IMG/VR virus record: IMGVR_UViG_3300007523_000056
Span: 1-29,040 of that record
DNA: 29,040 bases
Reading direction: 5' to 3' (one strand)
From: a virus
Shown: positions 1-29,040 of the stretch, piece by piece
Position numbering within the stretch: the first letter of the stretch is position 1
How the letters are laid out: every line of letters starts with the position of its first letter
The notes under the pieces: generated by a model
Database searches by the model: none
What the model saw: only the letters and a program-made list of their open reading frames with translations
What the model was told of the DNA's origin: nothing
Made by a program: the position numbers and the translations under genes

Positions 1-2
1 AT

Positions 3-134
3 TTATTGTCTAATGGTTTTAAAGTAAGAAGTAGTAATGCAAGTATAAATACATCTGGTGGAACATACATCTACATGGCATTTGCAGAAAACCCTTTTAC
101 GACTTCAAGCGGTGTACCAGCTACTGCAAGATAA
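3..134 (+). CDS. Tail fibre/structural protein, C-terminal fragment
   Basis: This is the last 43 codons of a gene that begins before the window, in the frame that starts at base 3 and ends with TAA at 132-134. The visible tail contains GGTYIYMAFAENPF followed by a short Ser/Pro/Ala end, a C-terminal signature I recognise from many marine phage tail-fibre or appendage proteins. What is seen is only the open frame and this motif. The role, host-surface contact at the tail tip, is inferred from the family and from the tail genes that follow. Confidence 0.7.
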   Translation, partial: LLSNGFKVRSSNASINTSGGTYIYMAFAENPFTTSSGVPATAR

Positions 135-292
135 AACATCTTGATATAAACAGTAATCTGGTATATTTTGATATAGGAAAAATATATGCTACAAAAAATA
201 TGATTTTTACTTAGATTTAATTAATAAATAAGATATATAATACTCTTTATATTTTAGTATAATTTTATGATTTTTGTTATATAATATATACT
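135..292 (+). promoter_or_regulatory. AT-rich intergenic region with three phased TATAAT boxes
   Basis: This 158-base gap has no convincing ORF. Three perfect TATAAT hexamers lie at 236-241, 258-263 and 280-285, each 22 nt from the next. The last one ends 7 nt before the ATG at 293, so transcription from it would give an almost leaderless mRNA. No AAGGAG-like ribosome site precedes that ATG. No strong -35 element is visible at the usual distance from any box. I read this as the promoter region for the tail/virion genes that follow. Chance occurrence in very AT-rich DNA is the main alternative. Confidence 0.45.
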
Positions 293-2137
293 ATGCCATT
301 AACTCAATTAAATTTTCAACCTGGATTAGACACTGAAAATACTCCTACAGGTGCAGAAGGTAGATGGATTGATGGTGATAAAATAAGATTTCGTAAAGGA
401 CTTCCTCAAAAAATAGGTGGTTGGATTAAATTTAGTGAAGCCTATTATGTAGGAGTAGGAAGAGCTTTAGAGCAATGGTTTGCTTTAAATGGTTCTCGTT
501 ATGAAGCTTTAGGAACAGATAGAAAAGTATATACTTTTGCTTCTGGAACTAATCAAGATATTACTCCTATAAGAGAAACGGCTGCTCTTGTTAATGCTAT
601 TAGCACTACTACGAGTAGTGACATTATAACTATCACAGATTTAAATCATGGTGCCACACAAGGTGATTTTGTCACACTAAGTAGTGTAAGTATCGATGTA
701 GGTGGAATTGTTGCGGCAACTTTAGATGCTGAATATGAAATTTTAAGTATAGCTAATGTAGATGCTTATACTATTCAGAGTAGTGCTACAGCTAATGCCA
801 ATACAGGTCCTACCGCAAATTGCACTGCTACTTATCAATTAAATATAGGTCCAGATGAACAAACTTTCGGTTATGGTTGGAATTCAGGAGCTTATAGTGC
901 CGGTACTTGGGGAACTCCTAGAACAACCTCTAATGTAACTATTGATGCAAGGTTATGGTCTATCAATAATTGGGGAGAAGATTTAATTATTACTCAAAAA
1001 GATGGTGGAACTTACGAATGGGATCTCTCAGGAGGAATGTCAAGTAATAGAGCTACTGCTATTGCTAATGCTCCTACTGCTTCTACTTTATCAATTATAT
1101 CTACAGAAACTAGACATGTTGTCTGTATGGGAACAGAAACAACTATTGGTGATATATCTACTCAAGATAAAATGTTTATTCGTTGGTCAGATCAAGAAAA
1201 TTATAATTACTGGACACCTAATGTAACTAACTCTGCTGGTTCTCAAAGAATAGCAGGAGGAAGTGAAATAAGATGTGCTCGACCTGCTAAAGGAACTATC
1301 TTGGTATGGACAGATACTACCATGCAATCAATGTCTTTTATAGGACCTCCTTTTATATTTGGATTTAGACAATTAGGTAACGACTGTGGAGCAGTAGGTC
1401 TTAACTCTGCGATGGTAATAGATGATGTAGCTTACTGGATGTCAGATGGACAATTCTTTAGATATGCGGGATCTGTTCAAGAAATACCCTGTCCTGTATT
1501 AAATCATGTATTTGAAAACATTAATAAAACTCAATATTCTCAAGTTTATGCTGCACAAAACTCTAATTTCTCAGAAGTAATATGGTACTACTGTTCTAGT
1601 TCCTCCGATCAATGTGATCGATATGTCATTTATAATTATTTAGAAAACTCTTGGTATTTTGGAACTATGAATAGAAGTACTTATCAAGATAACGGAGTTG
1701 AATTAAATCCATTAGCTACAGAGTATTTAGCTAATTCTAATGTTACTACTATTTCAACAATTAATGGATTAACACCTGGTAGAAGTTTAATCTATGCTCA
1801 AGAATCAGGAGTGAATGCTGATGGGGCTGCTTTATCAGCTTATATTCAGTCAGGCGATGGTGATATAGCTGATGGTGAAACTTTTAGTTTTATTAATAAA
1901 ATTATTCCTGATTTTCAAAATCAAACAGGGAATACTATAATCACTTTAAGTGTTAAAGATTATCCTAATGATTTGGCTACTGTAGGAGAAGTATTAACAG
2001 TTAATGACACAACTAGGTTCGTTAATACACGTATTCGTGGTAGACAATCTAATATAAAAATACAGAACAATGATATCGGAGATAATTGGAGATTTGGTAC
2101 TTTGAGAGTAAATATAAAACAAGATGGAAAAAGATAA
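293..2137 (+). CDS. Tail hub / DNA stabilisation protein (P22 gp10-like)
   Basis: This 614-aa protein is rich in Gly, Thr, Asn and aromatic residues, with the repetitive beta character expected of a beta-propeller-like tail hub. It opens with MPLTQLNFQPGLDTENTP and a nearby GRWIDGDKIRFRKGLPQKI stretch, and ends with a WRFGTLRVNIKQDGKR-type terminus. Both ends resemble the phage stabilisation / tail-accessory proteins (P22 gp10 class) that plug the portal and connect to the needle or fibres. Length is in the range of other podovirus homologues. The next gene overlaps it by 14 bases. The ATG lacks a ribosome site and lies just after a TATAAT box, so it may be translated from a near-leaderless message. 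A T7 gp12-like tail tube role is the main alternative. Confidence 0.65.
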   Translation: MPLTQLNFQPGLDTENTPTGAEGRWIDGDKIRFRKGLPQKIGGWIKFSEAYYVGVGRALEQWFALNGSRYEALGTDRKVYTFASGTNQDITPIRETAALVNAISTTTSSDIITITDLNHGATQGDFVTLSSVSIDVGGIVAATLDAEYEILSIANVDAYTIQSSATANANTGPTANCTATYQLNIGPDEQTFGYGWNSGAYSAGTWGTPRTTSNVTIDARLWSINNWGEDLIITQKDGGTYEWDLSGGMSSNRATAIANAPTASTLSIISTETRHVVCMGTETTIGDISTQDKMFIRWSDQENYNYWTPNVTNSAGSQRIAGGSEIRCARPAKGTILVWTDTTMQSMSFIGPPFIFGFRQLGNDCGAVGLNSAMVIDDVAYWMSDGQFFRYAGSVQEIPCPVLNHVFENINKTQYSQVYAAQNSNFSEVIWYYCSSSSDQCDRYVIYNYLENSWYFGTMNRSTYQDNGVELNPLATEYLANSNVTTISTINGLTPGRSLIYAQESGVNADGAALSAYIQSGDGDIADGETFSFINKIIPDFQNQTGNTIITLSVKDYPNDLATVGEVLTVNDTTRFVNTRIRGRQSNIKIQNNDIGDNWRFGTLRVNIKQDGKR

Positions 2138-2579
2138 ATATACTATAAGACGAGCTAGAATATCAGATGCCATTAGAATAAGGGAACTCCTTAAGACGTG
2201 GCTCACAGAAGCTCCATTTAACTTCGGAAACACTAATAATACTAAAGCTTTAGACAATATAGTATTTTACATTAAGAATAGTTTTGTTATAGTAGTAGAA
2301 TATGAAAATATTATTGTGGGAACACTAGCTGCCACAGTTGATGAAACATGGTATAGCGACAAGAAGTTTATGAGAACTTTATGGTTACATGTTAATCCTA
2401 AGCATAGAAATTTTAGGATTTTTCGGTCTATAATGATAGTTTTCAAAGAATACGCATTAGCAAATAGAGTAACTGCTATATGCGAAATCTTTCAAGGTAA
2501 AGACGTTGAAAGAAAAGACAAGGCTTTTATTAAATTAGGATTTAAAGTAATCGGAGGAACTTATATAGTCAATGGGTAG
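2124..2579 (+). CDS. GNAT-family N-acetyltransferase
   Basis: This 151-aa protein has a GNAT layout. An N-terminal beta-alpha segment (YTIRRARISDAIRIRELL) is followed by a central beta strand ending IIVGTLAATVDETWY, and then by LWLHVNPKHRNFRIFRSIMI, which sits where the acetyl-CoA pyrophosphate loop lies (usually Q/RxxGxG/A; here poorly conserved). A C-terminal AFIKLGFKVIGGTYI strand corresponds to the usual 'F.k.GF......m' ending. The start overlaps the tail hub gene by 14 bases and the end overlaps the next gene by 8, so it is embedded in the virion operon. GNAT-like genes occur among structural genes in marine podoviruses, but the substrate is unknown and a structural or virion-modifying role is possible. 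Confidence 0.65.
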   Translation: MEKDKYTIRRARISDAIRIRELLKTWLTEAPFNFGNTNNTKALDNIVFYIKNSFVIVVEYENIIVGTLAATVDETWYSDKKFMRTLWLHVNPKHRNFRIFRSIMIVFKEYALANRVTAICEIFQGKDVERKDKAFIKLGFKVIGGTYIVNG

Positions 2580-3600
2580 TATTTTCAAACCAAGTGTAAC
2601 AACGGTACAGGCTCCATCGCAGTCAACGACTAGCTACGATATTCCTGCTTACTTTAAAGAAATTCAAGAACGAACTTTAAGAAAAGGGGAAACTGAGTTT
2701 GCTAAACCTTATCAAGCTTACACGGGTCAACGTATAGCAGGTCTTGATCCTATGGAAACACAAGCTGCTAATATATATCAAAATCAAATTCTTCCACAAT
2801 CAGGACAACTCGCTGGCATTGGTGCTCAAACATATGACTCAGCAACGGCAGCTGCTTACGCTAATCCTTATCAAGATCAAGTTATCTCAGGAGCTTTAGG
2901 AGATTTACAAGAAGCTTATGGTCAATCTCAAAAAGGAATGAGTGCCCAAGCAATAGGTGCTGGAGCTTTTGGTGGATCGAGACAAGGAATAGAAAATGTA
3001 TTAGGACAAGAAAGATATTTAGATACAGTAGGAGATACTTCTGCAAGATTAAGACAAGCAGGTTTTGAATCAGGTGCAAATAGATTTGCTCAAGATAGAT
3101 CAACACAATTACAATCTGCTCAAAGTCAAATAGGAGCTTTAGGACAAAGTGCAGCAGGACTTGCTGGCTTCGGAACTCAAGCTCGTGGTTTACAGCAAGC
3201 AGGATTTGCTGAAGACTATCGTGACTTTATAGAACAAAGAGAATTTGGTGGTAATCAAGTTAAACAAATGATCGGTGCTTTATCAGGAGCTCCTATAAGA
3301 AGTTATGGAGAAGAAAGAACTGGTTATACTACTACACCATACGCTAGTCCAAGTATCGCTGGTCAAATAGCTGGAGCTTATACTGCTTATAATTCTGATA
3401 TAAGATTAAAAGATGATATTAATTTAATTGGTAAATCTCCGTCTGGAATTAACATTTACACATTTAAATATAAAGGCGATGGTAAAACATATCAAGGAGT
3501 TATGGCTCATCAAGTTCCTCATGCTTCTATTGTTAATGATGAGGGTTATCTAATGGTAGATTATAATAAACTTGATGTAGAGTTTAAGGAGATACATTAA
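2572..3600 (+). CDS. Virion protein with C-terminal S74-like chaperone domain
   Basis: This is a 342-aa protein. Residues 1 to about 270 are rich in Ala, Gly and Gln, with a central helical stretch containing GAGAFGGSRQGIE, a composition seen in phage internal or tail-associated proteins. From residue 275 comes SDIRLKDDI, the hallmark of the peptidase S74 intramolecular chaperone (catalytic Ser of the SDxRLK motif), then INIYTFKY and YQGVMAHQVP near the end. In the S74 family this C-terminal domain trimerises fibres and then cleaves itself off. Here it is short, about 68 residues, so self-cleavage is uncertain. It starts at an ATG that overlaps the GNAT gene, with GGAGGA upstream. It may be a tail needle/spike or an internal virion protein. 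Confidence 0.65.
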   Translation: MGSIFKPSVTTVQAPSQSTTSYDIPAYFKEIQERTLRKGETEFAKPYQAYTGQRIAGLDPMETQAANIYQNQILPQSGQLAGIGAQTYDSATAAAYANPYQDQVISGALGDLQEAYGQSQKGMSAQAIGAGAFGGSRQGIENVLGQERYLDTVGDTSARLRQAGFESGANRFAQDRSTQLQSAQSQIGALGQSAAGLAGFGTQARGLQQAGFAEDYRDFIEQREFGGNQVKQMIGALSGAPIRSYGEERTGYTTTPYASPSIAGQIAGAYTAYNSDIRLKDDINLIGKSPSGINIYTFKYKGDGKTYQGVMAHQVPHASIVNDEGYLMVDYNKLDVEFKEIH

Positions 3601-4965
3601 ATGTCAAGCGAAACTTTTGTAGAAGAAGAATTTTTAGGTCCTGCAGATACTGACACTTCACAAGCTGCCGCCTTAAAAAAAAATCCCCAAGTAGGTGATG
3701 CTTTTAAAAAAATTGATGAAGATAGTTACGAAGTAAGATTAAATGCTAAATTAAGACAAGCAGGTTCTGAATATAGTGCAAACGAAAGAATAGCTGCAGA
3801 AGTTCCTAGTTTAAAAGAAGAAAATGAACTTCTTAAAATTAAATTAGGTAACGCTTTAGGAAAACTAACACCAGGAGGTAAAAAAGATTTAATAAAAAAA
3901 GATTTAATAAATATAGATACATCTTCATTAGGTTCTTTTGCCTCAAGTATAGGTGATTCTTTTATGAATATAGCTAAAGAAGTTCCTAAGAGAATAGATG
4001 AGATTTCTAAAGATCCTGAAAAGAAAAGAAATTTTATGAGAGGCCTAGAAATAATTGAAGCTTCTTCTGGTATTAAACCTATCAGTCAAGCTAAATCTCC
4101 TTTAGGTATGATAAGTAGTGGACTACTTAAAGCTGAAAAAGGATTCATTGCTGAAGATATTGATAAAATAAAAGCAATGAAAAAAGAAGGTAGAAGATAT
4201 GAATCACCTGCGGAAAAACTTATAGCTGCAAATTTTGGGAAATACCAAGAAAAATTAAAAGATCAAAGAATGTCTAGTTCAGCTGTTTTTGAAAAATATA
4301 ACTTAGCAAGAAAAGTTTCTTTAGAAAAAAATCAACTTCCTACTGGTATATTTAATGCAACGTTTGCTCCTTTAAAGAAATTTATTCAAGAAGCTGGACT
4401 GTCAAAACAATATGATGAATTAGCAGCAAAATTTTTAGATAAAAATTATGAACAAATGTCTAATGATGATCAAACTAAATTTAATGATTTATTTCAAGCT
4501 GCTACTTATCAACAAGTAGTTCAAGAAATTAAATTATTATATCCAGTGTCTAATAAAGACATCGATACTATGTTAAAAACAAAAGGTGATATTAGTACTA
4601 ATCCCGAAGCTCTTAAATATTTAATTGCAGGACAAATGGCTGTAACTCAAATTGCTAAAGAGGCTGAAAAATATGCTTATAAATATTTTGAACAAGAAGA
4701 TCAACAATTTGAAACTAAATCAATAAAACTAGCAGAAAAAGAAATAGCTAGTAAATTTAGAAAAGAGGTAAATCCAGCAACTTTAAAAAGCATGTTTGGT
4801 TCAGCAGAAGATGTAACAGATGCTGGTTATATTGCTGCTTACTATTATCAACAACTACAAGCACAAAAAAAAGAAAATGGAATAGATCCTTACAAAATAT
4901 TTCAAGTTGCTACAGTTAGTAAAGAAAAAGAAATAGACGATATAAGAAAAAAATACGAAGATTAA
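3601..4965 (+). CDS. Probable internal virion protein
   Basis: This 454-aa protein is charged and strongly helical (Lys, Glu, Ala, Gln), with no signal peptide or membrane segment. It contains a likely coiled coil near residues 65-85 (SLKEENELLKIKLGNALGKL). I do not recognise a defined domain. Its position directly after the tail genes and before a 1193-aa protein matches the podovirus arrangement of internal core or ejection proteins, of the T7 gp14/gp15 type in role though not in visible sequence. AAGGAGAT lies 8 bases before the ATG. A run of nine A residues near 3675 could slip but does not break the frame. Confidence 0.55.
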   Translation: MSSETFVEEEFLGPADTDTSQAAALKKNPQVGDAFKKIDEDSYEVRLNAKLRQAGSEYSANERIAAEVPSLKEENELLKIKLGNALGKLTPGGKKDLIKKDLINIDTSSLGSFASSIGDSFMNIAKEVPKRIDEISKDPEKKRNFMRGLEIIEASSGIKPISQAKSPLGMISSGLLKAEKGFIAEDIDKIKAMKKEGRRYESPAEKLIAANFGKYQEKLKDQRMSSSAVFEKYNLARKVSLEKNQLPTGIFNATFAPLKKFIQEAGLSKQYDELAAKFLDKNYEQMSNDDQTKFNDLFQAATYQQVVQEIKLLYPVSNKDIDTMLKTKGDISTNPEALKYLIAGQMAVTQIAKEAEKYAYKYFEQEDQQFETKSIKLAEKEIASKFRKEVNPATLKSMFGSAEDVTDAGYIAAYYYQQLQAQKKENGIDPYKIFQVATVSKEKEIDDIRKKYED

Positions 4966-4971
4966 AATGAT

Positions 4972-7900
4972 ATGGTCGAAGAAGAAAAAATCACTACTGA
5001 AAATATATCCCTACCTGAAGAAGTAGTTTCTACTGATACGGAAATTGCTCAAGCTCCCAATGCTGTAATAGAAACACAAACTGAAACGGCAGAAGTTATA
5101 CCCGAAATAAAAACTAAAGAACCAAACAATAACTTAGTTGTTGATGCTTCATTCTCAAAAGAACAGCAAGCAGACTTTAATAAATTACTTAAACTTGAAG
5201 TAGATCCAAAAGAAGCTAAAGCAATCGTAACAAAAACTTCTGAGAATAAATCTAAAAAAACTGATTTTAGTAAAAGCGAATATGAAGTAGATAAAGAAAA
5301 ATTAAAAAATGATGGTTATGATTTAGATTTAATAATAAAAACTAAACCTAAAGCAATTAAGTCATTTGAAGAATTAATAGTTGATGATGTAGGAGTTGCA
5401 ACTAAAACCGGCTACGTTAGTAAAAAAGATTTATTTGAATTAAAAGGAATTAGAGCTGATAAAGATAATGAAATTAAAGGATCTATTAGATATGAGTTAG
5501 GATTTGGATTAAAGGCTCCTCAATACGAAACAAGAAATATTAAAAATTTACTTATTAAAAGAATTAAACAAGAGGGTAATTATGACGAGGCAACTATTGA
5601 AAAATTTAAAGATAAGATAGAAGTAAAAAATGTACCGTTAAAATTTAGAGGAGAAAAAAGTGAAGGTATAATTTATAGAATTCCTAAAGAATTAGGTGGA
5701 GATAATATGTTTTCAGCTGTTGATTCTCCTAAAATATCTGGGGCCGATTTTTCTGACGCTGTTGCTGATGCTGGTCCTATCGTTGCTTCAATAGTAGGTG
5801 GAACTATCGGAAGTTCCGTTGGTCCTTTAGGTACAGTTGCCGGCTCTGCCGTTTCTGGCGGACTTACTGAATATGCAAGATTAATGTACGGTTATCATAA
5901 ATTAGGTTTACAAAATGATGAATTTACACCAGAAGAATTTCAAGGATATGCAATAGACGCTGCTAAAACATATGCAGCAATTGATGCTGCGGCGACTGGT
6001 GTATTTTTAACTGCCGCTAAATTAATTCTTCCAACAATTTTAGGTAAATCTCAATTAAGCACTAACACAATTAAAGAATTTATAGAAACAAAAGGAAGAA
6101 CAAATACGGGGGTATTTAAAGAAGTAGATAAAGTCAAAGAACAAATGAAAAAAGAATTTAACTTGACTGATGAAGAAGCAAGTGAATATTTTGCAGTTTC
6201 TGTTGGAAAAGCTATATTAGATTCAGATCAATTAATTAAAAAAGGAAGTGCTGCACAACGAGCATTACTTTCTGACGAAGTAGTAAGATTAGAAACTTCC
6301 GCTAGATTTAAAGCAATTGAAGATAAGATTTTAAAACAAACTACTAATTTAGGAGAAATAGGTAATAAACAAGCAGATGATATAATTAAAAGTATAGAAA
6401 CTCAAGTAAGAGGACAAGCAGGTGTTGCTATTAAAGAAGCAGAATTAGCCTTAATTAACAATACTAAATTAATTGCTAAAATGGAATCTAGTTTTGTAGA
6501 TGACTTATCTACAAAGTATTTAGATGAATTTGGAGTTCAATTAGATGATACTTATAGAGCAATTCAAACTAGATTGTCTACTTTAGATGATAACATTGCT
6601 ACTGGTATTTCTAAAGATAAAGAAATAATAAAGTTTGACATAAAAGAAACTTTAGATATTTTAAGAAAAGAAGTTAAAACTTTTAGTTTTAAAGGTATTC
6701 TACCAAGTAAATTAAAACCAATAGTAGGAGATAAAGGAAAAAAATTAAGTCCTGAAAAACTTAAAGAAGCTTTAGAAAATAATAAATTAGTTAAATTATC
6801 GGGTCTATTTTCTAAGATAGGATTTCAAGGCCAGGGAACAACTTTAAAAACTTTATTAGATGGTTTTAAAGTTCTTGAAAAAAAACCTTTAACTTTAAAA
6901 GATGTTTATACTTTAAAAAATGCTGTTAATTTTTTACAAGAAACAACTACAAATTCTACTACAACAGGTGCTTTAAGAAAGCTAAGTGGACAGTTAAATA
7001 AAAATATATATAATGCTTTAAGTAAATCAAAAGATCAAACACTTGCTAAAGAATTTCTAGAAAGAAATTCTTTACTTGGCTTGAAAAGAAATTCAATTTT
7101 TAAAAATTTTTCCGATGAGTTTGGTGGAGGTCAAAACATAGAAGGATTAAAAGCAGCAACTTCTAAAAGTGAAAGTTTATTTAAATCAACAATTGATGAT
7201 ACTATAGAGGCAAGAGAAAAATCACGGTCTTTAGGTCAGTTAATTGAAAGAAATATAATACCAGAATCAACAGTATTAAATATAAAACAAGCTTTATATA
7301 GAAATTATTTTAATAACGTAGTTCCAGATGTTTCCGGTATAGCAACAATGTCTCATAAAGATTTTTTTAAAAAATTTGGAAAAAATTATGAAAATGTATT
7401 AGGGAAAAAAGATTTTATTAGATTAAAAAATACAGAATCAGTTTTAAAACAATATGACGAATTAGCTGAATTAGTTACTAATCAGAATGCAGCTGTTCAA
7501 AAATATTTACCAGGGATTGGACAATGGGATGCTCTAAGTAATGCAGGACCTGGTCAGATTGTAGAACATATAATTAGATCAGGAGCAAAATCGGATATAA
7601 CTAATTTATTAAAAGCTTTACCCACAAAAACGGTAAATGATATTCGTAGTATTTTTTTAAAAGATATGATGGGTAAATCTCAAGGAGGAACTTATACAAC
7701 AGGTGCGAATAAATTTTTAGGAGCTAGAAAAACAGACACTTTAAATGGAGCTAAATTAAATAAATTTTTAACTGAGAATAGATCCAACATTCAACAGATG
7801 TTTGATCCAAACTTTTTTAAAACGTATAGATCAATAGCTGACGTTTTAGAAATGTTACAAACTCCAGCAACAGGTTCTGCTGCAAAAGGTAGTATGGCCG

Positions 7901-8553
7901 AAGCTTCTAAAAATGCAGCTTTATTTATAGATATGATTTATGGACCATTGAATCATAAAAGATTAATTCTTAACAGATTTTCTACTCTTATGGATAGATT
8001 TGGATTAAGTCAAGATAATATATTTTTATTAACTGACTATGCCAAATTTACGGAGGCTGCAAAAAAACAATTTTTAGGTGGAAATTATCCAGCTTTTATG
8101 GATAAACTTCCAAATAAAGAAAGAGTAACTTTTATAGATAAAGTTTTAAAAGCAATTAAATTAGATAACACTGGAGCAGGTCAAGTACTTTCTAAAAAAA
8201 TGGATTTAGATAGTATTATTAATAGATTGAATGTTGGCTTTAATAGAGGCGCCGGTTTAAGAAAAACATTTAATAAAAATCCATTAAAAAATCCTTTAAT
8301 TGCTAAAGAATATTTAAAAGATAAAGGTGAAGAAATTAAAGGCACTGATCCTATGCAAAGAGAAGCTGATATATTTTCTGGTATTGATATTAGTGCTAAA
8401 TATGCTATAAAATCTTTAGAGGCTGTATTTGTAGATACTCCAGTAGCAATTTATAAGGACCTTTCAGGAGCATGGTCAAGAGTTAAAAGTACCAAAGAAA
8501 GAAATTTAAATAAAGAAAACTTTGAAAAGGAATATGGAAGTGGCCAAAAATAA
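4972..8553 (+). CDS. Large internal virion / DNA ejection protein
   Basis: This is a 1193-aa protein, the largest in the window. The first 100 residues are acidic and probably disordered (many Glu, Thr and Ile). A hydrophobic Gly-rich stretch around residues 267-292 (IVASIVGGTIGSSVGPLGTV) could insert into a membrane. The remainder is Lys-rich and helical with long coiled-coil-like parts. No lytic transglycosylase motif was recognised. Size, position after the tail genes and the isolated hydrophobic patch fit podovirus ejection proteins (T7 gp16-type role) that line the channel for DNA entry. That function is inferred from context. It ends inside the next small gene, overlapping by 20 bases. 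Confidence 0.6.
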   Translation: MVEEEKITTENISLPEEVVSTDTEIAQAPNAVIETQTETAEVIPEIKTKEPNNNLVVDASFSKEQQADFNKLLKLEVDPKEAKAIVTKTSENKSKKTDFSKSEYEVDKEKLKNDGYDLDLIIKTKPKAIKSFEELIVDDVGVATKTGYVSKKDLFELKGIRADKDNEIKGSIRYELGFGLKAPQYETRNIKNLLIKRIKQEGNYDEATIEKFKDKIEVKNVPLKFRGEKSEGIIYRIPKELGGDNMFSAVDSPKISGADFSDAVADAGPIVASIVGGTIGSSVGPLGTVAGSAVSGGLTEYARLMYGYHKLGLQNDEFTPEEFQGYAIDAAKTYAAIDAAATGVFLTAAKLILPTILGKSQLSTNTIKEFIETKGRTNTGVFKEVDKVKEQMKKEFNLTDEEASEYFAVSVGKAILDSDQLIKKGSAAQRALLSDEVVRLETSARFKAIEDKILKQTTNLGEIGNKQADDIIKSIETQVRGQAGVAIKEAELALINNTKLIAKMESSFVDDLSTKYLDEFGVQLDDTYRAIQTRLSTLDDNIATGISKDKEIIKFDIKETLDILRKEVKTFSFKGILPSKLKPIVGDKGKKLSPEKLKEALENNKLVKLSGLFSKIGFQGQGTTLKTLLDGFKVLEKKPLTLKDVYTLKNAVNFLQETTTNSTTTGALRKLSGQLNKNIYNALSKSKDQTLAKEFLERNSLLGLKRNSIFKNFSDEFGGGQNIEGLKAATSKSESLFKSTIDDTIEAREKSRSLGQLIERNIIPESTVLNIKQALYRNYFNNVVPDVSGIATMSHKDFFKKFGKNYENVLGKKDFIRLKNTESVLKQYDELAELVTNQNAAVQKYLPGIGQWDALSNAGPGQIVEHIIRSGAKSDITNLLKALPTKTVNDIRSIFLKDMMGKSQGGTYTTGANKFLGARKTDTLNGAKLNKFLTENRSNIQQMFDPNFFKTYRSIADVLEMLQTPATGSAAKGSMAEASKNAALFIDMIYGPLNHKRLILNRFSTLMDRFGLSQDNIFLLTDYAKFTEAAKKQFLGGNYPAFMDKLPNKERVTFIDKVLKAIKLDNTGAGQVLSKKMDLDSIINRLNVGFNRGAGLRKTFNKNPLKNPLIAKEYLKDKGEEIKGTDPMQREADIFSGIDISAKYAIKSLEAVFVDTPVAIYKDLSGAWSRVKSTKERNLNKENFEKEYGSGQK

Positions 8554-8737
8554 AATTAACACTACATCAAATAGGTTAGATAATCATGAAAAATTGTGTA
8601 GAATAATGCAAAAACAAACTTGTGATAAAATGGACGACTTATCAAAACAAATTAACAGATTGGAAAAAATACTAGTTGGTTTAGCTGGTTTAATAATATC
8701 ATTATTAGGTGCTGCTTTAATTCAACTACTTCGCTAA
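8534..8737 (+). CDS. Small coiled-coil protein with C-terminal TM (XhlA-like)
   Basis: I chose the ATG at 8534 (67 aa) because AAAGGA lies just before it; a TTG at 8522 would add four residues. The N-terminal half is polar and contains a heptad-like segment (DDLSKQINRLEKIL). The last 20 residues (LVGLAGLIISLLGAALIQLL) form one transmembrane helix. This order, coiled coil then C-terminal TM, resembles the XhlA haemolysin-like proteins found in phage lysis cassettes, and the amidase and holin genes lie just downstream. A role in lysis, as an accessory holin or membrane anchor, is inferred. The gene overlaps the end of the ejection protein gene, and its stop overlaps the next start as TAATG. Confidence 0.6.
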   Translation: MEVAKNKINTTSNRLDNHEKLCRIMQKQTCDKMDDLSKQINRLEKILVGLAGLIISLLGAALIQLLR

Positions 8738-9036
8738 TGCTTCAGAAGAATAAGGGCTGTCTCTGTGAAAATATAGCAATCTGCTGGTTACAAGAAAATG
8801 GTTATTTTGTATTTAAGGGTTGTCAAACTCATTCAGCTATTGATTTAGTAGCGATACATCCAGTTACTTTAGAATGTGAATATTTTGATGTTAAAATAAG
8901 AAATAAAAGAAAAGACGGGACTGAAATTAATAGAGTTACCCATATTAAAGATAATAGAATAAAGATTTTATCAGTAGATTTAGATACAAAAAAATGTAGA
9001 ATAGTTCCTAGGAGAAAAGAAATAAAATGGAGTTAA
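8737..9036 (+). CDS. Small PD-(D/E)XK nuclease (Holliday-junction-resolvase-like)
   Basis: This 99-aa protein has the short PD-(D/E)XK pattern. Glu11 sits in the first helix (CENIAICWLQENGYFVF), Asp36 in SAIDLVAI, and Asp51 and Lys53 in YFDVK, followed by basic residues. Archaeal Hjc-type resolvases and related small phage nucleases share this order: E, then D, then (E/D)xK, then a basic end. It could resolve branched DNA before packaging or act as a restriction-like nuclease. It lies between lysis genes, which is an odd place for a DNA enzyme. The ATG overlaps the preceding TAA. Confidence 0.6.
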   Translation: MLQKNKGCLCENIAICWLQENGYFVFKGCQTHSAIDLVAIHPVTLECEYFDVKIRNKRKDGTEINRVTHIKDNRIKILSVDLDTKKCRIVPRRKEIKWS

Positions 9037-9470
9037 GAAAAAAAACAGAAATGATCGTAATCCATTGCGCTGCAACTAAACCCTCAATGGACATTGGATC
9101 AGCTGAAATTAAAAAATGGCACGTAGAAGAAAACGGCTGGGATGATATAGGTTACCATCATATTATTAAAAGGGATGGATTAATAGAAGCAGGTAGACCC
9201 ATTGCTTTTAAAGGGGCTCACGCACCTAGTGCTAATTCTAAAAGTATAGCTATCTGTTTAGTAGGCGGTATGTCAGAAGATGGAGACGCTGAAAATAATT
9301 TTACTTTATTTCAATTTTTATCTTTAAAAGATTTAATTAAAAGATTGTTAGTGAATAACCCTAATATCAAAGAGATAGTAGGTCATTGCGATATTCAAGA
9401 CAATAAACCAAATTGCCCTGGATTTAATTTAAAAGAATGGTTACACAAGGAGGATATCAGTGTTATTTAA
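9027..9470 (+). CDS. N-acetylmuramoyl-L-alanine amidase (T7 lysozyme-like endolysin)
   Basis: This 147-aa protein matches the Amidase_2 / T7 lysozyme family over its full length. The visible Zn ligands are His13 (MIVIHCAATKPSMDIG), His120 (VGHCDIQ) and Cys130 (NCPGF). Tyr43 in GYHHIIKRDG and Lys127 near the Cys correspond to the catalytic Tyr/Lys pair of T7 lysozyme. It cleaves the bond between N-acetylmuramic acid and the L-Ala of the peptide stem. There is no signal peptide, so a holin must release it; a holin gene lies 126 bases downstream. GGAGA precedes the ATG. It overlaps the small nuclease gene at its 5' end and a small membrane protein gene at its 3' end. Confidence 0.9.
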   Translation: MELRKKTEMIVIHCAATKPSMDIGSAEIKKWHVEENGWDDIGYHHIIKRDGLIEAGRPIAFKGAHAPSANSKSIAICLVGGMSEDGDAENNFTLFQFLSLKDLIKRLLVNNPNIKEIVGHCDIQDNKPNCPGFNLKEWLHKEDISVI

Positions 9471-9591
9471 TTATATAAAAGAAAAAATATCTTTTTTTAA
9501 AAATAGAATTATTTATTTTTTAGAATGTTTTAATAAAAAACAATGGCTTGTTCTTATAAGCCTATTGATACTATCAATCATCGTAGGATAA
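9460..9591 (+). CDS. 43-aa single-TM protein, GTG start, lysis region
   Basis: This small gene is easily missed because it starts with GTG. A perfect AAGGAGG lies at 9447-9453, 6 bases before the GTG at 9460, and the frame runs to TAA at 9589-9591. The first 28 residues are basic and aromatic; residues 29-43 (WLVLISLLILSIIVG) form a C-terminal membrane segment. It overlaps the amidase gene by 11 bases and ends 4 bases before the holin ATG. Its place between endolysin and holin suggests a lysis regulator, such as an antiholin or small spanin-like protein. That role is inference. Confidence 0.6.
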   Translation: MLFNYIKEKISFFKNRIIYFLECFNKKQWLVLISLLILSIIVG

Positions 9592-9595
9592 TAAA

Positions 9596-9976
9596 ATGTG
9601 GCTTAATGTTATAAGTGGAGCTTTTAAAGTAGCTACTCACGTAATGAAAAATCGTCAAGAAACTAAGATGTTGCTTTCTGATGCTGAAAGAGTGCATGCT
9701 CAAAAAATGGCAAGCGGAGAAGTAGAGTATCAAAGAGCAGTAATGGATAATAACAATCAAGGCTGGAAAGATGAATTTGTATTGATCCTCGTATCAGCTC
9801 CCGTGATGTTATTAATCTGGTCTATCTTTTCAGATGATCCAGAAATTATGGTTAAACTAGATAAGTTTTTTGAACAATTTAATAATATGCCTTTCTGGTA
9901 TCAAGCTTTATTTATTGGTGTAGTTTCAGCAATTTATGGTTTAAAAGGTGCAGATATAATGAGGAAAACAAAATGA
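9596..9976 (+). CDS. Holin, GTA-type three-TM family
   Basis: This 126-aa protein has an amphipathic N-terminus, a charged middle, and then two clear membrane helices at about residues 60-78 (EFVLILVSAPVMLLIWSIF) and 99-116 (PFWYQALFIGVVSAIYGL), ending GADIMRKTK. The GWKDEF lead-in and the final FWYQ...YGLKG pattern match the family described as 'holin of 3TMs, for gene-transfer release', found in alphaproteobacterial gene transfer agents and phages. It would form inner-membrane lesions that let the amidase reach peptidoglycan. The stop overlaps the start of a 30-aa ORF as ATGA. Confidence 0.8.
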   Translation: MWLNVISGAFKVATHVMKNRQETKMLLSDAERVHAQKMASGEVEYQRAVMDNNNQGWKDEFVLILVSAPVMLLIWSIFSDDPEIMVKLDKFFEQFNNMPFWYQALFIGVVSAIYGLKGADIMRKTK

Positions 9977-10065
9977 TAAAAAAATTATATAAAAAAATTA
10001 AATACATAGGAAATTTCTTAGTTACTAAATTATTTGGTAAAAGATGTAAGTGTGGTAAAAGTTAA
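9973..10065 (+). CDS. Hypothetical 30-aa basic protein with CxCGK end
   Basis: An ATG at 9973 overlaps the holin stop (ATGA), giving a 30-codon frame to TAA at 10063-10065. The peptide is very basic and aromatic (MIKKLYKKIKYIGNFLVTKL) and ends with KRCKCGKS. AGGAAAACA lies just upstream as a weak ribosome site. Tail-to-tail overlap with the minus-strand helicase leaves no intergenic space. Coupling to the holin and the C-terminal Cys pair suggest it is real, but no function can be assigned. Confidence 0.45.
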   Translation: MIKKLYKKIKYIGNFLVTKLFGKRCKCGKS

Positions 10066-11537
10066 ATAAATAACTCTTTCCATTCATCACCTGTTATTTG
10101 ATCAGCTAGTTTCTTCTTCGTACTTAAAGCTTGTAGTATCTTTTCATCAATTGTATTAGGACATACAAAATCTATGTAAGTTACTTTATCAGTTTGACCA
10201 ATACGGTGGGCTCTATCTTCCGATTGAAGTCTTATCTCCATATCATAAGTATTATTAAAGTAAATAACAGTCTTAGCTGCAGTTAAAGTTAATCCGTAAC
10301 CTCCTGTTCTAGGTTGACCTACAAAGTATTTTATTTCTCCAGCTTGAAATCTTTCGACTATCTTTTGTCTTTCTTCTGATGGAGTATCTCCGAAGAAAGA
10401 AGCAACTTTACTAGCTCCATACTTCTTAGATAATGTTTCTTGGATCAATTTAATTGAATTACGATAGGTAGCCCATATAATTACACCACCTTGAGTTTCG
10501 TCTAACACATCTAGAAGTTCTTGTAGTCTAGAATTAGGTCCTTCTATAACTTCCTCTGTTCCATCATCATATTTGATAAATCCACATAATATCTGTTGTA
10601 ATCTCAATAATCGTGTGATTACAAGAGGTGCAGTCACTAATTTAGACTGTTCTAGTTCTAATATAGCTCTTTTTCGTAACGTGTGATACATGAGCTTCTG
10701 GTGCGTTGTCATGTCTATTTCTCTTTTTAGTCTTATTTTAGGAGGTAAATCTAAACATTCTTCTTTAGTTACTCTAAAACTATGTTCTTCTAAGATTTCT
10801 TGAAGTTCATCTAATCTTTGATACTCTACTATCTCATCAAAACTATGAGTAGCTGTTCTTCTTCTACGCATTACACAATAGGCATTCCGATAAGCATAGA
10901 AACTAGATTGAAATATATATTCATCTAGAAAATGCATTTGAGACCATAAGTCTAAAGGACCTCGGGTCACGGGAGTTCCAGTTAGTATTCTTCTGTACTT
11001 TGCCATTTTCCCTAATTTTAGGCAAGCTTTAGTTCTTCTAGCAGTTCTGTTTTTAATATTACTGCTTTCATCTATTGTCCAAATACAATTAGAAGTATTT
11101 AATAATCTAGTTAAATAATTTTTACCTTTGTCTGTAGATAAAGCTTCAATATTAATAATAAAGAATTTTAATCTATGTGAATGATTTAAAAAATTAACTA
11201 ATGTTTCTATATTAGCTTTAGTTTCAACTGGATTCCAAATACATATATCTGTAAAACTTTTTACATCATCAGGCATATGTGCTTTAAATTCAGAAGCAAC
11301 CCAATTACGATATACTCCTTTAGGTGCTGCTATAATAGCACAATTGATTTTACCTTCTCTATATAAATAAGCTATATTATCTATAATTACTTTAGACTTT
11401 CCCGTGCCTTGTTCCATAAATAAAGCATAAGCTTCTTTATCTTTTGATTTTAAAAAGGCATCATATTGATGTTTAAAAGGTTTAGTTTTAAACTTATATT
11501 TTATAAAATTATCATCGTTAATAAATTCAACTTGCAT
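10062..11537 (-). CDS. SNF2-family superfamily 2 helicase
   Basis: This 491-aa protein carries SNF2-type SF2 motifs in order: motif I EQGTGKS at 42-48; motif II DESS at 156-159 (DESH/DEAH variant); motif III RRILTGTPVT at about 182-191; motif V YGLTLTAAKTVIYFN; and motif VI QSEDRAHRIGQ at 438-448. It would use ATP to translocate on or remodel duplex DNA. It is the only convincing minus-strand gene and is divergent from the replication operon that starts at 11624, with 86 bases between them. Its stop overlaps the small ORF after the holin. In phages such helicases are found near replication genes. Opposite orientation implies its own promoter, probably in 11538-11623. Confidence 0.9.
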   Translation of the reverse strand: MQVEFINDDNFIKYKFKTKPFKHQYDAFLKSKDKEAYALFMEQGTGKSKVIIDNIAYLYREGKINCAIIAAPKGVYRNWVASEFKAHMPDDVKSFTDICIWNPVETKANIETLVNFLNHSHRLKFFIINIEALSTDKGKNYLTRLLNTSNCIWTIDESSNIKNRTARRTKACLKLGKMAKYRRILTGTPVTRGPLDLWSQMHFLDEYIFQSSFYAYRNAYCVMRRRRTATHSFDEIVEYQRLDELQEILEEHSFRVTKEECLDLPPKIRLKREIDMTTHQKLMYHTLRKRAILELEQSKLVTAPLVITRLLRLQQILCGFIKYDDGTEEVIEGPNSRLQELLDVLDETQGGVIIWATYRNSIKLIQETLSKKYGASKVASFFGDTPSEERQKIVERFQAGEIKYFVGQPRTGGYGLTLTAAKTVIYFNNTYDMEIRLQSEDRAHRIGQTDKVTYIDFVCPNTIDEKILQALSTKKKLADQITGDEWKELFI

Positions 11538-11623
11538 GTAATCTTTCTGTTTTCTAATTATAATTTTACTTTATATAAGATTTAATATAAAAGTAAATAA
11601 TAAAAATAGAAAGGAGAAAAATT
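11538..11623. promoter_or_regulatory. Divergent promoter region between SNF2 helicase and replication operon
   Basis: These 86 bases separate two divergently transcribed genes, so they must drive at least one direction. The palindrome AATTATAATT at 11556-11565 places a TATAAT on both strands (plus strand 11559-11564). A second plus-strand box, TATAAA, lies at 11586-11591, with TTTACT at 11565-11570 as a poor -35 at only 15 bp. AAAGGAG precedes the ATG at 11624. The exact promoter cannot be fixed by eye. Confidence 0.45.
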
Positions 11624-11953
11624 ATGGCTAAAGTTTACATAGTTCAAGAAAACCCTAATGTAAATGTCATTGGCGCCGGTAGATTTGGAGAATTAATTCC
11701 TATGCTACCACCAGGAAGACAGATTACTCTTTCACCCGATCCTGTATTTAGCTTACTAAAAAGTAAGTTAAAAGATTTTAGTGATGATGACTTTTTATTA
11801 GCAATGGGAGATCCCGTTGCTATTGGAATGGCTTCGATAGCTGCAGCGATAGTAAATAACGGAAAAGTTAATATGTTAAAATGGGATAGAGAAAATCAAT
11901 GTTACTATAATGTAAAAATTGATTATTATAAGAAAGGAGGAAGTAGTGAGTAA
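11624..11953 (+). CDS. Conserved-looking phage protein, first gene of replication operon
   Basis: This 109-aa protein begins MAKVYIVQENPNVNVIGAGRFGELIPMLPP and ends in a Lys/Gly/Ser-rich tail. I do not recognise a domain. It has no membrane segment; the Ala/Ile-rich middle (MASIAAAIV) looks like a buried helix. AGAAAGGAG precedes the ATG. It is the first gene of the rightward replication operon and overlaps the next gene by 8 bases, so it is probably expressed early with the primase and exonuclease genes. Confidence 0.7.
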   Translation: MAKVYIVQENPNVNVIGAGRFGELIPMLPPGRQITLSPDPVFSLLKSKLKDFSDDDFLLAMGDPVAIGMASIAAAIVNNGKVNMLKWDRENQCYYNVKIDYYKKGGSSE

Positions 11954-12530
11954 AGAAACTTGGATCTTTGATTCGGTTGAAAAACATAAGAATAAAGAAA
12001 GTTTACCAGTAGTAGGATTAGAAGTAGTCACGGCTATTGGAAATAAACTTATAAAGAAAAAGAAAAATCTTGCGGAAGAGGAAGAGAGATTAAAAATCTT
12101 AAAAGCTCAAATTCGTGAGATTGAAGAAAAAGAATTACCCGATGCTATGGCCTCGTGTAATGGAATGACTAGATTTGATTTAGAAGATGGAAGTCAAATC
12201 TCAGTTAAAGACGACATATTCTGTTCTATTCGAGCTGATGTTAAAGCAGATGCTTTAAAATGGTTGGAAGAGAATGGACATGCGGAACTAATTAAACATG
12301 ATGTTAAAGTTAGTTTCCCCAAGGGTAAGTACGATCAAGCTGATAAGCTGATTGAGGTTTTATCTAAAAATTTTAAAGATATACCTTATGATGAAAAATC
12401 AGACGTACATGCTCAAACTCTAAAAGCTTTTGCGAAAGAACAGTATAAATTAGGTCAGCAATTACCTGAAGAATATTTTTCTGTATATGAAGCCAGTATC
12501 GCAAAAGTTAAACTCGGAAAGGAGAAATAA
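11946..12530 (+). CDS. Hypothetical protein with N-terminal coiled coil
   Basis: I chose the GTG at 11946 (194 aa) because AAAGGAGG lies 5 bases before it; an upstream in-frame ATG at 11919 would have no ribosome site. Residues about 35-65 form a charged coiled coil (KKKKNLAEEEERLKILKAQI). The rest is mixed alpha/beta with RFDLEDGSQISVKDDI in the middle. I do not recognise the family. Its position between the first operon gene and a possible SSB suggests a role in replication or recombination. It ends 1 base before the next ATG. Confidence 0.65.
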   Translation: MSKETWIFDSVEKHKNKESLPVVGLEVVTAIGNKLIKKKKNLAEEEERLKILKAQIREIEEKELPDAMASCNGMTRFDLEDGSQISVKDDIFCSIRADVKADALKWLEENGHAELIKHDVKVSFPKGKYDQADKLIEVLSKNFKDIPYDEKSDVHAQTLKAFAKEQYKLGQQLPEEYFSVYEASIAKVKLGKEK

Positions 12531-12531
12531 A

Positions 12532-13326
12532 ATGGCAGATAAAGAAGTACAAGTTAAGTCTAACACTGAAGTCTTATTAGGAGATATCTCAGGGGATTTA
12601 CTTATGAAAGCAGTTGGTAAAGGATTAGAAAATATATCTAATGATGATATTACTATTCCTAGACTAGCTATCGTTCAATCAGGTTCGCCTCAAAGAAAAA
12701 AGAAAGATGAGAAGTACATTGAAGGAGCGGAAGAAGGTCATATATTTAATACAGTCAGTAATACCAATTATGGTTCTGACGGTATTACAGTTATACCTTG
12801 TGGATATAGAAAAACCTATGTAGAGTGGGTACCTAGAGAAAGCGGTGGAGGGTTAGTAGCCATTCACGATATGAAACCCGAAGGTACGACCGTTGATCCT
12901 AAAACTAGAAAAGCATTTCTTGGCGAAAATCAAATAGTTGATACCGCTGAGCATTTTCTTTTAGTTAAATCAGGTAATTCGTGGGAACCAGCAGTTCTTA
13001 CTATGACCTCTAGTAATCTTGGAGTTTCAAGAAAGTGGAATACACTTCTTAAAATGAAAAAGATTAATATAAAAGGACAAATGGTAGATCCACCTTCGTT
13101 TTTATATAAATTCAAATTATCTACAGTAAATGCTGAAAATGATTTAGGTAGTTGGTTTAAATATAAAATAGAAGAAAAAGGTCAGATTGATAGTAAAGAT
13201 ATCTTTAATCAAGCTGAATCTCTTTCAGATTCAATAGGTCAGGGTAAAGTAAAAGCCTCAGATCCAATTGATACTGAAATAGTTAATACTGATACTTCAG
13301 GAGCCACTGATAAAACACCGTTTTAA
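12532..13326 (+). CDS. Possible single-stranded-DNA-binding protein
   Basis: I set the start at the ATG at 12532 (264 aa), which follows AAAGGAGAAATAAA; an in-frame upstream ATG lies inside the previous gene. The protein has beta-rich segments (GITVIPCGYRKTYVEWVP) and a long Thr/Asp/Ser-rich tail ending DKTPF. An acidic tail ending in a Pro-Phe tip resembles that of bacterial SSB proteins, which use it to recruit partners. The next gene is the primase, 2 bases away. The SSB role is inferred from this tail and the position. The body does not show an OB fold by eye, so a different DNA-binding role is possible. Confidence 0.5.
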   Translation: MADKEVQVKSNTEVLLGDISGDLLMKAVGKGLENISNDDITIPRLAIVQSGSPQRKKKDEKYIEGAEEGHIFNTVSNTNYGSDGITVIPCGYRKTYVEWVPRESGGGLVAIHDMKPEGTTVDPKTRKAFLGENQIVDTAEHFLLVKSGNSWEPAVLTMTSSNLGVSRKWNTLLKMKKINIKGQMVDPPSFLYKFKLSTVNAENDLGSWFKYKIEEKGQIDSKDIFNQAESLSDSIGQGKVKASDPIDTEIVNTDTSGATDKTPF

Positions 13327-13328
13327 TC

Positions 13329-14834
13329 ATGTTACCTGAAGATTTTTTTAGAGTATTTCCTGGTTTAAATCGAGCCTACGGCCAATTCTTTATAACAGAA
13401 AGAAAAGGCCTTAAGCTTGATGGCTATGGAAAAACTGTAAGAGAAACTTATAATGAAAAGTTATGGAAAGAACACCTAGACGGGAAAACTGGTCTAGGTG
13501 TTATTCCTATAGACGAAAATGATCAATGCAGATGGGGTTGTTTAGATGTAGACGACTATTCAGTTGATATAGAAAAAGTTAGTAAGCAGTTTGTTAAAAA
13601 GAATTTAATAGTCTGCCGATCAAAATCGGGTGGAGCACACATATTTATATTTACAAAGAAGCCAGTAAGTGCTTCTGAGATGATTAATAAATTAAAAGAT
13701 ATAGTTAAGAGATTTGGATTTGTAAAATATGATTTAAGACCTCAACAAACTAAATTGTTAAATAAAGAAGATGTAGGTAGTTGGCTTAATATGCCTTATT
13801 TTGGAGGAGAACAATCTGATAGATATGCTTTATATGATGGTAAAGTATTAACTCCTGAACATTTTATACAGTGGATTGATAAATTTGCAGTAGATAATCT
13901 AGACGAAATTGATTTAGGTTTTATTGAAAAATTGAATAAATCAAATGAAATATTACCAGGTGGTCCTCCTTGTTTACAACAATTATTATCTCAAGGTCCT
14001 TTAGGAGAAGGTAGTAGAAATAATGGTTTATTCAATTTAGGAGTTTATTTAAGAAAAAGATTTCCAGACGAATGGCAAGAAAAATTAGAAGAATATAATG
14101 ACATACATCTTGATCCACCATTAAAACCTAGAGAATTTACATCAGTATTAAATAGTTTAGATAAAAAAACTTATAATTATAAATGTAAAGATTCACCTAT
14201 AAATGCAGTTTGTAATAGAACTAAATGTTTAACACGTGAATTTGGTATAAATGATGAGGGAACTATGCCTATCTTAAATAGTATAACTAAAATATTAACT
14301 AATCCTCCTCAATATTTTTTAACTTTAAGTGAAAAGAAAGTAGGTCCTTTATCTAGTAAGCAAGTTTATAGCTTTATAGATTTTAAACAAGTTGTATTTG
14401 AAAATTTAGATATGTTACTTCCTAAAATAAATGACAAACTATGGACTGAAACAGTTAATGATTTAATGAGTAGAGTTATATCTGTAGAAGCACCTAAAGA
14501 TAGTAGTAATGAAGGTCGTTTATTAGATTTATTAGAAAGATTTTGTACTGGTTCTACTTCATCTACAGAGATAGAAGATTTATTAAGAGGTAAAGCAACC
14601 ATTCAAGAATTTGTTACCGAATTTAGAATTAACGATTTTATGGAATTTTTAGATAGACATAGATTTAAAGAATTTAAATTACATGAAATTACTGCTTATC
14701 TAAAAAACTTAGGAGCAACTCATAGTGGTAAAAAAGTAAAAGGTAAATTTACGAATACTTGGTCAGTACCAAATTTTCAAATGCAAACAGAAGAGTTTAA
14801 ACAACCAACAATAAATAAGGAGGCCTATGAATAA
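13329..14834 (+). CDS. AEP-superfamily DNA primase (PrimPol-like)
   Basis: This 501-aa protein has the archaeo-eukaryotic primase core: the metal-binding DVD motif at 73-75 (WGCLDVDDY) and the SGGxH motif with His104 (CRSKSGGAHIFIF), then KYDLRPQQTK. Downstream, residues about 210-310 contain EGSRNNGLFNLGVYLRK and a Cys-rich segment (YKCKDSPINAVCNRTKC), which fits a PriCT-like C-terminal primase domain. It would make primers at the fork. It replaces the TOPRIM-type primase-helicase of T7. No fused helicase domain is visible. No ribosome site is evident, and the gene probably relies on coupling to the preceding stop 3 bases upstream. Confidence 0.8.
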   Translation: MLPEDFFRVFPGLNRAYGQFFITERKGLKLDGYGKTVRETYNEKLWKEHLDGKTGLGVIPIDENDQCRWGCLDVDDYSVDIEKVSKQFVKKNLIVCRSKSGGAHIFIFTKKPVSASEMINKLKDIVKRFGFVKYDLRPQQTKLLNKEDVGSWLNMPYFGGEQSDRYALYDGKVLTPEHFIQWIDKFAVDNLDEIDLGFIEKLNKSNEILPGGPPCLQQLLSQGPLGEGSRNNGLFNLGVYLRKRFPDEWQEKLEEYNDIHLDPPLKPREFTSVLNSLDKKTYNYKCKDSPINAVCNRTKCLTREFGINDEGTMPILNSITKILTNPPQYFLTLSEKKVGPLSSKQVYSFIDFKQVVFENLDMLLPKINDKLWTETVNDLMSRVISVEAPKDSSNEGRLLDLLERFCTGSTSSTEIEDLLRGKATIQEFVTEFRINDFMEFLDRHRFKEFKLHEITAYLKNLGATHSGKKVKGKFTNTWSVPNFQMQTEEFKQPTINKEAYE

Positions 14835-15018
14835 AGAACAAGCAATTAAAATATTACTAGAGCATGCTATAAGAAGCACGGATAGTAATGATGATGCGTA
14901 TGCTGTTGAAAAAGATAATTTAACAATCGCTATTTTATTTTTAGAAAATGAAATAGCTAAAAAAGATGCTGTAGTAGAGATAACTGGTTTACAATTTAAT
15001 TTAAGTAAAGGGATATAA
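14827..15018 (+). CDS. Hypothetical 63-aa protein
   Basis: This small acidic helical protein starts at an ATG preceded by AAGGAGGCCT, the best ribosome site in this stretch. It overlaps the primase gene by 8 bases and its stop overlaps the next ATG as TAATG. I see no motif. Placement between primase and exonuclease makes it a probable replication accessory protein, but nothing in the sequence shows what it does. Confidence 0.65.
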   Translation: MNKEQAIKILLEHAIRSTDSNDDAYAVEKDNLTIAILFLENEIAKKDAVVEITGLQFNLSKGI

Positions 15019-15815
15019 TGATTTTATTTTTTGATACAGAAACAAATGGGTTGTGGCGTAGAGATTTAGAAGTTACTCATTTAGAGCAACCTAGATTAGT
15101 AAGTTTAGCTTTAATGGTTTGTAAAGATGATGAAACTCCTATTAGCCAAATATCTTTAAGAGCAAAACCTGATAATTGGTCTATTCCTAAAGGAGCTTCA
15201 GACGTAAATGGTATAACTACAGAAGAAGCAACTAACACAGGTATTTCTACTCACAGTATCATGTGTGTATTATCAGAGTTATTAAATCAATGCCATACTT
15301 TAGTAGCACATAATGCAGCATTTGATTTACAGATAATTGAAAGAGAGTTTTATAAACAAGGTATTAAATTTAAATTACCTGAAAATATACATTGTAGCAT
15401 GATGATGGCTAAAGATGAATTAAAATTAGAGGGAAAATTTAAAGACTATAAATTTCCTAAGTTACAAGAAACATTTGAAGCTTTTTTTCATTCTTCACCT
15501 CAACAATATCACGATGCTTTATTAGATGTTCAGTTGTGTAAAGAGATATACTTTCATTTATTAAGAAAAGGTGTAGAGCCTAAAGGACCTCAGGACATTC
15601 CTAAAGAGTTATTGGTAAGATTAGAAGGTGAGAGTTATGATAAATTTGTAATTTTCTTAAATGGTCTTAATCCTAAAAAATTAACTCAATGGGAATTAGA
15701 TTTTGGAAATTCAATGAAAGAAAGATTAAGTAAATTTGATAATCATTTTTTACTTTCTAAAAAGCAATTAGAAATATTGAGAAAGTTATATGCTAAAAAT
15801 GACCAAAACGATTAA
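15018..15815 (+). CDS. DnaQ-like DEDDh 3'-5' exonuclease
   Basis: This 265-aa protein shows the three exonuclease motifs: ExoI FFDTET at 4-9, ExoII VAHNAAFDL around 94-102, and ExoIII YHDALLDV, whose His makes it the DEDDh type. Such enzymes remove nucleotides from 3' ends and serve as proofreading or DNA-processing exonucleases. The phage polymerase has its own exonuclease domain, so this one more likely acts in recombination, repair or host DNA breakdown. The C-terminal 80 residues are Lys/Leu-rich and not assigned. Its 3' end overlaps the helicase gene by 26 bases. Confidence 0.85.
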   Translation: MILFFDTETNGLWRRDLEVTHLEQPRLVSLALMVCKDDETPISQISLRAKPDNWSIPKGASDVNGITTEEATNTGISTHSIMCVLSELLNQCHTLVAHNAAFDLQIIEREFYKQGIKFKLPENIHCSMMMAKDELKLEGKFKDYKFPKLQETFEAFFHSSPQQYHDALLDVQLCKEIYFHLLRKGVEPKGPQDIPKELLVRLEGESYDKFVIFLNGLNPKKLTQWELDFGNSMKERLSKFDNHFLLSKKQLEILRKLYAKNDQND

Positions 15816-17307
15816 AATATTTGGTAGTCCCGGAACAGGAAAAACAACAACTCTTTTAAAATTATTAGAAGAAAAAATTGCAGAAGGATATAAACCTAAT
15901 AAGATAGGATTTTTTTCTTTCACAAGACGAGCAATCAAAGAAGCAAGAAGTAGAGTAATTAAAAAATTTGATTTATCAGAAGATGATTTAGAATATTTTA
16001 GAACTATTCATAGTATGTGCTATAGAACTTTAAATATTAATAGTGGTCAAGTCTTTAAGGGAGAACGTGTTAAAGAGTTTAGTGAAATAGCTAGAGTAGA
16101 GATGTCAGGAGTATCAGAGGAAGATACTTCAGGTTTATCTATAGGAAATAAAAAAGGAGATTTATTATTATTTTGTGATGAGGTAGCTCGTTCTAGTGAA
16201 AGAGATTTAAAATCAGTATGGAAAGAATTAGAATGTGAACATACATGGGAAGAACAAGAGTATTTTTCTAAAGCTTTAAGGAATTTTAAAAAGTCTAAAA
16301 ATCTTTTAGATTTCACAGACATGTTAGATGTATTTAATAAAGAATCAGTAGTACCTCAGTTAGATATAATTTTTGTAGATGAAGCTCAAGATTTAACAAC
16401 TAAGCAGTGGAAAGTTATAGATAAACTAACGAGCAATTGTAAATTAAGATATATAGCAGGTGACGATGATCAAGCTATCTATCGTTGGGCTGGAGCTGAT
16501 GTTAAAAAGTTTCTAGATATTGAAGGTGAGATAAAAGTACTTCCTATTAGCTATAGACTTCCTAAGAGTATTCATAAGCTTGCTTGTGATATATCTCATA
16601 AAATATCTGTAAGACAAGTGAAAAATTGGACTTCAAAAGAGGATCATGGATCAATTACAGATATAACTGCTATTGAAGAAGTAGATATGTCAAAAGGAGA
16701 ATGGTTAGTATTAGCTAGATCAGGTTATCAATTATTTAAAGCAGAAGCTTATTGTAAAAGAATGGGTTGGTTTTATGAAAAAGGGTATCATGAATTTAAA
16801 ACAAATAAGTTTGTAATTGCAATTAGATCATGGATTAAATTAAATAGAGGTGATACTATATCTTTTGATGAACTTAAAAAGTTATATCAATGCATTAAAG
16901 GAAGAACAGGAATAGCTAGAGGATTTAAAAAATTAGAAGGTGTAGATAATAGTGCGGAATTTTCTTTAAAATATTTACAAGATCATGTAGGTTTATTAGC
17001 TAAGGGTAAATGGCAAAATGTAATTACAGGTCTTGATCCGGAAGATATATTATTGTTTGAATCATTAGTTAAGTCAGAAGATATATTTAAAAATAAAGCT
17101 AGAATTAGGTTGTCAACCATACACGGCATTAAAGGCGGTGAAAGTGACAATGTTGTTGTTATTTGTGATATATCATATAGGACTTGGAAAAAGTTTAATG
17201 TAGAACCAGATGATGAACACAGAGTATTTTATGTTGCAATTACAAGAGCTAAAAAAAATTTGTTCTTGCTTCAGCCTGAAACGAAGTATAGTTACGAATT
17301 AAGATAA
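15790..17307 (+). CDS. UvrD/Rep-like superfamily 1 DNA helicase
   Basis: This 505-aa protein carries the SF1A motifs: Walker A GSPGTGKTT at 12-20, motif Ia with FFSFTRRA, motif II VDEAQD at 196-201, motif III AGDDDQAIYRWAGAD at about 223-237, motif V STIHGIKGGESDNV, and motif VI YVAITRAKK near the end. It would unwind DNA 3' to 5' in replication or recombination. It is shorter than host UvrD (about 720 aa), as phage homologues usually are. ATG at 15790 was kept because GAGAAAG precedes it; an ATG at 15799 is possible. It is followed by an 18-base gap holding AAAGGA before the methyltransferase. Confidence 0.9.
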   Translation: MLKMTKTIKIFGSPGTGKTTTLLKLLEEKIAEGYKPNKIGFFSFTRRAIKEARSRVIKKFDLSEDDLEYFRTIHSMCYRTLNINSGQVFKGERVKEFSEIARVEMSGVSEEDTSGLSIGNKKGDLLLFCDEVARSSERDLKSVWKELECEHTWEEQEYFSKALRNFKKSKNLLDFTDMLDVFNKESVVPQLDIIFVDEAQDLTTKQWKVIDKLTSNCKLRYIAGDDDQAIYRWAGADVKKFLDIEGEIKVLPISYRLPKSIHKLACDISHKISVRQVKNWTSKEDHGSITDITAIEEVDMSKGEWLVLARSGYQLFKAEAYCKRMGWFYEKGYHEFKTNKFVIAIRSWIKLNRGDTISFDELKKLYQCIKGRTGIARGFKKLEGVDNSAEFSLKYLQDHVGLLAKGKWQNVITGLDPEDILLFESLVKSEDIFKNKARIRLSTIHGIKGGESDNVVVICDISYRTWKKFNVEPDDEHRVFYVAITRAKKNLFLLQPETKYSYELR

Positions 17308-17325
17308 ATTAAAAAGAAAGGAATT

Positions 17326-18384
17326 ATGAAAGCATTAGGAACTTACATATTTGCAGGCGGTTTTACTTTAGGTGTAAAAAAACACTTTGACGTTGAAGCT
17401 CATTTTGAAATGAATCCGGGTTTATATAAAAAAACAGCGAAAGCTAACTTCCCTGATTTACCAATTTATGAAGGCGAAGATGAATGGCCTCGAAAAAAAT
17501 ATAAAGATAAAATTGATTTTGTGTACTGTAATCCACCGTGTGCTCCCTGGTCGAACTTAGGTACGACACAAAAAGGTGGAATGGCCTGGAAAAACGACCC
17601 TAGGATCGCTTGTTGGAGGAATAGTTTTAATCTATTAAAAGAACTAAGACCTTCGGCAATAGCCATCGAGTCGGTTCCTAGGGTTTATTCTAAAAATGGT
17701 GGATACGAAATGATTATGGAATTAACTAAAGAAGCTCATAAGTTAGGATATCAAACTACTCATTTATTAATAGATGGTCAGTTTACAGGTCTTAATCATA
17801 GTCGTAAAAGATTTTTCTTTATAGCAACTAAATATAATTTAAATCCACACAAATTAAACTTTGCACCTTCTCCAACTACAGGGGAAGTTTTAGAATCATT
17901 TAAAAAAGAACACGGAGATGATATAGGTCACATATTTAAAATGACACCAAGTGAGATCCCTTATTTAAAAGATTGTAAACAAGGTGAAAGTTTAAGAACT
18001 ACTTGGGAAAGATTCAATCCACCTGAAACTTGGGTCAGAGGAGGAATGAGAGGAGGAGTTAAAGGTAGACCTCAGTTTATGAAATGGAGATTAGCTACAC
18101 ATAAAATTTGTCCAGTTATTGCAGGAGGATTTTATATTCACCCCACAGAAGATAGATTATTTGGTCATAAAGAATTAGCTTACCTTGCAGGATTTCCTCA
18201 TGATTTTAAATTTGAAGGACCAGTAGGATCTATAGGATCACAAATTGCACGAGGAGTAATGCCACCTGTAGCTGAATATGTAGCGAGGATAGTAAAAGAG
18301 AGTATAACTAATAAAGATAAACCGAAAGAAGAACATATGACTGTAGACTTTAGAAAAGCACCAGAGCAAGAAAGATTAATTTGA
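17326..18384 (+). CDS. C5-cytosine DNA methyltransferase homologue
   Basis: This 352-aa protein has the C5-MTase motif order: motif I TYIFAGGFTLGVKKHF near the N-terminus (SAM binding); motif IV NPPCAPWS with the candidate nucleophile Cys72; motif VI IESVPR, in which Glu115 is kept but the usual Asn of ENV is Ser116; motif VIII NHSRKRF at about 157-163; and motif X IGSQIARGVMPPVAEYV near the end. A region between VIII and X could be a reduced target-recognition domain. It would methylate cytosine C5 in DNA, for self-protection or for modification. The variant ENV motif and the neighbouring base-modification genes leave open a changed reaction. It starts a run of overlapping genes; its TGA overlaps the next start as TTGA. 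Confidence 0.75.
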   Translation: MKALGTYIFAGGFTLGVKKHFDVEAHFEMNPGLYKKTAKANFPDLPIYEGEDEWPRKKYKDKIDFVYCNPPCAPWSNLGTTQKGGMAWKNDPRIACWRNSFNLLKELRPSAIAIESVPRVYSKNGGYEMIMELTKEAHKLGYQTTHLLIDGQFTGLNHSRKRFFFIATKYNLNPHKLNFAPSPTTGEVLESFKKEHGDDIGHIFKMTPSEIPYLKDCKQGESLRTTWERFNPPETWVRGGMRGGVKGRPQFMKWRLATHKICPVIAGGFYIHPTEDRLFGHKELAYLAGFPHDFKFEGPVGSIGSQIARGVMPPVAEYVARIVKESITNKDKPKEEHMTVDFRKAPEQERLI

Positions 18385-18827
18385 CACATCCAGATATATT
18401 TAATTTACACGAGGATTTATTAGGAGATATAAATAAGTTTCATAATAAATTTGGATTTAAAAAAAGTCAAAAAGTAGGAATACCAGAAGATTCAGAATTA
18501 GTTAATTTTAGAACTTCATTCTTAATGGAGGAGTTAGCAGAATATACTCAAGCAATAACCAAAAAAGATGATGCTGCAGCCTTAGATGCTCTTATAGATA
18601 TAGTTTATATTGCATTAGGCACAGCTTGGCTATTTAATTTACCTTTTGAAAAAGGGTGGAGAGAAGTACAAAAAGCTAATATGAGTAAAGTAAGAGCAAA
18701 AAGTAAATCTAAAAAACGTGGAACTGCTTTTGATGTAATCAAACCTAAAGATTGGAAAGCTCCTAACATAGATAGAATTGTAGAGGAAGAGAAAGAAATA
18801 AATGAAAATTTTAATAACAGGATTTAA
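18381..18827 (+). CDS. MazG-like all-alpha NTP pyrophosphohydrolase (possible dCTPase)
   Basis: This 148-aa protein starts with TTG, overlapping the previous stop. The all-alpha NTP-PPase signature is visible as ExxE at Glu51/Glu54 (FLMEELAEYTQ) and DxxxD at Asp69/Asp73 (LDALIDIVYIALG), the four acidic residues that bind Mg. These enzymes split NTPs or dNTPs to the monophosphate plus PPi. The superfamily includes MazG, dimeric dUTPases and T4 gp56-like dCTPase/dUTPase. Its place directly before a glycosyltransferase-like protein, a dNMP kinase and a dCMP-hydroxymethylase-like enzyme suggests that it destroys dCTP and supplies dCMP. A ppGpp or general dNTP role is the alternative. Confidence 0.75.
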   Translation: MTHPDIFNLHEDLLGDINKFHNKFGFKKSQKVGIPEDSELVNFRTSFLMEELAEYTQAITKKDDAAALDALIDIVYIALGTAWLFNLPFEKGWREVQKANMSKVRAKSKSKKRGTAFDVIKPKDWKAPNIDRIVEEEKEINENFNNRI

Positions 18828-19836
18828 TGCCCTTACTATAGGAACTGCAAAAAGTCCTTTAAACATTGCAACGTCTGCTAGAATATTACCGGGTGTATTG
18901 AGAGATCAAGGCCACGAAGTAACTCAAAAAGCTATTATACCAGGGGAAGATGTATCTCAATATGATAAAGTAATAGTCTATGTATTCGGACCTAATAGTT
19001 TATCAGCTCGTTATTGGTACGGTGCCGCTTATACTATTATTAAAAGACCTGATGCTATTATATCAATAGACGATCATCAAACTAAAGAAACAGTATCTGG
19101 CTTTGGAACTTTTAGTAGAGGACATTGGAGAATATGGAAAAAGTTTTCTCAAGCAGGAAATCCAGTAGGTAAAATGTATTGGGAAGAAGCTCAACCTTAT
19201 AAAAAAGAAATTGAAGATTTAGTAGATACTTTTGCTTTTAAAGAGTGGCCTTACAAATTATTAATTCCAGCATATGATGGTGGTAACTACGAAGCCCTAG
19301 GAATAAAAGCTAAAGAAATAATTAATTGGGATCCTTCTGCTTATACTAATTCCTATTTACAAGACCCTAAAGGTATAGATTTATTTAGTAACGAACCAAT
19401 CGTTGAAAAAGAAAAAGCTTGGGTTATGGCTAGTCTTTTAAATAAAATGAATTGGTTAAAAAAACAAACTTTTACTTGGCCTATTAAAACTTTTGGAAAT
19501 ATTAAAGAAGGTCAAATTAGATTAAAAGAACACGAGTTATATCAAGAGTATAGAAAACACTGGGGTATATTAAGTCCTCCACATTCTCATACTTTAAATG
19601 GAAGCGGTTGGTGGAGAGTTAGATATAATATGGCTTATGATGCTGGCTCTTTATTATTAGGTCACCCTTCAGAAACTAAAGTATTAGGTGATGGATATAA
19701 TATTGAAGTAAATAATATAGAAAAGAAAACTGAACAAGAATTAAAAGAAATGGTATCTTACCAAAGAGAAAGTTTTATAAAGAATACTTGGAATAAAGAA
19801 AGAACGAAAGAATTTTTTAAATGTCTATTGGAATAG
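18802..19836 (+). CDS. Putative GT-B glycosyltransferase (DNA beta-glucosyltransferase-like)
   Basis: This 344-aa protein begins MKILITGFNALTIGTAKSPL, a Rossmann-like first strand and loop. A second half then begins near residue 228 with IKTFGNIKEGQ, HWGILSPPH, and GSGWWRVRYNMAYDAGSLLL at 267-286. The plan recalls T4 beta-glucosyltransferase: residues 54-92 (YDKVIVYVFGPNS... to IISIDD) resemble its DYDRLIVVNS region, and the WRVRYNMAYDAG segment resembles its LRVWETMASDAV donor-binding helix with a basic residue for UDP. Length is close to T4 beta-GT (351 aa). If correct, it transfers a sugar to hydroxymethylated cytosine in DNA. This comes from recalled sequence, not an alignment; a surface-glycan transferase remains possible. 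It overlaps its neighbours by 26 and 16 bases. Confidence 0.5.
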   Translation: MKILITGFNALTIGTAKSPLNIATSARILPGVLRDQGHEVTQKAIIPGEDVSQYDKVIVYVFGPNSLSARYWYGAAYTIIKRPDAIISIDDHQTKETVSGFGTFSRGHWRIWKKFSQAGNPVGKMYWEEAQPYKKEIEDLVDTFAFKEWPYKLLIPAYDGGNYEALGIKAKEIINWDPSAYTNSYLQDPKGIDLFSNEPIVEKEKAWVMASLLNKMNWLKKQTFTWPIKTFGNIKEGQIRLKEHELYQEYRKHWGILSPPHSHTLNGSGWWRVRYNMAYDAGSLLLGHPSETKVLGDGYNIEVNNIEKKTEQELKEMVSYQRESFIKNTWNKERTKEFFKCLLE

Positions 19837-20393
19837 TAATAGTTGATGGTCCAGATGGAGTGGGTAAAACTACTTTAATAAATCATATTAAAAAAGATAA
19901 TCCTAATTCTTATTATATGCATTTAAGAGTGCATAAAGATATGAAACTTTGGCATACAGCTACTGCTAGATTAGCACAGAAAAAAAGAAAAGAAGGTAAA
20001 CTAGTGTTATTAGATAGGCATTGGCCAAGTGAACAGTGTTATTCTTATATCTATAGATCAGGTCCTGCTTATAATCCTAAATTAATATACGAACAATTAA
20101 AAAATAATGGAACTTTATATGTATGGTGTATTCCTGAAGATACTGAAAGAGTTAAAGAAAACCATAGAATCAATAGAGAAAGACGACATGAAGAATATCC
20201 TGATATTGATGCTGTTGTCGATTATTATTATCAGCATTGGTTTAGTAAGCCTAAAAGGTCTAATTTTTTAAGCGACCTATCTCCATTAAGAGAACGAATT
20301 AATTTTATTAGATATGACTTATTTAAAGATGGTCATAAGTTAGATGAATTTACAAACAAAATAATGGAAAGGCTAATGGTACTACAAATATGA
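19821..20393 (+). CDS. Thymidylate-kinase-like deoxynucleoside monophosphate kinase
   Basis: This 190-aa protein has a P-loop at residues 10-18 (GPDGVGKTT) and the Asp65-Arg66 pair in LLDRHWPSEQCYSY, both typical of thymidylate kinases and related dNMP kinases. An Arg-rich lid-like segment (ENHRINRERRHEE) lies at about 133-145. It transfers phosphate from ATP to a deoxynucleoside monophosphate. In the context of the next gene, the natural substrate may be 5-hydroxymethyl-dCMP, as for T4 gp1, which acts on hmdCMP though from a different branch of the kinases. dTMP kinase activity is the simpler alternative. Its stop overlaps the next start as ATGA. Confidence 0.75.
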   Translation: MSIGIVIVDGPDGVGKTTLINHIKKDNPNSYYMHLRVHKDMKLWHTATARLAQKKRKEGKLVLLDRHWPSEQCYSYIYRSGPAYNPKLIYEQLKNNGTLYVWCIPEDTERVKENHRINRERRHEEYPDIDAVVDYYYQHWFSKPKRSNFLSDLSPLRERINFIRYDLFKDGHKLDEFTNKIMERLMVLQI

Positions 20394-21202
20394 ATAAAAT
20401 AAATTTAGACTATAGGGAGAAAATGAAAGAGATTACAAAGAATCCAGAGTATGTATCTTCACCTAGAGGACTAAAAATAGCAGAAGTATTAAATGATTCT
20501 TTTAGTTGCGATATGGATTGTCCTATTATTACTTTAGAGAGTAGAAATTTAAATTATAGTTTTATGACTGGAGAAGCAGCCTGGATGTTAGACGGTCGTA
20601 ATGATGTAAAAACTATTTCATCTTTTATGAAAGGTATAGTTAGATTTAGTGATGACGGTATATACTTCTTCGGAGCATATGGTCCAAAAATAGTAAGTCA
20701 ACTTCAATATGTACTTAGAACTTTAAAAGCTGATCAAGATAGTAGGCAAGCTGTAATTAATATATGGAGAGAGAGTCCTGGATCCAGTAAAGATATTCCT
20801 TGTACTTTATCTTTACAATTTTTATTAAGAAAATCTAGTGATAAGTTATGGTTACACACGATAGCTACTATGAGAAGTAACGATGTTTGGTTAGGACTTC
20901 CTTACGATAGTTTTAATTTTAGTGCTATATCTTTTTATTTAGCTTGTCTTTTAAGAAGTAATGCAATTTTTTGTGATTTAGGTAAGCTTACTATTAACGC
21001 AGGTAGTCGTCATGTATATGAAAGTGATTTTGAAAAAGTTAAAAATGCACTAGTCATAGAAGATTCTTTTCCTTTAGACTTTAGTTTTAATAACTTAATT
21101 AATCAATATTGTGGAAGACCAGATCAATTTATTAAAGGTCTCTACGAAGCGGCAGGAAGTAAATTTATGTTACCTGAGAATAAATTTGAAATTATACAGT
21201 AA
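20390..21202 (+). CDS. ThyA-fold dCMP hydroxymethylase-like enzyme
   Basis: This 270-aa thymidylate-synthase-fold enzyme keeps the nucleophile Cys138 (IPCTLSLQF), the phosphate-binding Arg119 (QDSRQAVINIW), Arg162 and Asp165 in MRSNDVWLGLPYD, and the His/Tyr pair in SRHVYESDF. At the position of E. coli ThyA Asn177, which selects dUMP (LPFN), it has Asp173 (LPYD). T4 dCMP hydroxymethylase gp42 also has Asp there, in MRSNDVVFGFRND, and shares the MRSNDV string. The conserved Trp-containing QWR segment of ThyA is replaced by GAYGPKI, and the C-terminus diverges. Expected reaction: dCMP plus methylene-tetrahydrofolate to 5-hydroxymethyl-dCMP. A dCMP methylase, as in phage XP12, is the alternative. 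It is tightly coupled to a dNMP kinase and dCMP deaminase. Confidence 0.7.
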   Translation: MNKINLDYREKMKEITKNPEYVSSPRGLKIAEVLNDSFSCDMDCPIITLESRNLNYSFMTGEAAWMLDGRNDVKTISSFMKGIVRFSDDGIYFFGAYGPKIVSQLQYVLRTLKADQDSRQAVINIWRESPGSSKDIPCTLSLQFLLRKSSDKLWLHTIATMRSNDVWLGLPYDSFNFSAISFYLACLLRSNAIFCDLGKLTINAGSRHVYESDFEKVKNALVIEDSFPLDFSFNNLINQYCGRPDQFIKGLYEAAGSKFMLPENKFEIIQ

Positions 21203-21684
21203 TGGATAACTATAGAATTCCAGCTGATTGGTATTTTTTAAAAATGGCTTTTCTAGCCGCAGAAAGGGCTACTTGTGTTCGTAGAAAGGTAGGCTGTATT
21301 TTAATTAATTCTAAGAATCATATAATAGCTACTGGATATAACGGAGTAGCAAGTGGTCAAGATCACTGTATTGATAACCCTTGTAAAGGAGCTGACTTTA
21401 AATCAGGGGAAGGATTAGATGTATGTCAAGCTATTCACGCAGAACAAAATGCATTACTTCAGTGTAAAGATGTATATGACATACAAAGTGTTTATTGTAC
21501 CGTTAGTCCTTGTATTCATTGTATTAAATTACTTTTAAATACTTCCGCTACACAAATTATATTTGGAGAAAAATATATAGATTGCGAAGTTCTAGGAGAT
21601 TACTGGATGAAGAACAAAATAAAAGGTACAGGAACTTCTTGGTCTTACATCAATAAAAATTTGATTTTAGGCAAAGTAAATTAG
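21202..21684 (+). CDS. dCMP deaminase (zinc-dependent)
   Basis: This 160-aa protein has the cytidine/deoxycytidylate deaminase motifs: HAEQNALLQC (Zn-binding His plus catalytic Glu) and SPCIHC (two Zn-binding Cys), with TGYNGVASGQDHC upstream as in ComEB-type dCMP deaminases. It converts dCMP to dUMP. In T4 the same enzyme works beside dCMP hydroxymethylase and balances T against hydroxymethyl-C. No thymidylate synthase with the normal Asn is present in this window, so dUMP would go to a host or off-window enzyme. The ATG overlaps the preceding TAA (TAATG) and the stop overlaps the polymerase GTG (TAGTG). Confidence 0.9.
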   Translation: MDNYRIPADWYFLKMAFLAAERATCVRRKVGCILINSKNHIIATGYNGVASGQDHCIDNPCKGADFKSGEGLDVCQAIHAEQNALLQCKDVYDIQSVYCTVSPCIHCIKLLLNTSATQIIFGEKYIDCEVLGDYWMKNKIKGTGTSWSYINKNLILGKVN

Positions 21685-23525
21685 TGTTTAACACAAATAA
21701 AATAGATGAAGCTAAACTAATAGCTATAGATACAGAGACCTGTGATCCTAATTTAAAAACTATGGGACCAGGTGGATTTAGAAAAGATGGTCATATTGCA
21801 GGAATATCTATTGCGACAGACAGTAACTATAATGAATACTTTCCAATAGGCCATGAGGGTGGAGGAAATTTAAATAAAGCTAAAGTAATTGAATTTATGG
21901 ATTATATCTATAAATCTAATAAAAAGCTTATATTTGCTAATGCAATGTATGACTTAGAGTGGCTTTATTCACTGGATAATCGTCTTACCCTTACTAGACA
22001 TCACTCTATTCTAGACGTTCAAACGATAGAACATCTAATAGACGAAAATAAATTAAAGTACTCATTAGATAGTCTTTCTAATTATTATTTAAAAAAATCT
22101 AAGTATGAAGTGGAACTTAAAGAGGCTGTACTATTTAAATTTGGTAAACGTGCCAAAGTAAAAGAAAGTATGTGGAGGCTTCACGCAAACGAAGTTAGTG
22201 AGTATGCTAAAGAAGATGCTTTACTTACTTTAGGTATTTATCAAAAACAACAAGACCGGATTAAAAAAGAAGAAATAGAAAGTATTGTTGACTTTGAATC
22301 TAGACTTATTCCTGTTTTATTTCATATGAGAAGAAAAGGGGTTAAAGTCGATGTTAATAAAGCACATAAAATTTACGATGAACTAGAAAAAAAACAAAAT
22401 GAAGTTCAATCAATGCTAAATAGACTAGGAGGTGCCGAAGTTAATGTATGGGCTAACGCCTCTTTAAAGGAAGCATATGATAAAAATAGTATTAGTTATA
22501 GTCACACAGCAAAGGGTACTCCATCTTTCACTGCGAGTTGGTTGGAAACTCAAATGGATGATGTTAGTAAAAGTATCTTAAAAGTTAGGAAGTTAGATAA
22601 AATTAGAAATACATTTGTAAAGAATATGATTATTGATAAAGCTTCTAATGGAAGAATATACTGTGGCTTTAATCCAATGGGAACTGTTACAGGTAGATTT
22701 AGTTCTCAATATCCTAATCTTCAACAAGTACCAGCTAGAGATCCAGAACTTGGACCGTTGATCAGAAGTTTATTTATACCAGAAGAAGGTGAAGAATGGG
22801 TTTGTGCCGATTATTCTCAACAAGAACCTAGAGTATTAGTTCATTATGCTAGTCTTAAAGGAATGGATACGGCTATTAAAGTTCAAGATGAATTTAATAA
22901 AAATGAAGATACAGACTTTCATCAGATGGTAGCAACTATGGCAAGTATACCTAGGAAACAAGCTAAGACTATTAATCTAGGCTTATTTTATGGAATGGGA
23001 AATAAAAAATTAGCTTCGGAGTTAGGATTAGATCAAGATGATGCCGCTGCCTTGTTTAATAGATATCATGATAAAGTTCCTTTTGTAAAAGAGTTATCTA
23101 GACAGGTATCTAATGTGGCAAGTTCAAGAGGATATATTAAAACTTTATTAGGAAGAAAAAGAAGATTCAATCTATGGGAACCTAGAGATAGTTGGGGAGA
23201 AAAAGCATATTCATTATCTGAGGCTTACTCTCATTACCCTAAACAAGAACTTAAACGAGCTTATACTCATACGGCAATGAATGCTTTAATTCAAGGTTCT
23301 GCCGCTGATATTACAAAGTCAGCTATGATAAAAATATATGAAGCAGGTCTACTAGATGAGATTGATTTAAAACTTACAGTTCATGATGAATTAGATTTTT
23401 CAGTTTCTAAAGATAAACAAAAATGTTTTGATGAAAGTTTACAAATCATGAAAACTTGTGTAGATTTGAAAGTGCCCCTTAAGGTAGATGTCGAGAAAGG
23501 AGACAATTGGGGAACGATAAAATAA
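21684..23525 (+). CDS. polA: Family A DNA polymerase with 3'-5' exonuclease
   Basis: This 613-aa protein has an N-terminal DEDDy exonuclease domain (DTET at 16-19, Asp90 in NAMYDLEWL, Tyr174/Asp178 in YAKED) and a C-terminal Pol I domain: motif A CADYSQQEPRV with Asp376, motif B RKQAKTINLGLFYG with Arg424, Lys428 and Tyr436, and motif C VHDE at 566-569. The residue equivalent to E. coli Phe762 is Leu432. There is no 5'-3' nuclease domain, as in T7-type phage polymerases. It replicates the phage genome and would have to accept modified dCTP if the neighbouring modification genes act as proposed. It begins with GTG overlapping the deaminase stop; the next gene abuts directly. Confidence 0.95.
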   Translation: MFNTNKIDEAKLIAIDTETCDPNLKTMGPGGFRKDGHIAGISIATDSNYNEYFPIGHEGGGNLNKAKVIEFMDYIYKSNKKLIFANAMYDLEWLYSLDNRLTLTRHHSILDVQTIEHLIDENKLKYSLDSLSNYYLKKSKYEVELKEAVLFKFGKRAKVKESMWRLHANEVSEYAKEDALLTLGIYQKQQDRIKKEEIESIVDFESRLIPVLFHMRRKGVKVDVNKAHKIYDELEKKQNEVQSMLNRLGGAEVNVWANASLKEAYDKNSISYSHTAKGTPSFTASWLETQMDDVSKSILKVRKLDKIRNTFVKNMIIDKASNGRIYCGFNPMGTVTGRFSSQYPNLQQVPARDPELGPLIRSLFIPEEGEEWVCADYSQQEPRVLVHYASLKGMDTAIKVQDEFNKNEDTDFHQMVATMASIPRKQAKTINLGLFYGMGNKKLASELGLDQDDAAALFNRYHDKVPFVKELSRQVSNVASSRGYIKTLLGRKRRFNLWEPRDSWGEKAYSLSEAYSHYPKQELKRAYTHTAMNALIQGSAADITKSAMIKIYEAGLLDEIDLKLTVHDELDFSVSKDKQKCFDESLQIMKTCVDLKVPLKVDVEKGDNWGTIK

Positions 23526-24788
23526 ATGAAAATAGGTTTTTTAGGACTAGGAAAATTAGGTCTTCCTGTAGCTCTTGCTATTGAAAGCAAAGGTCATCAA
23601 GTTTTAGGAACTGATATTAATGATTTAACTTTAAGAAATATTAGATTTAAAACCATTAATTATAAAGAAAAAGGTGCAGAAGAGCTACTAAAAAAATCTC
23701 AAATTCAATTAAAAACTTTAGATAAAATTGTAAAAGAAAGTGATATAATCTTTGTCCCAATTCAAACTCCACATGAAGAAAAATATGAGGGTATTACTAG
23801 AATACCAGACGAACGTGCAGACTTTAATTACGAATTTTTAATCAACGGAATAAAGGAACTCAATGAAGAAATCGAAAAACAAAAGAAAGATAAAACGGTT
23901 ATTATTATTTCTACTGTCTTGCCCGGTACTATTTCAAGACTTATTAAACCAATTTTGGGCTCTCACTTAAAACTTTGTTATAATCCGTTCTTTATAGCAA
24001 TGGGAACTACTATCAAAGATTTTTTAAAATCAGAAATAATTTTATTTGGAGTAGACAATGAAGAAGCAGCTAAGCAAGCAGAAGAATTTTATAAGACTAT
24101 TAATGATACACCTTTTTTTAAGACAACTATTGAGAACGCAGAATTAATTAAAGTAGTTTATAATACTTTTATATCCACTAAGATTGCTATGATCAATACA
24201 GTTATGGAAACATGTCATCATTTACCTAATACGGATGTTGATGAAGTAACGAGAGCTTTATCTTTATGTACTGACAGAATTATTAGTCCTAAATATTTAT
24301 CAGGAGGAATGGGAGATGGAGGAGGTTGTCACCCTAGAGATAATATAGCTCTCAGTTACTTAGCTCAGAAATTAAATCTTTCATACAATTGGTATGACGG
24401 AATCATGAAACAAAGAGAACAACAAACAGTGTGGTTAGCTAATCTTTGTATTAAACATGCAAAAGGTAAAAAAATAAATATATTAGGAAAATGTTTTAAA
24501 CCTGAAACTAATTTAACTTTAGGAAGCCCGAGTATATTATTAAAAAATATATTAGAAGAAAGAGGACAAGAAGTAGTTATGTGGGATCCCTGGGTTGACG
24601 ATAATGACATTATGAAAGTTAAAGATAAATACGAATGGGATAAAGTTCCTCAACTATTTTTTATTGGAACTAAACACGAAGTATGGCATGAGTTTTTTTT
24701 CATGAAAGATTCAGTAGTCATTGATCCATTTAGATATTTAGAAGTATCTGATACTGTAAATTATATACCAATAGGAAAAAACGTATGA
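23526..24788 (+). CDS. UDP-glucose/GDP-mannose-type 6-dehydrogenase
   Basis: This 420-aa protein has an N-terminal NAD-binding site (GFLGLGKLGLPVALAI), FVPIQTPH at the second nucleotide contact, ISTVLPGTI, the central helix with Asn213 and Lys219 (NTFISTKI), and the catalytic loop GGMGDGGGCHPRDN with Cys268 (the usual GxGxGGxCxxKD, here Arg for Lys). The C-terminal sugar-nucleotide domain follows (KKINILGKCFKPETN). The family oxidises the C6 hydroxyl of a UDP- or GDP-sugar to a carboxylate in two NAD-dependent steps, for example UDP-glucose to UDP-glucuronate. Exact substrate is unclear. It abuts the polymerase gene and overlaps NAD synthetase as ATGA, so it is part of the same expression unit. 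Confidence 0.85.
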   Translation: MKIGFLGLGKLGLPVALAIESKGHQVLGTDINDLTLRNIRFKTINYKEKGAEELLKKSQIQLKTLDKIVKESDIIFVPIQTPHEEKYEGITRIPDERADFNYEFLINGIKELNEEIEKQKKDKTVIIISTVLPGTISRLIKPILGSHLKLCYNPFFIAMGTTIKDFLKSEIILFGVDNEEAAKQAEEFYKTINDTPFFKTTIENAELIKVVYNTFISTKIAMINTVMETCHHLPNTDVDEVTRALSLCTDRIISPKYLSGGMGDGGGCHPRDNIALSYLAQKLNLSYNWYDGIMKQREQQTVWLANLCIKHAKGKKINILGKCFKPETNLTLGSPSILLKNILEERGQEVVMWDPWVDDNDIMKVKDKYEWDKVPQLFFIGTKHEVWHEFFFMKDSVVIDPFRYLEVSDTVNYIPIGKNV

Positions 24789-25549
24789 CACCTTTAGAAA
24801 GAATTAATATAATAAGAAAATGGATATTAGAGTATGTGGAGAGTATGGATAATCCTGCAAATTGTTTAGTAGTAGGTATTTCAGGCGGTATTGATTCTTC
24901 TGTGGTGAGCACTATTTGTGCTATGACAGGTATGAAAACTTTAGTTGTGTCAATGCCTATATCGCAAAGGCCCGAGCATCATGAGTTGGGTATTAAACAT
25001 AAAAACTGGATTACTACAAAATATAAAAATTGTTTTAGTGTAGAAATAGATTTAACTTATACTTTTTTAAATTTTGAAAATCAAATGATTGATATGAAAT
25101 TTAAAGATAAAGTAGGTTTAGCTAATTCAAGAGCAAGAATGAGAATGATGTGTCTCTATCAAGTATCAGCGAGTACGACTGGATTAGTAGTAGGAACAGG
25201 GAATAAGATTGAAGACTTTGGTGTTGGTTTTTTTACAAAGTATGGAGATGGAGGGGTTGATATTTCTCCTATTGCAGATTGTACTAAATCAGAAGTATGG
25301 GCGATGGCTAAAGAATTACATATCCTAGAAGAAATACAAATGGCTGAACCCACCGATGGATTGTGGAATGACGGACGTAGTGACATTGATCAATTAGGTA
25401 TGACTTACTCTCAAATAGAATATTTAATGAAAAATCCAGGTGAACCTGAATATCAAAAGTATCTTAAAATTAGAAAGAAGAATTTACATAAAATGAAATC
25501 AATCCCTGTATGTAAGTTTGATGGAAAAACAAATCTGGCAAACGATTAG
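24785..25549 (+). CDS. nadE: NH3-dependent NAD synthetase
   Basis: This 254-aa protein is an N-type ATP pyrophosphatase. SGGIDSS at 33-39 is the PP-loop, and GTGNKIEDFGVGFFTKYGDGG at about 137-157, PIADCTKSEV, and EPTDGLWNDGRSDIDQLGM are the NadE signatures. It adenylates and amidates nicotinic acid adenine dinucleotide to NAD. There is no N-terminal glutaminase domain, so it uses free ammonia; length is close to that of short bacterial NadE (about 275 aa). It sits between an NAD-consuming sugar dehydrogenase and a nuclease. The phage may need NAD for sugar oxidation or to offset host NAD loss during defence. Confidence 0.9.
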   Translation: MTPLERINIIRKWILEYVESMDNPANCLVVGISGGIDSSVVSTICAMTGMKTLVVSMPISQRPEHHELGIKHKNWITTKYKNCFSVEIDLTYTFLNFENQMIDMKFKDKVGLANSRARMRMMCLYQVSASTTGLVVGTGNKIEDFGVGFFTKYGDGGVDISPIADCTKSEVWAMAKELHILEEIQMAEPTDGLWNDGRSDIDQLGMTYSQIEYLMKNPGEPEYQKYLKIRKKNLHKMKSIPVCKFDGKTNLAND

Positions 25550-25910
25550 ATCCAAACTAAACGATTTTTTTATTCAACGTATTGAAACTTCGATTGAACG
25601 AGGAATTCCAGATGTTCACTATTGTGTTGATGGAGTTTCTGGTTGGCTAGAAGGAAAGTATCTACAGTCTCCTAAACGAGAAAACACTAAACTAAAATTA
25701 AAATTGAGTATAGAGCAAATGGCCTGGCACAAATCTTATAAACACAATGGAGGAATTGTTTATTTAATTGTTAAAAAAGATAAACAAATTTATTTATTTG
25801 ATAGTAATGACGGAGAAGCTTTAGCAAAAGGAGTAAGTCGAGATGATTGGGAGAAAATGGCTTTAGCGAAAGATTGGGAAAATCTTAAAAAAATATTGAG
25901 TAAAAAATGA
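25521..25910 (+). CDS. VRR-NUC-like PD-(D/E)XK nuclease
   Basis: I start at ATG 25521 (129 aa); a TTG one codon upstream is also possible. The nuclease core reads ETSIERGIPDVHYCVDG with Asp31 in GIPD, then GWLEGK with Glu44 and Lys46, followed by a downstream helix (LSIEQMAWHKSYKHNGG) and IVYLIVKK. This GIPD...ExK...Q pattern is that of VRR-NUC and related small phage endonucleases, which cut branched or structured DNA. It overlaps nadE by 29 bases and the epimerase gene by 4 (ATGA). Specific substrate unknown. Confidence 0.7.
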   Translation: MEKQIWQTIRSKLNDFFIQRIETSIERGIPDVHYCVDGVSGWLEGKYLQSPKRENTKLKLKLSIEQMAWHKSYKHNGGIVYLIVKKDKQIYLFDSNDGEALAKGVSRDDWEKMALAKDWENLKKILSKK

Positions 25911-26764
25911 AAACTGTTGTGGTTATAGGTGGTTGTGGTTTTGTTGGAAGCAATTTGGTTCAATACTTAATTAATAAAAACTACACTGTAATTGTTATTG
26001 ATAATGAATATTCAGGTGTAAGAAAATTTAAACAAGTCTTGTATATTAGAGATAATTCTATTAACATCAGTTCTATTTTAAAAAAGTTAAAGATACATAC
26101 TATTTTTCATTTTGGAGAATTTTCAAGAATAAATCAAAGTTTTTATAAAACAGAAGATTGTTTAGATTTTAATATAAAAGGAACTTTAGAAGTTGTTAAA
26201 TACTGTAGTAAAAACAACGTTAAATTAGTGTATTCAGCTTCATCAAGTACTTTTAATAACAAAGAAAATCTATCTCCTTATGCTTATAGTAAGTTTCACA
26301 ATGTTAATTTAATTAAGAACTACCATAAATGGTTTAATCTTAAATATGAAATTGTTTATTTCTTTAATGTTTATGGACCCGGTCAAATTGGTACTGGTAA
26401 TATGGCAACTGTTGTGGGGATATTTGAAGATCAATATAGAAATAATAAACCATTAACTGTTGTTAAACCGGGAACTCAAAGAAGAAACTTTACTCATATA
26501 GATGATATAGTTAATGGAATATATAAAGCATGGAAGAAGAATTTAAATAAAGAATACATGTTAGGAAATGAAAAAAGTTATAGTGTAATTGAAGTTGCTA
26601 AAATGTTTAATCATAAAATTAAATTTATTAAAGAACAAAAAGGAGAAAGATTTAAGTCTGTTAAAATAAATAACAAAAACAATAAGTTTTTGAATTTTAA
26701 AGCAAAAATTAACTTAAAAAACTATATAAAAACTTTGGAACATAAAGAGAATTTTATTGTCTAA
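25907..26764 (+). CDS. NAD-dependent sugar-nucleotide epimerase/dehydratase (extended SDR)
   Basis: This 285-aa protein is an extended short-chain dehydrogenase. GGCGFVGSNL at 8-17 binds NAD; Ser residues at 110-114 and Tyr125-Lys129 (YAYSK) form the catalytic set; FNVYGPGQIGTGN and RRNFTHIDDIVNGI are the substrate-side motifs of GalE/RmlB-type enzymes. It would epimerise or dehydrate a nucleotide-linked hexose. Together with the 6-dehydrogenase upstream it could convert UDP-glucose to UDP-glucuronate and then to an epimer such as UDP-galacturonate, but the substrate cannot be read from sequence. It is slightly short for the family (usually 310-340 aa), mainly at the C-terminus. It ends the long run of overlapping genes; a promoter-like site and hairpin follow. 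Confidence 0.85.
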   Translation: MKTVVVIGGCGFVGSNLVQYLINKNYTVIVIDNEYSGVRKFKQVLYIRDNSINISSILKKLKIHTIFHFGEFSRINQSFYKTEDCLDFNIKGTLEVVKYCSKNNVKLVYSASSSTFNNKENLSPYAYSKFHNVNLIKNYHKWFNLKYEIVYFFNVYGPGQIGTGNMATVVGIFEDQYRNNKPLTVVKPGTQRRNFTHIDDIVNGIYKAWKKNLNKEYMLGNEKSYSVIEVAKMFNHKIKFIKEQKGERFKSVKINNKNNKFLNFKAKINLKNYIKTLEHKENFIV

Positions 26765-26785
26765 TAGAGAAAAAAATAGTATAAA
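26757..26785 (+). promoter_or_regulatory. Sigma70-like promoter candidate
   Basis: TTGTCT at 26757-26762 (4 of 6 to TTGACA) and TATAAA at 26780-26785 (5 of 6 to TATAAT) are separated by 17 bp, the ideal spacing. The -35 overlaps the end of the epimerase gene. Expected start of transcription is near 26792, which would produce a short leader holding the hairpin at 26819-26848 before the DUF2786 gene. Confidence 0.45.
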
Positions 26786-26818
26786 GTAAAAATAGAGATA
26801 AAAGCCGTACGCCAGTTT

Positions 26819-26853
26819 AAAACCCTCCGTGGAGTTCTGCCAGGTTTTTATTT
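26819..26853 (+). terminator. Hairpin with U-rich tail, terminator or leader RNA structure
   Basis: AAAACC at 26819-26824 pairs with GGTTTT at 26843-26848, and a small inner stem CTC/GAG closes a CGTG loop at 26825-26834. A U-rich tail (TTTTTATTT) follows from 26845. The GCCAG string at 26811-26815 is repeated at 26839-26843. The patch is markedly richer in G and C than its surroundings. It could end the operon above, attenuate the DUF2786 gene below, or be the 3' end of a roughly 60-nt RNA from the promoter at 26757. Confidence 0.45.
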
Positions 26854-26875
26854 CGCTTAACTAGAAAGGGAGAAT

Positions 26876-27619
26876 ATGACAGACGAAAAAGAAAGTGTAT
26901 TGAATAGAATTCAAAAGCTTTTAAGAATGTCTATAGAAAATGGAGCTTCTGAGAACGAAGCAATGCAAGCTGCCGATAAAGCTCAAAAGTTACTTCAAGA
27001 ACACAATCTATCTATTGCTGATATTAAAGACGACAGTATGGTAGAACCAATAAACAGCGAAGAAGTAGAGGTTGATAGAGATTTATGGAAAGGCTATATA
27101 CGAAATGCTACAGCCAAACTATATTTCTGTACAACTTATCAAACTAGCAAATTAGATAAAAACTATAAAAGAGTTAAAGTTATTACTTTTGTAGGTAGAA
27201 AATCTAATAGAATGGTAGCCACTGAGATGTGTAAATACTTTATTAATACAATAGATCAATTAGCAGAAGCGGAATTTAGAGAAGTTCCTGGCAGTCGTGC
27301 TTCTATTAATAAAATGTCTCATGCTTTTAAACAAGGCGCTGCTTCTAAATTATCAGGTAGATTAAGAGAAAGATATGAAGAAATAGCTCCAGCTTATATT
27401 CCACCTGGAAATCCAGATGGTTTGCCTATTCTTTATAAGAATGAACAGCAAGCTATTAGTACGTGGCTAGCGGATCAAGGTATTCGTTTAACAAGTTCTT
27501 CTTCAAGAATGAGTATTAGAGATAGAGTTGCTTATAGTAGAGGAAAAGAAAAAGCTAATGGAATAGGGATAAATACTCAAATAAATGGTGCAACTAAATC
27601 TAGAATGTTGGGTCGTTAA
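26876..27619 (+). CDS. DUF2786-domain protein
   Basis: This 247-aa protein has the DUF2786 signature at its N-terminus (VLNRIQKLLRMSIENGASEN followed by EAMQAADKAQKLLQEHNLS), then a basic alpha/beta region with FVGRKSNRMVATEMCKYF, and a Ser/Arg/Gly-rich end. The family is common in phages and prophages; its biochemical role is unknown, and a nucleic-acid-binding role is often guessed from the basic C-terminus. AAAGGGAGA precedes the ATG. It has its own promoter-like site and a hairpin leader upstream, and is followed by an extended -10 site for the next gene, so it may be a separately regulated unit. Confidence 0.8.
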   Translation: MTDEKESVLNRIQKLLRMSIENGASENEAMQAADKAQKLLQEHNLSIADIKDDSMVEPINSEEVEVDRDLWKGYIRNATAKLYFCTTYQTSKLDKNYKRVKVITFVGRKSNRMVATEMCKYFINTIDQLAEAEFREVPGSRASINKMSHAFKQGAASKLSGRLRERYEEIAPAYIPPGNPDGLPILYKNEQQAISTWLADQGIRLTSSSSRMSIRDRVAYSRGKEKANGIGINTQINGATKSRMLGR

Positions 27620-27620
27620 T

Positions 27621-27629
27621 TGTTATAAT
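27621..27629 (+). promoter_or_regulatory. Extended -10 promoter (TGnTATAAT)
   Basis: TGTTATAAT is a perfect extended -10 element, which can work without a -35 box. It begins 2 bases after the DUF2786 stop. The expected start point, about 27635-27637, lies inside the hairpin that contains the ribosome site of the next gene. Confidence 0.45.
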
Positions 27630-27650
27630 GGGGTCGAGGAATTGGCCCCA
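27629..27650 (+). promoter_or_regulatory. Hairpin presenting a ribosome-binding site in its loop
   Basis: TGGGGTC (27629-27635) pairs with GGCCCCA (27644-27650) as a 7-bp stem with one G-U pair and an 8-base loop, GAGGAATT, that contains the ribosome site for the gene at 27650. The A of the ATG is the last stem base. In this AT-rich genome such a G/C-rich stem at a start codon is unlikely to be neutral. It may control translation of the metallopeptidase-like gene. Confidence 0.5.
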
Positions 27651-27952
27651 TGAAGCTTACGGAAATTAAATATAAAAATGTTATCACAAAAGTAGTCTTT
27701 AAAAAAATGGAAGACTATGCCATTTACACTTACAACAACAATACTCTCACTATCAGAGAAGGCTTAACTAATCAGCTGTTAGGCAAAACTTTGTTTCACG
27801 AACTGTTTCATATTATTATTTCAATTAATGATTTTAAAGTAGGACCTCACGGAGAGGAAAAAGTAGCAGGATTAACTGAGCAATATTATACTATACTTAA
27901 AAGTAATCCTGTATTAAAAAATTTAATAATGAGGTGTATTAAAGATGTTTAA
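27650..27952 (+). CDS. Small HExxH zinc metallopeptidase-like protein
   Basis: This 100-aa protein contains LGKTLFHELFHIII, a zincin HExxH motif at about residues 46-50, and a downstream acidic helix (GEEKVAGLTEQYY) that could supply the third Zn ligand, as in minigluzincins and ImmA/IrrE-like (DUF955) proteins. ImmA-type peptidases cleave phage or element repressors; short phage versions are of unknown target. The ATG follows GAGGA in a hairpin loop. It overlaps the next gene by 8 bases. Confidence 0.7.
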   Translation: MKLTEIKYKNVITKVVFKKMEDYAIYTYNNNTLTIREGLTNQLLGKTLFHELFHIIISINDFKVGPHGEEKVAGLTEQYYTILKSNPVLKNLIMRCIKDV

Positions 27953-28232
27953 AGATCCTGCTGAAATGTTAATAGAAGAATTAATGCGTATGCCTACTCA
28001 AAACTATTGGGTTACTGTAACGTATACAACTAAAAAAAAACCTAAAGAATATCTTTATTTTTCGTATACTCAATTTGATTGTGATCCTTACTTTCCGAGG
28101 GTCAATAGGTTTTACGAATTTTGTGTAAGGAAGATGAAAGACTTTAATTTTGTCGATTATGAAGTTAAAGAATACAGAAGAGAAATTCATAGATACCAAG
28201 AAAATATAGATAAAGAGTTTACTATCCACTAA
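27945..28232 (+). CDS. Hypothetical 95-aa protein
   Basis: The protein is rich in Tyr, Phe, Lys and Glu, with a beta segment YWVTVTYTTKKKPKEYLYFS followed by helices. No motif, signal peptide or membrane segment is visible and I do not recognise it. It overlaps the metallopeptidase-like gene, so the two are probably co-translated. A hairpin terminator begins 12 bases after its stop. Confidence 0.6.
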   Translation: MFKDPAEMLIEELMRMPTQNYWVTVTYTTKKKPKEYLYFSYTQFDCDPYFPRVNRFYEFCVRKMKDFNFVDYEVKEYRREIHRYQENIDKEFTIH

Positions 28233-28240
28233 TATAGTGT

Positions 28241-28303
28241 GACGTATAACGATTTTAAGAGCAGGTTTTAACTCTTTATATAGTACGTTATAGCGGTTTT
28301 TTT
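28241..28303 (+). terminator. Nested hairpin followed by T7 tract
   Basis: TATAACG at 28245-28251 pairs with CGTTATA at 28286-28292; inside, AAGAG (28257-28261) pairs with CTCTT (28272-28276). GCGG and seven T residues (28297-28303) follow the outer stem. This is a plausible Rho-independent terminator for the genes above, though the stem is A/T-rich and the internal loops are large. Confidence 0.5.
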
Positions 28304-28313
28304 ATTGTTTATA

Positions 28314-28343
28314 TTGATTATTTTTTTATTTAAAAATTATAAA
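28314..28343 (+). promoter_or_regulatory. Sigma70-like promoter candidate after the terminator
   Basis: TTGATT at 28314-28319 (4 of 6) and TATAAA at 28338-28343 (5 of 6) are 18 bp apart. The site lies just after the T tract and 27 bases before the next ATG, as expected for a new transcription unit. AT-richness makes a chance match possible. Confidence 0.4.
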
Positions 28344-28369
28344 GTAATAATAAAATAGAAAGGAATAAT

Positions 28370-28543
28370 ATGACTATAGATAAACCAAAGGGTTGGCCGT
28401 CAGATAAACCATTCACGGAAGCAGACGTAAAAGAAATAGAAGAAGTTTTGGGGGTAATGGGTACAGGGTTAAGTCCTGACGACTTTTGTGATGACGGTTC
28501 TGACTTAGATGAACTTGAAGCTATAATGGAGGGAAACGAATAG
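28370..28543 (+). CDS. Hypothetical 57-aa acidic protein
   Basis: AAAGGAATAAT precedes an ATG at 28370 and the frame runs to TAG at 28541-28543, overlapping the next GTG. The peptide is strongly acidic (DDFCDDGSDLDELEAIMEGNE at its end, with WPSDKPFTEADVKEIEEVLG before it). Small acidic early phage proteins are often inhibitors or DNA mimics, but nothing specific supports that here. Confidence 0.6.
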   Translation: MTIDKPKGWPSDKPFTEADVKEIEEVLGVMGTGLSPDDFCDDGSDLDELEAIMEGNE

Positions 28544-28824
28544 TGGAATACTTAATAATTAAGAGAGATGACCTCATTTATTCAAATAATATAGCTAGGG
28601 CAAAAGACTGGCCTAGACATTTTAAGAAACATGAGTTTGAAGATGTAACGAAATTCGATAAAGAGCAGGAATGGCCTATTCATTTTTCGATTAAAATGGC
28701 TCCTGGTAGACATCGAATACTATTCGAACACTATAATGGAGAGTTATATCAATTAGATATACCTTTAAGTGTGTTTAATAAATTAAAAGTTTTATCAAAA
28801 GACGAAAGAAAATCATTACAATGA
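28543..28824 (+). CDS. Hypothetical 93-aa protein
   Basis: This gene starts with GTG overlapping the previous TAG, with GGAGGGAAACGAATA upstream as its ribosome site. The protein is mixed alpha/beta and rich in Lys, Glu, His and aromatic residues (KDWPRHFKKHEFEDV in the first half, HRILFEHYNGELYQLDIPL in the second). No known family was recognised. It is coupled to the acidic 57-aa protein and followed 15 bases later by another small gene. Confidence 0.6.
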   Translation: MEYLIIKRDDLIYSNNIARAKDWPRHFKKHEFEDVTKFDKEQEWPIHFSIKMAPGRHRILFEHYNGELYQLDIPLSVFNKLKVLSKDERKSLQ

Positions 28825-28839
28825 AAAAGGAGAAAGAAA

Positions 28840-29040
28840 ATGAAACAAGACCTACTGTTGAAGAAAAGAAAAGCTAAAGCAAAAGCTTGTGTTCACTTCT
28901 TAACTAATGTGCCTAACTCTAAAGAGGGTTGGGCTTTTATAAAACAAATGAAGAAGTATCTACATCGAGGTAGATACGATATAAGACTAAAGGGTCGTGG
29001 ATCAAGGAAAGTACATGGAAATCAAAGCTTTATACCTTTA
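28840..29040 (+). CDS. Hypothetical basic protein, truncated by window end
   Basis: AAAAAGGAGAAAGAAA precedes the ATG at 28840, and the frame stays open to the last base (67 codons seen). The visible part is very basic (LLLKKRKAKAKACVHFL, then KKYLHRGRYDIRLKGRGSRK), suggesting nucleic-acid binding. No family was recognised and the C-terminus is off the window. Confidence 0.6.
   Translation, partial: MKQDLLLKKRKAKAKACVHFLTNVPNSKEGWAFIKQMKKYLHRGRYDIRLKGRGSRKVHGNQSFIPL

Follow-up and report, generated by a model that had tools for sequence, protein, structure and literature searches.

The dehydrogenase gene and its neighbors

In a marine virus of bacteria, a gene for a nucleotide-sugar 6-dehydrogenase (UGD) directly follows a DNA polymerase gene, which raises the question of whether its product supplies a sugar for phage DNA. 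The window analyzed here is a whole stretch of 29,040 nucleotides. Since DNA-sugar enzymes and a uronate-forming enzyme are predicted within one gene row, an acidic sugar of an unusual kind may be present on the DNA. We consider it reasonably likely that the row at 17326-26764 serves to modify the phage DNA and brings its own supply of sugar, in which UGD would make a UDP-uronic acid and the protein encoded at 18802 would transfer the sugar to hydroxymethylcytosine.

All genes of the row described here are on the plus strand. The polA-like DNA polymerase gene (21684-23525 in the ORF tables) is a core gene and a conserved neighbor in all relatives. As shown by the ORF and gap tables, UGD (23526-24788) starts at the base after the polA stop codon, with a gap of 0. 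It is followed by NadE, an NH3-dependent NAD+ synthase (24785-25549), which overlaps UGD by 4 bases; by the gene of a small PHROG 2165 protein (25518-25910; 4.3e-27), which overlaps NadE by 32 bases and lies outside the sugar pathway; and by a short GalE-like SDR gene (25907-26764), which overlaps the PHROG 2165 gene by 4 bases. The sequence-only reading had described a UDP-sugar 6-dehydrogenase with a retained Cys268 abutting polA, and a GalE-like epimerase two genes on, all linked by overlaps. Both descriptions were confirmed, and UGD was intact. NadE, which lies between UGD and the SDR, was absent from that reading. PHROG 2165 is labeled 'DNA helicase' in PHROGs and VRR in the analysis tables. 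A near-identity DNA search of phage records gave a sole match of 98 bases.

UGD consists of 420 amino acids and contains the Pfam domains PF03721, PF00984 and PF03720 (6.6e-27, 1.3e-18 and 3.8e-7), all above the Pfam cut-offs. It matched PHROG 9148 'UDP-glucose dehydrogenase' (2e-85) and passed the nucleotide-sugar 6-dehydrogenase family TIGR03026 with 215.8 bits (cut-off 189.8). The catalytic Cys is residue 268, within GDGGGCHPRD, and Cys268, Lys209, Asn213 and Asp272 were invariant in 12 aligned sequences. The cut-offs of the equivalogs AglM (168 vs 670 bits) and TuaD (152 vs 700 bits) were missed. Since UGD is below every equivalog cut-off, UDP-glucose as the substrate is not fixed by the family. 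The product would be a UDP-uronic acid, with UDP-glucuronate as the putative donor. The usual NPEF motif reads NPFFIAMG in UGD, with Phe in place of Glu; this trait, which the sequence-only reading did not mention, is subfamily-wide, including bacterial members, and the subfamily is described by NPFFIAMG / GMGDGGGCHPRD. A changed product tied to NadE was considered for the loss of this Glu and rejected because bacterial UGDs without a nearby NadE share the loss.

Predicted DNA-modification enzymes

The 18802 protein (GTx; 18802-19836) has no known domain and was assigned to PHROG 14998. Its AF2 model (pLDDT 86.8) has a GT-B fold, and its best solved match was T4 DNA beta-glucosyltransferase (BGT; Foldseek, 6.4e-7). 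The top five PDB matches were all T4 BGT (6.4e-7 to 7.1e-6). Comparison of the model with T4 BGT gave a VIA Z of 17.6 and an rmsd of 3.9 with 293 aligned, and SenB and glycogen synthase gave Z values of 16.3-16.6, so that the margin of BGT over SenB was about 1 Z. Asp91 of GTx did not vary among 30 relatives, and its counterpart in the alignment with BGT is Asp100, the residue mutated in 1nzd. GTx has the fold and the catalytic Asp in common with BGT but is not recognizable as BGT by sequence: the profile match was weak (hhalign probability 7%, E 0.0049, 42 columns), as was that with T4 AGT. The model suggests that GTx may be a glycosyltransferase that acts on DNA.

The dCMP hydroxymethylase-like 20390 protein (20390-21202; PF00303) belongs to the thymidylate synthase superfamily, and its best PDB match was the CMP 5-hydroxymethylase 5b6d (1.9e-19). 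Its Asp173 aligned with the Asp of T4 gp42, a member of the same superfamily, and takes the place of the Asn that thymidylate synthase has at this pyrimidine-site position, which points to a dCMP/CMP type. A thymidylate-kinase-like protein (19821-20393; PHROG 761, 2.4e-12; Pfam below cut-off) had no PDB sequence match and is a candidate modified-dNMP kinase. The row also encodes a dCMP deaminase (21202-21684; PF00383, 3.4e-21), a MazG/PRA-PH-like nucleotide pyrophosphohydrolase (18381-18827; PF01503, 1.1e-12) and a C5-cytosine DNA methyltransferase-like protein (17326-18384; PF00145, 8.1e-28). A previous report gave an SPPC motif and a CmoA partner as marks of the CmoX carboxymethyl-cytosine pathway (PMC12783734). 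A pathway of this type was set aside for the 17326 protein, which has NPPC, not SPPC; among the matches of the window genes, CmoA was not noticed.

In the proposed pathway, the 20390 enzyme would form 5-hydroxymethyl-dCMP, the kinase-like protein would help form 5-hydroxymethyl-dC triphosphate, and polA would incorporate the hydroxymethylated nucleotide into DNA. UGD would convert UDP-glucose to UDP-uronic acid, consuming two NAD+, and GTx, as a GT-B enzyme like T4 BGT, would take the uronic acid off UDP and attach it to the hydroxymethyl group, giving a charged sugar on the DNA. NadE may replenish NAD+ for the UGD step during infection, and the SDR, where present, may alter the configuration of the sugar. 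Points against this pathway are the weak profile match and narrow Z margin of GTx, the Phe in the NPEF motif, the substrate left unfixed by the UGD family, and the occurrence of UGD with NadE in phages that lack GTx and hydroxymethylase.

Conservation of the row in related phages

UGD was present in all 27 related contigs that span polA to the PHROG 2165 gene, and the GTx gene in all 24 of those that reach upstream. By these counts, the link between UGD and the modification genes is real. Ascertainment was rejected as the cause of this co-occurrence, because with the helicase as the only query the full row was still found in every site-spanning contig of the lineage. The sequence-only reading had called for a check of co-occurrence with the 18802 and 20390 genes, and where the contigs cover them, we found no related phage with UGD that lacked the glycosyltransferase or the hydroxymethylase.

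A sister clade has an orthologous row of GTx, hydroxymethylase and polA without UGD or NadE; UGD was found at 0 of 9 sites and in 0 of 7 contigs. In this clade the PHROG 2165 gene lies directly 3' of polA, and it marks the UGD/NadE insertion site. A UDP-glucuronate decarboxylase with the motifs STSEVYG and YDEGKR was present in 10/10 of the sister clade, which probably uses UDP-xylose. No decarboxylase was found in seven contigs of the window lineage, where the sole match was a GalE-like SDR (26%). UGD and the decarboxylase catalyze consecutive steps of one pathway and are mutually exclusive between the two clades.

The window SDR matched PF01370 (3.9e-38), and its best PDB matches were UDP-glucose 4-epimerase, another epimerase-domain protein and UDP-glucuronate decarboxylase. 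Its GC content is 23.5% vs 30.7% for the window, and apart from the window it was present in 2 of the 27 related contigs; it is an accessory gene. A function as UDP-xylose synthase was rejected because the TSE motif is missing; SASSSTF and YAYSK are found instead of the decarboxylase motifs TSE and YDEGK. The coupling of sugar enzymes to modification genes, as proposed in the sequence-only reading, was supported for UGD by its conservation, the GTx model and the decarboxylase of the sister clade, and not for the epimerase.

Possible role of NadE

NadE passed the NAD+ synthase equivalog-domain TIGR00552 with 157.2 bits (cut-off 63.65), and NAD+ supply is its most likely role. For NadE only, we also considered an amide-ligase role, in which the uronic acid would be adenylated and then joined to ammonia to give a neutral uronamide donor. 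The chemistry of NadE, in which a carboxylate is adenylated and then receives NH3, suits a uronate, and a phage amide ligase for DNA carboxylates is known (CmoY, PMC12783734). A close NadE was found in 11 distinct named phages, in all of which UGD was at most one gene away, and NadE is scattered across several UGD lineages, with the tree showing 12 changes. Among 75 bacterial UGD loci, a single one had a NadE match, and that was on the other strand. However, besides the passed cut-off, each of six Pelagibacteraceae genomes had just one close match to NadE, with 54-58% identity, which sits between DAHP synthase-like and cysteinyl-tRNA synthetase-like genes. In addition, of the 59 other viral loci with NadE, 39 had no UGD nearby, and among the 27 related contigs NadE was present in 22 and UGD stood without it in 5. 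Because the Pelagibacteraceae locus looks like a housekeeping one and many viral NadE loci lack UGD, uronate amidation is less likely than NAD+ supply, and we consider it unlikely.

UGD and NadE outside the lineage and alternative explanations

UGD and NadE also occur in the unrelated marine phages HTVC008M, Bellamy, S-SSM7 and P-TIM68, among glycosyltransferases, epimerases, methyltransferases or carbamoyltransferases. In marine T4-like HTVC008M and Bellamy, the homologues of UGD (about 35% identical) and of NadE (47-51%) are adjacent or one gene apart and, unlike in the window, lie in multi-gene glycan-type clusters. Searches of the T4-like phages, run with positive controls, found neither a relative of 18802 nor a hydroxymethylase-like match in these four genomes. 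The sequence-only reading had named, as evidence against coupling, a frequent presence of the dehydrogenase and epimerase genes in related phages that lack the modification genes; UGD in the absence of these genes was found in the four unrelated phages and not among the related ones where contigs cover them. Therefore, the UGD-NadE module is mobile and is not in itself reserved for DNA modification. The window UGD falls within the UGDs of Pelagibacteraceae (support 0.989), the putative hosts. The loci of the closest bacterial UGDs, judged by eye, have GT-like neighbors and look like polysaccharide loci, and a surface-sugar role is therefore possible.

These data speak for a rival explanation in which the two enzymes would act on glycans of the surface or the virion, unlinked to DNA. 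UDP-uronic acid would then feed surface glycosyltransferases of the host or phage, which is the likely situation in the T4-like marine phages. For the window we consider this rather improbable, since UGD is inside the replication and modification row in all 27 lineage contigs that span the site and no surface-glycan cluster was seen in the lineage. Glycosyltransferases of PF00534 or PF00535 were absent in two long relatives, and the search with these families found no other glycosyltransferase in G001, G002, G004 and G017. G003 does carry a GT2 gene, and the PHROG 1574 protein of G001 and G002, whose function is not known, might be a further sugar sink. Nor does the rival explanation account for the exchange of UGD and decarboxylase between two clades that have the same GTx. 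That exchange would be expected if both clades used one pentose donor, UDP-xylose, with hosts supplying the decarboxylase to the window clade and UGD to the sister clade, and phage cytosine is known to bear pentoses (PMC13390438, PMC12838424). However, 14 genomes of the presumed Pelagibacteraceae hosts with the closest UGDs gave no good decarboxylase orthologue, with matches to the phage enzyme of at most 33% vs 51-54% identity among the phage decarboxylases, and NadE and the SDR are left unexplained. A shared pentose donor is thus very doubtful, and a uronic acid on DNA is the reading that we retain.

Comparison with known systems

In the literature searched, only one phage carries a glucuronic-type sugar on its DNA. 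This phage, Bacillus phage SP-15, is the closest precedent: it has glucuronolactone on DNA, and its UGD gene is inside the modification cluster, which, like the window, combines a phage UGD with glycosyltransferases, a pyrimidine hydroxymethylase and a dCMP deaminase (PMC5977210). Unlike in the window, a uracil side chain is modified via a phosphodiester plus glucose (PMC5977210). The two UGDs are 28.7% identical, and SP-15 was absent among the GTx matches listed. In T4, the gp42 and BGT genes are neighbors, and their counterparts are near each other in the window; T4 takes UDP-glucose from the host, whereas the window phage has its own sugar-nucleotide enzyme. The arabinosyl-cytosine pathway of RB69/NP also combines phage donor-sugar genes with a thymidylate synthase-superfamily enzyme and glycosyltransferases for a non-glucose sugar on cytosine, but the sugar is a pentose made by a proposed isomerase/kinase/NTP-transferase route, not by UGD, and is placed on 5-hydroxy-dC (PMC6024577, PMC13390438). 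A text search for HY126, the phage behind PDB 9ir0, found no paper.

If the proposed pathway is correct, a uronic acid would be added to the sugars known on hydroxymethylcytosine, and the phages that carry it may have hosts among the commonest bacteria of the ocean. A wider scheme, which we hold only as a tentative possibility, is that a dedicated UGD (and NadE) module gives glucuronic acid or glucuronamide on hydroxymethylcytosine, that xylose serves in the sister clade and galactofuranose or arabinose in other members of the glycosyltransferase family, and that one DNA glycosyltransferase family exchanged donors by swaps of sugar-nucleotide genes. This family would then form a natural series, with a varying donor pathway (dehydrogenase, decarboxylase, mutase, isomerase) and a constant DNA acceptor machinery. 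DNA sugars would be predictable and testable from gene neighborhoods, a route to new enzymes for labeling hydroxymethylcytosine. Distant GTx genes adjoin UDP-galactopyranose mutase, SDRs or an arabinose-5-P isomerase, the last of these next to the PHROG 14998-type gene of Morganella phage Rgz1.

The dehydrogenase is a core member of the modification row

ORF and gap tables placed an NDP-sugar 6-dehydrogenase gene (UGD, 23526-24788) and a short GalE-like gene (SDR, 25907-26764) where the sequence-only reading had put them. UGD starts at the base directly after the polA (21684-23525) stop and is followed in order by an NAD+ synthase gene absent from that reading (NadE, 24785-25549), a small PHROG 2165 gene (25518-25910; VRR in our tables) and the SDR, with overlaps of 4, 32 and 4 bases. 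UGD contained all three Pfam domains and passed the TIGR03026 cut-off, and alignment showed that the previously reported Cys268 was kept together with K209, N213 and D272. Its subfamily is marked by NPFFIAMG, in place of the NPEF of classical enzymes, and by GMGDGGGCHPRD, both common to the bacterial members.

Relatives were gathered with three protein queries (UGD, the 18802 gene and helicase) and then with profiles of helicase, UGD and the 18802 glycosyltransferase-like gene (GTx, 18802-19836, PHROG 14998). Among the 27 window-lineage contigs spanning polA to the PHROG 2165 gene, UGD was found in 27, NadE in 22 and the SDR in 2, and GTx was present in 24/24 of those that also cover its place. 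When contigs were fetched with helicase only, the whole row (MT-MazG-GTx-TMK-HMase-dCD-polA-UGD) was found in every lineage contig spanning the site. On these counts and the helicase-only sets, UGD is a core member of the modification row, NadE is common and the SDR is accessory. The proposed co-occurrence with the 18802 and 20390 genes was supported for UGD and not supported for the SDR. The GC content of the SDR was 23.5%. The row was always headed by the C5-cytosine methyltransferase-like MT gene (17326-18384; motif NPPC).

The GTx protein had no match in Pfam or NCBIfam. A structure model built from 30 relatives (pLDDT 86.8) had a predicted GT-B-like fold, and all five top Foldseek matches were T4 DNA beta-glucosyltransferase (BGT; best 6.4e-7). 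VIA gave Z 17.6 for BGT and 16.6 for the runner-up, SenB. The family-invariant Asp91 aligned with BGT Asp100; by sequence profile alone, the link to BGT was weak. For the 20390 protein (HMase, 20390-21202), the closest solved structure was CMP 5-hydroxymethylase, and an Asp aligned with the T4 gp42 Asp that we take to be the dCMP-selecting residue.

UGD and NadE form a mobile sugar module

NadE passed the NAD+ synthase cut-off and, in the alignment, kept all of what we take to be the deamido-NAD-binding residues of E. coli NadE. UGD was adjacent or one gene off in 11/11 distinct named phages with a close NadE relative, and nearby in 20/59 other viral NadE loci. In viruses, NadE lies beside several separate UGD lineages (L235, L237-L238, L240-L241, L244, L246, L249 and named T4-like phages); in 75 bacterial UGD loci it was not a neighbour, apart from one match on the other strand. 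Our first choice is that NadE supplies NAD+ for UGD. A minority reading is that it amidates the uronate; phage amide ligases acting on DNA are known (PMC12783734).

Against a dedicated role in DNA modification, the UGD and NadE pair was also found inside glycan-type clusters in HTVC008M, Bellamy, S-SSM7, P-TIM68 and others. Searches of these phages with responding positive controls found no GTx and no convincing hydroxymethylase, with one weak partial match (2.7e-4, 642-kb record). Because the pair also occurs in such phages, UGD and NadE are a mobile sugar module that the window lineage tied to the modification row. Among relatives of the phage, G001 and G002 had no PF00534/PF00535 glycosyltransferases and G003 had one PF00535 gene. 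G001 carried a NodU-like carbamoyltransferase (L381:15627-17069, +), and such enzymes can carbamoylate hydroxymethylcytosine (PMC8670742). In G002, a TonB-receptor plug domain gene (L384:4249-5799, -) and a radical-SAM/B12-binding gene (L384:2349-4244, -) were adjacent.

In SP-15, whose DNA carries glucuronolactone, UGD is encoded within the modification cluster (PMC5977210). For arabinosyl-cytosine in RB69/NP and a pentose on Thanatos DNA, the donor genes identified or suggested are phage-encoded (PMC13390438, PMC6024577, PMC12838424). A text search of open-licence literature returned nothing linking UDP-glucuronate decarboxylase to DNA modification in phages.

In the tree, window-lineage UGDs nested within those of Pelagibacteraceae (support 0.989), which suggests that SAR11 may be a present or past host. 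Judged by eye, the Pelagibacteraceae UGDs neighboured glycosyltransferase-like genes and an integrase-like gene. In six Pelagibacteraceae genomes, the only close match to phage NadE (54-58% identical) was flanked, in the two loci read by eye, by DAHP synthase-like and cysteinyl-tRNA synthetase-like genes. Decarboxylase matches in fourteen genomes with such UGDs were at most 33%. Should these be the hosts, this would weigh against the window clade making a pentose as its final sugar.

Sugar donor genes change beside the same predicted glycosyltransferase family

A sister clade had the same row at about 50% identity, with polA followed directly by the PHROG 2165 gene. UGD or NadE was found at this site in 0/9 contigs, and UGD anywhere on the contig in 0/7. 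All 10 contigs covering the place between the exonuclease and helicase genes (L153, L154, L155, L332-L338) had an SDR there with STSEVYG and YDEGKR; for the one compared with solved structures, UDP-glucuronate decarboxylase was closest (5.5e-78). The decarboxylase was found in 0/7 window-lineage contigs, the sole match being a 26% GalE-like SDR of G001. Since UDP-glucuronate is the predicted product of UGD and the substrate of the decarboxylase, the two clades hold neighbouring pathway steps, never both. The contigs compared are linear and may be incomplete, and off-site absence is not final. The decarboxylase beside this row predicts a xylose-type DNA sugar in the sister clade.

Distant GTx genes adjoined UDP-galactopyranose mutase, SDRs or, in Morganella phage Rgz1, arabinose-5-phosphate isomerase. 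Because of these neighbours and the decarboxylase/UGD exchange, we read GTx as one glycosyltransferase family served by varying donor pathways. A GTx homologue was directly followed by the mutase in L348-L350, L357, L358, L363, L365-L369, L371, L374, L377 and DSL-LC01 (L071:11992-14128), commonly accompanied by a TS-like gene, and in some cases by an SDR, upstream; these pairs predict galactofuranose on phage DNA.
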